Positions 1-53,541 of a stretch of DNA of 53,541 nt are shown here, in pieces; the stretch's first letter is position 1, and the number at the start of each line of letters is the position of its first letter. Under the pieces are notes generated by a model. The model saw only the letters and a list, made by a program, of their open reading frames with translations, was not told the origin of the DNA and did no database searches. The stretch lies in NCBI GenBank assembly GCA_003567475.1, contig PWZL01000068.1, positions 1-53,541 on the forward strand, in the 5' to 3' direction. Source of the DNA: Gammaproteobacteria bacterium (lineage in GTDB: Bacteria > Pseudomonadota > Gammaproteobacteria > Steroidobacterales > PWYM01). A program made the position numbers and the translations under genes.

Positions 1-1070
1 ACGTGCGTGCCGCCGTCGCCCACGCCGAAGCGGCGCGCGCGCCCAGCGGCCGCCCGACGGGGCTGTTCCTGGACGAGGTCCACCGGTTCAACAAGGCCCA
101 GCAGGACGCCTTCCTCCCCTATGTCGAGGACGGTACGTTGACCTTCATCGGCGCGACGACGGAGAACCCGTCCTTCGCATTGAACAACGCGCTGCTGTCG
201 CGGGCGCGCACTCACGTGCTGAAGGCGCTGACGGCCGAAGATCTGCTGGTCCTGCTGCAACGCGCCCTTGGGGATGTTGAACGTGGGCTGGGGGCGCTGG
301 ACAGGCTGAGCATCGACGCCGAGGTGCTTACCGCGATTGCCGTGGCCGCCGATGGTGATGCCCGTCGCGCGCTGGCGTTGCTGGAACTCGCCGCCGAGCT
401 GGCCATGGTCGCAGAGCCCGCCGGTCGACTGACGGCGACGGCCCTGCCGCAGCTGCTCGGCGCCGGGCTCCGGCGCTTCGATCGCCAGGGTGAGGCGTTC
501 TACGATCAGATCTCGGCTCTGCACAAATCCGTGCGGGGATCCGACCCGGATGCGGCGCTGTACTGGCTGTATCGCCTGTTCGATGGCGGTTGCGATCCGC
601 GGTATGTCGCCCGCCGGGTGCTGCGTATGGCCTCCGAGGATATCGGGAACGCCGACCCCCGCGCGCTGCGCATTGCGCTGGACGCGGCGGAGGTCTACGA
701 GCGGCTCGGCAGCCCGGAAGGCGAGCTTGCCATTGCGCAGGCGGTGGTGTTTCTGGCCTGCGCGGCCAAAAGCAACGCGGTGTATCGGGCGGCAGGGGCC
801 GCCGCACGGGATGCTGCCGCCTTCGGCTCCCTGGAAGTGCCGCTGGCATTGCGCAATGCACCGACCCGGCTGATGAAATCCCTGGATTACGGCAAAGACT
901 ACCGCTATGCCCACGACGAGCCCGATGGTTTCGCGGCCGGCGCGTGCTACTTTCCTGAGGAGATGCCCGAGCGGCAGTACTACCAGCCGGCCGATCGCGG
1001 GCTGGAATCCCGGATCAGTGAGAAACTGACGGCGCTCAGACGCCGCAACGGTCAGGCCAGACCCGACTAA
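1..1070 (+). CDS. rarA: Replication-associated recombination protein A (partial, 5' end outside window)
   Basis: This is the C-terminal part, about 355 residues, of the AAA+ ATPase RarA/MgsA, which acts at stalled replication forks together with SSB and RecA; the family is usually about 440 residues. Visible are the Walker B segment ([11 protein letters not shown], about residues 21-31 of the fragment), the sensor-1 stretch ([10 protein letters not shown]) with an arginine-finger region (LLSRA), and the helical C-terminal domain containing [12 protein letters not shown] and CYFPEEM. Walker A must lie upstream of the window, so the GTG at position 3 is an internal codon and not a start. The stop codon overlaps by a few bases that of the convergent TonB receptor gene. 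The neighbourhood rarA to serS is typical of gammaproteobacteria, although crcB, often found between them, is absent here. Confidence 0.95.
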
Positions 1071-3178
1071 CGACGCCCGAGTGGCGGACGTACCGTCACC
1101 CCCGCGAACCAGTTTCGCCCGGGGGCGGGCTCGTAGAAGCGTCGATTGGCATCATTGATGCGGACATTGGAAAAATACTCGCGATCCGTCGCATTGTTCA
1201 GGGCGACGAAGGTTTCCACCGCCCAGCCGTGCCAGTCAGTGCTCAGCCCGGCCCGTACATTCACCACCGCGTAGCCCCCGACTTCGGTGAGGTTGGCATT
1301 TTCGGTATACAGGCTGCCCGCCGTGAACAGATCGACGATTGCGAATCGTCCCTGGCCATCCCGCCAGGCGAGTTCGGCGAACAGGGTCTGGCGCGGGATG
1401 CCAGGCAGTCGATTGCCGTCGAACCGGTTGCCCGCGGCGTCCTCGAAGCGCCGGTAATCGAACTTCGACCAGGTGTAGCTGCCCGCCAGGGTCAGCCTCT
1501 CGCTGGCCTGCCAGCGCACACCCAGCTCAGCGCCGTTGCGCCGGGTCTGCCCGGCGTTGCGGAAAAAGATCCGCTCGTCTGCCACGCCCTCGAGCTGAAA
1601 CGGTGTCAATTCGTTACGCACGCGTGTGAAATGCACCGCGGCTTCATACTGCAGCCGGCTCTGGCGCCCACGCAGGCCGACCTCCACGCTGGTGGCCTCC
1701 TGCGGCTGGAGATCCGGGTTGAAGCCCGCGGTACCCGCCGGGTTCGCGAACTCCGTGAAGGTCGGGGTTTCGAAGGCGCTGCCCACCACCGCGTAAACCT
1801 GATGGCTGGGCGCCAGTGCGTAACTCAGACCGCCGGTGAGGCTGGTCTCGCTGAAGTTCCGTCGGCCTGAAAAATCGCGCTCTCCGGGCTGGAAGCGATC
1901 GTCTATCCGGAAGCGGATGCGGTCGAAGCGTGCGCCGGCGGTGGCGGTGAACCGCTCGGTGAGCGCGAGATCACCCTGCACGTACGCGGCCACGAAGCCG
2001 GCGCGCTCGACCTGGTCCAACACCCGTGGGCCGAAACTCGCGTCAAACTCCCGGCGGAAGCGGTCCCGGTCATCGCGCTGTTGCTCGGCGTCGAGGCCGG
2101 CGGTGTAGTTCAGCGCTCGGCCGCCCAGAGGCACTTCGTGGGTGTACTGCACCCCGGTGCCGTAGAACTCCCGATCGAAGCCCACAATGCTGGCGCCCGG
2201 GAACGGCAGCTGCTGGAGAAAGTCGCGCTGGGTGTAGAACGCGCGACTGCGCAACTGCCCGCCATGGGCGAGCGTGCTGTCCCACACCAGCCCCAGCCGC
2301 CACTGCTCGACATCCTGGCCGGCGTCGAAGCGCGCCGAGAACAGGTTCGGCTGGCGACGGTCCGCCGCCACCTGCTCGGCGGTCAGTCCCCCCGGGTCCT
2401 GTGAGGTCGGTCCGTCGAGGTAGGTCAGCAGGGCCGTCAGGCGGTGACGCTCGCTGAAGGCATAGCTGAGCTTGGAGCGCAGCAGGGTTTTGCGGGCACG
2501 GCTCTGCTCGCGATAGCCGTCGTAGTCCATGTGCCAGGCGCTGACATGCCAGTCCCAGGCGCCTTCGGCCCCGCCGGCCTGCATCGCCGCGCGGCCAAAA
2601 CCATAGCTGCCGGCGATCGCGCTCAGGGCCAGCCCGGGTGCGCTGGCCCCCGAGGCCGTCTCGATGCTCACGACACCCCCGGTGGCGTTGCCATACAGCG
2701 CCGAGTTCGGTCCGCGCAGCACCTCGATCCGCTGCACGGCGAGCAGGTCGATCGTGTCCACCTGGGACTGCCCATCCGGTGTGGTCTCGGGCAGCCCATC
2801 GACGAGGACACGGACCCCACGGATGCCGAACGGGGCTCGGGCGCCGAATCCGCGCACCGAGAGACGGACATTCTGCGCGAAGTTATAGCGGTTCTGCAGA
2901 TAGACGCCGGGGACGCGGTTCAGCGATTCATCGAGCTGCAGCTGCTGCCGGCCTTGGCCGGCGTCCAGCGCATCGAGCACGCTGAGCGCGCCCGGAGTCT
3001 CGAGCAGCGCCCGCGTGAGTCGCTGCGCCGTGACTTCAATCTGTTCGAGATCGCCGGGTGCCGTGGCGAAGGTGATCGTCGGTGGCGCAGCGAAGACTGC
3101 GCCGAGTGCCGCGGCCAGCGGGCGTGCCCGGCGTCTGGGCAGCCGGCGCGGTGCGACGACGTCTGAAGGGGTGGGCAT
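1067..3178 (-). CDS. TonB-dependent outer-membrane receptor
   Basis: A protein of about 703 residues with an N-terminal export signal (arginine-rich start, then a hydrophobic stretch ending near FATA), a plug domain (QIEVTAQR, then RVPGVYLQNR, VRGFGARAPFG and VEVLRGPNSALYGN-like signatures) and a long C-terminal beta-barrel ending in an aromatic-rich strand. It would import an iron chelate, cobalamin or another large solute with energy from TonB-ExbBD. I place the start at the ATG at 3178 because GGAGG lies about 8 bases upstream; in-frame TTG (3232) and ATG (3193) codons are possible but have weaker signals. It sits between rarA and serS and shares a 190-bp divergent region with serS. The ligand cannot be read from sequence, and no siderophore genes are adjacent. 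Confidence 0.9.
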   Translation of the reverse strand: MPTPSDVVAPRRLPRRRARPLAAALGAVFAAPPTITFATAPGDLEQIEVTAQRLTRALLETPGALSVLDALDAGQGRQQLQLDESLNRVPGVYLQNRYNFAQNVRLSVRGFGARAPFGIRGVRVLVDGLPETTPDGQSQVDTIDLLAVQRIEVLRGPNSALYGNATGGVVSIETASGASAPGLALSAIAGSYGFGRAAMQAGGAEGAWDWHVSAWHMDYDGYREQSRARKTLLRSKLSYAFSERHRLTALLTYLDGPTSQDPGGLTAEQVAADRRQPNLFSARFDAGQDVEQWRLGLVWDSTLAHGGQLRSRAFYTQRDFLQQLPFPGASIVGFDREFYGTGVQYTHEVPLGGRALNYTAGLDAEQQRDDRDRFRREFDASFGPRVLDQVERAGFVAAYVQGDLALTERFTATAGARFDRIRFRIDDRFQPGERDFSGRRNFSETSLTGGLSYALAPSHQVYAVVGSAFETPTFTEFANPAGTAGFNPDLQPQEATSVEVGLRGRQSRLQYEAAVHFTRVRNELTPFQLEGVADERIFFRNAGQTRRNGAELGVRWQASERLTLAGSYTWSKFDYRRFEDAAGNRFDGNRLPGIPRQTLFAELAWRDGQGRFAIVDLFTAGSLYTENANLTEVGGYAVVNVRAGLSTDWHGWAVETFVALNNATDREYFSNVRINDANRRFYEPAPGRNWFAGVTVRPPLGRR

Positions 3179-3246
3179 TGTTCCGGCCTCCATGCAGGCC
3201 ACGCGCAGCCTTGCACGTGTATCTCCATCCAAGAGGGGTAAGCTAG

Positions 3247-4653
<1,407 letters not shown>

Positions 4654-4663
4654 GGACGGGCCG

Positions 4664-4683
4664 GGCGGGCACACGAGCCCGCC
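4664..4683. terminator. Short GC hairpin between convergent serS and tpm
   Basis: GGCGGGC and GCCCGCC form a 7-bp stem with a 6-base loop, eleven bases after the serS stop and before the end of tpm on the other strand. There is no T-tract on either side, so intrinsic termination is only a guess. Confidence 0.35.
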
Positions 4684-4699
4684 TCACCCCCGCGCCTGC

Positions 4700-5377
4700 T
4701 CAGTCTCGACGCCGGCGGGGTAAGCGGTCCAGACGCCAGACCTGCTCACGCGCTGAGGTCAGGCCTGACTCTGCAAAGCGGGGGTTGTCCCCGAGGGCCT
4801 CTCGGGGGGCGCCCAGCGGGGTAAGCTGCCATTGCGAGCCTGCCAGCGCGGTGACCTCTGCATCCGGGACCGCAAACGGCGGCCCATCCATCGCCGCAGC
4901 GTCGTAATCGAGGGTGAGCAGCAGCCCTGGTGCGCCGGTGGGCAGCAGGCTGGCGAGGTGGTCGACATAGTGAGGACGGACATCGGCCGGCAACGCGATC
5001 AGTGCCGCGCGGTCGTAGAGTGCGTCGACCCGGCCCAAGCGCTCGCCGTCAATGGCGAAGATATCGCCGCAGAAGATCTCGATCCCGGGTGCCTGCCAGA
5101 TGACCAGGTCACCGGTCACCTCGCAGCGCGGCTGAAGGTGCTGCTCGGCAAAAAACGCCTGCACCGCAATCGGACTGAGTTCCACACCGACCACGTCATG
5201 GCCACGTGCTCTCAGCCACGCCATGTCGATACTCTTGCCACACAGCGGCACGAGTACGCGCGCGGGCACGGGCAGCTCGAGCCCCGGCCAGTGCTCGACC
5301 AGCCTGGGATTGACGTCATCGAGGTGAAAACCGATCCGGTTATCCCGCCAGCGTTCATGCCAGAACTGCGGGTTCAT
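4700..5377 (-). CDS. tpm: Thiopurine S-methyltransferase family protein
   Basis: A SAM-dependent methyltransferase of 225 residues. The start MNPQFWHERWRDNRIGFH matches the conserved bacterial TPMT N-terminus, which is why the start at 5377 is preferred to an upstream ATG at 5437 that would run into the hairpin. The SAM-binding region contains PLCGKSIDMAWL and VVGVELSPIAV. Bacterial members methylate thiols and are linked to detoxification of tellurite and selenite; the physiological substrate here is unknown. It lies downstream of the Bax-inhibitor-like gene on the same strand, separated from it by a strong terminator, so it probably has its own promoter. Confidence 0.93.
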   Translation of the reverse strand: MNPQFWHERWRDNRIGFHLDDVNPRLVEHWPGLELPVPARVLVPLCGKSIDMAWLRARGHDVVGVELSPIAVQAFFAEQHLQPRCEVTGDLVIWQAPGIEIFCGDIFAIDGERLGRVDALYDRAALIALPADVRPHYVDHLASLLPTGAPGLLLTLDYDAAAMDGPPFAVPDAEVTALAGSQWQLTPLGAPREALGDNPRFAESGLTSAREQVWRLDRLPRRRRD

Positions 5378-5424
5378 GCCAGCCGCCTGAGGATGTGGGG
5401 CAGCGGCCGAGGGCCCGAGAGAGA

Positions 5425-5452
5425 AGAAACCCCGCACCAGGGCGGGGTTTCT
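5425..5452 (-). terminator. Rho-independent terminator of the Bax-inhibitor-like gene
   Basis: AGAAACCCCGC pairs perfectly with GCGGGGTTTCT over 11 bp around a six-base loop. Read on the minus strand the stem is followed by a pyrimidine, T-rich tail (TTTCTTCTCTC), placing it 35 bases after the stop of the gene at 5487-6173. Confidence 0.85.
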
Positions 5453-5486
5453 GCTGTACGACCTGCGCTGCCGGGCATCGCCGGAC

Positions 5487-6173
5487 TCAGTCGTCGCCGC
5501 CCATGCCGAACAGTTGCAGCAGGCTCACGAAGATGTTGTAGATGCTCACGTACAGGGTGACGGTGGCCATGATGTAGTTGGTCTCGCCACCGTGCACGAT
5601 CTGCCCGGTCTGGAACAGGATGAGCGCACCCATCAGCAGAATGATCGCTGCGGAGATGACCGACGCATAGGCCGAGAGGTCGAAGAACAGACTGGCCAGG
5701 ATGACGCCGAGCAAAGCGAATACGCCGACGATCACGAAGCCGCGCAGAAAGCTGAAGTCCTTGCCGGACATCAACGCATAGGCGGACAGACCGACGAACG
5801 CCAGGCCGGTGGTGCCGAGCGCCGAAACGATGACCTGACCTCCATTGGGCACCATCGTGAGGTAAGCCGACAGCAGAGGGCCGAGCGTCAGGCCCATGAA
5901 GCCGGTCAGTGCGAACACGCTCACCAACCCCAGCGCCGAATTACGGGTGATATGGGTGAGGAACAGCAGTCCGAAGTAGCCGCCCAGGGTCACGAACGGA
6001 CCGAGGTAGGGCATCTGCGTCGCCATGGCCACCATAGCCATCAACGCGCTGAACAGCAGCGTCGCCGAGAGCAGCATGTAGGTATTGCGGAGCACCCTGT
6101 TCGTCGACAGGACGTCCGCTGCCGACGGGCGCCGGGCAATGACCTGTTCCTGGCCGAAACGACGTGGCTGCAT
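5487..6173 (-). CDS. Bax inhibitor-1/YccA family inner-membrane protein
   Basis: A polytopic membrane protein of 228 residues with about seven hydrophobic segments starting near residue 30 (VLRNTYMLLSATLLFSALMA) and the family-typical C-terminal region (ALILFQTGQIVHGG, then YVSIYNIFVSLLQLF). The family is the TMBIM/UPF0005 group, including E. coli YccA, which modulates FtsH, and YbhL; some members are pH-sensitive calcium leak channels. The start at 6173 is chosen because GGAGG sits seven bases upstream; the in-frame ATG 11 codons earlier has no such site. The gene is followed by its own terminator. No operon partner is visible. Confidence 0.9.
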   Translation of the reverse strand: MQPRRFGQEQVIARRPSAADVLSTNRVLRNTYMLLSATLLFSALMAMVAMATQMPYLGPFVTLGGYFGLLFLTHITRNSALGLVSVFALTGFMGLTLGPLLSAYLTMVPNGGQVIVSALGTTGLAFVGLSAYALMSGKDFSFLRGFVIVGVFALLGVILASLFFDLSAYASVISAAIILLMGALILFQTGQIVHGGETNYIMATVTLYVSIYNIFVSLLQLFGMGGDD

Positions 6174-6331
6174 TGTTTTCCTCCAGTTAATGAAAGGGTT
6201 GGTCAATCGGTCCGGATGTTAGCACACGCGAACAGGGCGACAAGGTGCCGCCAGTCGCGGAACACGCCCCAGTGTTGGCCGCTTGCTTTAGACCGTGTCC
6301 ACCGGGAAAATTCCCGGAGCAGACCGATGCC

Positions 6332-6421
6332 GGAGAGGTGGCAGAGCGGTTGAATGCACCGGTCTTGAAAACCGGCAACGGGGCGACCCGTTCGAGGGTT
6401 CGAATCCCTCCCTCTCCGCCA
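6332..6421 (+). tRNA. tRNA-Ser (anticodon TGA)
   Basis: Ninety bases fold as a class II tRNA. The acceptor stem pairs GGAGAGG with CCTCTCC, the CCA end is encoded (6419-6421), the anticodon stem is CCGGT/ACCGG and the loop CTTGAAA gives anticodon TGA at 6366-6368. A long variable arm and the T-arm GAGGGTTCGAATCCCTC follow. The TGA anticodon reads UCN serine codons. It lies at the border between core genes and the catabolic region. Confidence 0.97.
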
Positions 6422-6432
6422 CTCCGTCAAGC

Positions 6433-6454
6433 GCGTAGCCTCCGCCAGCTACGC
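6433..6454 (+). terminator. Hairpin just downstream of tRNA-Ser
   Basis: GCGTAGC and GCTACGC form a 7-bp stem with an 8-base loop, twelve bases after the tRNA CCA end. There is no T-run, so this may be a processing or weak termination structure. From here to 6682 (about 230 bases) I see no gene and no other clear signal. Confidence 0.35.
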
Positions 6455-6682
6455 CCCGTGCGGGCGAGCCGGGGCGCTGCCTGCGGCGGCGCCTGTGAGG
6501 GGGTTTGGAGGCGGGTGTGAGCGCGTTTGCGTCACCCTGTCGCGCGCCTTGCGTTGTGCGCGTGCGGTGCGCAGAATTCACGGCTGACCTCGTGTGCCGC
6601 AGCCGCTTCCGGCCAGCGGAGCCACCCGCCTCGCGTGCGGCGATCCGATGACGCGCGCGCCACCCTTGGAGAGCCCATCCCA

Positions 6683-8200
6683 GTGAATGACATCGATGCC
6701 CGCGCGGCGGCGGCGGCCCGTTTCGATATCCCGGGGCGCGTGCCCAGTTTCATCCACGGTGAGCCCAGTTTCTCGGCTGGGGGCGATGACATCCCCGTCA
6801 TCGATCCTGCGACGGAAGAACAGATCAGCACGCTGCGTGAGGCGGATCCTGCCGAGGTCGATGCTGCCGTGCGCTCGGCCCGTGAGGCTTTCGAGCACGG
6901 CCCGTGGCCCGGCATGGACATCGATCGTCGCAAGGATATTCTCTATGCGATCCGCGATGTCCTCCGTGCCAACAGTGAGGAGCTTGGTTATCTCGAGACC
7001 GTCAATACCGGTCTGACCCTGGCCAATATCGAGCGCCATGTCGAGCGGATGGCGAAGAATTTCGAGTTCTTCGCCGAGGTCATCAGCACGGTGGCGGGCG
7101 AGACCTACACGCAGGACACGCGCTACCTGACCTACGTCACCCGTGAACCCAAGGGTGTCGGCGCGATGATCGCACCCTGGAACGCGCCCCTTGCGCTGGC
7201 CTCGATGCGGGTGGTCACCTGCATCGCCTTCGGCAATACCTGCGTGCTCAAGCCTTCGGAGTACACCCCGCTGTCGATGTACCGGATGGTGGAGCTGATG
7301 CACGAGGCGGGCCTGCCGCCCGGCGTGGTGAACCTGGTCAATGGGCGTGGTGGCATCACCGGCACCCGTCTGGTGGGGCACGAGGAAGTCGACATGGTCG
7401 GCTTCACCGGGGGCACCGAGACCGGCAAGGCCATCATGTCGGCGGCTGGCAAGGCGCTCAAGCCGGTCATCCTGGAGCTTGGCGGCAAGTCGGCCAACAT
7501 CATTTTCGAGAGCGCGGATCTCGACCGGGCGCTGGACGGCGCCTTGACGGGCATTTATGCCAACAACGGCCAGCAATGCCTGGCCGGCTCGCGCATCCTG
7601 GTGCAGCGTTCGATCGCCGAGGACTTCATCGCACGCTTTGCCGAGCGCGCGCGCCACATCCGGATTGGCGACCCCTTCGACCCGACCACCGAGATCGGCC
7701 CCCTGTGCTATCGCGCTCACATGGAGCGGGTGTTGTCGTACGTGGACATCGCCCGGGCGGACGGCGCCGAGGTGATCGCCGGTGGGCAGCGTGCGACGGG
7801 CTTCGAGCGTGGTCTGTACGTTGAGCCCACCGCCGTGTTGGCGCCGAGCAATGCCACGCGGGTGGCCCAGGAAGAAATCTTCGGGCCCTTCGCCACTTTC
7901 CTGATCTTCGATGACATGGAGGAGGCGATCCGGATCGCCAACGATTCGCGCTTCGGCCTGGTCGCCTATGTCTGGTCCAACGAGCTCAACACGGTCATGC
8001 GCTGCAGCCGCGAGATTCGTGCGGGCACCATCTGGGTCAACACACCGATGAGTCGGGAGCTGCGGGCGCCTTTCGGGGGCTACAAGGAATCCGGCATCGG
8101 CCGCGACGGCATGCACGACAGTCTGCAGTTCTTCACCGAGCCGAAGACGACCACCATTCCCATGGGGGCCGTGCCGGCAGGCAATTTCGGGAAACGCTGA
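6683..8200 (+). CDS. NAD(P)-dependent aldehyde dehydrogenase
   Basis: A 505-residue member of the ALDH superfamily that oxidises an aldehyde to the acid in the cytoplasm. Catalytic Cys299 lies in NNGQQCLAGSR and the general-base Glu265 in LELGGKSAN; the cofactor-loop motif FTGGTETGKAIM and the C-terminal PFGGYKESGIGRDGM are present. It resembles the betaine-aldehyde/aromatic-aldehyde group, but substrate cannot be fixed. The GTG at 6683 is chosen since GGAG lies eleven bases upstream; extending the frame further upstream would enter sequence with no ALDH similarity. The next gene begins three bases after the stop, so it is co-transcribed with two peptide-type permeases. It would suit the aldehydes released by the two amine oxidases of this region (inference). 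Confidence 0.94.
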   Translation: MNDIDARAAAAARFDIPGRVPSFIHGEPSFSAGGDDIPVIDPATEEQISTLREADPAEVDAAVRSAREAFEHGPWPGMDIDRRKDILYAIRDVLRANSEELGYLETVNTGLTLANIERHVERMAKNFEFFAEVISTVAGETYTQDTRYLTYVTREPKGVGAMIAPWNAPLALASMRVVTCIAFGNTCVLKPSEYTPLSMYRMVELMHEAGLPPGVVNLVNGRGGITGTRLVGHEEVDMVGFTGGTETGKAIMSAAGKALKPVILELGGKSANIIFESADLDRALDGALTGIYANNGQQCLAGSRILVQRSIAEDFIARFAERARHIRIGDPFDPTTEIGPLCYRAHMERVLSYVDIARADGAEVIAGGQRATGFERGLYVEPTAVLAPSNATRVAQEEIFGPFATFLIFDDMEEAIRIANDSRFGLVAYVWSNELNTVMRCSREIRAGTIWVNTPMSRELRAPFGGYKESGIGRDGMHDSLQFFTEPKTTTIPMGAVPAGNFGKR

Positions 8201-8203
8201 GCC

Positions 8204-9127
8204 GTGGCAGCCACCGTTCTGAAGCGTCTCCGGGATCTCGCCATCCTGCTGTTCGGCCTGACACTGGTGCTGTTTTTCATGCTCCGTCTGGCGGGCGATC
8301 CCGCAATTGTCATGGCCGGGCCCGATGCCACGCTGGAACAGGTGGAGGCCCTGCGGGCCCAGTATGGCCTGGATTTGCCGGTGTGGCAGCAGTTCCTCGT
8401 GTATCTGCGTAACGTGCTGCTGCTCGACTTCGGGCAGTCGCTGGCCAGCGGTGTCCCTGCCATGGAGAAGGTCATGACCATGCTGCCGGCCACGCTGCTG
8501 CTGACCTTCCTGGCGATGGGGTTCACTCTGGTGGTGTCGATTCCGTTGGGCGCCTGGCTGGGCTATCGACCCGATGCGCCCTCACGCAGGATGACGGGCT
8601 GGCTGGTATTCATCGGCCAGGGGGTGCCGGGGTTTGTCGTCGGTCTGGTGGCCATCCAGGTCTTCGCGGTGAATCTCGGCTGGTTGCCCTCGCTTGGGTA
8701 TGGCAGCGTCCAGCACTGGATTCTGCCGACCATCTCGCTGGGGGCGTTCCTGATTCCCAAGCTGACCCGCGTCCTCGCCGCCAACGTCGCCGAGGCCATG
8801 CGCGAGGATTACATCCGGACCGCCCGCGCGAACGGCGCCCGCTCCAGGGAGCTGCTCACCCGCTACGCCCTGCCCAACGCCTTGTTGGGGGCCACGGCGC
8901 TGGTCGGCACGCAGTTCGCCTTCCTGATCAGCGGCACCGTCGTGATCGAGATCATTTTCTCCTGGCCCGGCATCGGCTGGTTGTTGATCGAGTCGACCCA
9001 GACGCTGGATTTCCCGGTCGTACAGGCGATTGCCATCGTGGTTGCCGTGCTGGTGTTTGGGATCAACCTGCTCACCGATCTGGCTTTCCGGTTCCTTGAC
9101 CCACGGGTCGGGCAGGGGAGCACCTGA
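8204..9127 (+). CDS. ABC transporter permease, DppB/OppB type
   Basis: A 307-residue inner-membrane permease of the dipeptide/oligopeptide/nickel importer family. There is an N-terminal membrane segment (LAILLFGLTLVLFFMLRLAG), a periplasmic domain with the typical QYGLDLPVWQQFLVYL stretch, then five membrane segments. The EAA loop that docks onto the ATPase is EAMREDYIRTARANGAR. The GTG start follows the aldehyde dehydrogenase stop by three bases, so translation is probably coupled. It is paired with the next gene, but neither an ATPase nor a binding protein is adjacent; the only ATPase pair in the window is at 20108-22140. Confidence 0.93.
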   Translation: MAATVLKRLRDLAILLFGLTLVLFFMLRLAGDPAIVMAGPDATLEQVEALRAQYGLDLPVWQQFLVYLRNVLLLDFGQSLASGVPAMEKVMTMLPATLLLTFLAMGFTLVVSIPLGAWLGYRPDAPSRRMTGWLVFIGQGVPGFVVGLVAIQVFAVNLGWLPSLGYGSVQHWILPTISLGAFLIPKLTRVLAANVAEAMREDYIRTARANGARSRELLTRYALPNALLGATALVGTQFAFLISGTVVIEIIFSWPGIGWLLIESTQTLDFPVVQAIAIVVAVLVFGINLLTDLAFRFLDPRVGQGST

Positions 9128-9129
9128 GG

Positions 9130-9996
9130 ATGGTCGTCAGTGTCGAAAAACGCCTGCAACGCAGCAGGATTCGCCTGGGCGGCACTCTGGAACTCTGGCT
9201 TGGCGGTGTGCTTGGACTGAGCCTGCTTCTGCTCACCGTGTTTTCCGGGCTCGTGCAGTCGCACGATCCCATGTATGGCGACCTGATGGTCCGCTTTGCC
9301 TCGCCGGGGACGCCCGGTCACTGGCTGGGGACCGACAATCTGGGCCGGGACATGTGGTCGCGCGTGGTGGCGGGGCTGGCCTGGTCACTGTCCTGCGCGC
9401 TGGTGGCGACGCTGATCGCCGCGGTGATCGGCACGGTGCTGGGCCTGCTGGCCGCCGAGAATCACGGCAGGTTGCGTGGTGCGATCCGCCAGGCCGTCGA
9501 TCTCGTGCTGGCATTTCCCGGTCTGGTCGCCGCGATCTGCGTCATCGCGGTGGTCGGCCAGGGGTTCTGGCCGCTGGTGCTGACCCTCGGCCTGCTGACC
9601 TGGCCGGTGTTCGCGCGGGTGGTGTATGCCGAGGCCCTGTCGTTGCTCGAACGCGATTACGTGCTGGCAGCCCGGCTGGTCGGCGTGAGCCGCACGCGGA
9701 TCCTCTTGGGACATGTGCTGCCCGGCCTGCGGGCGACGCTGCTGGTCATGCTCGCCTTCCACTTCGCCGACATGCTGATTGCGGAAAGTGCGCTGTCCTT
9801 CCTCGGGATCGGGGCGCCGCTCGGCGATCCAACCTGGGGCAACATGCTGGCGGAGAGCCGGCAGTTCCTGTTTCGCGCGCCGTGGATGCTGTTCGTCCCG
9901 GCCGGGGCGATCATCCTGGCAGTCGTCACGGCCAATCTGCTGGGTGACGGTATCGCGGTGGCAGCCCGCAAGCGTGGCCGGGGTATCGATGTCTAG
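9130..9996 (+). CDS. ABC transporter permease, DppC/OppC type
   Basis: A 288-residue partner permease to the preceding gene, with the DppC-type N-terminal periplasmic motif HWLGTDNLGRDMWSRV, five further membrane helices and the EAA loop EALSLLERDYVLAARLVG. ALSFLGIG is the usual family signature near residue 220. ATG 9130 follows the previous stop by two bases, with GAGG immediately upstream. The gene is the last of the aldehyde dehydrogenase operon and faces the convergent TonB receptor across a terminator. Together with its partner it forms a second permease pair in the region; it may borrow the OppD/OppF ATPases encoded about 10 kb away (inference). Confidence 0.93.
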   Translation: MVVSVEKRLQRSRIRLGGTLELWLGGVLGLSLLLLTVFSGLVQSHDPMYGDLMVRFASPGTPGHWLGTDNLGRDMWSRVVAGLAWSLSCALVATLIAAVIGTVLGLLAAENHGRLRGAIRQAVDLVLAFPGLVAAICVIAVVGQGFWPLVLTLGLLTWPVFARVVYAEALSLLERDYVLAARLVGVSRTRILLGHVLPGLRATLLVMLAFHFADMLIAESALSFLGIGAPLGDPTWGNMLAESRQFLFRAPWMLFVPAGAIILAVVTANLLGDGIAVAARKRGRGIDV

Positions 9997-10022
9997 CCCG
10001 TCTGGCACTCACTGACAAAAAA

Positions 10023-10048
10023 GGCCGACACCCCTGCAGGTGTCGGCC
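10023..10048 (-). terminator. Rho-independent terminator of the TonB receptor gene at 10080
   Basis: GGCCGACACC and GGTGTCGGCC form a perfect 10-bp stem with a six-base loop. Read on the minus strand it is followed by six T residues, so it terminates the 10080-12440 transcript; it may also slow the convergent permease transcript. Confidence 0.9.
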
Positions 10049-10079
10049 CTGGTGCTGGCCCGGTCAGGCCGCGGGCGTG

Positions 10080-12440
10080 TCAGAAGCGGAAGCGCAGGCT
10101 TGCACCGACCTCACGACCACGGTCCACACCCACCGCCAGACAGCGCTGGATCGGGCTGAAGAGCGTCCCGTCTCCGCGGTCCCGATACAGACAGGAGTTG
10201 GTTGCAGAGATGGCTGGTGATCCCGGCTTGTCGCTGTCGAACAGGTCACGGACGAACACCGCAACTTCCCACCAGCCGGCGTCCACGGCGGCGCGGAGGT
10301 TCACCCGGGTGATGGGCTTGATCTCCGCCAGGTTGGCCGCGTCTGCATAGGTCTTGCTCTGGTAGGTGAGACTGCCATCCAGCTGGATATCCATGTCGGC
10401 ATTCAGCGGGAAGAAGTAGGTGCTCCGCACATTACCCGTCCAGCGGGGCAGACCAATCGAAGTCAATCCCTTGAAGGTGCCGCCATCGAACAGGCGCTGC
10501 AGATTGCCATCCGTAGGCAGGGTCTCGGACGTGAACTGGTGTTTGGCCATCGCCAGTCCGGCCGCGATGCTCCACTGTTCGGTGAGTGCTGCCCGCGTGT
10601 CCAGTTCGAAGCCATAGCTCTCCGATTCGCCAACATTGTCAAACAGGGTGACCGGGTTGCCAGCCTGGTTGGTCGACACTGCCGAGAACTGTTGATCCTG
10701 AACATCCATGAAGAACACCGCCCCATTGAACAGGATGCGACCGTCGAGTATCTCGCTCTTCCAGCCAAGCTCGTAATTGGTCAGTTTCTCCGGTTCCACG
10801 TAGCGGAACTCGGTAGCCACCGTCTGGTTCCAGCGCCCGGCCTTGGTGCCCTGGGAAATCAGTCCATACAGCATCAGGGTATCGTTGGGCGTGTACTTCA
10901 GTGTCACTCGCGGCAGGATGTCGGTGTTGCTCTCCTTGTCCTCGTTTTCCTTGAACCCGGAGCCTGGTGTGCCGGCAGCGGTCACACAGACGGTGCAGGC
11001 GTCGAAGATGTTTTCTTCGCGCTGGAGCCGCGCTTCGGCCTCGATGGACCACTCGTCGGTGAAGTCATACCCGATGCCGCCAAACATGGCGAGATTGCGT
11101 ACGCGCTCGTCGCCGCGGCTGCGACCTTCCGGGTTGTTGTCGTTGACGTTGTTCACGAAGAAATTGCTGAGGCTCTCCGAGTAGAAAAAGACGCCCGCAC
11201 GCCAGCGCAACGCCTGATCCTCGGGCGAGAGCAGCCGCAGTTCGTGACTGAGGTTGCGATACTCGGAGGAGGTCGCATTGAAGAAAAACGGAAATTTCGC
11301 ACCTGGTGCCGCCGGCGGCGGTGCCGTGTAGGGTGCATCACCGAAGAACGGGTCCGGGTTGCCGCGGAAGTACAGATCCTGGTTGGTCCAGCGGTCATCA
11401 GCGCCGTAACCCATCCGGTAGCTGGCCATGATGCCGCTGGGCAGTTCGTAATCCGCGATGGTCGAGAAGAAGAAGCGGTCGCGGTCATTACCGCAGTCGA
11501 TCGGGCGCCCCGCGTCGGATTCACAATCGGCCATGTCGGCCGTGGGAGCGAACAACCGGCCGACCGGCCAGATCACCCCGCTGGACAACTGCTCGGTCGG
11601 GACACCGAACGCCTCCCACTCCTGGGGGTGGGTGGTGGCGATCAGCGGAATGCTGTCACGCTCCTTACCCCACATGCCTCGGACCCGGATCGACAGTGCG
11701 TCGGTGGGCTCGAAGTACAGCGATGCCCCCCAGGAATCGGTTTCCTCACGGCCGATCGGCTGGCCCCGGGAGCCCGACAGGGCAAGTTCGCCATAGACCT
11801 TGCTCATGGCGGAGAGCTCCATCCAGACGCGATCCTGCAGCAGCGGGAACTGCACCAGGCCCGAGACCTGGTAGTTGTCCTTCTCGGCGCCGGCGTTGCT
11901 GGAGTAGTCCGCCTTGACGTTGCCGGTGAGCGAGTCGACCCGCGGGGTGGCGGTGATGTAGTCGATCGCGCCCGCGTAGGTCTGCCGACCAAACGTCGTG
12001 GCCTGGGGGCCACGCAGCACCTCGATGCGTTGCAGCTGGGTGAGGTCGAGGGCATGCGAGCCGCCGCCGGCATACACCCCATCTAGGAACACGCTGACCC
12101 CCTGGAGCTGGATGTTGCCGGTGTTCGGGGCGATGCCGCGGATCGCGAGAATGCTCGGCATGCCGCGGCCCGTGGCGGCACTGTAGTTGAGCCCCGGGGT
12201 GAAATCGGCGAGACCCCGCAGGTCGTCGATACGGAAGACGTCGAGTTCGTTCTCGCTGAAGGCCTGGATGGAGAGCGCGACATCCTGGATGCTTTCTTCG
12301 CGCTGTTTCGCGGTGACCAGAATTTCATCCACGAGCCCGCGGCTCCGGTCGCGATCCTGGGCTGCCGCTGGCACGGCCGCGATGGACAGGCCGCCGAAGA
12401 CGGCCAGAGCGGTTCTCAATTTCCTGATATCTCGTTGCAC
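10080..12440 (-). CDS. TonB-dependent outer-membrane receptor
   Basis: A 786-residue receptor with a Sec signal peptide (MQRDIRKLRTALAVFGG to PAAAQD), a plug domain starting at VDEILVTAKQREESIQDV and containing LAIRGIAPN and IEVLRGPQATTFGRQTYAGAID, and a barrel ending in ASLRFRF, the usual terminal-Phe BAM signal. The GTG start has GGGGAG seven bases upstream. This plug type is common among receptors encoded beside catabolic genes and may take up the organic substrate rather than iron; this is inference. It is transcribed divergently from the Tat-lipoprotein amine oxidase, and a perfect 22-bp inverted repeat lies in the shared promoter region. Confidence 0.93.
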   Translation of the reverse strand: MQRDIRKLRTALAVFGGLSIAAVPAAAQDRDRSRGLVDEILVTAKQREESIQDVALSIQAFSENELDVFRIDDLRGLADFTPGLNYSAATGRGMPSILAIRGIAPNTGNIQLQGVSVFLDGVYAGGGSHALDLTQLQRIEVLRGPQATTFGRQTYAGAIDYITATPRVDSLTGNVKADYSSNAGAEKDNYQVSGLVQFPLLQDRVWMELSAMSKVYGELALSGSRGQPIGREETDSWGASLYFEPTDALSIRVRGMWGKERDSIPLIATTHPQEWEAFGVPTEQLSSGVIWPVGRLFAPTADMADCESDAGRPIDCGNDRDRFFFSTIADYELPSGIMASYRMGYGADDRWTNQDLYFRGNPDPFFGDAPYTAPPPAAPGAKFPFFFNATSSEYRNLSHELRLLSPEDQALRWRAGVFFYSESLSNFFVNNVNDNNPEGRSRGDERVRNLAMFGGIGYDFTDEWSIEAEARLQREENIFDACTVCVTAAGTPGSGFKENEDKESNTDILPRVTLKYTPNDTLMLYGLISQGTKAGRWNQTVATEFRYVEPEKLTNYELGWKSEILDGRILFNGAVFFMDVQDQQFSAVSTNQAGNPVTLFDNVGESESYGFELDTRAALTEQWSIAAGLAMAKHQFTSETLPTDGNLQRLFDGGTFKGLTSIGLPRWTGNVRSTYFFPLNADMDIQLDGSLTYQSKTYADAANLAEIKPITRVNLRAAVDAGWWEVAVFVRDLFDSDKPGSPAISATNSCLYRDRGDGTLFSPIQRCLAVGVDRGREVGASLRFRF

Positions 12441-12484
12441 AGTCTGCTCCCCATGGTTGTCCAGCTCGATAGCCTTGTAATATG

Positions 12485-12513
12485 GTTATAGTGTTGTCAT
12501 AAGCATATGACAA
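12485..12513 (-). promoter_or_regulatory. Predicted sigma-70 promoter of the TonB receptor gene
   Basis: On the minus strand TTGTCA (12513-12508) is followed after exactly 17 bases by TATAAC (12490-12485), a good -35/-10 pair that would start transcription near 12478, about 40 bases before the GTG start at 12440. The -35 hexamer is part of the right arm of the inverted repeat at 12493-12514. Confidence 0.65.
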
Positions 12514-12514
12514 C
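12493..12514. promoter_or_regulatory. 22-bp inverted repeat, candidate operator (best-conserved site)
   Basis: GTTGTCATA and TATGACAAC are perfect 9-base arms around AGCA. The site lies between the divergent TonB receptor and flavin amine oxidase genes. The same pattern, GTTGTCAT-N6-ATGACAAC, recurs at 31121, and degenerate copies lie at 14072, 25343 and 33234, the last in the promoter of the GntR/HutC-family regulator. Each arm contains TTGTCA, so the repeat overlaps the -35 boxes of both divergent promoters; on the plus strand a weak -10 (TAATCG or ATAATC) follows 15-16 bases later. That the GntR protein binds it is inference. Confidence 0.65.
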
Positions 12515-12635
12515 ATAATCGCAGAGATCAAGCGCACTGTTGCCTGCTGCCACTGCGGTCATCACGGACTTGTGGCGGGTCCTGCGGGATGGTCAACTAG
12601 GGGTGTCAGGACGCCTGCGGGCGGGGAGGGAGTCG

Positions 12636-14060
12636 ATGCGAACGGCGATGAACCGTCGGCAGTTGCTCAGGATGTTGGGTGCCACCGCAGCCCTGTCGGC
12701 AGGCGGTGGCCTGGCCGGTTGCGCGGCCCGCGGTGGCAAAGACGCCGACGTCATTGTTCTGGGTGCGGGTATTTCCGGACTCTACAGCGCGATGCTGCTG
12801 GAGGAGGCGGGCTTCCGGGTGCTGGTGGTTGAAGCGGATCGGCGCACCGGTGGCCGGATCTTCACACTCGACACCGTCGACGGCCGGCCCGAGGCCGGGG
12901 GCTTCGAGGTCGGACCGATGTACGCCCGCGTCCTGGCGCAGGTGGAGCGTTTCGGTCTGGGCCTGCATGGTTGGCTGGGTGAATCCATTCGCTATGCGCT
13001 GCACGTTGGCGACCGGCTCATGCCGGCCAGCGCATGGAGTGCCGCGCAGGAAAACCGCCTTGCCGGGGAATTCCGGGCGCGTCCGCCGTTTACTCTGGCC
13101 AGTGCGCTGCTGCCAGAGAGCAGCCCGCTCCCTGGGCTGGAAAGCTGGCTTGAACCCGAGGTCGCGAGCCGGTGGGATCGACCTTACGGGGATTACCTGC
13201 GTGAGCAGGGCGCCGATGAGGCGGCGCTGGCACTGCTGTCTGTCGGGCTGGCTGCCGACGAGATCGACCAGATGTCGCTGTTGTGGATCCTGCGCCAGCA
13301 AAAGGTCCGGGAGTTCTCGCGGGATGCTGGCCGGCTGCAGTTCATCGATGGCGGCATGTCGCGCCTGGTGGACGCCATGCAGGGCTCACTGCACGGTGAT
13401 CTCGAACTTGGCTGTCCCGTCGAGGCGATCGGCAGCGATGCGCAGGGGGTTGAGGTGCGCTGTGGCGGCGGGCGACGCCTGCGCGCGGATTTCGCTGTGA
13501 GCAGTCTGCCGCTGACGGCCCTTCGCCGGATCGCGGTGCACCCGGGGCTGCCGGAGCGCCAACGGGCAGCCGTCGAGAATATTCCCTACGGTCACGGAAC
13601 GTCTGTGTTCCTGCCGGTTCGCGAGCCCTATTGGGAAGAGGATGGCCTGCCGCCTTCAATCTGGAGCGACGGCATGCTGCCGCGCGTCATGAAGTGGCAA
13701 TCGCAGGCGGGTGAGTACCTGTGGGTCTATCTGTCGGGCATCGCCAACGACTTCTGCCGCAACAACCCCGACGACGTGGTTCTGGAGAAGGTCATGGCCG
13801 AGCTCTACCGGATCCGACCGTCCATGCAGGGCCGCGTAGAGCCCGGCGCGATCATGTGCTGGAGCAAGCACCCGTGGCTGCATGGCACGTTTGCCTATCG
13901 CGGTCCGGGCGATGTGCGCCGCTACGGCGCAGCGGCCTCGACGCCGCATGGCCGTGTGCATTTCGCCGGTGAGCACACCTCGGTACTGTCGATGGGCCTG
14001 GAAGGCGCCATGGAGTCGGCAGAGCGCGCGGCATTCGAGGTGCTCGAGCGCGTCAGCTGA
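12636..14060 (+). CDS. Tat-exported lipoprotein, flavin-containing amine oxidase
   Basis: A 474-residue FAD enzyme of the monoamine oxidase family, which oxidises an amine to an imine and passes electrons to oxygen or another acceptor. The N-terminus has a twin-arginine motif (NRRQLLRML, residues 6-14) followed by a hydrophobic stretch ending in the lipobox LAGC with Cys29, so it should be exported folded with FAD and lipid-anchored; Ala at +2 favours the outer membrane. The dinucleotide-binding motif is VLGAGISGLYSA with the acidic end VVEAD, then TGGRIFTLD. The C-terminus has HFAGEHTS, where FAD is contacted. The ATG at 12636 is chosen for the GGGAGGGAG just upstream; ATG 12648 is an alternative. 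It resembles the second amine oxidase at 28611. Substrate unknown. Confidence 0.9.
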   Translation: MRTAMNRRQLLRMLGATAALSAGGGLAGCAARGGKDADVIVLGAGISGLYSAMLLEEAGFRVLVVEADRRTGGRIFTLDTVDGRPEAGGFEVGPMYARVLAQVERFGLGLHGWLGESIRYALHVGDRLMPASAWSAAQENRLAGEFRARPPFTLASALLPESSPLPGLESWLEPEVASRWDRPYGDYLREQGADEAALALLSVGLAADEIDQMSLLWILRQQKVREFSRDAGRLQFIDGGMSRLVDAMQGSLHGDLELGCPVEAIGSDAQGVEVRCGGGRRLRADFAVSSLPLTALRRIAVHPGLPERQRAAVENIPYGHGTSVFLPVREPYWEEDGLPPSIWSDGMLPRVMKWQSQAGEYLWVYLSGIANDFCRNNPDDVVLEKVMAELYRIRPSMQGRVEPGAIMCWSKHPWLHGTFAYRGPGDVRRYGAAASTPHGRVHFAGEHTSVLSMGLEGAMESAERAAFEVLERVS

Positions 14061-14071
14061 GCTCCTGTCAT

Positions 14072-14093
14072 GTTGTTATATAGTTAGTACATG
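14072..14093. promoter_or_regulatory. Degenerate copy of the 22-bp operator upstream of the Rieske genes
   Basis: The left half GTTGTTAT matches the GTTGTCAT half-site in 7 of 8 positions; the right half (AGTACATG) matches only four. It lies in the 97-base gap between the amine oxidase stop and the first Rieske gene, in an AT-rich patch. The leader downstream (14101-14136) holds an imperfect hairpin, GTGGAC with GTCCAC. Confidence 0.4.
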
Positions 14094-14157
14094 TGCTAGC
14101 GTGGACCTGTGCCGGCCGGTCCTGGCAGGTGTCCACGGTTGTGATGGAGAAGCTCGC

Positions 14158-15333
14158 ATGCTCAAGAATCTCTGGTATGTCGCGACGCATGCCGCAGACG
14201 TTCCCGCCGACCGGCCCAAGCATGCTCGCGTGCTGGGTCAGGACCTGGTGATTTTCCGCAGTGGTGACGGGTTTGCCTGTCTGCACAACGTGTGCGTCCA
14301 CCGCGGGGGCAATCTGGCCCGCGGGGAGCTCCACGGCGCATCAGTGATGTGTCCCTATCATGGCTGGGAGTTCAATGCCGAGGGCCGCTGTACCCGAATT
14401 CCATCACTGGGTCCGGAGGCGCGAATTCCCAAACGCGCCCGCGTCGATGCTTATCCGGCGGAAGAGCGCTATGGCTTCGTGTGGGTGTTTCTCGGGGATC
14501 TGCCGGCAGAGCGCCGTCCGCCCATCCCGGACATCTTCCCCGAGTACTACGACACCGAGAACTGGCGCTGCATCAGCGGGGCGTTCCACTACAAGGCCAA
14601 CTGGCAACGCGTGACCGAGAATGGCCTGGATTCGGCGCATACCCATTTCGTGCATCCGGCGTTCGGCAACCGGGAAGATCCGCGGGTGGAAGATGCGGAG
14701 ATCGAACACCTGGCCTGGGGTGCGAGGACCGGACACTTCTATCAGGCGAAGGAAAAGAAAGGTGGACTCGGTGAGATCCTCGACAAGGATCGGGGTGGCC
14801 GCAAGGGTGCCTCGACAGACCTCCAGTTCCACATGTGTGGCCTGACGGTCAAGCTGAAGCAGATCATGTCGCCCGTCGTCAGTCAGATCATTTTTTCCTG
14901 CAAGACCCCGCTGGATGAAGAGAACACGCTGACGTTCTACGTCCAGGCACGAAACTACCTCATGGACCCGGATCAGGATGAAGAACGGCGCAAGGGGCTG
15001 CTCGAGGTCTTCCAGCAGGATGCTGATATCGTGGAATACATCGCCCCCCCCAAGGTGCCGGCCGGGCTGGCGGACGAGCTCTCGGTGTCCACCGACAAGA
15101 TGCCCATGGCCTTCCGGATCTTCTGTAAACGCCTCGCCAAGAAAGGCTGGGAGCTTGACCCCCACGCCATCCCTGCCGTGGCGCAGGGCAAGGAGCTTCG
15201 GGTGGTGGCGTGTCCGGCGCGGCGCGAGGATCCCAGCGGCTGGACCTTCAAACCCATGCCGACAACGCTGCCGGAAAACGACGACGAGGAACTCGACATC
15301 GAGGCCGAGTCCCAGGCCGCCATGGCAAGCTGA
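14158..15333 (+). CDS. Rieske non-heme iron oxygenase, alpha subunit (first of a tandem pair)
   Basis: A 391-residue cytoplasmic oxygenase component. The Rieske [2Fe-2S] ligands are Cys46, His48 (NVCVHRGG), Cys65 and His68 (MCPYHGWEF). The mononuclear iron site follows at Asp158, His161 and His166 (LDSAHTHFVHP). The family (vanillate O-demethylase, carbazole and phthalate oxygenase relatives) performs ring hydroxylation or O-/N-dealkylation using electrons from a reductase, and no reductase gene is present in the window. ATG 14158 is supported by GGAG nine bases upstream and by the MLKNLWY start shared with the next gene. The C-terminus carries an acidic tail. It is probably the first gene of a two-gene operon and sits behind a degenerate operator. 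Confidence 0.93.
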   Translation: MLKNLWYVATHAADVPADRPKHARVLGQDLVIFRSGDGFACLHNVCVHRGGNLARGELHGASVMCPYHGWEFNAEGRCTRIPSLGPEARIPKRARVDAYPAEERYGFVWVFLGDLPAERRPPIPDIFPEYYDTENWRCISGAFHYKANWQRVTENGLDSAHTHFVHPAFGNREDPRVEDAEIEHLAWGARTGHFYQAKEKKGGLGEILDKDRGGRKGASTDLQFHMCGLTVKLKQIMSPVVSQIIFSCKTPLDEENTLTFYVQARNYLMDPDQDEERRKGLLEVFQQDADIVEYIAPPKVPAGLADELSVSTDKMPMAFRIFCKRLAKKGWELDPHAIPAVAQGKELRVVACPARREDPSGWTFKPMPTTLPENDDEELDIEAESQAAMAS

Positions 15334-15359
15334 CACGGCACTCGCGCGCGGCCGATGCG

Positions 15360-16463
15360 ATGCTGAAGAACCTCTGGTATGCCGCCTGTCTGGCGGCAGC
15401 GCTCGGTGATCGGCCGAAGGCCGTGCGCATCCTGGGCCACGATCTCGTGCTCTTCAGGGATGCCTCAGGGACGCCCGCCTGTCTCGCCGATACGTGCGTG
15501 CACCGCGGTGCGCCGCTCTCACGCGGACGCTGTGTCGACGGCAGAGTGCAGTGCCCTTACCACGGATGGGTGTACGCCACGGATGGCCGCTGCGTCGAAA
15601 TCCCATCCTTGGAGCCGCAGGCCCGGCTGCCGGAGCGTGCCCGGGTCGACGCGTATCCCTGTCGTGTCCGGTTCGGGTTGGTGTGGGTGTTCCTCGGTGA
15701 TCTGGCGCCGGAGGAGCGCCCCGCGATTGCTGAGTTTCTGCCGGAGTTTACGGCCACAGACCCGCCCTGGCGCTGCATCCACGGCACATTCGCCTATGCT
15801 GCGAACTGGGAGCGGGTGTTCGAGAACCATATTGACTCGGCACACACCCACTTCATCCACCCCGATTTCGGCAACCCTGACGACCCGCGGGTGCCGCGGG
15901 CGAAGGTCCAGGCAGAGGGCCTCGGGGCCTGGGCCGAGCACAGCTATCAGCCCCGGCCGAAGCGCGGCGCATTGGGGGCGCTGGTGGACGAACACCGGCC
16001 GCCGGTGCGCACCCGACTGGCGTTCGACCTGGGAGGGCTGTGCGTGCGCCTGGCCATCAGGATGACCGACACGCTACGCCAGGTGGTGTTCCAGGCGTTC
16101 ACCCCGATCGATGAGCACCACACCGTCGCCCATTACATTCAGGCGAGAAACTTTCTGCTGGAGGCTGAGCACGACGAGCCGATGCGTGGCGATCTTGAAA
16201 AGATCTTCACCGAGGACCGGGAAATCCTCGAGGCTCTGCGCCCGGTGGCGGTCCCGCATGCGTTGAACGCTGAACTGTCGGTGCAGACCGATGCGTTGCC
16301 GGTGGCCTTCCGACACCAGGTTCGTCGGTGGCGCGAAGCGCATGGGGCGATCCGCTCGCCAGATCCGGCGGTCGAAATCACGGCCATTCCATCGCCGGCG
16401 CGCCGCGCACCGGGTCATTGGGTCGTCCCTGAAGCCCGGCCACAGGCCGGGCCCCGGGAGTGA
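15360..16463 (+). CDS. Rieske non-heme iron oxygenase, alpha subunit (second of a tandem pair)
   Basis: A 367-residue paralogue of the preceding gene, beginning with the same MLKNLWY and keeping the same spacing of Rieske ligands: Cys46, His48, Cys65 and His68. The catalytic iron site is IDSAHTHFIHP (Asp159, His162, His167). The pair evidently arose by duplication and then diverged, so they may act on different positions or intermediates of one substrate. ATG 15360 lies 26 bases after the previous stop; no good ribosome site is visible, and coupled translation is likely. Its C-terminus is shorter and Pro/Ala-rich. It ends 13 bases before the convergent binding-protein gene. Confidence 0.92.
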   Translation: MLKNLWYAACLAAALGDRPKAVRILGHDLVLFRDASGTPACLADTCVHRGAPLSRGRCVDGRVQCPYHGWVYATDGRCVEIPSLEPQARLPERARVDAYPCRVRFGLVWVFLGDLAPEERPAIAEFLPEFTATDPPWRCIHGTFAYAANWERVFENHIDSAHTHFIHPDFGNPDDPRVPRAKVQAEGLGAWAEHSYQPRPKRGALGALVDEHRPPVRTRLAFDLGGLCVRLAIRMTDTLRQVVFQAFTPIDEHHTVAHYIQARNFLLEAEHDEPMRGDLEKIFTEDREILEALRPVAVPHALNAELSVQTDALPVAFRHQVRRWREAHGAIRSPDPAVEITAIPSPARRAPGHWVVPEARPQAGPRE

Positions 16464-16476
16464 GCGCCGCCGCTGC

Positions 16477-18090
16477 CTAGCGCTCGATATGCAGGTAGCG
16501 AGTGAGGTTGGCGGCGCGGGGGTTGTCCACCCAACCCTGCACGACTGGGCTGACCAGACGCTGACCCGAATAGAAAAACACCGGAATCAACGCATGATCT
16601 TCCATCGCCACCCGTTCGGCCTGCTGCATCAGTTCCCGTCGTTCCTCGAGATCCGGGCTGGCTGACGCGGCGGCCATCAGGGTATCGAACTGCTCATTGG
16701 CGTAGCGGGCGAAATTGGTGCTGCGGTTGGTCGAATCCAAGGTGCCCAGGAAGGTGGAGGCGTCGTTGAAGGCCGCGAACCACGCATACAGGGCGCTTTC
16801 ATAGTTGCCGGAGCGGGCATCCGCGATCACCGCGCCGAAATCCGAATTGACCATTTCCATGTCCGCCCCGACCGCTCGCCACATGGCGCGCACGGCGATC
16901 ACGATGTTGTTGTTGGTATCCTGGCTGTCATAGCGCATCGCCACGCGCAGGGGACTGCGCTGTGAAAACCCCGCCTCCTGCATCAGCGCGCGGGCTTCAG
17001 TCATCCGCGCCTGCATGCTCATCGACTGGAATGAGGCCTGCTGCGGGGTGTAGTTTTCGATGGTGGGGGGTACCAGCGAATAGGCGGGTTCGACCTGACC
17101 ATCGAGCAGGCGGGAGACGATGCCCTCGCGATCGATGGCCAGCGACAACGCCCGTCGTACGCGGGGATCATCGAAGGGCGGACGGGAGATGTTGAGCAGA
17201 ATGAAGCCGGTACCAAGCCCGGGGGACGAGCGCAGATGCCCCGGGAGATTTCGCTCGATCCAGCGGGTCTGATCGGCGGGGTAGCGCAGCGTGAGGTCGA
17301 GTTCACCGGCCCGATAGCGCTGCAGGCTGGCGGAGTCGTTCTCCAGCGGGTAGTAGAAGACCCGCTCGATCCGCACGCTCTCGGTCGCGTAGTGGTATGG
17401 ATTCCGCTCGGCCAGAAGATAGGTCTGTGGCACGGCCTCGATCAGCCGGTAGGCGCCGCTCCCGACAAAGTTCGCCGGACGGGTCCACTGCTGCCCGTGC
17501 GCCTCGATGGCATGCGCCGGGACGGCGACCGCGGCAACGGCGGCCATGAGATCGGGCAGGAAGGGTGCCGGGTTGTTCAGGCGGATCTCCAGGTGGCGCT
17601 CATCGAGTGCGCTGACCCCAAGGGTCTCGATCTCAGCCTGCCCGGTGTTCACCGCACGCCCGTTCTCGATCAGGTAAAGAAACGAGGCATAGCGGGCCGC
17701 GGTGCGCGGATCCATCAGCCGGCGAAACGAATAGACGAAATCTTCTGCCGTCTTGGGCTTGCCGTCTGACCACCGCAGATTCTCACGCAGACGGAAGACG
17801 TAGGTCCGGCCGTCTTCGCTGACCTCGTAGGCCTCGGCGGCACCGTAGGTCAACTGACCTTCACGGTCGACGGTCATTAAACCCTCGAAGAGATCGTAGA
17901 TCAGGATCGAAGCGGAGGTGCCGATCGCACGATGTGGATCCAGGGTGCGAGGTTCGTTACCCAGTCCGCGATGAAACACGCTGTTGTCAGCGTTCGCCGG
18001 CGCCAGCGGGATGAGCCACCCCAGCAGCGCAAACACCGCTGCGCCCGCGCAGACCCCTCTGACTTGTTTTGAAGCAGTTGAACCAGCCAC
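16477..18090 (-). CDS. ABC transporter substrate-binding protein, family 5 (OppA/DppA type)
   Basis: A 537-residue periplasmic binding protein. A Sec signal peptide (hydrophobic core AAVFALLGWLIPLAPANA) is followed by the family start NEPRTLDPHRAIGTSA and SYSFRRLMDP-like segments; the C-terminal lobe includes YDSQDTNNN and ends YLHIER. The GTG at 18090 is chosen because AGGAGGGG lies immediately upstream; an ATG 18 codons earlier lacks a signal. It would capture a peptide or similar bulky solute and hand it to the permeases at 22140-23975. It is the last gene of an eight-gene minus-strand run that starts with the MFS carrier, with all gaps of 26 bases or less. Confidence 0.93.
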   Translation of the reverse strand: MAGSTASKQVRGVCAGAAVFALLGWLIPLAPANADNSVFHRGLGNEPRTLDPHRAIGTSASILIYDLFEGLMTVDREGQLTYGAAEAYEVSEDGRTYVFRLRENLRWSDGKPKTAEDFVYSFRRLMDPRTAARYASFLYLIENGRAVNTGQAEIETLGVSALDERHLEIRLNNPAPFLPDLMAAVAAVAVPAHAIEAHGQQWTRPANFVGSGAYRLIEAVPQTYLLAERNPYHYATESVRIERVFYYPLENDSASLQRYRAGELDLTLRYPADQTRWIERNLPGHLRSSPGLGTGFILLNISRPPFDDPRVRRALSLAIDREGIVSRLLDGQVEPAYSLVPPTIENYTPQQASFQSMSMQARMTEARALMQEAGFSQRSPLRVAMRYDSQDTNNNIVIAVRAMWRAVGADMEMVNSDFGAVIADARSGNYESALYAWFAAFNDASTFLGTLDSTNRSTNFARYANEQFDTLMAAASASPDLEERRELMQQAERVAMEDHALIPVFFYSGQRLVSPVVQGWVDNPRAANLTRYLHIER

Positions 18091-18110
18091 AGTGCCCCTC
18101 CTCGCTGTGT

Positions 18111-19016
18111 TCAGGTACGTGCCGGATATTCGACCAGGCCGCAAAGCGAATACTTCCTGGAGATATCATGACTCCGGATGACCTTGCCATCCTCGAGCCG
18201 CCTGTCTTCGACCACACCGGCAAAGAAATTGTTCAGGAAAAAATGCCGACCGTCATGGGCCAGCGTGACCCGTGACCAGCCAGGTGCCGCCGGGACGTCG
18301 TAGTCCAGGACACGCTGACCGGAGGAATCGAAGCGGCAGCAGCCCTTTCCCGTGGCCATTAGCAGGCCGTCGTCCGCCAGGGTGGCGATACCGCAGGTGC
18401 CCCGCGGGTCGTCTACATCCAGGCGGAGGAGGTCGTCGAGCTGCCGGTCGGCAGCGGTGTCGTAGCGCATCACGCGGCGCCCACCCTCGGAGACATAGCG
18501 CAGCGTGCGCCCGTCCTGCTCGAAGGCCATATGCGTGACGCAGTGGAAGCCGCGCATGCCGCCGTCGATCTCGACCTCCAGGGCACGAACCGTCTGGCGT
18601 GCCGGCTCGACGTGGAACAGCCAGTGCGCGCCCCACTGGTCGTCAGGCGGGTCGCCAAGGCGAGAATGCACCCCGAGAAACAGGCCACCGTGGCCGTCGG
18701 GGAGAATGGCGCCAAAGCGTCGGCGGGGGAGCCAGGCCTGCGCCATCGGGCCTTGGCCACCAGGGTCGAAGGCGACGATTGAATAGGCCTGGGCGTCGGC
18801 GGCGTAGAGCACGCCGCTGTCCGGCTCGACCGCAACGCCTATCACGAGGCCATCCGTGCCCGTGGCGAGCGTTGTCCGAGTGCCGAAATCGGCATCCAGA
18901 TGCAACAGTCGCCCAGGCCCGGCATGGTTTCGCAGATCGACATTGCTGTCATCGACATCGCTGCTGGCGACGATGATGTCACCGGCTTCGAACGCGACGG
19001 GGGAGGGGTGCGTCAT
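18111..19016 (-). CDS. Beta-propeller (SMP-30/NHL-like) protein of unknown function
   Basis: A 301-residue protein without a signal peptide. Blade-like repeats of the type VAVEPDSGVLYAADA, MAFEQDGRTLRYVSE and VTLAHDGRHFFLNN suggest a six-bladed propeller related to SMP-30/gluconolactonase or NHL proteins, which often hydrolyse lactones or bind ligands. The metal ligands of true gluconolactonases cannot be assigned with confidence. Its neighbours are the nitrilase-like gene (13 bases upstream) and the binding-protein gene (20 bases downstream), so it belongs to the transport operon. A role in opening a ring product after oxidation, or in sensing, would be guesswork. Confidence 0.7.
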   Translation of the reverse strand: MTHPSPVAFEAGDIIVASSDVDDSNVDLRNHAGPGRLLHLDADFGTRTTLATGTDGLVIGVAVEPDSGVLYAADAQAYSIVAFDPGGQGPMAQAWLPRRRFGAILPDGHGGLFLGVHSRLGDPPDDQWGAHWLFHVEPARQTVRALEVEIDGGMRGFHCVTHMAFEQDGRTLRYVSEGGRRVMRYDTAADRQLDDLLRLDVDDPRGTCGIATLADDGLLMATGKGCCRFDSSGQRVLDYDVPAAPGWSRVTLAHDGRHFFLNNFFAGVVEDRRLEDGKVIRSHDISRKYSLCGLVEYPART

Positions 19017-19029
19017 GTGAGTGCCCCGC

Positions 19030-20106
19030 TCAGTACCAGTAATTCATCCAGCGGGCCGCGTGCTTGAGCATGCGTGCACCCTCGACTTTATCCTGTGGCA
19101 AGGCGTCGAGATAGGCGCTGTGATCGTAGCGTTCGCGGTACTGATTGAAGATATGCCGATAGATGGAGATGTGCAGATCCGGGATCCGGTGTTTCTTGCG
19201 GTACGCCTCCATGTTGATGGCAGCACGGCGCTTGGTCTCGAATACCCCGGCTTCGGTCAGCACTTCACCGCGCGGGCCGAAAATGGCCGACCGGCCAATC
19301 CAGTTGTTGCGTGGGGCATTCTCTTCAAAGAAATGCGGATTGCTGCTGCCGGTGCTGACCGAGTTGTTCACCAGTGTCGTGTACACGTCGTTGTGGTAGG
19401 AGGTCAGGCGCATGTCTTCCCATTCGCACCCGCCGGTGGCCACTCGGCAGATGATCTCGGCACCCTTCATGGCCATGCAGCGGAACAGTTCCTGTTCGAA
19501 CTGCACGGACGACATTGCGATATTACCGATGTCGGTGCGGGCGACAGGGATCACCCGATCCCATCCATACATTTCGACATAGCGATCCAGGACATCGTAG
19601 ATGGTGGTCGTGATGTTCTCGCTGCCCGGGAACATGCCGCGTACATTGCGCTGCTTCCAGTGCACGTCGACAACCCGGCCTTCCGGGCCGACCAGGACCT
19701 GCCAGTTCATCACGTGATCCTTCCAGTCAGGATCCCTGGCAAGACAGCCGAAGGCGATGTAGCAGTTGTATGCCTTGGCCTTCGCTGCGATCGCTTCGAC
19801 TTCCGGACCGGGAACGTCGATCGCGACGCGCAGATATTCCGCCCGTTTCCAGTCGGGCTGGTAGCCCTGTAGCGGGAATTCGTGAAAACACAGCAGATCC
19901 GAGCGCCCGCCGTAGCCCTGTGCCTTGTCAATGCACGACAGGGTGTAGTCGAGGTTCTCCCTGATTCCCGCTGCCGGATTCGCACCGTCCACGCCGCGTA
20001 CCCGCGTCTGGACGACGGCAATGGCGGTCACCGGTTTTCTCAGCGGAACCGTTGGATAGCTCCCGTCCTCCCGGACCAACTGCGGAATTTCGTCCCTGTC
20101 ACTCAT
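19030..20106 (-). CDS. Nitrilase/amidase-superfamily protein with altered catalytic triad
   Basis: A 358-residue member of the carbon-nitrogen hydrolase superfamily, closest in outline to aliphatic amidases. The catalytic Glu is present at Glu76 (CFHEFPLQGY) and the Lys at Lys151 (VDVHWKQRN). When aligned on the conserved AMKGAE segment, the position of the nucleophilic cysteine is Ser199 (NIAMSSVQFEQ), so the usual Glu-Lys-Cys triad is Glu-Lys-Ser. It may be a pseudoenzyme, a serine variant or a binding protein. The gene ends 13 bases before the propeller gene and its ATG lies one base after the OppF stop, so it is part of the transport operon. No signal peptide: cytoplasmic. Confidence 0.85.
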   Translation of the reverse strand: MSDRDEIPQLVREDGSYPTVPLRKPVTAIAVVQTRVRGVDGANPAAGIRENLDYTLSCIDKAQGYGGRSDLLCFHEFPLQGYQPDWKRAEYLRVAIDVPGPEVEAIAAKAKAYNCYIAFGCLARDPDWKDHVMNWQVLVGPEGRVVDVHWKQRNVRGMFPGSENITTTIYDVLDRYVEMYGWDRVIPVARTDIGNIAMSSVQFEQELFRCMAMKGAEIICRVATGGCEWEDMRLTSYHNDVYTTLVNNSVSTGSSNPHFFEENAPRNNWIGRSAIFGPRGEVLTEAGVFETKRRAAINMEAYRKKHRIPDLHISIYRHIFNQYRERYDHSAYLDALPQDKVEGARMLKHAARWMNYWY

Positions 20107-20107
20107 G

Positions 20108-21127
20108 TCACTCCCCCGTGGGTTTCTCGGTGTGGGTGTCGCGCGTGATGTCCTGCCAGTAGTGGCAGGCGACCTGGTGCGCCTCGGAGCCGGTGGACTC
20201 CAGCGCAGGCGTCGCCTTGAGACACAGTGGCGTCGCGTGGGGGCAGCGCGTACGGAATACGCAGCCCGATGGTGGATTGAGAGGCGAGGGCAGATCGCCC
20301 TCGATCAGTTTCTGTTCGCGCTGTCTGGCCTGGCGCGGGTCGGGGATCGGCACGGCCGACAGCAGGCTCTGGGTATACGGGTGCCGCGGCGTGTCGAAGA
20401 TCTCACGCTTCGGACCGATCTCCATCAGCTTCCCGAGGTAGAGCACCATGATGCGGTGGCAGAGATGCCGTACCACCGAGAGATCATGGCTGATGAAGAT
20501 GTAGGACACCTCGTACTCAGCCTGCAACTCGCGCAGCAGCGCAATGATCTGGGCCTGGATAGAGACATCCAGTGCGCTGACCGGCTCGTCACAGACCACC
20601 AGACGCGGTCTCGAGATCATGGCGCGGGCGATGCTGATTCGCTGGCACTGACCACCGCTGAACTCATTCGGATAACGGTTCATCATTTCGGGCCGCAGCC
20701 CGACCCGGCGCATCATCGAGGCGGCGCGGTCTTCCGCTTCGCTGCGAGCGATACCAGGCTCGAACGAATACAACGGCTCCCGAAGAATCGCCCCGACACT
20801 CATTCGCGGGTTCAGACTTGCGAGCGGGTCCTGGAACACGAGTTGCAGCTCGCTTCGCTTGACGTTCATGGCGTCTGCGTCGAGACGGCAGAGATCCTCC
20901 CCCTGCCAGATCACCCGCCCCGCGGTCGGCGGGATCAGCTGGAGCACGGCGCGCCCGAGTGAAGACTTGCCACAACCCGACTCACCGACCACTCCGAGGG
21001 TCTCGGCCGGCCCCAGACTGAAGCTGACGTCGTCGACTGCCTTGAGCATGCGTGGTCCGGAGAACAGCCCGCCCCCAACGGGAAAGTGGACGCGCAGGTT
21101 CTCGACCTGCAGCAGGCGGCGCGTCAT
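20108..21127 (-). CDS. Oligopeptide ABC transporter ATP-binding protein, OppF/DppF type
   Basis: A 339-residue ATPase subunit. Walker A is VGESGCGKSS, the signature is EFSGGQCQR, and Walker B is LVVCDEPVSALD. The C-terminal oligopeptide-transporter domain contains the Cys-rich GCVFRTRCPHATPLC that binds an iron-sulfur cluster in some relatives. The ATG at 21127 overlaps the OppD stop (ATGA) and has GAGGAG upstream; the frame is open further but that extension lies inside oppD. It powers uptake with the partner ATPase and the permeases encoded upstream. Confidence 0.96.
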   Translation of the reverse strand: MTRRLLQVENLRVHFPVGGGLFSGPRMLKAVDDVSFSLGPAETLGVVGESGCGKSSLGRAVLQLIPPTAGRVIWQGEDLCRLDADAMNVKRSELQLVFQDPLASLNPRMSVGAILREPLYSFEPGIARSEAEDRAASMMRRVGLRPEMMNRYPNEFSGGQCQRISIARAMISRPRLVVCDEPVSALDVSIQAQIIALLRELQAEYEVSYIFISHDLSVVRHLCHRIMVLYLGKLMEIGPKREIFDTPRHPYTQSLLSAVPIPDPRQARQREQKLIEGDLPSPLNPPSGCVFRTRCPHATPLCLKATPALESTGSEAHQVACHYWQDITRDTHTEKPTGE

Positions 21128-22140
21128 GGCAGCTCCTCTAGGTGACAGGCCTTGAGGTGCCCGGGTTGCGCAGTCTCCAGTATCGGGCGCTCGAGTTCGC
21201 ACCGCCCGAACGCATAGGGGCAGCGTGGCGCGAAGGCGCACCCGGGGGGGAGCGCCTCGAGATCAGGGGGTTGGCCCGGAATGGCGGTCAGTTCCTCGCT
21301 GTCGCGGTCGGCCCGCGGCATGCACGCCAGCAGCCCGCGGGTATAGGGATGGCGGGGAGCATAGAACAGCTCATCGACGGGGGCATGTTCGACGACCCGA
21401 CCGCCGTACATGACCATTACCTCGTCGCAGAGCCCGGCGACCACGCCCAGATCATGCGTGATCATCACCAGCGCCGTGTTGGTATGGTCGGCCAGCCCCT
21501 TGAACAGTTTCAGGATCTGCGCCTGGACGGTGACGTCGAGTGCCGTGGTCGGTTCGTCGGCAATCAACACATCGGGCTGGCAGAGCAGCGCCTGCGCGAC
21601 CATGACGCGCTGGCGCATGCCGCCGGAAAACTCATGCGGATACATGCGATAGCGTTTCTCCGCCTCGGGGATACGGACCAGTTCGAGCATCTCCAGGACC
21701 TTGGCACGCGCCGCGCCGCGGCCCAGGCCGCGATGCTGCGTCAACACTTCGGAGAGCTGTTCGCCGATACGCTTGTGCGGCGTCAGTCCGGTGATCGAGT
21801 CCTGGAAGACGATGGCGAGCTTCTCGCCACGAATCGCGTCCAGGCGGCGCCTGGATACGTTGAGAATCTCTTCGCCGTGCAGTTTGACCGAACCGCTGGC
21901 GTGGCCGTTGCTCGCCAGCAGGCCGAGGATCGCCAGGAAGGTCTGGCTCTTGCCCGAACCGGATTCACCGACGATGCCCAGACATTCGCCCCTTTGGAGG
22001 TCGAAAGAGATGCCGTTGACTGCGCTGATCCGGCCATTGGGCGTGTCGAAGTGCACGGTGAGATCACGGCACTCCATGACGGTCCGCTGGTCGCTGGCGC
22101 TGGCCGGGCGTCGCCCGGGCCGTGCGTGGGTGGCTGCCAT
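21124..22140 (-). CDS. Oligopeptide ABC transporter ATP-binding protein, OppD/DppD type
   Basis: A 338-residue ATPase subunit with Walker A VGESGSGKSQ, signature EFSGGMRQR, Walker B VLIADEPTTALD, the His loop MITHDLGVV and the C-terminal GCAFAPRCPYAFGRC motif. The start MAATHARPG at 22140 shares a base with the stop of the permease gene (TGATG), showing tight coupling; an in-frame ATG 34 codons earlier would lie within that permease gene. This and OppF are the only peptide-type ATPases in the window, although there are two permease pairs. Confidence 0.95.
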   Translation of the reverse strand: MAATHARPGRRPASASDQRTVMECRDLTVHFDTPNGRISAVNGISFDLQRGECLGIVGESGSGKSQTFLAILGLLASNGHASGSVKLHGEEILNVSRRRLDAIRGEKLAIVFQDSITGLTPHKRIGEQLSEVLTQHRGLGRGAARAKVLEMLELVRIPEAEKRYRMYPHEFSGGMRQRVMVAQALLCQPDVLIADEPTTALDVTVQAQILKLFKGLADHTNTALVMITHDLGVVAGLCDEVMVMYGGRVVEHAPVDELFYAPRHPYTRGLLACMPRADRDSEELTAIPGQPPDLEALPPGCAFAPRCPYAFGRCELERPILETAQPGHLKACHLEELP

Positions 22141-23051
22141 CAGCGGCCCTCCGGGTCGAGGGCGTCGCGTAGACCGTCGCCGATGAAGTTGAAACAGAAC
22201 AGGGTGATCGCGAGGAACGTGCCGGGAATCAACAACAGCCACGGGCCGGTGTCGATATTGGCCGCGCCCTGGGAAATCAGCGTGCCCCAGCTGGTCATGG
22301 GCTCCTGCACGCCAAGGCCGAGGAAACTAAGGTAGCTCTCGACCAGGATGGTGGTCGGGATCAGCAGGGTGACGAACACGATCACCGGGCCTACGATGTT
22401 CGGCACCACATGGCGCCGGACGATGACGAGGTTCGACAGGCCGATCGCGCGCGCCGCTTCCACGTATTCCTTCTGTTTCACCGAGAGTGTCTGACCGCGA
22501 ACGATGCGCGACATCGTCAGCCATTCGACCGCGCCGATACCGATGAACACCAGATAGATGTTTCGACCGAACACCGTGACCAGGATGATGATGAAAAACA
22601 GCAGGGGCAGCGCGTAGAGCACATCGACGATACGCATCATGAAGTTATCGATCTTGCCGCCGAAAAACCCCGCCACGGAGCCCCAGGTGACCCCGATCAC
22701 CAAAGCCACGGCTGTGGTCATCACACCGATGGTCAGCGACACGCGGGCGCCATAGAACGTCCGCACGAACATGTCGCGACCGTTGGAGTCGGTGCCGAAC
22801 CAGTGGCCGTTTTCCAGCGTTGGCGGTACCAGGATGTACTCCCAGTAGAAGTCTTCCATGGTATGCGGGCTCAGCAGCGGCGCGAAAACCGCCATCACGC
22901 TGATGAGCAACAACACGATGACGCTGCCTACCGCCACCTTGTTGGACAGAAACCGACGCGTTGCGTCCTGCCATAGCGAACGGCCCACGGTTCGGCCAGC
23001 GGCCTGCATGGCGGCAAGTTGTCGATCGCGGCGTTGTGTCAGAAAGCCCAT
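22140..23051 (-). CDS. Oligopeptide ABC transporter permease, OppC/DppC type
   Basis: A 303-residue inner-membrane permease with an N-terminal cytoplasmic tail, a first membrane helix (VIVLLLISVMAVFAPLL), the periplasmic motif HWFGTDSNGRDMFVRTFYG, and five further helices. The EAA loop is VKQKEYVEAARAIGLSN, and SYLSFLGLG is the family signature. The ATG follows directly after the TAA of the OppB gene. It forms the channel with OppB. Confidence 0.95.
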   Translation of the reverse strand: MGFLTQRRDRQLAAMQAAGRTVGRSLWQDATRRFLSNKVAVGSVIVLLLISVMAVFAPLLSPHTMEDFYWEYILVPPTLENGHWFGTDSNGRDMFVRTFYGARVSLTIGVMTTAVALVIGVTWGSVAGFFGGKIDNFMMRIVDVLYALPLLFFIIILVTVFGRNIYLVFIGIGAVEWLTMSRIVRGQTLSVKQKEYVEAARAIGLSNLVIVRRHVVPNIVGPVIVFVTLLIPTTILVESYLSFLGLGVQEPMTSWGTLISQGAANIDTGPWLLLIPGTFLAITLFCFNFIGDGLRDALDPEGR

Positions 23052-23975
23052 TTATTCACGCCTCACGCGGGGGTCGAGATAGCCGTAGATGACGTCGGCC
23101 AGTAGATTCAGGAGGATGATTGCGGTGGCATAGACAATGACGGTACCCATGACCAGCGGGTAGTCGCGGTTCAGCGCCCCCTGGATGAAGTACCGGCCCA
23201 TGCCGGGCAGTCCGAAGATCTGCTCGATGATGACAGAGCCGGTCATGATGCCGGCGATGGCCGGGCCGAGATAACTCACCAGTGGCAGCGAAACCGCCTT
23301 TAAGGCATGCCCGGCAACCACCTTGTACTCCGGCAGTCCCTTGGCGCGCGCCGTGCGGATGTAATTCTGACGCATGACCTCCAGCATCGACCCTCGCGTC
23401 AGGCGCGAGAGAATGGCGATCTGCGGCAGAGCCAGCGCAATGACTGGCAGCACCATGTTCTGCAGGGCACCATCGTTCCAGCCGGAAATCGGCAGCAGTT
23501 TCAGGTAGAGCCCAAAGACCAGCGTCAGCACGGGTGCGACGACGAAGGCCGGCACGGCGAACCCGGTCATGGCGATGGACATGGTGACGTAATCGATCCA
23601 CCGGTTGCGGTTCAACGCCGAGATGATTCCCATCAGACAGCCGAACAGCAGCGCCACGACAATCGCGGTGAGACCGAGCTTTACGCTCACCGGCAGGCCG
23701 ATCGCCAGCAGTTCCGTGACGGTGTAGTCGGCGTAGGTGATGGAGGGGCCGAAGTCGCCACGCAGCAGACGCGCCATGTAGAGCATGAACTGCTCGGTGA
23801 CCGGCTTGTCGAGGTCATACGCCGCTCGGAGGTTCTCGATGACCTCAGGTTCGAGCTGGGCATCGGCATCGAACGGTCCACCGGGCGCGGCCCGCATGAG
23901 GAAAAACGACCCGGCAATCACCACCAGCAGGGTGGGGAGTGCCACGGCGAGTCTTCGCGAGACGAAACTGAACAA
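23052..23975 (-). CDS. Oligopeptide ABC transporter permease, OppB/DppB type
   Basis: A 307-residue permease starting with an N-terminal helix (LPTLLVVIAGSFFLMRAAPGGPF) typical of OppB, then AAYDLDKPVTEQFMLYMARL and five helices. The EAA loop is EVMRQNYIRTARAKGLPE. The start codon is TTG with a run of seven G about seven bases upstream acting as the ribosome site. It lies 26 bases after the MFS gene and begins the transporter block of the operon. Confidence 0.94.
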   Translation of the reverse strand: MFSFVSRRLAVALPTLLVVIAGSFFLMRAAPGGPFDADAQLEPEVIENLRAAYDLDKPVTEQFMLYMARLLRGDFGPSITYADYTVTELLAIGLPVSVKLGLTAIVVALLFGCLMGIISALNRNRWIDYVTMSIAMTGFAVPAFVVAPVLTLVFGLYLKLLPISGWNDGALQNMVLPVIALALPQIAILSRLTRGSMLEVMRQNYIRTARAKGLPEYKVVAGHALKAVSLPLVSYLGPAIAGIMTGSVIIEQIFGLPGMGRYFIQGALNRDYPLVMGTVIVYATAIILLNLLADVIYGYLDPRVRRE

Positions 23976-24001
23976 ATTTCAACCCCCCCGGTGCCGGGAC
24001 C

Positions 24002-25315
24002 CTAGTGTCGGCCGGACCGTTGGCCGGCCATGGGCGCGGCATGCGTGTTGGCATCGCACGAGGATGCCGCGTCTGTTACGGAATTCTGTTCCGTCCGTCG
24101 TCGCTCGTCGCGCAGACGCCGGCCGATCATCAAGGCGATCACGAAGGCCGGGATCATCGCCAGTGCGCCGATTGCGAAGGGCGCGTTCGGACCGACCTGA
24201 CCATACAGCGTGCCAGACATTGTCTGGCCGCAGAACCGCCCGAGACTCGAGGTGGACTGGTAGACGCCCATCACCGCCCCTCGTTCCTGGGGCCCGGCGC
24301 GACGCGACAGCAGGCTCTGCAGACTGGTGGCGAACAGCGCCGTGCCGACGCCGCTGGCCGCCATGGCGATGAACAACCCGACCATACCCTGCGCCAGGAT
24401 CAGCCCTATCCAGCTCAGCGTGTACATCAGCATACCGGTCATCAGCAGGGCATGTTCTCCGAAACGCGTCGTCAGTGGTCCCATGCCGAAAAACTGGATC
24501 AGCGTAATGATGATGCCGTTGAACGAGAAGAACAGTCCGATGGTCGCTGCGTTATAGCCGAACTGGTGGTTGGCCCACAGGGAAAAAATCGATTCGCGCA
24601 CCGCGGCGAAGGTGATCACGATCAGGCAGAGCATGATCATCAGTGCAATGGTGCGTCGGCGCAGGATCAGCCCTACACCCTCGCGCAGGCCAGGGCCAGA
24701 GACATTCGGCGCGCCCGCGCCGCCGCTTCGCACGGGATGGTGACTCTCCGGCAGGAACAGCAGGATACCGATCAGCGCGACGGCTGACAGGCCAGCCGCG
24801 GCCAGCGCGGGGCGCATGAAGTTCGCGTCGGCGATCTCGCCGGTGCCTGCAAGCAGGCCACCCAGCGCCGGGCCCATCACGAAACCCAGCCCGAACGCTG
24901 CGGAAATCTTGCCGAGATGTCGCGCGCGATCCTGTGGGGGCGTGATGTCGGTGATGTAGGCGTACGACGCCGCCAGATTGCCGGCGGTCAGGCCACCGAG
25001 GACCCGCGAGAGGATCAGCATGGCGAGCGTGTCGGCAAACGCCAGCATCACATAGGCGCCGATGTGCCCCGCCATGCACAGCAGCAGCACCGGACGCCGA
25101 CCGATCCGGTCGCTCACGTGTCCCCAGAAGGGCGTGACCACGAACTGCACCAGCGAGTAGAGCGCCAGGATTGCGGTGATCAGTTCGGGGCCGACGCCCA
25201 TCCGCTCCACGTAAAACGGCACCAGCGGGATCATGATGCCGAAGCCCAGCAGGTCGATGAACACCACCAGGAACAGGATCGTAACGGCTTTTCTGGGCGT
25301 GACGGCTGGCTTCAC
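24002..25315 (-). CDS. MFS transporter, TetA-like DHA1 family
   Basis: A 12-helix major facilitator of about 437 residues. The first helix (VTILFLVVFIDLLGFGIMIPLVPFYV) and the loop GHVSDRIGRRPVLLL match the TetA/DHA1 antiporter group, and GGLTAGNLAASYAYITDI is typical of helix 4-5. It would export a drug-like compound or pathway product, or act in uptake. An ATG at 25342 gives nine extra residues, but a candidate operator and -10 region end one base before it and it has no ribosome site; I prefer the GTG at 25315, which has AAGGA ten bases upstream. It is the first gene of the eight-gene minus-strand operon. Confidence 0.88.
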   Translation of the reverse strand: MKPAVTPRKAVTILFLVVFIDLLGFGIMIPLVPFYVERMGVGPELITAILALYSLVQFVVTPFWGHVSDRIGRRPVLLLCMAGHIGAYVMLAFADTLAMLILSRVLGGLTAGNLAASYAYITDITPPQDRARHLGKISAAFGLGFVMGPALGGLLAGTGEIADANFMRPALAAAGLSAVALIGILLFLPESHHPVRSGGAGAPNVSGPGLREGVGLILRRRTIALMIMLCLIVITFAAVRESIFSLWANHQFGYNAATIGLFFSFNGIIITLIQFFGMGPLTTRFGEHALLMTGMLMYTLSWIGLILAQGMVGLFIAMAASGVGTALFATSLQSLLSRRAGPQERGAVMGVYQSTSSLGRFCGQTMSGTLYGQVGPNAPFAIGALAMIPAFVIALMIGRRLRDERRRTEQNSVTDAASSCDANTHAAPMAGQRSGRH

Positions 25316-25342
25316 GGGACAGGCATCCTTGTCAGTGAGCAT

Positions 25343-25364
25343 AATGTAATATTATTATGACGAC
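25343..25364. promoter_or_regulatory. Degenerate 22-bp operator between the two main divergent operons
   Basis: Right half ATGACGAC matches ATGACAAC in 7 of 8 positions, left half AATGTAAT matches GTTGTCAT in 5 of 8, and the N6 spacing is kept. On the minus strand TAGACA (25371-25366) is followed after 17 bases by TACATT (25348-25343), a plausible promoter for the MFS-Opp operon that the site would cover. The Mo-hydroxylase gene starts 111 bases away on the plus strand. Confidence 0.5.
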
Positions 25365-25474
25365 CTGTCTACGGAGCCTGTGGTGAGGGGTGCCGCTGGC
25401 GCGGTATCTTTGGCACTCCGCCGGCGGTGGTGAGTGACTGTCATCACGGGATTTCCAAGGAGCAAACCCACATC

Positions 25475-27631
25475 ATGAGCGACCCGACCCCGAGACCCTG
25501 GCTGGTCACGCGACGCACGATCCTGCAGGCCGCCGGTGCCGGTACCTTGCTGGCGTGGGCGCTGCCGGCGCGCGGTTATGGCGCGGCCGCGGGCGACCAG
25601 GAGCTGCTCATTGCCTACCTCGGTCTGGATCCGGACGGCACTGTCGTCGTGACCACTCCGGATGCCGAGATCGGGCAGGGGATCTACACCACCCATGCGC
25701 TGTTGATCGCCGAGGAACTCGGCGCCGCATGGGACCGCGTACGGGTGCAGTTCTCGGGCGCCGGAGAGCTCTATCGCAATCCACAGAAAAATCTCCAGGC
25801 CACCGGACGGAGCATGGGGACGACCGGTTACTTCCGGATGCTGCGCGAGATCGGCGCCATGGCCCGGGGACAGCTCTGCGCCGCGGCGGCGGCGCGCTGG
25901 CAGGTGCCGGCGGATGAATGCGATACCCGGGAGCATCAGGTGGTGCATGCGGCCAGCAACCGGACGGCAGAGTTTGCCGACTTGATCCAGGAGGCCGTAC
26001 GGATCCCGCCCCCGGCAGACGTCACCCTGCGTCGAGCGGAAGACTATCGCTACATCGGTCGCAGCGCGCCCCGCCTGGAGATACCGCTGCACGCCTCGGG
26101 GCGCTCGGAGTTCACGGTCGATCTCCAGTTGCCGGGCATGAAAGTGGCAACGGTGCAGGCCTGCCCGGTGTTCGGTGGTCGGCTGGGCCGCCTGGAGGCC
26201 ACCGCGGCACAGCGGATGCCGGGGGTACACAGCGTCCATGCCCTGGAGGATGCGGTGGCCGTCGTCGCCGACTCCTACTGGGAGGCGCTGCAGGCCTTGC
26301 GTCAGGTGGAGATCGAGTGGGACGAGGGCGACGGTGCGACGTTCGCCAGCGACGAGCATGCCGAGGCCTTGCGCACCCTGCTGGCCAGCGATGACGCCGA
26401 GGCGCGCATTGCGGTGTCCACGGGCGAGCCTGATGCGGTCCTCGCCGCAGCGGCAGGCCGGATCGAGGGTCATTACGAGGTGCCGTATCTTGCCCATGCA
26501 ACGATGGAGCCGATGTCCTGTGTCGCGCGGGTCGCTGAGGGGCGTTGTGAGATCTGGTCCGGCACCCAGGGACCGATGCACGCGCGTGACACGGCGGCGG
26601 CCCGCGCCGGGATCGCGCCTGAGCAGGTGACGGTGCACCGCACCTTTTCCGGTGGTGGTTTCGGCCGGCGCTGGCAACGCGACTTCGTTGATCGTGCCGT
26701 GGATATCGCCACCCGTGTGCCGGGGGTGCCCGTCAAGCTGATCTGGTCGCGGGAAGAGGACATCCGCCGTGACTGGTACCGCCCGGCGTATGCTTGCAGC
26801 TTCGATGCCAGTGTGTCGCCGGAGTCGGGCATCCGCGCACTGAAGGTGCGGCTGGCAGGGGCCGGACTGTTCGAACTGAATCGGCCAGGGCATTTTGCCC
26901 CGCAGCCCGATCCCAGTGTCATGTCGGGGTTCCGGGACCATCCTTACCGGATCGAGCACCTGCATGTCGACTGGCGCCCGGTGCGCACGCCGGTGCCCAT
27001 CGGCGTCTGGCGGGCCGTCGGCAATTCCCAGAACGGTTTTTTCCTGGAGTCGATCATCGACGAACTGGCCCACGCGGCGGGGCGGGATCCATTCGAGTTC
27101 CGGCGCGAGCTTATCGATGACCCGCGACGCAGGAATGTGCTGGTGACGGCCGCGGAAGCAGGTCAGTGGGGGCGCCCGCTCCCTGACGGGCATGGCCGCG
27201 GTATCGCGTTCATGGAAAGTTATGGCTCGATCGTCGCGCAGGTGGCGGAGGTGTCGGTGCGCGACCGTCGCATCAGGCTGGAGCGCATCACCTGCGCGAT
27301 CGACTGCGGCACGGCCGTGCATCCCGACAACGTCGAAGCGCAGATGGAGGGCGGCATTGTCTTCGGACTGACGGCCATGATGTACGGTGCCATCGACATC
27401 GAACAGGGCCGTGTTCGCCAGGGCAACTTCAGTGATTACCCGCTGCTGACGCTGCGCGATATGCCCTCGCGGATCGAGACCGTCATCATCAACAGTGGTG
27501 CGCAGATGGGCGGTGTGGGTGAACCGGGATTGCCTCCGGCCGCACCCGCCGTCGTCAACGCCATTTTCGCGGCCTGTGGCGAACGTATCCGCGCGTTGCC
27601 GCTCGCGCGGCAGGGCTGGCGACTGGCCTGA
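25475..27631 (+). CDS. Tat-exported molybdopterin-binding oxidoreductase, large subunit (isoquinoline 1-oxidoreductase beta-like)
   Basis: A 718-residue subunit of the xanthine oxidase family, of the type found in isoquinoline 1-oxidoreductase (IorB) and periplasmic aldehyde oxidases. A twin-arginine signal is present at residues 13-14 (VTRRTILQAAGAG) with a hydrophobic core ending near ARGYG. Cofactor-site features include GQGIYTTHALLIAEEL, the FSGGGFGRRW stretch and the GVGEPGLPPAAPAVVNA motif, whose Glu is the catalytic base in this family. The Mo-MCD cofactor is inserted before Tat export, and the iron-sulfur subunit encoded at 30044 should be co-exported. ATG 25475 is supported by AAGGAG twelve bases upstream. 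These enzymes hydroxylate carbon next to ring nitrogen, or oxidise aldehydes. Confidence 0.92.
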   Translation: MSDPTPRPWLVTRRTILQAAGAGTLLAWALPARGYGAAAGDQELLIAYLGLDPDGTVVVTTPDAEIGQGIYTTHALLIAEELGAAWDRVRVQFSGAGELYRNPQKNLQATGRSMGTTGYFRMLREIGAMARGQLCAAAAARWQVPADECDTREHQVVHAASNRTAEFADLIQEAVRIPPPADVTLRRAEDYRYIGRSAPRLEIPLHASGRSEFTVDLQLPGMKVATVQACPVFGGRLGRLEATAAQRMPGVHSVHALEDAVAVVADSYWEALQALRQVEIEWDEGDGATFASDEHAEALRTLLASDDAEARIAVSTGEPDAVLAAAAGRIEGHYEVPYLAHATMEPMSCVARVAEGRCEIWSGTQGPMHARDTAAARAGIAPEQVTVHRTFSGGGFGRRWQRDFVDRAVDIATRVPGVPVKLIWSREEDIRRDWYRPAYACSFDASVSPESGIRALKVRLAGAGLFELNRPGHFAPQPDPSVMSGFRDHPYRIEHLHVDWRPVRTPVPIGVWRAVGNSQNGFFLESIIDELAHAAGRDPFEFRRELIDDPRRRNVLVTAAEAGQWGRPLPDGHGRGIAFMESYGSIVAQVAEVSVRDRRIRLERITCAIDCGTAVHPDNVEAQMEGGIVFGLTAMMYGAIDIEQGRVRQGNFSDYPLLTLRDMPSRIETVIINSGAQMGGVGEPGLPPAAPAVVNAIFAACGERIRALPLARQGWRLA

Positions 27632-27657
27632 GCTTTTCGATAACGCCTGGAGTGAAC

Positions 27658-28614
27658 ATGTTCCGCAAGCCCAATCCCCTGTCTTTACTCGCAGCCGGCC
27701 TGGTGCTGTGCGCTCCGGTGAGCGCCGACCAGGGCTTCACAGTGTCCTTGTCTGCCGGGGCGGTGTTCACTGACTGTGCGGGGTGTCCCGAAATGGTGGT
27801 GATCCCGCCAGGTGAATTCACCATGGGCTACGATGGCGGTGAACCGGGCCGCTATGAGGGCCCGGTGCGCGAGATGCAGATTGTCCACGCCTTCGCCCTG
27901 GGCCGTTACGAGGTCACGCACGGACAGTTTCGGGAGTTCGTTGAGGCGACCGGTCACCAGAGCTCTGGCGGCTGCCGGATCTGGGATGGCGAGAGCTGGC
28001 AGGAACCGGAGTGGGCTGACTGGACGGATCCCGGCTATGGCCGCCCCCCCGCGGACGAAGAACCGGTCGCCTGCGTCAGCTGGCTGGACGCGCGGGCCTA
28101 TGTCGCCTGGTTGGCCGCGCAGACGGGTCAGCCCTACCGCCTGCCGACGGAGGCGGAGTGGGAATACGCTGCGCGGGCCGGCGGCGAGGGTGAGTTCTTC
28201 TGGGGGGATGACGAGGACGAGGCCTGTCGCTGGGCCAATGTCTATGATCGTGCCGGCGAGGTCGAGCACGGCTTCCCATGGGCCGCCGCCGACTGTGACG
28301 ACGGCCATGCGGGCGTTGCCCCCGTCGGAAGTTTTCCAGCCAACGCATTCGGCCTGCACGATATGCTCGGTAACGTCTGGCAGTGGGTCGAGGACTGCTA
28401 CCTGGTGCCTTATCCCGACGATGCGCCTCGGGACGGCAGCGCCGTGCAGGTGGAGGGACCCTGCGACCGGCGTAGCGTGCGCGGTGGCAGTTGGATCACC
28501 CGCATGTATCGTCATCGCCTGAGCTGGCGTGGCCGAGACCCGGAGCCGACGCTGTTTTCGTTTTTCGGCTTCCGTGTGGCCCGTGATCTGACCCCGCTGG
28601 AAGCCCGTCCGTGA
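27658..28614 (+). CDS. Exported formylglycine-generating-enzyme-like (SUMF1/PvdO) protein
   Basis: A 318-residue FGE-sulfatase-fold protein with a Sec signal peptide (LSLLAAGLVLCAPVSA, cleavage before DQG). The fold is shown by EMVVIPPGEFTMG, YEVTHGQFREFV, the PYRLPTEAEWEYAARAG segment and NVWQWVEDCY. In the C-terminal RGGSW region, where copper-dependent formylglycine enzymes have a Cys pair, the sequence reads RGGSWITRMYRHRLSWRG without cysteine, so a true sulfatase activator is unlikely, and no sulfatase is in the window. The exported, cysteine-free pattern is more like PvdO of pyoverdine maturation. GGAG precedes ATG 27658 by five bases. The next gene overlaps it by GTGA. Confidence 0.88.
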   Translation: MFRKPNPLSLLAAGLVLCAPVSADQGFTVSLSAGAVFTDCAGCPEMVVIPPGEFTMGYDGGEPGRYEGPVREMQIVHAFALGRYEVTHGQFREFVEATGHQSSGGCRIWDGESWQEPEWADWTDPGYGRPPADEEPVACVSWLDARAYVAWLAAQTGQPYRLPTEAEWEYAARAGGEGEFFWGDDEDEACRWANVYDRAGEVEHGFPWAAADCDDGHAGVAPVGSFPANAFGLHDMLGNVWQWVEDCYLVPYPDDAPRDGSAVQVEGPCDRRSVRGGSWITRMYRHRLSWRGRDPEPTLFSFFGFRVARDLTPLEARP

Positions 28615-30017
28615 GGTTCTGGTCACGTCGTCAGCTGCTGGCCGGCCTCGGTGGCGGTGCGGCGCTTGCGGCCCTGCCGCAACGCGGCTTGGGTCGTGGC
28701 CGCGACGATGTGATCGTGATCGGTGCCGGTCTATCGGGCCTGCACGCTGCGCTGCTGCTCGAGGAGCTGGGTGCGCGGGTCACCGTGCTGGAGGCGGACA
28801 CGCGGGTTGGCGGGCGCCTGTTGACACTCGACCAGGTCCCTGGCGGCCCCGAGGCGGGAGGGCAGACGCTGGATGGCATGTATGCCCGTACACTCGAGAT
28901 GTGTCAGCGGGTGGGCCTCGAAGTCTACGAGCGCAGTTTCCCGTTTCCCGGCCAGAGCATTCATGTCGGCGACGCCCTGGTGCACTCTGATGACTGGGCC
29001 TCGGCGCCGCAGAATCGCCTGCTAGGCGAGGAGCGTGAACGTCTGCCGCATCAGCTCTACGGCTGGTACGTTCGCCGCAACAATCCTCTCGAGGAATTGC
29101 TGAGTTGGCGGGACGCACCGGATCCGGCCCTTGACGGGCGTTCCATCGCCGCTGAACTGGTGGCCCACGGCGCCTCGCCGGAGGCGCTCAGATTGATGGA
29201 TGTGCACTTCGACGGTGGCGGGATGGACCATATGTCGGCCCTGTTCGCCTATCGCAAGCAGCTGGTGGCAGAGTTCGGTGCCGGCAGCATGTTGCGGATT
29301 GACGGTGGCAGCCAGCGCCTCCCCGAGCGCATGGCCGAGCGCCTCTCGGGTGATCTCCTGCTCGGGCGGGCGGTGCGGGCCATCGCGCAGGATGACACGG
29401 GGGTGCGGGTCGAGTGTGCCAACGGTGAGCGTTTCCAGGCGCGTTTCGCGATCGTTTCGGTACCGTTTCCCGTGCTCGCCGACATTGCGGTGGAGCCTGC
29501 ATTGCCGCCACGTTTCGCCGAAGCGGTGCGTCAGCTGCCCTACAACAGCATCACCCAGATCAAGCTCGCTTTCCGTTCACGGTTCTGGGAGCAGGATGGG
29601 CTGCCCATCCAGGTTGTCAGCGACGGCCTGGTTGAGCGGGTGATGGCGGTGCCCGATCATGACGGTGAGCTGCGCACCCTCAACGTCTGGATCAACGGGC
29701 TCGAAGCCCGCGCCCTGGATCGCTTCGATGAAGCCGAGCAGGGAAGCCGGGTACTGGCCAGTCTGGAGGCGCTGCGTCCGGCGGCGAGAGGCCAATTGGA
29801 GGTACTGGATGTCACGTCCTGGGGTCGCAATCCCTGGGCACGCGGGGCCTATCACTTCTGGGGCCCGTCGCAGGTGAGCCGATTCGGTGAAATTTTGCGC
29901 ACGCCCGTCGGGCGACTACACTTTGTCGGGGAACATATGGCCGAGTTCCAGCAAGGCATGGAAGGGGCCATGGAATCGGCGGAGCGGGAAGTGTTCCGGG
30001 TCATGGACAGGCTGTAG
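28611..30017 (+). CDS. Tat-exported flavin-containing amine oxidase
   Basis: A 468-residue FAD enzyme of the monoamine oxidase family with a twin-arginine leader ([19 protein letters not shown], Arg6-Arg7). No lipobox follows, so it should be released into the periplasm, unlike its relative at 12636. The Rossmann motif [19 protein letters not shown] ends at VLEAD, followed by VGGRLLTLD; the C-terminal FAD segment is [23 protein letters not shown]. Both oxidases share the same architecture and much sequence. The GTG start overlaps the stop of the SUMF1-like gene, so the two are translationally coupled. NicA2-like nicotine oxidases have a similar Tat-FAD layout (family knowledge), but no substrate can be assigned here. 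Confidence 0.91.
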
Positions 30018-30043
30018 GCGCAGCTCGCGCGAGAGGAACGCAA

Positions 30044-30508
30044 GTGAACAAGTTCAAACTGACGATCAACGGGCGGGCGCATGAGGTCGAGGCTGACCCG
30101 CAGATGCCGCTGCTCTGGGTGCTGCGCGACCGGCTCGGGCTCACTGGCTCTAAATTCGGTTGCGGCATCGGCGTGTGCGGTGCCTGCACCGTCCGGATGG
30201 ATGGTGCGGTGACGCGCTCCTGCGTGTTCCCTGTGTCCGCCTGTGCTGGCCGAGATATCCGCACCATTGAGGGCCTATCGGAGAACATCGACCATCCGGT
30301 TCAGCGTGCCTGGATCGAAGAACAGGTCCCTCAGTGCGGCTACTGTCAGTCGGGCATGATCATGGCCGCGGTGGCGCTGCTTGAACAGAATCCCTCGCCC
30401 TCGGATGGGGACATCGATGCGGCGATGACCAACCTGTGTCGTTGCGGCACCTATCCTCGGGTGCGCCGCGCCATCCATCGCGCCGCCCAGCTGATGGCTG
30501 AGGCCTGA
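30044..30508 (+). CDS. [2Fe-2S] iron-sulfur subunit of the molybdenum hydroxylase (IorA-like)
   Basis: A 154-residue small subunit with two [2Fe-2S] sites. Plant-type ferredoxin ligands are Cys40, Cys45, Cys48 and Cys60 ([13 protein letters not shown]), and the helical-domain ligands are Cys98, Cys101, Cys132 and Cys134 ([17 protein letters not shown]). It passes electrons from the Mo centre of the large subunit. It has no signal peptide, so it would be carried out with the Tat-signal subunit. The GTG start has GAGG nearby. It is the last gene of the operon, separated from its partner gene by about 2.4 kb holding the SUMF1-like and amine oxidase genes, an unusual split. No FAD subunit is present, as expected for IorAB-type enzymes. 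Confidence 0.95.
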
Positions 30509-30537
30509 TCCCGGCACCGCCATGGCGGTGCCGGGAT
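30508..30537. terminator. Perfect palindrome between convergent genes, probable bidirectional terminator
   Basis: Fourteen-base arms (ATCCCGGCACCGCC and its complement) surround AT, so the whole 30-base block is a perfect palindrome starting at the last base of the IorA-like stop. It lies six bases before the end of the convergent DUF3598-like gene. No T-tract is visible on either strand; termination may be weak or the structure may protect 3' ends. Confidence 0.55.
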
Positions 30538-30543
30538 GTCGCT

Positions 30544-31044
30544 TCAGTCCTTGGGTTCCAGTGACCGCCAGTCGCTGGTGATTTTCTCTTCCTGGATCAG
30601 CGTTCGCCGGATCAGGCCCTCGCCCTCACGGATCCACTGCCAGACACGGCTGCGGAACCGACCGCAGTCGGTGACGTTAATCATCTCGTAGAAGTAGACG
30701 CCGGGCAGCTCTGGCCGCTCCCAGTACAGGAAAGTCGAGCGGCGCTTGGGGTCGTCGGAGAGCTCGCGGACCAGCCCCTTGATGCGCGGCGAGTCGAAGA
30801 CGACCTCCCGGGAGCCGTTGACGTAACCGCACGGCATGTCATGCACCTCGGTGCGGCCGTCGTCCCAGGTGTAGTAGTTGGTCTGGTGGTACGGGCGGGC
30901 CTCTTCGGGTTTGAAGCGAATGAACAGCCGTGAGCGGTGCTGATCGATGATGTTGCAGTCGGCATCAAGATGCCGATAGACACCGTCCCACACGCCTTCA
31001 CGTGAGGCCAGAAGGGGCATATCCTGTTTGATGGTGGAACTCAT
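30544..31044 (-). CDS. DUF3598-like (calycin-type) conserved protein, paralogue 1
   Basis: A 166-residue soluble protein without a signal peptide. It begins with an alpha-helix and EGVWDGVYRHLDADCN, continues with YHQTNYYTWDDGRTEVHDMP, YEMINVTDCGRFRSRVWQW and a C-terminal RRTLIQEEK, a set of alternating strands compatible with a calycin/lipocalin-like barrel. A clear paralogue is at 47490-47966 (same block order: EGVWDG, YHQTN, YTW, DGRT, CGR-RSR-WQW, TLI-EEK). Function is not known; such barrels often bind small hydrophobic ligands. The start at 31044 has GGAG eight bases upstream. It is divergent from the methyltransferase, and a well-conserved operator lies between them. Confidence 0.75.
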   Translation of the reverse strand: MSSTIKQDMPLLASREGVWDGVYRHLDADCNIIDQHRSRLFIRFKPEEARPYHQTNYYTWDDGRTEVHDMPCGYVNGSREVVFDSPRIKGLVRELSDDPKRRSTFLYWERPELPGVYFYEMINVTDCGRFRSRVWQWIREGEGLIRRTLIQEEKITSDWRSLEPKD

Positions 31045-31120
31045 TCGAAGGTCTCCTTGGGCTCCGCCGGCGTCGTCGCCGGCCGCTCCGGGTGCCGCGC
31101 GAGACGGTGGCCCCCGTATT

Positions 31121-31142
31121 GTTGTCATGTTATTATAACAAC
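31121..31142. promoter_or_regulatory. 22-bp inverted repeat, candidate operator
   Basis: Left half GTTGTCAT is identical to that of the 12493 site; right half ATAACAAC differs from ATGACAAC at one position; the N6 spacing is the same. It sits in the 122-base gap between the divergent DUF3598-like and methyltransferase genes, 24 bases before the methyltransferase ATG, so occupancy could block both. Confidence 0.65.
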
Positions 31143-31166
31143 CGTAGTCAGGCAAGAGGCGTCACC

Positions 31167-32294
31167 ATGGTTCATGACCTGCAGCACCGGATGCTGGCGA
31201 AACCGGATGCGGAAGAGGCCAGCCGCCAGCGCTATGTCCTGGCGATGAAACGCTATCTCACGGGTCGTATCCGGCCAGGAAACGCGTTGATCTACGAACA
31301 GGAGGTCGAACCGGCGTTCACGTCCGGCCATGCGGGTCGGTCACCGGACGAGCGCGCCGAGCTGCGTGAGGCGCTCCTGGCCAACCCTCACTACCAGACC
31401 TGGTGTTCGCTCAACCGCAGCTCGCAGGAAATGATGTGGCAGGCGGTGGGCGAGACGGTCATGCGTGAGAGTGAGCGTATGCGCACCGAGGCCGCGGCGC
31501 TGTGCGAAGCCCGAGAAACGCTTGGGGGGCTGAGACTCGATCCGGCATTCGAGCCGCCCGAGGTGTTGCAGCGGGTGAACATTCACCTTCAGCCAGGTGG
31601 CTACGCGCGCACGCTCGATGAGCACGACGTCCTGGCCGGTGCCTTCTATGAGTCTGGTGGCAACCTGTACTCGATGGGGCGCGGTATGGGCGGACGGGAC
31701 TCCAAGGCCGGTGCGGTCATCGCCTGGCTGGCGCGGGAACACCCGACGTTCCGCCCACGCCGGGTACTCGATATGGGCTGCTCGGCTGGCGCCTCGTCCG
31801 TGCCCTATGCCCAGGCTTATCCCGACGCGGAGGTCCATGCGCTCGATATCGGCGCCGCGATGCTGCGTTATGCGCATGCCCGCGCCGAGGCACTGGGGGC
31901 CCGGGTGTTCTTCCATCAGCTCGACTGCGCGGCAACCGATTTTCCCGACGGGTTCTTCGACCTGGTGGTCTCGCATAACCTGTTCCATGAGATCTCCGAC
32001 GAGACGCGCCGGGGCATGCTGGCCGAGAGCTGGCGGCTGCTGGCGCCGGGTGGCGTGTGCCTGCACCAGGACGTTGCCATCCAGAACGCCACGCGTACGC
32101 TGTTCGAACAGGTTGAACGCTCGTGGGACGTCGAGTTCAACAACGAGCCGTTCTGGGAATGTTATGCGGATGCCGACATCGTGGCGGAAATGCGGGCTGC
32201 CGGGTTTCCGCAGGACAGTGCGCGGCAGCTTGCCTTGCCGAAGATCAGCGGGCCGGGACACTGGTACGCGGTTTTCGGTCAGAAACCGGCCTGA
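31167..32294 (+). CDS. Class I SAM-dependent methyltransferase
   Basis: A 375-residue protein with an N-terminal helical domain of about 200 residues and a Rossmann methyltransferase domain at about 205-330. SAM motif I is VLDMGCSAGASSVPYA, the acidic end of strand 2 is HALDIGAAML, and the post-motif segment is DFPDGFFDLVVSHNLFHE. The relatives methylate small molecules (O, N or C); the acceptor is unknown. ATG 31167 is supported by AAGAGG eight bases upstream. It is divergent from the DUF3598-like gene across an operator and convergent with the GntR gene. The long N-terminal domain may form a lid or dimer interface (inference). Confidence 0.88.
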   Translation: MVHDLQHRMLAKPDAEEASRQRYVLAMKRYLTGRIRPGNALIYEQEVEPAFTSGHAGRSPDERAELREALLANPHYQTWCSLNRSSQEMMWQAVGETVMRESERMRTEAAALCEARETLGGLRLDPAFEPPEVLQRVNIHLQPGGYARTLDEHDVLAGAFYESGGNLYSMGRGMGGRDSKAGAVIAWLAREHPTFRPRRVLDMGCSAGASSVPYAQAYPDAEVHALDIGAAMLRYAHARAEALGARVFFHQLDCAATDFPDGFFDLVVSHNLFHEISDETRRGMLAESWRLLAPGGVCLHQDVAIQNATRTLFEQVERSWDVEFNNEPFWECYADADIVAEMRAAGFPQDSARQLALPKISGPGHWYAVFGQKPA

Positions 32295-32367
32295 GCGCCT
32301 GTCAGGACTTGAGATGCCGCCAGACTCTCGTCAGCGGCGCCAACAGGGCTGTCTTTCAGGTTGTCCT

Positions 32368-33171
32368 TCAGGGCTTGCGTCGCGGTGAGCGCACTTCGGC
32401 GCTGTTGAACGCGGAGAGTGACTCGCCGGGCTTGCGCGTCAGGTAGACGTGGTGCTGGTAGTGATCGGCGCGATACCAGGCCAGCATGCGTTCGACCGGG
32501 CGTTGTTTATCATCGAACACGATCAGCTGGATCTTGACCAGCGCGGCACCCACGGTCGTGCCCAACATCCGGGCCATGCGGGTGTCCGCCAGCGCGGCAC
32601 CGATCAACTGATCGGCGGCACTGACCTTCACGCCTTTTTTTTCCAGCAGGATCAGCAGCGGATGCTGACGCAGTTCGCTTGTCGTGAAGCTCAGCCCCAG
32701 GGCGGCTGGCACACAGGCTTCCACATAACCAATGGGCTGTCCGTCCAGCAGCCGCAGATGGGTGGCGCGCAGCACGTGGCTGTCGGCCGCCAGCGCCAGA
32801 TCCTTGGCAATGGCGGCATCGGCGACAACGTCTTCCAGCGCGGTGTCCACGATCTGGGTATTCTTGTCGAGTCGCTGGACTTTGCGCAGCAGCTGCTGCA
32901 TATCGCCGGTGATCGGCGCCGCGGCAAGGTCCTTGACCACAAACGTGCCCAGGCCCTGCTGCCGCACCACCAGCTTTTCGTCCACCAGCATGTCGATGGC
33001 CTTGCGGATCGTGATTCGGGAGACCCCGAAGGTCTTGCAGAGTTCGCCCTCGGGCGGCAGCTTGGCGCCAGGTGGGTAGACCCCCTGGTAAATCCAGTCC
33101 CGCAACATGGAGTACGCCTGGATGTAGCGGGGTGAGCGCAATTTCTCGTCAATCAATTCCGGTGCCTGCAT
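32368..33171 (-). CDS. GntR-family (HutC subfamily) transcriptional regulator
   Basis: A 267-residue regulator. The winged helix-turn-helix occupies about residues 14-80 (PPEGELCKTFGVSR, ITIRKAIDMLVDEKLV, VRQQGLGTFV), followed by a UTRA ligand-binding domain of about 150 residues, in which HLRLLDGQPIGYVEACVP is typical. HutC-type proteins are usually repressors released by a pathway metabolite and bind 2-fold symmetric sites. ATG 33171 has GGGAGAG upstream; longer in-frame starts lie beyond its own promoter. Its promoter carries an extended -10 overlapped by a degenerate copy of the repeat found at 12493 and 31121, suggesting self-regulation. It is the best candidate master regulator of the 10-35 kb region (inference). 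Confidence 0.93.
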   Translation of the reverse strand: MQAPELIDEKLRSPRYIQAYSMLRDWIYQGVYPPGAKLPPEGELCKTFGVSRITIRKAIDMLVDEKLVVRQQGLGTFVVKDLAAAPITGDMQQLLRKVQRLDKNTQIVDTALEDVVADAAIAKDLALAADSHVLRATHLRLLDGQPIGYVEACVPAALGLSFTTSELRQHPLLILLEKKGVKVSAADQLIGAALADTRMARMLGTTVGAALVKIQLIVFDDKQRPVERMLAWYRADHYQHHVYLTRKPGESLSAFNSAEVRSPRRKP

Positions 33172-33233
33172 GGCATCTCTCCCGGTGACAGGGCATGCGG
33201 ATTGGCCCGCGAGGCACTGGTCCGCTCGGCGTT

Positions 33234-33255
33234 TAACCCATATCATTATATCAAC
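33234..33255 (-). promoter_or_regulatory. Extended -10 promoter of the GntR gene overlapped by a degenerate operator
   Basis: On the minus strand TGATATAAT (33253-33245) is a perfect extended -10 and would start the GntR mRNA near 33238. The same bases form the right half ATATCAAC, matching ATGACAAC in 6 of 8; the left half TAACCCAT keeps only CAT. The block ends one base before the ATG of the divergent binding-protein gene. Confidence 0.5.
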
Positions 33256-34800
33256 ATGATGATTAGTGCTGTATTTCGGTTTTTTCCCGGCCCTTGGATG
33301 GCCGGGGTCACTGCGCTGGCAGTGCTGCTGGGGACGGTCACGGCCAGCGCTGCCGGTGCGGCTGAGCTGCGCTTCGCCATGGCCAACCTGCCTCGCAGCC
33401 AGGGGAATCCGTACACGGAAAACGGTTCGCCCTCCACCTACACCTGGTCGGCGATCTTCGATGCGCTCACCCGGGTGGGCGCAGACGGCACCTTGCAACC
33501 TGCCCTGGCGACACGCTGGTCACCACTGGCCGACAACCGCTGGCGCTTCGAATTGCGCGAGGGGGTGCGCTTCACCAACGGCGAGCCCTTCGACGCGCAC
33601 ACGGTAGTCGCCGTCGTCGACTGGCTGCGCAGCGAGGAGGGCAGACGTACCGTGATCGGTAACGAGCTCCGTTCACTCGCCGAGGCAGTGGCCATCGATG
33701 AGCACACCGTCGAGCTTGTCAGCACACGACCCGACGCCATCCTGCCCAACCGCATGTCCGCGGTGCTGATGGTGCCGCGGGAGGCCTGGGCGCGACTCGG
33801 CCCGGACGGCTTCGCGCTCCAGCCTCACGGGACCGGTCCGTTCCGTGTTGTCGAGTGGAGTGAGCGCGAGCGTACGGTGCGGTTGGTGGCGAATCCGGAA
33901 TCCTGGCGTGCCCCGCGACTTACGGCGCTGACGTTGCGCGGGTTGCCCGACAAGGCGGTGCGCGTGCAGGCCCTGCGGTCCCGGGAAGTCGACATGACGC
34001 TGATCGATATCGAGGACGTCGATTTCCTGCAGGCCCGCGGTTTCAGCGTGAACCACAGTCCCTCGATGCAGGTCATGGCGCTGGCCTTCAACGCGGAGCG
34101 CGATCCCCCTTCGCCGGTGGCCGATGTGCGCGTGCGCCAGGCGCTCAACCACGCCGTCGACAAGCAGGCCATCGCCGATATCCTGCTACAGGGGATGGTG
34201 CGGCCTTCCGGGCAACCCGCATCGTTCGTGACCACGGGCTACCACCCTCACATCGAGCCCTATGCCTACGATCCGGCACGCGCGCGAGCCCTGCTCGCCG
34301 AGGCGGGCTGGCCCGACGGTTTCGACATGACGATCCACGTCGCCGAGGGTGGTGTACCCGGTGCGTCGCAGATCTACCAGGTTGTGGTGCAGTATCTGAG
34401 CAGGATCGGTGTGAGGGCGCGGCTGCAGGTGCGCCCTTTCCCGGCCTGGCTGCGTGATTATCTCGCGGGCACCATGTCGGCGGACATGTTCGGGCTGCCT
34501 TGGAACTCGGCCCCGTATAACGACGTGATGCGACCGATCGAGTACTATTCCTGCGCCAAGCGCCGGCCGTTTTTCTGCGCGCCGGAGCTCATGCCGCTGA
34601 TCGAGGCTGCGGGGAGTGAGCTCGATCCGAAACGCCGCGAGGCGGTGCTTCAGGCGCTCGCCCTGCGCACGCACGAGCTCGCGCCGTCACTGTTTCTGGT
34701 CGAACAGATGGATTTGTTCGCCCATCGGGTGGACGTGGAAGACCTCGTTGTGGCGAATCGTGTCCCCGTCTACGAGCGCCTGTATATCTCCCCCCCCTGA
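33256..34800 (+). CDS. ABC transporter substrate-binding protein, family 5 (second copy)
   Basis: A periplasmic binding protein of about 514 residues with a Sec signal peptide (FRFFPGPWMAGVTALAVLLG to TASAAGA) and the family features YTWSAIFDALTRVGADGTLQPALA, WRFELREGVRFTNGEPFDA and VRQALNHAVDKQAI. Start is uncertain: ATG 33256 and 33259 have no ribosome site and abut the operator-like block, while ATG 33298 would shorten the signal peptide and remove its only basic residue. It differs clearly from the binding protein at 16477, so the region holds two solute receptors. No permease is adjacent; the orphan permease pair at 8204-9996 may be its partner (inference). Confidence 0.88.
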   Translation: MMISAVFRFFPGPWMAGVTALAVLLGTVTASAAGAAELRFAMANLPRSQGNPYTENGSPSTYTWSAIFDALTRVGADGTLQPALATRWSPLADNRWRFELREGVRFTNGEPFDAHTVVAVVDWLRSEEGRRTVIGNELRSLAEAVAIDEHTVELVSTRPDAILPNRMSAVLMVPREAWARLGPDGFALQPHGTGPFRVVEWSERERTVRLVANPESWRAPRLTALTLRGLPDKAVRVQALRSREVDMTLIDIEDVDFLQARGFSVNHSPSMQVMALAFNAERDPPSPVADVRVRQALNHAVDKQAIADILLQGMVRPSGQPASFVTTGYHPHIEPYAYDPARARALLAEAGWPDGFDMTIHVAEGGVPGASQIYQVVVQYLSRIGVRARLQVRPFPAWLRDYLAGTMSADMFGLPWNSAPYNDVMRPIEYYSCAKRRPFFCAPELMPLIEAAGSELDPKRREAVLQALALRTHELAPSLFLVEQMDLFAHRVDVEDLVVANRVPVYERLYISPP

Positions 34801-34838
34801 CTCAGGCGGGTATTGACGTATCCTCGATGGAGTTTCCC

Positions 34839-35162
34839 ATGGACAAGCTCGAAGCCGTACGCCGTTCCATTGCCGAGAGTGCCGGACCCCGACCGGCCTT
34901 TTTCAAGGACCCCGATGTGGATCGTGTCCTGGCCATCACGATGGCCGTGTCGGGAGAAGTGGCCGTGATGGCCGAGCGCCTGGATACCCTCGAACGTGTG
35001 CTGGAGGAAAAGCAGCTGCTTGGCCGCGAGGAGCTTACCGGATATCAGCCTGACCCGGACGTCGTCGCCGAACGCATGCGCTGGCACGAGGCGTTCGTCA
35101 GCCGTGTGCTGCGGGTCGTCGAGCAGGAACTCGAAGTGCTGAAAAAGCAGCGCGACACCTGA
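34839..35162 (+). CDS. Small helical protein of unknown function
   Basis: A 107-residue acidic, soluble protein with strong coiled-coil character (AVMAERLDTLERVLEEKQLL and VVEQELEVLKKQRDT). I do not recognise the family. ATG 34839 is preferred over 34827 because GGAG lies six bases upstream. It starts 38 bases after the binding-protein stop and is probably co-transcribed with it. It ends just before a terminator that belongs to the convergent TonB receptor. The segment ITMAVSGEVAVMAERLDTL recalls small proteins found beside catabolic dehydrogenases, but this is only an impression. Confidence 0.65.
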   Translation: MDKLEAVRRSIAESAGPRPAFFKDPDVDRVLAITMAVSGEVAVMAERLDTLERVLEEKQLLGREELTGYQPDPDVVAERMRWHEAFVSRVLRVVEQELEVLKKQRDT

Positions 35163-35168
35163 AAAAAA

Positions 35169-35197
35169 GGCGTGCAGGACTCCCTGTCCTGCACGCC
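35169..35197 (-). terminator. Rho-independent terminator of the TonB receptor gene at 35239
   Basis: GGCGTGCAGGAC and GTCCTGCACGCC form a perfect 12-bp stem with loop TCCCT. On the minus strand seven T residues follow, a textbook intrinsic terminator; the plus-strand side has no T-run. Confidence 0.92.
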
Positions 35198-35238
35198 TCC
35201 CGCACCGAACCGCCGGGCGGCGGCCGGCAACGACCCAC

Positions 35239-37515
35239 TCAGAAGTTGTAGCTGAACGTGATGCCTGCACGCCTTGAGCGTGGCAGCGGGACCAGGAACC
35301 CGCGTTCCACGGCGGTCGTGCCCGGGACGTTGTCCTGCGCCGGGTTCTCGTTGGGTCCGATATTCAGGTTCCCGAGATCGGCAAACCGCACGACTGTTGA
35401 CGGCGTGCGGTCATCCAGGACGTTGTCCACGAACAGCGTGACATCCCAGGCATCGGCGCGTACACCGAGTTTCAGGTTGAGCAGGTGCCGGTCGCCCACG
35501 TAAGCGAGGTTGTGAACCTGCGAGTACTTCTTCGACTGGAAGGAGTAGTCCGCGCGCAGGAACAGGTCGAGTTCGCTGCTCAGAGGCTGAGTGAACGTGC
35601 TCGTCGCGGTCGCCTGGTGCTTCGGCGAGATCGGCGTCTGATTGCCGCTCACATCTCCGCCCGGCGCGCCGGTCACGCTGGATACGCAGTCGAACCCGGT
35701 CAGTTCCGCGCCCTGGATCGGATCACAGAACTCCCGGAAAGTGGCGTCTGCCAGCGCGTAACTCGCGCCCACGGACCACTGCTCGCTCAGCAGGTAGCTG
35801 GCCTCCAGCTCAAACCCGCGCACGCGGGTCTTGCCCGCATTGGTGATGAGCGAGATCGGGATGTCGTCGAACTCCGCGGACTGGGTGAGCTGCTGCTGGG
35901 TCCAGTCGATCCAGTAGACCGCGGCGTTCAGGCGCAACCGGCTATCCAGCAGATCACTCTTGACGCCGATCTCGTAGTTCCAGGATTTCTCTTCTTCAGC
36001 AGTGCGGAAGTTTTCCGTAATCCGCGGATCGGGGTTGATTGCGCCCGGCTTGTTGCCGCGGGCAATGCTGCCGTAAATCAGCAGATCATCGCTGTACTGG
36101 TAGTTCAGCGTGAAGCGTGGCAACGTGCCGGTGAAGTCCGCCGCATTGATTGCACCGGTCGCCGTACGGTTGCTGATTTCGTCCTTCTGATAACGCAATT
36201 CAAGGCCGGCGGTCAGCTGGTCGGTGATGTCGTAATCCAGCGAGCCGAACACGGCCGAGTTCTTGATCCTGTCGCGGCCGAAGTCGGTCACGATCGTGGT
36301 CGTCTCCGGGACCCGGCGCAGGCGTTCGAGTGTTCGGTCGTAGTAGTAGACGCCCACCGAGTAGCGAAGCGCCTCGGTCGCTGGGGAGGACAGCCGCAAC
36401 TCGGTAGACCACTCGTCACGCTCGCTGTCTTCGACGCGGACGAACTGTCCGCCGGCGAAGAAAATCGGATCGCCAAGATAGCTGTTGTCGTTACCGAAGC
36501 TGGTGCGTGCGGAGACGATGCCGGTATTGGCCGTCAACAGAAATCCGCTGCCCGCAAGATCCCACTCCAGCGCACCGGTGGTGCGGAGCACCCGGCGGTC
36601 GAGCCCGGCTTCGCTGCCGAGACGGTCGGTGGCCAGGCGGACCGAATCGAACTTCTGCACCTCGCCACAGAAGTACTGGCGGGCCTGGTCGAGGAAGCAG
36701 TTGTTGGCGAAGCGGTCCTGCAGACGCTGTGCCGGTACGTCGTCGTCATCGCGGTTGTAGCCCAAGGTGAAGCGCAGGGAGACGTCGTCATTGACGAGCC
36801 ACTCGAGTCCGCTGTTGAGGCCCCAGGACTCCTCGCTGCCGACGATCCGCTGGTCACCAATTTCGTTCCGGTACTCGCCGCCGTACTCGTAGTAGCGCCC
36901 GTGGATAAAGTAGAACAGGCGGTCTTCGATCAACGGTCCCCGTGAGCTCAGGTTGATCTCGTAGTCGCTATCCTGGGCAATCCGTCCGGTCACGCGATTC
37001 TCGAACTCGTTGGTGCCACGCTTGGTGACGACGTTGATGGCACCGGAGAAGGTGGCCCGGCCGAACTGCGCGGCCTGCGGGCCCTTGATCACCTCGATGC
37101 GCTCAACAATATCAAAGGGGAACGAGAGGAAGGACTCGGAGTAAACGATGCCGTCGACGAAGATCGACGCGTTGCCCTCGCCGAGAATGTTGGACATGCC
37201 GCGTATAACCGGCCGGCTGACGTCGCCTTCGGCACCCCGCCGGCCGCCAAAGGCCTCGAAGCTGTAGCCCGGAGTGAAGTCGCTCAGCTCGCTGATGTTG
37301 CGTGCCCCCAGCTCGCGGATCTGCTCGCCGCTGAAGGCGGTGATGCTGAGCGGGATTTCCTGCAGGCTCTCCTCGCGCTTGCGCGCGGTGACCACGATTT
37401 CCTCGAGGCCCGCCGCACGCTGTTGTGCGTGCACATCGCTCGTCGCAAACATTCCACCGGCGAGCGCGGCGGACACGGCCAGCGCCACGGCACTTCTATG
37501 ACTCATTGTATTCAT
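35239..37515 (-). CDS. TonB-dependent outer-membrane receptor
   Basis: A 758-residue receptor with a Sec signal peptide (RSAVALAVSAALAGGMFA to DVHAQ), the plug start LEEIVVTARKREESLQEIPLS, the motifs VIRGMSNILGEGNASIFVDG and VIKGPQAAQFGRATFSGAINVV, and a C-terminal strand GITFSYNF. It is related to the receptor at 10080 and unlike that at 1067. ATG 37515 follows GGAGAGGGAG; ATG 37506 is possible. No copy of the 22-bp repeat is seen upstream; instead a different perfect inverted repeat lies at 37631-37651, so it may answer to another regulator, possibly the LysR-type gene at 38475. Confidence 0.93.
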   Translation of the reverse strand: MNTMSHRSAVALAVSAALAGGMFATSDVHAQQRAAGLEEIVVTARKREESLQEIPLSITAFSGEQIRELGARNISELSDFTPGYSFEAFGGRRGAEGDVSRPVIRGMSNILGEGNASIFVDGIVYSESFLSFPFDIVERIEVIKGPQAAQFGRATFSGAINVVTKRGTNEFENRVTGRIAQDSDYEINLSSRGPLIEDRLFYFIHGRYYEYGGEYRNEIGDQRIVGSEESWGLNSGLEWLVNDDVSLRFTLGYNRDDDDVPAQRLQDRFANNCFLDQARQYFCGEVQKFDSVRLATDRLGSEAGLDRRVLRTTGALEWDLAGSGFLLTANTGIVSARTSFGNDNSYLGDPIFFAGGQFVRVEDSERDEWSTELRLSSPATEALRYSVGVYYYDRTLERLRRVPETTTIVTDFGRDRIKNSAVFGSLDYDITDQLTAGLELRYQKDEISNRTATGAINAADFTGTLPRFTLNYQYSDDLLIYGSIARGNKPGAINPDPRITENFRTAEEEKSWNYEIGVKSDLLDSRLRLNAAVYWIDWTQQQLTQSAEFDDIPISLITNAGKTRVRGFELEASYLLSEQWSVGASYALADATFREFCDPIQGAELTGFDCVSSVTGAPGGDVSGNQTPISPKHQATATSTFTQPLSSELDLFLRADYSFQSKKYSQVHNLAYVGDRHLLNLKLGVRADAWDVTLFVDNVLDDRTPSTVVRFADLGNLNIGPNENPAQDNVPGTTAVERGFLVPLPRSRRAGITFSYNF

Positions 37516-37630
37516 GCTCCCTCTCCATTGTGACGCCCGGCCGGCCAGGTTGACGGTCGACGGACGGTGATCCCCGCAAATCAATTCTAGAACTGCCTGT
37601 TTCCCCGATAAAATTAATCCTGGGATGGCT

Positions 37631-37651
37631 GTGATTAGGGCGCCTAATCAC
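37631..37651. promoter_or_regulatory. Perfect inverted repeat upstream of the TonB receptor, LysR-box-like
   Basis: GTGATTAGG and CCTAATCAC flank GCG. The inner part reads T-N11-A (TTA...TAA), the pattern bound by LysR-type regulators. It lies 116 bases before the receptor start and ten bases after the end of the membrane-protein gene on the same strand. No T-tract follows, so a terminator is less likely. Confidence 0.5.
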
Positions 37652-37661
37652 CAACCTCCGG

Positions 37662-38336
37662 TCAGAAGGGCTGCCACAGCCCCAACGCGGCCGCCATCAC
37701 CGTCAATGCCCAGATCCCCAGCACAATCGGCCGCGTGCGTGAGAGCGTGCGTTGCATCAATACCACATCGGCGTGGCCACCGGTGCCGTCGGCCAGCCGA
37801 CGCAACGCCGGCCGAAACGGCAGGAACACTCGCCGGAGCACCAGACTCAGGAAAATCGCCGCGGCGAAAATCAGCAGTTTCAACGCCAGGGAGCGGTTGT
37901 CGGTGATGCCGAAACCGGCCAATGCCGCCAGCCCGGCCACCAGCACCGCCGTACCGATGACACTTCGCCAGGCGACGTCAAAGCGCCGCCAGGGCGCGGT
38001 CCGCAGGGCATCCCCGCGGTGGGCATACAACCAGCCGTTGAGCGCGACCCAGATCAGCGCGAGGGTCCAGATGAGCGCCAGCACCGGGACCCCGAAGTTG
38101 AAGTCGGCAGTCATGACGCCCAGGGTGGCGCCGACGGCGCCAATCAGCGGGACGCTCATGCGCGGGAACAGGTCGACGAAAGCCATGATCTGGGAGATGG
38201 TGGCGCGGGTCTCCAGAGATAAACCCGGATCGGCCACGTAACGCGCCGAATACAGCACGGCCAGGTCGGCGCCCAGCCAGTAGACGAACAACAGCACATG
38301 GGCCAGCAGCAGTACGTCGTAGAGTCCCACGGTCAT
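37662..38336 (-). CDS. Integral membrane protein of unknown function
   Basis: A 224-residue protein with about six hydrophobic helices (near residues 6-28, 58-78, 82-103, 122-143, 148-168 and 200-221) and no signal peptide. The first helix holds a conserved-looking His and Trp (LLLAHVLLFVYWLGADLA). The outline is like CopD/DUF2269-type or cytochrome-b-like small membrane proteins, but I cannot assign a family firmly. The ATG has AAGGA about nine bases upstream. It is divergent from the LysR gene at 38475 with a 138-base gap, and it could be a regulated target or be expressed with the TonB receptor downstream. Confidence 0.7.
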   Translation of the reverse strand: MTVGLYDVLLLAHVLLFVYWLGADLAVLYSARYVADPGLSLETRATISQIMAFVDLFPRMSVPLIGAVGATLGVMTADFNFGVPVLALIWTLALIWVALNGWLYAHRGDALRTAPWRRFDVAWRSVIGTAVLVAGLAALAGFGITDNRSLALKLLIFAAAIFLSLVLRRVFLPFRPALRRLADGTGGHADVVLMQRTLSRTRPIVLGIWALTVMAAALGLWQPF

Positions 38337-38474
38337 CGGTCCGATCCTTGTGGATGCGCTCAGCGCTCAGCCCAGAGCTTCCGGACGATACCGACCCCGA
38401 CGTGCAGCCACCAATTAAAACCGAGCGTGCACTGATTATTGCGGCTGATCGTTGCCCGGCGGATACTTGACCTC

Positions 38475-39383
38475 ATGGAACTCCGTCAGCTTCGCTATTT
38501 CGTGGCCCTTGCCGACGAGAAAAATTTCTACCGCGCCGCCGGGGCCGTCGGCCTGACGCAGTCGGCATTGACCCAGTCCATCGCCAAGCTCGAGCGCGAT
38601 CTCGGGGTCACCCTGTTCGTGCGCAGCAAGACCGGCACCGTTCTGACCGACCACGGTCAGCGGCTCTACGAGCATGCGCAGGCCATCTCCGCCCAGGTTC
38701 AGGCTGCACGCACCGAACTGCTGGTGCGCTCCGGACGCCAGCGCACGGAGCTCTCGCTCGGGGTGGTGCCCAGCCTGCCAGACAGTGTGCTCATGCGTCT
38801 GCTGGGCCAGATCCGCGAGCGCTACCAGGGGCACAGCATCAAGCTGGTGAAGGACTGGTCGACCAACCTCATCCCACTGGTGGAACGCGGCATCATCGAC
38901 TTCGCGTTCATTTCCGATCACTTCATGGCCGCCCCGGTACCGGAGGTGCGCCGTGAACCGTTGTTCAACGATCAGGTCCATGTGGTCGTTGGCGAGGGTC
39001 ATCCCTTGTATTCGGCCGCGTCGCCTTCGCTCGGCGACCTCGCGAAGTATGAGTGGGCGGCCGTCTCGGTCGACCCGGAATGGCCGGAGTTTCTCGCGCG
39101 GATTTTTGCCGCCGCCGACCTCTCGCCCCCGGAGCGGGTGATCCAGACCAACTCGGTCACGCTGGCGATGGAATTGATCGGCGGCGGAACGGCTGTGGGG
39201 CTCGCATCGCCCAAGCTGGTGTGCGCCGCCAGTACGCGGGCGTATCGGTTCTTCGATGTGCCGGAACTGCGCCAGCAGCGTGTCTTCAGTCTGTGTTACC
39301 GCTCGCGGATGGTGATGCTGCCGTCGCAGCGCAGGCTCATCGATCTGTTCGCGGAACTCGTGAGGACTGAGTTCAACGGCTGA
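38475..39383 (+). CDS. LysR-family transcriptional regulator
   Basis: A 302-residue regulator with the N-terminal winged helix (MELRQLRYFVALADEKNFYR, AAGAVGLTQSALTQSIAKLE, RDLGVTLFVRS) and a two-lobe effector domain beginning near residue 90 (LSLGVVPSLPDSVL). LysR proteins bind T-N11-A sites, usually next to their own gene, and respond to a pathway metabolite. The start at 38475 is the conserved MELRQLRYF; an ATG 12 codons earlier would add residues not found in the family. It is divergent from the membrane-protein gene. Its likely targets are that gene, the TonB receptor behind the 37631 repeat, or the RidA-like gene downstream. Confidence 0.94.
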   Translation: MELRQLRYFVALADEKNFYRAAGAVGLTQSALTQSIAKLERDLGVTLFVRSKTGTVLTDHGQRLYEHAQAISAQVQAARTELLVRSGRQRTELSLGVVPSLPDSVLMRLLGQIRERYQGHSIKLVKDWSTNLIPLVERGIIDFAFISDHFMAAPVPEVRREPLFNDQVHVVVGEGHPLYSAASPSLGDLAKYEWAAVSVDPEWPEFLARIFAAADLSPPERVIQTNSVTLAMELIGGGTAVGLASPKLVCAASTRAYRFFDVPELRQQRVFSLCYRSRMVMLPSQRRLIDLFAELVRTEFNG

Positions 39384-39388
39384 GCCAC

Positions 39389-39434
39389 CGCGGTGTGCCC
39401 GGTCGCGTCAGCCGCGACCGCCACGCACACCGCG
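39389..39434 (+). other. Large nested hairpin downstream of the LysR gene
   Basis: An outer stem (CGCGGTGTGC with GCACACCGCG, 10 bp) encloses an inner stem (CGGTCGCG with CGCGACCG, 8 bp) with loop TCAGC. The two stems are separated by one base on the left and four on the right. It starts six bases after the LysR stop. There is no T-run, so it could be a terminator, an mRNA-stabilising structure, or part of the leader of the RidA-like gene that begins at 39483. Confidence 0.55.
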
Positions 39435-39482
39435 CGGCGGGTTCAGCCATGACCATCATCGGCACTTTTGGAGACAGCGCAC

Positions 39483-39995
39483 ATGGTGTGTTCGAAGATT
39501 CGACGTCCTTTTATCGTACTGGCCACAGGCCTGCTCGGGCCGCTGAGTGGTGTTGGCGTGGTCGCCGCCGAGGGGCCACATCTCGAACGGCTCAACCCGC
39601 CCGGCTTGAGCCTGCCCCAGGGCTATGCCCAGGTCGTCACCGCCGAGGGGCCAGGACGCTGGGTATTCGTGGCCGGGCAGGGGGGGATCGCGGCCGACGG
39701 GCGTGTGCCCGAGGATCTCGGCGAACAGGCCCGCATCATGTTCGCGAAAGTGGCCATCGCGCTGGCGGCGGCGGAGGCCTCACCGGCGGATGTCGTGCGT
39801 ATCGTGCTCTATATCGTCGACCTCGAGCACATCGATCCCTCGCCGATCTATGCTGCGGTGCGGGCATTCTTCCCGCCGGAGGGCCGCCCGGCCTCTAGCG
39901 TGGTCGGGGTCTCGGCGCTGGCTGTCCCTGGCATGGCGATGGAAATCGATGTCACCGCACTGACCGGCGCTGCGCACGGGTCGGTCCCACGGTAA
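39483..39995 (+). CDS. Exported RidA (YjgF/YER057c/UK114) family protein
   Basis: A 170-residue protein with a signal peptide (FIVLATGLLGPLSGVGVVA, residues 10-28, cleavage near AEG) followed by a RidA-fold domain: NPPGLSLPQGYAQVV, WVFVAGQGGIAADG, VVRIVLYIVDLEHI and RPASSVVGVSALAVPGMAMEID. Canonical RidA hydrolyses reactive enamines/imines with an Arg in the PARS motif; here the matching residue is Ser (PASS), so the classical deaminase activity is doubtful. A periplasmic location is unusual, as most family members are cytosolic. ATG 39483 has GGAG ten bases upstream. It lies between two LysR genes, the second on the opposite strand. Confidence 0.85.
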   Translation: MVCSKIRRPFIVLATGLLGPLSGVGVVAAEGPHLERLNPPGLSLPQGYAQVVTAEGPGRWVFVAGQGGIAADGRVPEDLGEQARIMFAKVAIALAAAEASPADVVRIVLYIVDLEHIDPSPIYAAVRAFFPPEGRPASSVVGVSALAVPGMAMEIDVTALTGAAHGSVPR

Positions 39996-40049
39996 GGCGC
40001 CCCGGATGCCGGTCGCAGCACGCGACTCGGGCGGATCGCTGCGTCTGGG

Positions 40050-40961
40050 TTAGCGGCGATCGCGGACCGCGTCGGCGGCCGCATGCAGGGCTCGTGCGAG
40101 GGTCAGTGCCGGCGGGGGTGGTGAGGCGTCGGCCCGGTATGCCATCGAGATCGGCCGCGTCCAGGACAGTTCGCGTCCGCCCAGAGCCACCAGCCGTCCC
40201 TCGGTGAGCTCACGTCGGACCAGGCCTTGCGGCAGCAGGCACAGGTAGTGGTCGGTCGCCAGCACGGTGCGCACCAGCTCGAGGGAATCGGTTTCCAGCA
40301 CCGGTTCGGGCGGCGTCAGTCCGCGCGTGTCGAAGCTTTCCCGGAAGAGCGCCTCGACCACCCCGAGATTGCTGCCACGCAGCCAGGGCCAGGCGCTCAA
40401 GGCGGCATGGCCGGGGTCCGGCTCGCTCGCCAGGGGATGGTCGGCGGCCGCAATCACCCGATAGTCCTCATGCCCGAGCACCTCGCGAATCACCCCCTGG
40501 GGTTCGGCGTCGCGCGTATCCACGCCGACGCACAGGTCCAGTTCGCCCTGCAGCAGGCGCGAGAGCAGCTGCGGTTGCAGGCCGGTCACCACCTCGATAC
40601 GCAAGTCCGGCAGCCGGCGTCTCACCGCCGTCACCGCCTCGCCGACCAGCCGCGCTGCCGCCGTCGGGCTGGCGCCAATGCGCACCCGCCCCGAAGCGGC
40701 CTCGAGCGCGTCGGCCAGGCGGCTGCGGAAGACCGAAAGTTCGTGGTCGATGGCGCGGGCAGGTTCGAGCAGCAGCTGGCCGAAGACGGTCGGCCGCGCC
40801 ATCCGGCTGCCGCGGTCCAGCAGTCGCACGCCCAGGGCGTGCTCCAACGACTGGATGCCTTTGGAGAGCGCCTGCTGCGTCCGCCCGAGGGCCTCGGCGG
40901 CCCGCGAGAAACCCCCATGCTCGACCACCGCCAGAAAGTAGCGGAGCTGTTGCAGCTGCAT
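40050..40961 (-). CDS. LysR-family transcriptional regulator
   Basis: A 303-residue regulator with a standard LysR winged helix (MQLQQLRYFLAVVEHGGFSR, AAEALGRTQQALSKGIQSLE, HALGVRLLDRGSR) and a C-terminal sensor domain (VRIGASPTAAARLVG, then DLCVGVDTRDAE). The conserved start at 40961 has GGGGA upstream and is preferred to an ATG seven codons earlier. It is divergent from the FAD oxidoreductase gene; a perfect inverted repeat at 40998-41014 in the 132-base gap is the likely operator. It probably controls the five-gene module 41094-47488 (inference from position). Confidence 0.94.
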   Translation of the reverse strand: MQLQQLRYFLAVVEHGGFSRAAEALGRTQQALSKGIQSLEHALGVRLLDRGSRMARPTVFGQLLLEPARAIDHELSVFRSRLADALEAASGRVRIGASPTAAARLVGEAVTAVRRRLPDLRIEVVTGLQPQLLSRLLQGELDLCVGVDTRDAEPQGVIREVLGHEDYRVIAAADHPLASEPDPGHAALSAWPWLRGSNLGVVEALFRESFDTRGLTPPEPVLETDSLELVRTVLATDHYLCLLPQGLVRRELTEGRLVALGGRELSWTRPISMAYRADASPPPPALTLARALHAAADAVRDRR

Positions 40962-40997
40962 GACCGATTCCCCGGTACACATCCGAAGTCAACAAAA

Positions 40998-41014
40998 TAC
41001 AACGAAACGTTGTA
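40998..41014. promoter_or_regulatory. Perfect inverted repeat, likely LysR operator
   Basis: TACAACG and CGTTGTA flank AAA. It lies 36 bases before the LysR start and 79 before the FAD oxidoreductase start, a usual place for an activator binding site of a divergent LysR gene. Confidence 0.6.
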
Positions 41015-41093
41015 GGCCGTCCCTTTTTTCGTTGGCGTCGGTCGGTTCGCACGCCCTAGGCTGACCAGACTGTTCAGTCTGAGAGGCTCCACC

Positions 41094-42587
41094 ATGGCCA
41101 GCCCCGCCGCCGTCGACACCTGGGACATCGAGACCGATCTGCTGATCGCCGGCTATGGCCTCGCGGGCGCCTGTGCGGCCATCGAGGCCCATGACCTCTC
41201 GCCCGACGCCCGCATACTCATCTGCGAAAAGGCGCCGGAGGCCGAAGCGGGCGGCAACAGTCGAGTCGCCGGCCAGTCGCTGTTGATCTCGCATGACGCC
41301 ACGGCACTGGCCGACTACCAACGGGCCATGAGCCGGGCCAACCCGGTGCCCGAGGAGATGCTTCAGTGGTGGGCGGAGGAAATGGTCGCGCTCGAGCCCT
41401 GGATCCAGGCACGGGCCCGGCAGGCGGGCGCGGAGTTCATCCGCGGCACGGGCTTCAGCGAGCGCGATGCGGTCCTGGAGTTTCCCGAGTTCGGCGCCCG
41501 GGCGGCGGTGGCCTACACGGCGACCATCCTGCCGATTCCCAGCGGTGTGTGGCTGGCATTCGATGCCAACGTGCGCCTGCGCGCGCGGATCGAGCGGCGC
41601 TACGACACCGCCGTGGTGGATCTGGTACAGGACCCTGACACCCTGGAGGTGCTGGGGGCCATCGTCGCGCACGGCGACCGGCGCCTTGCCGTACGCGCCC
41701 ATCGGGGCGTGGTGCTGGCGATGGGCGGCTATGAAGCCAACCTGGACATGCAGCGCAACTACTACGGACTGAGCGAGGCGTGGCCGCTGGGGACCCCGCA
41801 CAACACCGGTGATGGTCTCCGCCTGCTACAGACCGCCGGCGCATCGCTCTGGCACTTGCGCAACCAGGGTCAGTCCAGCGGCATCTGGCCGGGCATCGCG
41901 GTGCCTGACTATGACGTCGCCTTCCTGCGCACTTTTTTCTGGCAGAGCTTCAGCTGGCTGGAGATCGCCGCCGATCATCGGCGCTTCTACAACGAGACCG
42001 CCGAGCTCCAGCTCACACATTACAAGGAGAAGCGTCATGGACATTGGGTGGATACGCCGCATCATCGCGCAGGCCCCGTGCACATGCTGTTCGACGAGAC
42101 CACGCGGGTGCACAACCGGCTGATCACCCCGGTGATGAGCTGGAATCCCGTGGTCCGGGGCTACGACTGGAGCGAGGACAACAGGGTCGAAATCGACCGG
42201 GGCTGGATCCTGCGCGCCGACAGCCTCGAGGCCCTCGCCGAGGCCATGGGGCGTGACCCGGCCGCCGTCCGCGCGACCGTAGAACGCTACAACGCCGCCT
42301 GTGCCGAGGGCGCGGATCCCGAGTACGGCCGCGACCCCGCCACACTCATGCCGCTTGCCACCCCGCCTTACCATGCGGTGCGGATCGTCCCCGCGATCGT
42401 CTGTACGGGGGGTGGGGCACGCCGAAATCGGCACTCGCAGGTGCTCGATCACCAGCAGGCCCCGATTCCCGGGCTCTATGAGGCCGGTGAGCTTGGCTCG
42501 ATGGTGTCCGATCTCTACCAGAACGGCACCTACCTGACCGAGGCGATGATCAGCGGTCGGGCCGCGGCTCGGCATGCGCTGGCGTGA
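41094..42587 (+). CDS. FAD-dependent oxidoreductase (fumarate reductase/3-ketosteroid dehydrogenase superfamily)
   Basis: A 497-residue flavoprotein of the FAD_binding_2 family. The N-terminal dinucleotide motif is LLIAGYGLAGACAAIEA, with an EKAPEAEAGGNSRVAGQ segment for FAD ribityl binding, and the C-terminal part reads IVCTGGGARRN, then GLYEAGELGS and GRAAARHAL. Members reduce or desaturate C-C bonds next to carbonyls (fumarate, urocanate, 3-ketosteroids). No signal peptide or cytochrome domain is present, so it is probably cytosolic. It opens the second catabolic module, divergent from a LysR gene. Exact substrate cannot be inferred. Confidence 0.88.
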   Translation: MASPAAVDTWDIETDLLIAGYGLAGACAAIEAHDLSPDARILICEKAPEAEAGGNSRVAGQSLLISHDATALADYQRAMSRANPVPEEMLQWWAEEMVALEPWIQARARQAGAEFIRGTGFSERDAVLEFPEFGARAAVAYTATILPIPSGVWLAFDANVRLRARIERRYDTAVVDLVQDPDTLEVLGAIVAHGDRRLAVRAHRGVVLAMGGYEANLDMQRNYYGLSEAWPLGTPHNTGDGLRLLQTAGASLWHLRNQGQSSGIWPGIAVPDYDVAFLRTFFWQSFSWLEIAADHRRFYNETAELQLTHYKEKRHGHWVDTPHHRAGPVHMLFDETTRVHNRLITPVMSWNPVVRGYDWSEDNRVEIDRGWILRADSLEALAEAMGRDPAAVRATVERYNAACAEGADPEYGRDPATLMPLATPPYHAVRIVPAIVCTGGGARRNRHSQVLDHQQAPIPGLYEAGELGSMVSDLYQNGTYLTEAMISGRAAARHALA

Positions 42588-42620
42588 TCGGCGAGCGGGG
42601 ACGACAGGGGAGATGACGCG

Positions 42621-42836
42621 ATGAAGGTCAAGACACCGGCGATGAAACTTGATGTGCGGGTCGACCAGGTCGTCGCCCGCGATGGCCTGATCGTGCTCGA
42701 AGGCGTCGCCGGCATGCTCCCGTGCCAGACGGAACTCACGCCAGGCGAGGTGCGTTCCCTGCTGCTGAAGGTGCTGCGACCCCGGTTGCTGTGGCTGGCG
42801 TTGACCGGCAGAGGCGGTTCGACGCAGCAAGCCTGA
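42621..42836 (+). CDS. Small conserved-looking protein of unknown function
   Basis: A 71-residue protein, DVRVDQVVARDGLIVLEGVAG followed by a helical C-terminus rich in Leu and Arg. GGGGAG lies eight bases before the ATG, and the gene fits the 300-base gap between the FAD oxidoreductase and the TRAP-type binding protein on the same strand, so I think it is real. Family unknown. It has one Cys in GMLPCQTEL. Confidence 0.6.
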   Translation: MKVKTPAMKLDVRVDQVVARDGLIVLEGVAGMLPCQTELTPGEVRSLLLKVLRPRLLWLALTGRGGSTQQA

Positions 42837-42898
42837 GGCTGCGGTAAACTCCCGGGTCGGCATCGGCGGGTCGGTTCCCGTCGCCAGGAGGAGTTCTG

Positions 42899-43909
42899 AT
42901 GCGCCTGATCTTACTGCTGGCACTGCTGAGCGCCGCGCTGCTGTGGGGCTGCGCGCCGTCGGACGATGCGACGGACGGCCGTATCCCACTGGCTGTTGGC
43001 GGCACGGAGGTGGCCGGCTCACCGGGCTCGGAGAACTGGCAGCAGTTCCAGGCCGTGGTCGAAACCTCAGCCGTGCCGATCGAGCTGCGGATGCTGATCC
43101 GCGGACAGCTGGGCTCGGAGGAGCAGTTGCTCTCAGCGCTGCGACGGGGCCGAGTGCAGATCGCCAGCATGTCCGCGCTCGCGGCCTCCGCGCTGGTGCC
43201 GGAGCTGACCGTGCTGTACGCCCCCTTCCTGTTTGCCGATGAGGCCGAAGCCGATTACGTCCTCGACCATCACCTTGCCGAGCCACTGGCGGCGCTGCTG
43301 GCCGCACAGGGGCTGCATGTGGTGCAGTGGCACGAGATCGGCTTCCATCATGTCTACGCGCGTGAGCCGCTGCTCGAGCCGGACGACTACCGCAACCGCC
43401 GTTTCCGCGTCTCCAACAGCATCGCCGCCCAGGTGTTTGCCCAGTCGCTGGGTTCCGATGTCATCTCCATGGGCTTCGCCGACGTGGTGCCTGCGCTGCA
43501 GACCCGGATGATCGATGCCGGCGAGAATGCGGTTCCGTACTATGCGCGTACGGGGATCGCCGAGCAGGCGCCGCATTACGTGTTGACCGGACATGCGCTC
43601 GGCATGAACCTGGTGCTGGCGAACGCCGACTGGTGGCAGGCGCAGTCGCCGGAAGTGCGTGAGCTGCTGTCCACGGCGTTTCCCGATCGCGAGGCGATCC
43701 GCCGCCAGGTGCGTGCAGCCAACGCCGCTGAACTCGCGGCCGCGGCGGATATCGGCTTCAGCGTCCATGCGCCAAACGAGATGACGCTCGCCCGCTGGCG
43801 CGAAGTCACCGCGCCGGCACACGACATGCTGCTGCAGCAGGCTGGCGGGCAGAGCCGCGAGATCTATGCGGCGGCGCTTGCCGGGCGCGACGCCTGGCGG
43901 GCACGCTGA
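42899..43909 (+). CDS. TRAP-type (DctP) substrate-binding lipoprotein
   Basis: A 336-residue DctP-family solute receptor. The signal is a lipoprotein signal with lipobox LLWGC and Cys18, followed by APS. The DctP fold is seen in VAGSPGSENWQQFQ, QIASMSALAASALVPELTVL, APFLFADEAEADYVLD and DYRNRRFRVSNS, the last holding the conserved carboxylate-binding Arg region. In Gram-negative bacteria these receptors are usually soluble in the periplasm, so a lipid anchor is unusual. No DctQ or DctM membrane subunit is near; the only carrier downstream is an MFS protein. AGGAGG lies seven bases upstream of the ATG. It may serve a TRAP system elsewhere or act as a sensor. Confidence 0.88.
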   Translation: MRLILLLALLSAALLWGCAPSDDATDGRIPLAVGGTEVAGSPGSENWQQFQAVVETSAVPIELRMLIRGQLGSEEQLLSALRRGRVQIASMSALAASALVPELTVLYAPFLFADEAEADYVLDHHLAEPLAALLAAQGLHVVQWHEIGFHHVYAREPLLEPDDYRNRRFRVSNSIAAQVFAQSLGSDVISMGFADVVPALQTRMIDAGENAVPYYARTGIAEQAPHYVLTGHALGMNLVLANADWWQAQSPEVRELLSTAFPDREAIRRQVRAANAAELAAAADIGFSVHAPNEMTLARWREVTAPAHDMLLQQAGGQSREIYAAALAGRDAWRAR

Positions 43910-43944
43910 ACACCCTGCTGAATACACCGCTGAAAGGAGTCGGC

Positions 43945-45951
43945 ATGAGCGCCAAGCTCGCGGAGGATACCGCGCCAAAATATCCGTTACTGTTCTCGCC
44001 GCTGGAGCTCTCTGGCCGCCGGCTGAGAAATCGCGTCTGCCACGCCTCCATGACCACCAAGTATGGGGCGGGCTTCGCTGTCACCGACCGCCTGGTCGAC
44101 TATCATGCCAACCGCGCCCGCGGCGGTGCCGCGCTCATCGTCACCGAGCCGTTGACGGCATTGCACTGGCAGAATCGCCCGTACAAGGTGCGCATCGACG
44201 TCGACGAGGCGCTGCCGGGGTTGCAGCGCTGGGCGGCGGCCGTGGAAGCCGAAGACTGCCGCCTGCTCGGCCAGCTCCAGGACCCGGGTCGTGGCCGCCA
44301 TGAACGTGGGCGAAACCCCTATGCGTTTGGCGCCTCGGCGCTCGCCGACGACCTCAGCTGGACGGTGCCGCACGTGCTGGAGACCGACGAGGTCGAGTTG
44401 ATGATCGCGGAATTCGTCGCCGGCGCCGAGCGGCTGCACCGCGCAGGATTCAGCGGGGTGGAGATTTCCGCGGGCCACGGCCACCTGTTCCACCAGTTTC
44501 TGTCGCCATGGTCGAACCGGCGCGAGGACCGGTATGGGGGGGATCTCAAGGGTCGCACCCGCCTGCTCGCCGAACTGGTCGAAGGCATCCGCCAGCGTTG
44601 CGGAACGGACTTCATCATCGGGCTCAAGCTGCCCGGCGATGACAGCGTTCCCGGCAGTATCGATCCTGAGGAGGCGGGGCGGATCACGGCGATGCTGGCC
44701 GACCCGGCGCAGGTCAGCTACTTCTGCTTCGCGCAGGGCAGTCACTCGCGCGCGCTGCACAAACATATCCCTGATCTGTTCGGTCCGCGTGCACCCTACA
44801 CGGCGCTGACGCGCCAGTTGCGGGCGTCGGCCAACGGCATCCCGGTGATGGCGCTCGGGGTGATCACCGACCCGGCAGAGGGTGAGGGCATTCTCGAGAG
44901 CGAGTCGGCGGAGCTGATCGGGCTCGGGCGGCCGCTGGTGACCGATGCCGCCTGGGCGAAAAAGGCGCTGGAGGGCCGCGAGCCGGACATCCGCTATTGC
45001 GTGGGCTGCAACACCTGCTGGTCGGTGATCATCGAAGATGGCGCGCCGATCGCCTGCGACAACAACCCACGGGTGGGCGAACCCGATGAAGCCGACTGGT
45101 GGCCGTCGCCGGCGAAGACGCGCCACCGCGTGGTCGTGGTCGGCAGCGGCGTCGCTGGCATGGAGGCGGCCTGGTTGGCAGCGGCGCGCGGGCATGAGGT
45201 CACGGTGCTCGGTGCAGGTAGCGAACCCGGCGGCAAAACACGGCTGCATGCAGCCCTGCCTGGCGGCGAAAACCTTTCCTCCATCTATGACTACCAGACG
45301 CTGGCCGGCAAGCGTGCAGGGCTGAAGCTCGAGCTGGGGCTACGCGCCGGCGTCGAGGATATTCTTGCGCTGTCACCGGACAGCGTGATCCTCGCCACCG
45401 GCTCGACCATGATCTGGCCGCATCAGCTCGATCCGGCGCTGCGGGAGGACGACATGATCCCGGATTTGCGGGCCCTGATGCCCGGGTTGCTGGATTATGG
45501 TGGCACGGAGGCGGGCACGGCGGTGATCTATGACCATGATCACACTGCAGGCACCTATGCCTCGGCGTTGCACTTGAAGCGCATCTTCGAGCGGGTGGTG
45601 ATTGTCACGCCCCGCGAGCGCGTGGCCCAGGACGAACCCCTTGTGACCCGGCAGAACCTCTACGAACGCCTGTATCGGGCCGGCGTGGAGCTGGTGCTGT
45701 GCAGCGATCTGGCGCCGGGAACGGATTTTGCGGATGGCAATCTGGTGGTGCACAACGTCTACACCGGCGCACCGGCCGTGATCGAGGAGGTGGCCCTGTT
45801 CACCTACTCGACGCCGCGGGCCCCGGATGCCAGCCTTGAGCGTGCCCTGCGCGAGCACGGTCTGGCGCCGCGCCTCGTCGGTGACTGCTTCGCGCCACGT
45901 ACGGTGCTGGCCGCCACTCGCGAGGGCTACCAGGCCGGCATGGCCGTCTGA
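43945..45951 (+). CDS. Old-Yellow-Enzyme-type NADH:flavin oxidoreductase with Fe-S cluster (2,4-dienoyl-CoA reductase/TMADH-like)
   Basis: A 668-residue enzyme with an N-terminal FMN TIM barrel (about 1-345; LLFSPLELSGRRLRNRV, ISAGHGHLFHQFLSPWSNRR, REDRYGG), a [4Fe-4S] site at Cys352, Cys355, Cys358 and Cys371 (YCVGCNTCW), and a C-terminal FAD/NAD(P) Rossmann region (VVVVGSGVAGMEAAWLAA near 395). This is the architecture of FadH and of trimethylamine and related dehydrogenases and N-methylproline demethylase. It may reduce an enone or remove a methyl from an amine. AAAGGAG precedes the ATG. It ends 46 bases before the MFS gene. Confidence 0.93.
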   Translation: MSAKLAEDTAPKYPLLFSPLELSGRRLRNRVCHASMTTKYGAGFAVTDRLVDYHANRARGGAALIVTEPLTALHWQNRPYKVRIDVDEALPGLQRWAAAVEAEDCRLLGQLQDPGRGRHERGRNPYAFGASALADDLSWTVPHVLETDEVELMIAEFVAGAERLHRAGFSGVEISAGHGHLFHQFLSPWSNRREDRYGGDLKGRTRLLAELVEGIRQRCGTDFIIGLKLPGDDSVPGSIDPEEAGRITAMLADPAQVSYFCFAQGSHSRALHKHIPDLFGPRAPYTALTRQLRASANGIPVMALGVITDPAEGEGILESESAELIGLGRPLVTDAAWAKKALEGREPDIRYCVGCNTCWSVIIEDGAPIACDNNPRVGEPDEADWWPSPAKTRHRVVVVGSGVAGMEAAWLAAARGHEVTVLGAGSEPGGKTRLHAALPGGENLSSIYDYQTLAGKRAGLKLELGLRAGVEDILALSPDSVILATGSTMIWPHQLDPALREDDMIPDLRALMPGLLDYGGTEAGTAVIYDHDHTAGTYASALHLKRIFERVVIVTPRERVAQDEPLVTRQNLYERLYRAGVELVLCSDLAPGTDFADGNLVVHNVYTGAPAVIEEVALFTYSTPRAPDASLERALREHGLAPRLVGDCFAPRTVLAATREGYQAGMAV

Positions 45952-45997
45952 CCCGTCAGCCCGAGTTGTCACGCGCCTGGTCGCAGGGGAAATCACG

Positions 45998-47488
45998 ATG
46001 TCGGAAACCGCCGGATCCCGCTTCTACTACGGTTGGGTCATCGCCTTTACGGCTTTCATGATTCTCACCGTGTCCAACGGCATGACCTTGACCGGACCGA
46101 CGGTTTTCGACGAACTGATCATCGACGAGCTCTCCGCGATCGGCATCGTCAACGAGTTGAATGAAGCCCATGGCATCGAGGTGGATCCGCAGGCCTTGCG
46201 GGCGCTGGCCGAGGACGGCCGGATCCGCGCCGGCGTGCCCGCGTTGCGCGAGCTGCTGGCCGCCGAGGGCGTAGTGCTGGAGGAGGCCGAGCTCCGTGCC
46301 CTGATCGACAGGGGCGTGGTCACCGTGGGTGCGCTGAAGCTGCGCGACCTCATTACCCTGTTCAGCGCCGGATTGCTCGGTTTTTTTGCCGGTGCGCTGG
46401 CTGATCGCGTCGGTGTGAAGCCGCTGATGGTCGCGGGGATGCTGCTGCTCACGGTCGCGTACTGGTACTACGGCCAGGTGCAGAGCCTGCGCGATGTGTA
46501 CATCGTGCACTTCCTGTTCGGTGTGTTGCTGACGCTGGCAGGGCTCATCGTCAACGTCATCCTGGTGTCGCGCTGGTTTGTTCGAAAACGCGGGCTGGCG
46601 ATCGGCATCGCCCTGGCCGGCACCAGTATCGGTAATGCGGTCCTGCCGCCGCTGAACGCCTGGCTGCTCAATTTCGGCGACTGGCGCGAGGTATTCACGT
46701 GGGTCGCCGTGTTGCCGCTGGTGATGATTCCGCTGATTATCCTGCTGGTGCGCAACCAGCCGCCGGCGAATTCCACTGGCGCCGCGGCCAAGGCTGCGGC
46801 GGCCGCCACTCAGTACGGCATGACACTGGGTGAGGCCCTTCGCAGTCGTAATTTCTGGATGCTGGCCGGACTGGCCATGTGTACGTTCTACTCGATCCTG
46901 GCGATGGGTACGCATACCTTCCTGTTCATGCGCGAGGAAGGCTATTCCGTGATGGTCGCCTCGAGTGGCTCAAGCATCCTGTTCGTCGGTGGTCTGGTGG
47001 GCAAGCTCATCAGCGGTCACCTCGCGGAGACGCTCGGGCGCCAGCGGGTCTTGCTGGTCGGGCTGGGACTGATGTTCTCGGGGGTGTTGTGTATCGTGCT
47101 GACCAGCGCAGTACACAGTCCCCAGCTGCTCTGGATCGGTCTTGGCCTGTTCGGCTTCGGCTGGGGCGGGATCTACACCCTCATCCAGCTGCTGTGCGCG
47201 GACCTGTTCGGCTTGAAGTCCTTGGGCAAGATCGTCGGGGCGATCACCGTCCTGGACACCTTCGGTGGCGGGCTGGGCCCATTCGTGACGGGCCTCCTCT
47301 ACGACAGCTCCGGCAGCTATTTCCTGCCCTTCGTCGTGATCACGATTCTGCTGGCGGTGGCGATTCTCTGCGGTGTGCTGTTGCGCACCGACGTGGTGGA
47401 CAAGATGCGCCCGCCCGGCGAGCGGGAGCCGGCGCCGGGCCCGCCTGCAGGGCCAGTGGACACCGTGCAGGCCGGCCCGACGGCCTAG
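45998..47488 (+). CDS. MFS transporter of the OFA/monocarboxylate type, with a long helix 1-2 insertion
   Basis: A 496-residue major facilitator. The first helix (FYYGWVIAFTAFMILTVSNG) and the loop GALADRVGVKPLMVAG are typical of OFA-like transporters, and 12 helices can be counted. Between helices 1 and 2, where relatives have about 30 residues, there are about 85 (residues 35-120) predicted to face the periplasm. Within it a 22-residue unit is repeated (67-88 and 99-120), each starting with LRAL and ending with LR(E/D)L. The C-terminus is Pro/Gly-rich. ATG 45998 has GGGGA seven bases upstream. It probably moves an organic acid into or out of the cell for the OYE-type enzyme upstream (inference). 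Confidence 0.9.
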   Translation: MSETAGSRFYYGWVIAFTAFMILTVSNGMTLTGPTVFDELIIDELSAIGIVNELNEAHGIEVDPQALRALAEDGRIRAGVPALRELLAAEGVVLEEAELRALIDRGVVTVGALKLRDLITLFSAGLLGFFAGALADRVGVKPLMVAGMLLLTVAYWYYGQVQSLRDVYIVHFLFGVLLTLAGLIVNVILVSRWFVRKRGLAIGIALAGTSIGNAVLPPLNAWLLNFGDWREVFTWVAVLPLVMIPLIILLVRNQPPANSTGAAAKAAAAATQYGMTLGEALRSRNFWMLAGLAMCTFYSILAMGTHTFLFMREEGYSVMVASSGSSILFVGGLVGKLISGHLAETLGRQRVLLVGLGLMFSGVLCIVLTSAVHSPQLLWIGLGLFGFGWGGIYTLIQLLCADLFGLKSLGKIVGAITVLDTFGGGLGPFVTGLLYDSSGSYFLPFVVITILLAVAILCGVLLRTDVVDKMRPPGEREPAPGPPAGPVDTVQAGPTA

Positions 47489-47489
47489 T

Positions 47490-47966
47490 TCAGTAGCCTT
47501 CCCAGGTGTCTGAGACCTTTTCTTCGTCGATGAGCGTGCGCATATGGATGCGCCCGGCCTTGATCCACTGCCAGATCCGGGAGCGATAGCGGCCACAGTC
47601 GCTGAGCTGGATCATCTCGTAGAGATAGAGATCGGGCTCTCCCTTGCGGGTCCAGTTGAGCATCAGTGTTCGGTTGAAATCATCCAGCGGAACCTCTGCG
47701 GCCCAACCGTAAATCAGCTCGTTATCGAACCACACGCGCCCGTCGCGATAACTCGCCGGAAAATCGCGAATATCGGTGCGGCCATCCGCCCAGGTGTAGT
47801 GGTTGGTCTGGTGATAGGGGTACGGACCGTCATTGGGAAACCGGCACACGAGTCGTGACTTGTGTTCGTCGATCTTGTTGCCCTGGGGGTCGGTGTAGCG
47901 GTAATAGCCGTCCCACACGCCTTCGTTACTGGCCATCAACGGCATCGCCTGTTTGATATCGGACAC
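47490..47966 (-). CDS. DUF3598-like (calycin-type) conserved protein, paralogue 2
   Basis: A 158-residue paralogue of the protein at 30544-31044, with the same block order (EGVWDGYYRY, YHQTNHYTWADGRTDI, MIQLSDCGRYRSRIWQW, RTLIDEEK). It starts at a GTG with GGAGGG about five bases upstream. It has no signal peptide. It is convergent with the MFS gene, whose stop is only one base away, and divergent from the aminotransferase gene with a 107-base gap. I do not know its function; placement at the far edge of the catabolic region matches a role tied to that pathway. Confidence 0.75.
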   Translation of the reverse strand: MSDIKQAMPLMASNEGVWDGYYRYTDPQGNKIDEHKSRLVCRFPNDGPYPYHQTNHYTWADGRTDIRDFPASYRDGRVWFDNELIYGWAAEVPLDDFNRTLMLNWTRKGEPDLYLYEMIQLSDCGRYRSRIWQWIKAGRIHMRTLIDEEKVSDTWEGY

Positions 47967-48073
47967 GTTGGCCCTCCTGTCTGTTGCTAGGTGCGAAGCG
48001 GTCCACTTTTCTTTGCCGCCGCGCTTGCGTAGAGTCTGGCCGCGCCAGCTCTCCCGCCAAGGATACCCGTCTC

Positions 48074-49339
48074 ATGACACTCGAGGCTCACGGGTCGGAC
48101 AGCCCCGACCCCCTGATGAACGCCGCGCCGGTCAAGACCGCCGCCGGACTGCGGCATGTCCGCTATGAAATTCGCGGCGTGCTGGCCAGACGGGCCCTCG
48201 AACTCGAGAAGATGGGCTACGAGATCACCTCGCTGAACATTGGCAATCCGGGGGTCTACGGCTTTCGCACGCCAGAGACCATGCGACTGGCGATGATCGA
48301 AAATATGCAGCAGAGCGAGGGCTACTGCCACCAGAAGGGCGTCTTTCCGGCGCGTGAAGCGGTGGTCATGCAGCAGCAGACGCGCGGCGTGATGACTGCA
48401 TCGGCGGAGACGGTGTTCATCGGCAACGGCGTCTCGGAGCTGATCGATCTGTGTTTGCGGGCATTGCTCGACCCCGGCGACGAGGTGCTGATCCCAAGCC
48501 CGGACTATCCGCTCTGGACCGCGGCCACCGTACTCAATGGCGGGCGCGCACTGCACTATCCCTGTCCGCCGGAGCAGGGCTTCCAGCCGGATGTCGCGGC
48601 GATGGAGGCGTTGATCACCCCGCGCACCCGCGCCGTGGTGGTGATCAACCCGAACAATCCTACGGGGGCGGTGTACACCCGCCAGACCCTCGAGGCCATT
48701 GCCGCGCTGGCCGAACGACATCGGCTGGTGGTGCTGTCGGACGAGATCTATGACCAGATGACCTACGACGGGACCGAGTTCGTCCCCATGGCGACGTTGG
48801 TGCAGGATACGCTGTGCGCAACCCTGAGTGGTTTGTCCAAGGTCTATCGCGCCTGCGGCTATCGGGTTGGTTGGGCCTCGTTCAGCGGCGATCTTGAACG
48901 TGCCCGCGCCTATCTGAACGCGCTTGAATTACTCGCCTCGTTGCGCCTGTGCAGCAACGTACCGGGACAGTGGGCGGTGCAGACCGCGCTGGGGGGCTAC
49001 CAGAGTATCCGCGAACTCATTCTGCCGGGCGGACGGCTCCACGACTCCCGCGCGACGGTGATCGACTGCGTGGCAGCGAACCCTTATCTGGAGATGGTCA
49101 CGCCAATGGGGGCGATGTATGCGTTCATCCGCGTGAACACGCAACGTCTGCCGGAGTTCGATGACCACCGCTTCGCCATGGATCTGCTGGAATCACGGCA
49201 CGTGCTGGTCGCCCCAGGGACCAGCTTCAACGTGCCCTATCACGATCACTTCCGCATCACGACGCTGCCCAGCCGTGCGGTGCTGGAGGAGGTGTTCGCA
49301 CGCATCCAGGAGGTGCTCGCCGGCTACGCCCGGAGCTGA
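48074..49339 (+). CDS. Pyridoxal-phosphate aminotransferase, class I/II (AlaA-like)
   Basis: A 421-residue cytosolic aminotransferase. The PLP lysine is Lys256 in GLSKVYRACGYRVGW; other class I marks are NPNNPTGAVY, LSDEIYDQMTYD and the C-terminal substrate Arg in FRITTLP. The length and motifs match the AlaA/YfbQ group that converts pyruvate and glutamate to alanine and 2-oxoglutarate. ATG 48074 is supported by AAGGA ten bases upstream; ATG 48116 is an alternative. It is a likely core gene marking the right border of the catabolic region, convergent with the gsp genes. Confidence 0.9.
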   Translation: MTLEAHGSDSPDPLMNAAPVKTAAGLRHVRYEIRGVLARRALELEKMGYEITSLNIGNPGVYGFRTPETMRLAMIENMQQSEGYCHQKGVFPAREAVVMQQQTRGVMTASAETVFIGNGVSELIDLCLRALLDPGDEVLIPSPDYPLWTAATVLNGGRALHYPCPPEQGFQPDVAAMEALITPRTRAVVVINPNNPTGAVYTRQTLEAIAALAERHRLVVLSDEIYDQMTYDGTEFVPMATLVQDTLCATLSGLSKVYRACGYRVGWASFSGDLERARAYLNALELLASLRLCSNVPGQWAVQTALGGYQSIRELILPGGRLHDSRATVIDCVAANPYLEMVTPMGAMYAFIRVNTQRLPEFDDHRFAMDLLESRHVLVAPGTSFNVPYHDHFRITTLPSRAVLEEVFARIQEVLAGYARS

Positions 49340-49354
49340 GCCGCCGGCGGCCGC

Positions 49355-50101
49355 TTACAGCCGGCCGCCCAGCCCGAACGGCCGCCGGCCGCGCTCGTCC
49401 GGAGGACCGAGCAGGCTCAACGCATCGTGCAGATTCGCGGGTGCGCTGGCCCGCGGCGCGATCTCACCTTCAAGGGCCCAGCGAAGCTCGCGGTCTATCC
49501 GCAGGTTCGCCTCGAGGTCGAGCAGACCGGCGACGTCACGAAATTCGGCGACCACGTCCTGCGCCTCGAGCCTGAAGACTGCCTCGAAGTCGCCAAGCGG
49601 CTGGCGTCCCAGATCCTGAATCGACAAGGCGCCGACACCGAGGCGGCCGGTCAGCCGCACGGGCCATCCGGCGTCCATGACGAGCTCCTCGAGTTGCAGA
49701 CTCAGGTTGCCATCGGTCCCGCGAAAACCCGCCGACGCTGTCAGCCGTCCGAGGCGTGTGGCGCCCTGGACCTCTTGCGCATGCAGTCGTCGGGTGATCG
49801 GCGCATAGCCGATGCGGGCGCGGACGAAACCCTCATCCAGCCGGGCCTCGGCGCGAGCCTGCAGACGCCCGCGCAGGAGCGCCAGCGGCTCGATGCGCCA
49901 GCGCAGGCCGGAGCTGGGGATATCCGCCACCACCAGGGTGGCCGCGCTGCCCCGCCAGAGCGTGCCTTCCACCCCGCCGACGGCCGCTGGCGTGCCGGCG
50001 AGCAGGCGGGGGAGAACCATCGCGGCAGGTAACGTCAACACCAGCACGACAAGATAGACGACGACGCCGGCCGCCAGCAGCTGCCAGGCACGTCCGCTCA
50101 C
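49355..50101 (-). CDS. gspN: Type II secretion system protein N
   Basis: A 248-residue inner-membrane-anchored protein of the T2SS with an N-terminal helix (LLAAGVVVYLVVLVLTLPAAMVL) and a beta-rich periplasmic domain (GGVEGTLWRGSAA is the family-typical turn). GspN assists assembly in some systems and is dispensable in others. The GTG start overlaps the GspM stop (GTGA). It is the last gene of the gsp run and ends 15 bases before the convergent aminotransferase stop. Confidence 0.88.
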   Translation of the reverse strand: MSGRAWQLLAAGVVVYLVVLVLTLPAAMVLPRLLAGTPAAVGGVEGTLWRGSAATLVVADIPSSGLRWRIEPLALLRGRLQARAEARLDEGFVRARIGYAPITRRLHAQEVQGATRLGRLTASAGFRGTDGNLSLQLEELVMDAGWPVRLTGRLGVGALSIQDLGRQPLGDFEAVFRLEAQDVVAEFRDVAGLLDLEANLRIDRELRWALEGEIAPRASAPANLHDALSLLGPPDERGRRPFGLGGRL

Positions 50102-50586
50102 GTGCGGCGTTCCAGCACCAGCGTGGCGTTGACCCGCCCCGGGTCGCCGGCGGCGTCGAAGCTGGCTGACTCGACGCCGATGCCGAAGCGCCGTTCCAGC
50201 TCCGCCAGCCAGACCACCAGGGTGTCGAAGGCAGCGCCCTCGAAGCTGACCCGCAGCCCCTGATCGGGCGTCGGTTGATTGCGGCGCAGGGCGCCACCGA
50301 GGCCCGCTTCGCGGCTGGTGCGGTCGATGATCACCACCAGTGCCTGACCCGCCCCCTCCCGTGCCACCGCCGGGTCGCGCCCGCGCAGTGCGCTGACCTC
50401 AGCCTCGGCGGCACGAAGCTCGCCGAGCAAGGCTTGCCGCTCGGGCAGCTGGGTCGCCATCCGGGCCGTGCCGCCCCACAGCGGCGCCAGGATCGCGAGG
50501 TGCAGCACCGCGTAGGCGCCGAGCAGGGCGCCGGCCAGTACGAGGTAGCGCTCGCGTTCGCTGAGACCGGCGAACCACTGCTTCAT
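50098..50586 (-). CDS. gspM: Type II secretion system protein M
   Basis: A 162-residue bitopic inner-membrane protein: short cytoplasmic start with LSERERYLVLAGAL, one membrane helix (AYAVLHLAILAPLW), a coiled-coil stretch and a ferredoxin-like periplasmic domain (GLRVSFEGAAFDTLVVWLAELE). It partners GspL in the assembly platform. Its ATG overlaps the GspL stop (ATGA) and its stop overlaps the GspN GTG. Confidence 0.92.
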   Translation of the reverse strand: MKQWFAGLSERERYLVLAGALLGAYAVLHLAILAPLWGGTARMATQLPERQALLGELRAAEAEVSALRGRDPAVAREGAGQALVVIIDRTSREAGLGGALRRNQPTPDQGLRVSFEGAAFDTLVVWLAELERRFGIGVESASFDAAGDPGRVNATLVLERRT

Positions 50587-51815
50587 GCGCCGCCTCCCAT
50601 CCGCAGCTGCAGCCGACCCTCGACACCGCCGTCGACCGGGTTGGCGGCCTGGATCTCGGCCCGGCCGGCCCCCGCTTCCACCAGCTCGCGCTGAAGCCGG
50701 TCCAGGGTGGCCACATCAGGGGAGCGCAGGCGCAGGTCCAGAGTGCCTCGTCGATAACTCAGGGCCAGGATCCGCGTGCTCCCCTCGGTGCGCTGCAGAC
50801 CCTGGCTCAAGGCATCCAGTCCCAGCAGCAGTTCTTCGCCCCCGCCGCCACCGCGCAGCCGCGCGAGTTGCTGGCGGGCCTGGATCTGGTAGTCGGCGAT
50901 CGGAATATCTCCAAAACTGCGCCGGAAACTCTCGTCGATGGCCGTGTCCAGGGTACGCAACTCACTGGCCAGTCGCTGATATTCGACGGCCTTGCCGATG
51001 ATCGAGACTGCCGCAAACGCCAGCAACAACGACGCGGCGACGCGCCACGGCCCCCAGAGCGCCGCGTGCGAGCGCCGGCGGGCGAAGGGCCCCTGCAGCA
51101 GATTGATCGGGGGTGCGGCCACGACGCCGAGGGCCATCCGCGACAGGCCACCGTCCTCATGCAGGTGCAGGTCCACCTCGAAACCGGCGTCACGCAGTGC
51201 GGCGCATGCCGCCTGCAGCGCCGCGGCCTGCTCGGCGTCGCCATAGACCAGCAGGTGTCGACCGGGGAGGAGCTCGCCGGAGAGTTCAAGCGCCGCATGC
51301 AGGTCCGGCCCGTCGAGCACACGCGGCAGACCTTCGGCTGGGGCCAGATACACGCGCGAGCCGTCGAGCAGCAGGGTAAGGCTGCCCGGGTTGCGGGGCA
51401 CCGCCTCGCTGTCGGCATACAGCGCGTCGGCCTGGAGGCCTGCGCGTTGCAGCCGGGCCAGGGTGTCGGTCATCTGCTGCCGGGTGATCACCGCCGCGCG
51501 CAGGTGGCCCTCACGATCCGGGCGGGAGGCGGCGAAGTGCAGGCGGTCGATCTCCTCGGCCAGCTGTTCTTCCAGCGTGAAGGGCAGGGCACGCAGCAGC
51601 TTGGCGGGATTTCTCACCGGCAAGCGGGTGTCACACAGGAGGATGTCCGTGCCGGGCAGCAGGATGCTCACGCGTCGACCGCCTGCCAGCGCGGCGGCGT
51701 CTGCGAGCGTTCCCCGGCCAGGCTCGCCGAGTCGGCGGCCCTGGGAGGTGACGACCAGCCAGCTCGCGGCATCCTCGATACCGGGCTGCAGGCGGATGAC
51801 CAGGTGTTCAGACAT
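50583..51815 (-). CDS. gspL: Type II secretion system protein L
   Basis: A 410-residue protein with an N-terminal cytoplasmic actin-like domain that binds the GspE ATPase (residues 1-240; VSILLPGTDILLCDTRLP, LRALPFTLEEQLAEEID), one membrane helix (LLLAFAAVSIIGKAV near 265) and a periplasmic ferredoxin-like domain with coiled coil. It is encoded 45 bases after GspK and overlaps GspM by four bases. It links ATP hydrolysis to pseudopilus growth. Confidence 0.93.
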   Translation of the reverse strand: MSEHLVIRLQPGIEDAASWLVVTSQGRRLGEPGRGTLADAAALAGGRRVSILLPGTDILLCDTRLPVRNPAKLLRALPFTLEEQLAEEIDRLHFAASRPDREGHLRAAVITRQQMTDTLARLQRAGLQADALYADSEAVPRNPGSLTLLLDGSRVYLAPAEGLPRVLDGPDLHAALELSGELLPGRHLLVYGDAEQAAALQAACAALRDAGFEVDLHLHEDGGLSRMALGVVAAPPINLLQGPFARRRSHAALWGPWRVAASLLLAFAAVSIIGKAVEYQRLASELRTLDTAIDESFRRSFGDIPIADYQIQARQQLARLRGGGGGEELLLGLDALSQGLQRTEGSTRILALSYRRGTLDLRLRSPDVATLDRLQRELVEAGAGRAEIQAANPVDGGVEGRLQLRMGGGA

Positions 51816-51860
51816 CGCGGTTCGCGGGCGGGCAGGTGGGGACCAGCAGGGTCGAGAGGT

Positions 51861-52790
51861 TCATTCAGTGCCCAGGCTGCGCAGCAGTGGCCGCACCACA
51901 CCATTGGCTTCCCGGAAAAGAAGAGAGTACATGGTGAGTTGGGTCGAGCCAATAGCCGCCCTGGCGCTGAGCCGGAAGTGACTGCTGCGTTCGCCCAGCC
52001 GTGGCAGGATAGTCTCACCGACCAGGGGTGCGAACAGCGTCAGGTAATCCGGGAAATCCTGGTCGCCTCGTTGCTCGATGAGCTGCAGGGCGCTGGCGAC
52101 GCCCAATCCGTCATCGAGCGACGCGAGGACTTCCGCAGGCGCGGTATTCACGTTCAGCGTCGTCCCCTGCGGCAAGGCCGCGACGAAGGGCCGCAGCTGC
52201 GCGTAGATGTCCGCATCGAACCCCTCGACAGCCAGCAGTTCGCTGGTGCTGGTCACTGGCAGGTTGGGGGGGCGATAGGGGGGGTCACGGCCGGTGTAGG
52301 CCCCGTCCTCGGCGCCGACAGGAAAACTCGGCTGGGTATCGACATCCAGCCAGTCAACCACATACCACGCCAGCTCCGGGTCAAGTTCGAGGACGCGGAG
52401 CAGGCGCTGGAACCACTCCACCGCCACCGGATCGGCTCGGCCAATGGGATCGAGCAGGTTGTTGAGGTTGAACCGGCCCTGCAGGTCTTCGATTTCTCCG
52501 GTCACAAAGCCCCCCTCGACAGGCAGCGGATCGATGCGCTGGGCCCAGATTTCTCCCAGGTGGTCGGAGTCGGGACCGAACTCGAGCAGGTCCTGGCGCA
52601 GGATGTCGGCGGCCAGTGCCTCCGCCCCCCTGAGATAGAGCCAGGCCTGGTCGGCCTGGAGCTGCGCGGCGGTGCGCCGCTGGTCGAGCTGGGACCGCCA
52701 CAGCATGTTCACTGCAATGGTCGTGGCGATGGCCACGATGAGAATGGCCGTGATGACCGCCACGCCACGTTGCCGCCCCGGACGCCTCAC
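51861..52790 (-). CDS. gspK: Type II secretion system minor pseudopilin K
   Basis: A 309-residue minor pseudopilin, larger than the others because of its alpha-helical insert. A short leader (RRPGRQRG) is followed by the hydrophobic helix VAVITAILIVAIATTIAVN, with processing expected after the Gly. RFNLNNLLDP and NVNTAPAEVLASL, the latter a helix-hairpin-helix-like segment, are typical of GspK. The GTG at 52790 is chosen because it overlaps the GspJ stop as GTGA and has GGAG eight bases upstream; an upstream GTG at 52814 would start inside gspJ without benefit. GspK sits at the tip of the pseudopilus with GspI and GspJ. Confidence 0.93.
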   Translation of the reverse strand: MRRPGRQRGVAVITAILIVAIATTIAVNMLWRSQLDQRRTAAQLQADQAWLYLRGAEALAADILRQDLLEFGPDSDHLGEIWAQRIDPLPVEGGFVTGEIEDLQGRFNLNNLLDPIGRADPVAVEWFQRLLRVLELDPELAWYVVDWLDVDTQPSFPVGAEDGAYTGRDPPYRPPNLPVTSTSELLAVEGFDADIYAQLRPFVAALPQGTTLNVNTAPAEVLASLDDGLGVASALQLIEQRGDQDFPDYLTLFAPLVGETILPRLGERSSHFRLSARAAIGSTQLTMYSLLFREANGVVRPLLRSLGTE

Positions 52791-53392
52791 GGGCTGGTCT
52801 CCAGCAGGCGCCACACCCGCCCGAACCGTGGCGACTCGACCGCCACCTCCACGGCCCGCGGCAGGGTATACAAAGCCCCGTCACCCGCCAGCCCCGGCGG
52901 CGGCCACTGGGTATGCCATCCCCCCTGGCCATCGAGCATCCGCAGCTCGAGTCCCTCTAGCTCCTCGATCAGCCGGGTGACCACCGGCTCGGTATTCAGC
53001 GTCCGGTCCAACACCGGCCAGTAGATCCGCTGCAGCGCGCCGTCCTCCACCCGGTAGGCCACCCGTTGCAGGGTCGCGCGGGGCAGACCGGCAGGATTGG
53101 TCCAGCCGCCGCGCGTCAACTCCAGGGCATAGGCACTGCCGGGACGACTTTGAAAAGCCGGCACGTAGCGGTCGCCGATCTCATCGCGTACCGGACGCGG
53201 TTGCAGTTGCTGGAGATCACGACCGAGCAGCTGCACGGCAAACTGCAGCTCACGCCAGGCGTCGGCCTGCTCGTCGGCCAGCGCGCGCTGATCGAGCACG
53301 ACCATCAACCCCCCATACGCCAGCACACTGATGACGGCAAAGATGGCCATCGCGACCAGCACTTCCAGCAGGGTGAATCCGCGCTCACTCAC
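52787..53392 (-). CDS. gspJ: Type II secretion system minor pseudopilin J
   Basis: A 201-residue minor pseudopilin with the prepilin peptidase site MSERG followed by FTLLEVLVAMAIFAV, including Glu at position +5. The rest includes QFAVQLLGRDLQQLQPRPVRD and RIYWPVLDRT, typical of GspJ. The GTG start overlaps the stop of the upstream gspI by the pattern GTGA. It forms the tip complex with GspI and GspK. Confidence 0.95.
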   Translation of the reverse strand: MSERGFTLLEVLVAMAIFAVISVLAYGGLMVVLDQRALADEQADAWRELQFAVQLLGRDLQQLQPRPVRDEIGDRYVPAFQSRPGSAYALELTRGGWTNPAGLPRATLQRVAYRVEDGALQRIYWPVLDRTLNTEPVVTRLIEELEGLELRMLDGQGGWHTQWPPPGLAGDGALYTLPRAVEVAVESPRFGRVWRLLETSP

Positions 53393-53541
53393 TGAACGGC
53401 GCTGCCATCGGCCGGGTCGTCGCCTTCGAACACGGCATCTCGGACCCAGGGCGAGATCAGCAGCGGCGGGGGCGGCTCACCGAGAAATGCCGAGGTGGTA
53501 TGCACCACTTCGTCGGGTCGCGCGGCCAGCGCCACGGCGAC
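53389..53541 (-). CDS. gspI: Type II secretion system minor pseudopilin I (partial, 5' end outside window)
   Basis: Only the last 50 codons are inside the window. The reading frame is open to the window edge and ends in TGA overlapping the GspJ start. The first part (VALAARPDEVVHTTSAFLG) resembles the C-terminal strand of GspI; a tail of about 29 residues rich in Pro and Asp follows, longer than usual. The identification rests mainly on the standard gsp gene order I-J-K-L-M-N. Confidence 0.75.
   Translation of the reverse strand, partial: VAVALAARPDEVVHTTSAFLGEPPPPLLISPWVRDAVFEGDDPADGSAVQ

Follow-up and report, generated by a model that had tools for sequence, protein, structure and literature searches.

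Enzymes of the nitrilase superfamily are described, in the excerpted text of one account, with a Glu-Lys-Cys triad (PMC6971011). According to the excerpted text of a study on N-carbamoylputrescine amidohydrolase, an engineered Cys158Ser variant (5h8k, 5h8l) has a Glu-Lys-Ser pocket in which ligand is still bound, while its reactivity is strongly diminished (PMC4812014). Here, we analysed a stretch of 53,541 nucleotides (the window), lying within contig 76 of its 3.06 Mb source assembly, in which an ORF at 19030..20106 on the minus strand encodes a nitrilase-fold protein of 358 aa that lacks the Cys and in which no signal peptide was seen. The Glu-Lys-Ser set is what it has in common with the Cys158Ser variant; in contrast to the window protein, the latter is an engineered point mutant with a full-length turn and belongs to a different family. 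Among solved structures, AmiE (2uxy/2plq) and AmiF (2e2k/5g3o) were the best sequence matches of the profile made from the clade of the window protein (E 6.6e-20), with the Glu and Lys blocks in common. Unlike these enzymes, the window protein has no Cys in the nucleophile turn, its turn is two residues shorter, and it misses the NCBIfam equivalog cut-offs for aliphatic amidase (22.5 vs 427 bits) and formamidase (31.4 vs 406 bits). A keyword search of the open-access literature at title and abstract level, with most subscription journals outside its scope, yielded no account of such a Cys-less clade.

The sole Pfam match of the 19030-20106 product was PF00795 (carbon-nitrogen hydrolase), spanning residues 30-299 with E 1.4e-17 and 64.4 bits against a gathering score of 23.2; the product gave no match to PF00496 (family-5 solute-binding protein), which falls on the neighbouring ORF 16477-18144. 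Two AlphaFold models computed from six rows each reached pLDDT values of 47.9 and 49.6, too poor to place residue 199, and in the first model the pLDDT of the nucleophile region was about 27-36. Foldseek with this first, poor model returned matches in the nitrilase superfamily, i.e. the superfamily of AmiE and AmiF, with a TM-score of ~0.3 over the whole length and a good fit over 126 columns only. From its sequence we assign the window protein to the nitrilase fold family. Comparison of the window gene with two orthologs revealed strong purifying selection (dN 0.015 / dS 1.00 and dN 0.044 / dS 1.21), and Glu, Lys and Ser are all kept in 35/35 rows of the closest branch; together these exclude chance, and the Cys-less ORF is a real gene.

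The gene is part of a tight minus-strand run of eight genes that includes a complete Opp-type ABC transporter, and Pfam assignments and gene order thus bear out the original prediction of a transport operon. The operon is headed by an MFS transporter (24002..25342, PF07690), followed by an OppB-like permease (23052..23975) and an OppC-like permease (22140..23051), which cluster with the PF00528 proteins of the window at 8204-9127 and 9130-9996, respectively, an OppD-like ABC ATPase (21124..22077, within ORF 21124-22242) and an OppF-like ABC ATPase (20108..21127, with PF00005 and oligo_HPY on ORF 20108-21241). The nitrilase relative starts one base past the OppF-like ATPase gene, and downstream lie genes for an SMP-30/gluconolactonase-like protein (18111..19016, PF08450) and a family-5 (OppA-like) solute-binding protein (16477..18036, with PF00496 on ORF 16477-18144). 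The gene starts of the two ATPases and the solute-binding protein were taken from a composition-scored gene call. A second Opp-type permease pair (8204-9996) and a second family-5 solute-binding protein (33202-34800) are encoded on the plus strand of the window.

In HMMER alignments, formamidase and aliphatic amidase match the window protein over the Glu block and onwards to the Lys block, and HMMER, MAFFT and hhalign all paired Glu76 (codon 19879..19881, minus strand) and Lys151 (19654..19656, minus strand) with the catalytic Glu and Lys. The two residues are thus the counterparts of the catalytic pair, as originally claimed, and the numbering given for them and for Ser199, Ser200 and Cys210 is correct. 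At the nucleophile turn, the window protein reads GNIAMSSVQFEQELFR, compared with, e.g., GNIGTLICAEGSYPEAAR in Cys-bearing relatives, and its turn, with Ser199-Ser200-Val201, contains no Cys. The segment from Thr191 to the Pro-Glu of the next helix has two residues fewer in the window protein and its clade than in Cys-bearing relatives, so that Ser199 (19510..19512, minus strand) falls in the Cys column only when the gap is set before it. Counting back from AMKGAE in the following helix places Ser199 at the Cys, while counting forward from the preceding Gly-Asn places Val201 there (19504..19506, minus strand), as does MAFFT. In the hhalign comparison (probability 99.9) with the SEE clade, a separate Cys-less clade described below, the gap itself lies over the SEE Ser-Glu, i.e. 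the nucleophile column. In a BLOSUM scan of gap placements, Val201 had a mean score of 22.8 and Ser199 one of 20.9 when compared with Cys rows; with SEE rows the scores were 31.2 and 29.0, respectively. In the search of the PDB with the HMMER clade profile, the aliphatic amidase matches shown left profile positions 151-203 out of the alignment, hence this search is silent on Ser199 versus Val201. Sequence similarity therefore slightly favours Val201 or a gap at the Cys column. Of the original placement of Ser199 at the nucleophile, the loss of Cys and the AMKGAE anchoring stand, whereas the exact equivalence of Ser199 and Cys is unproven owing to the two-residue deletion and to structure predictions of which neither is usable.

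Cys210 (19477..19479, minus strand), named in the original prediction as a possible alternative nucleophile, was rejected for this role: it lies in the next helix and is Cys in 33/35 of the closest rows, but in 4/18 and 0/8 rows of other branches. It aligns with the helix Cys of aliphatic amidase rows (RDCAMKGAE), which we take not to be the nucleophile of that enzyme. Glu163, a candidate for the additional conserved Glu that separates the catalytic Lys from the Cys in sequence, is present in 68/88 full-length rows, its alignment with Cys-bearing rows being unsafe.

To place the protein among its relatives, 217 profile matches were reduced to 171 aligned relatives, with rows dropped if they were identical to or contained in another or had <180 residues, and trees were built from 90 representatives with <72% identity and >=240 residues, the 90-row tree omitting the nucleophile columns. 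In this tree, the 37 representatives carrying the two-residue deletion form one side of one branch (SH-aLRT 99), and this deletion clade is apart from the SEE clade (17 rows, SH-aLRT 100) and from the Cys-bearing rows (25, six changes). Of its 89 rows, 85 retain Glu76 and 86 retain Lys151, while at position 199 there are 66 rows with Ser, 18 with Thr, 2 with His and 1 each with Gly, Leu and a gap; a clade with a conserved residue at this place, which the original prediction had proposed to look for, was thus found, with Ser or Thr (84/89 rows) beside Glu and Lys. When rows of <=240 residues, among them fragment L046, are left out, the counts for the 88 full-length rows are 84 for Glu76, 85 for Lys151, and 66 Ser and 18 Thr at position 199. 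Position 200 varies among A/S/T/P/G/I, with 13 changes in the 37-row tree versus 7 at position 199. Position 201 is Val in 67 of the 89 rows, Thr in 15, Cys in 2 and other residues in the rest, the two Cys rows (L094 and L139) sharing one common motif. Four full-length rows have no hydroxyl at position 199. Three of them (L003, L217 and L158) have also lost Glu and Lys, L003 and L217 retaining Val201 despite these losses, and L102 has Gly199 with Glu and Lys kept; in addition, L101 has lost Glu with Ser199 in place. The co-loss of Glu/Lys and the hydroxyl amounts to two or three independent events, too few for a test.

PF00795 matched 32/32 clade rows of A2 (E<=0.001). In a sample of 396 genomes from the window's order, which holds more, 101 had a match to the window protein at E<=1e-20 among the matches listed. 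In a phylum sample, 3/398 genomes matched at E<=1e-15, namely the window's own genome, one genome of the same class with a deletion-clade protein (L043) and one with an SEE-clade protein (L044). Named near relatives come from metagenome-assembled Gammaproteobacteria (97% and 92% identity), a Steroidobacteraceae assembly (71%) and Thermaurantiacus tibetensis (65%). The viral contigs searched contained no relative, and 15 plasmid records had distant matches, all at <60% identity, and ten of these records were retrieved for the analysis.

Export signals were sought with home-made patterns rather than SignalP. A twin-arginine pattern with a hydrophobic stretch after it was found in 28/88 deletion-clade rows, divided into 0/36 in the window's branch, 26/36 among rows of 38-55% identity and 2/16 in the remainder, and elsewhere in 0/43 Cys, 2/24 SEE, 0/7 Ala, 0/6 Gly and 1/2 other rows. 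In a second, hydropathy-based count restricted to rows with at least 25 residues upstream, signal-like N-termini were present in 25/37 B/C rows, all 25 twin-Arg/Lys-Arg-like, and in 13/14 D rows, 8 of them with a lipobox-like motif; six more B/C rows below the hydropathy threshold have a twin-Arg signal by eye. For the window's branch the same count gave 2/27, in both cases ahead of the presumed ATG, and for the others 3/15 for SEE, 1/2 for Ala, 0/3 for Gly, 1/1 for other and 0/24 for Cys rows. Most clade branches outside the window's own thus carry predicted Tat, Sec or lipoprotein signals, which their Cys-bearing relatives lack. By Fitch parsimony, the base of the clade would be exported, on a weakly supported rooting.

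Gene neighbourhoods were compared across 40 loci and the window, counting genes up to 6 positions from the deletion-clade gene and taking the Pfam label of each neighbour cluster from one member. TonB-receptor-like proteins were found in 10 genomes, Opp-type ATPases, flavin amine-oxidase-like proteins and aldo/keto reductases in 7 genomes each (the last on the same strand every time), putative Rieske-like proteins, labelled from motifs, in 6, MFS proteins (cluster c17, labelled by eye from sequence) in 5 and a methyltransferase in 4. DUF1838 occurs at six loci (L094, L100, L105, L106, L110, L074) in five genomes, adjoining the deletion-clade gene in L094 and L106. Two small proteins of the window (30544-31155, minus strand; 34827-35162, plus strand) have no Pfam match, and their relatives (clusters c20 and c21) recur at other deletion-clade loci. 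The neighbour sets fit catabolic gene clusters without naming a substrate, and orthologs beside transporters, aldo/keto reductases and other catabolic enzymes are as expected for a metabolic enzyme.

Our leading reading, held tentatively, is that the pocket works through Glu, Lys and a Ser/Thr hydroxyl on a substrate delivered by Opp-type import. The window protein would be a cytosolic member of a distinct Cys-less clade with a nitrilase fold, in which the nucleophile turn lost two residues and was remodelled around a conserved hydroxyl (that of Ser199, or of Thr in some sister branches). Glu76 would activate the hydroxyl of residue 199, Lys151 would stabilise the tetrahedral intermediate, and the hydroxyl would attack a carbonyl (ester, amide or similar) in a small molecule that the operon's own Opp-type transporter takes up. 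We infer the orientation of residue 199 into the pocket, its role as nucleophile, and the identity of the substrate with the imported solute. A working pocket is favoured by how little Glu and Lys vary, by the hydroxyl at 199, by purifying selection and by the operon, and the Ser/Thr-hydroxyl mechanism by the retention of the hydroxyl at 199 while position 200 drifts and by three of the four hydroxyl-less full-length rows also having no Glu and Lys, although two of these (L003 and L217) still have Val201. It is weakened by the slight preference for Val201 or a gap at the Cys column, by L102 and L101, which run counter to co-loss, and by the poor reactivity of the engineered Cys158Ser enzyme, as given in the excerpted text (PMC4812014).

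The same Cys-to-Ser exchange, with binding retained and reactivity strongly reduced in that excerpt (PMC4812014), speaks for a credible reading that we rank next, in which the protein is a non-catalytic binding protein whose Glu76, Lys151 and Ser199 bind a ligand with an amide or carboxylate group in order to store it, sense it or pass it to the next enzyme, without cleavage. The clade-wide shortening of the nucleophile turn, where the enzyme is under most constraint, and the lineages of L003/L217 and of L158 without Glu, Lys and hydroxyl point the same way, and the Tat, Sec or lipoprotein signals of sister branches would suit such a role. However, binding alone need not demand the near-invariance of Glu76 and Lys151 in the full-length rows, the window protein has neither a signal peptide nor a DNA-binding part, and the operon already encodes its own solute-binding protein. 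Still lower we rank the rather improbable case that the nucleophile was deleted altogether and that Glu76 as base and Lys151 as acid carry out non-covalent chemistry on water or substrate (hydration, isomerisation, elimination), with Ser199 structural. The hhalign placement of the two missing residues against the SEE Ser-Glu, i.e. the nucleophile column, fits this case, as does the greater constancy of Glu and Lys than of residue 199, but position 199 is Ser or Thr in 84/88 rows, the two interchanging, which suggests that the hydroxyl matters. That the protein is an ordinary nitrilase with its Cys at another site, e.g. Cys210 or Cys115, is very improbable: although Cys115 is kept in 35/35 of the closest rows and in 17/18 B/C rows, all 8 rows of the D branch have Thr, Ser or Ala instead, and it is far from the turn in sequence, and Cys210 sits in a helix and is unconserved.

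An extension of the Ser/Thr-hydroxyl mechanism to the history of the clade is more doubtful than the mechanism itself: the hydroxyl may have replaced Cys in the shortened turn at a Tat-exported ancestor, the clade may then have radiated into periplasmic and lipoprotein forms, and the window's branch may have returned to the cytosol to act on an Opp-imported solute. A large natural Cys-less clade that retains Glu and Lys and is conserved and mostly exported would show either that the fold works via a Ser/Thr hydroxyl or that it became a binding-protein family, and names such as 'nitrilase-related carbon-nitrogen hydrolase' would then mislead. Moreover, the native Ser, Thr, Gly and His variants are ready material for probing the need for Cys.

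The window's genome contains seven PF00795 genes, of which four have no usual triad, namely those for the window protein, for L116 with Thr, for L117 with His and neither Glu nor Lys, and for L114 of the SEE clade with Ser and an Arg replacing Lys. The paralogs L002/L116 (G000:C70) and L003/L117 (G000:C15) carry twin-arginine signal sequences, and the frame of L003 is open notwithstanding His199 and the loss of Glu and Lys. The order includes genomes rich in nitrilase-related genes of all branches, an unusual expansion of 10 to 17 genes each in G377, G250, G067, G161 and G087 (17, 13, 13, 12 and 10, the five highest counts among ten genomes searched with profile A2). The SEE clade, e.g. L114 of the window's genome (G000:C57) and L125 of Nonomuraea, resembles the window's clade in being Cys-less, in keeping Glu, in its PHDxxDxYxExxG region and in its length of about 350 aa. 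In contrast to the window's clade, it has Ser in the Cys column without a gap (ASEEILYPE, 24/24 rows), its catalytic Lys is replaced by Arg (24/24), with Glu in 24/24, and it forms a separate clade (SH-aLRT 100). The SEE clade is a cleaner natural Cys-to-Ser case than the window's clade. Two further Cys-less branches keep Glu and Lys, namely a Gly branch (TVGVEGAFPE; L057, L060, L062, L165, L167) and an Ala branch (L118, L121, L122, L127) that occurs on plasmids of haloarchaea, Tsukamurella and Flammeovirga. The plasmid relatives with Cys replaced by Ala (Haladaptatus, Flammeovirga, Tsukamurella) are annotated as 'nitrilase-related carbon-nitrogen hydrolase' or are unannotated.
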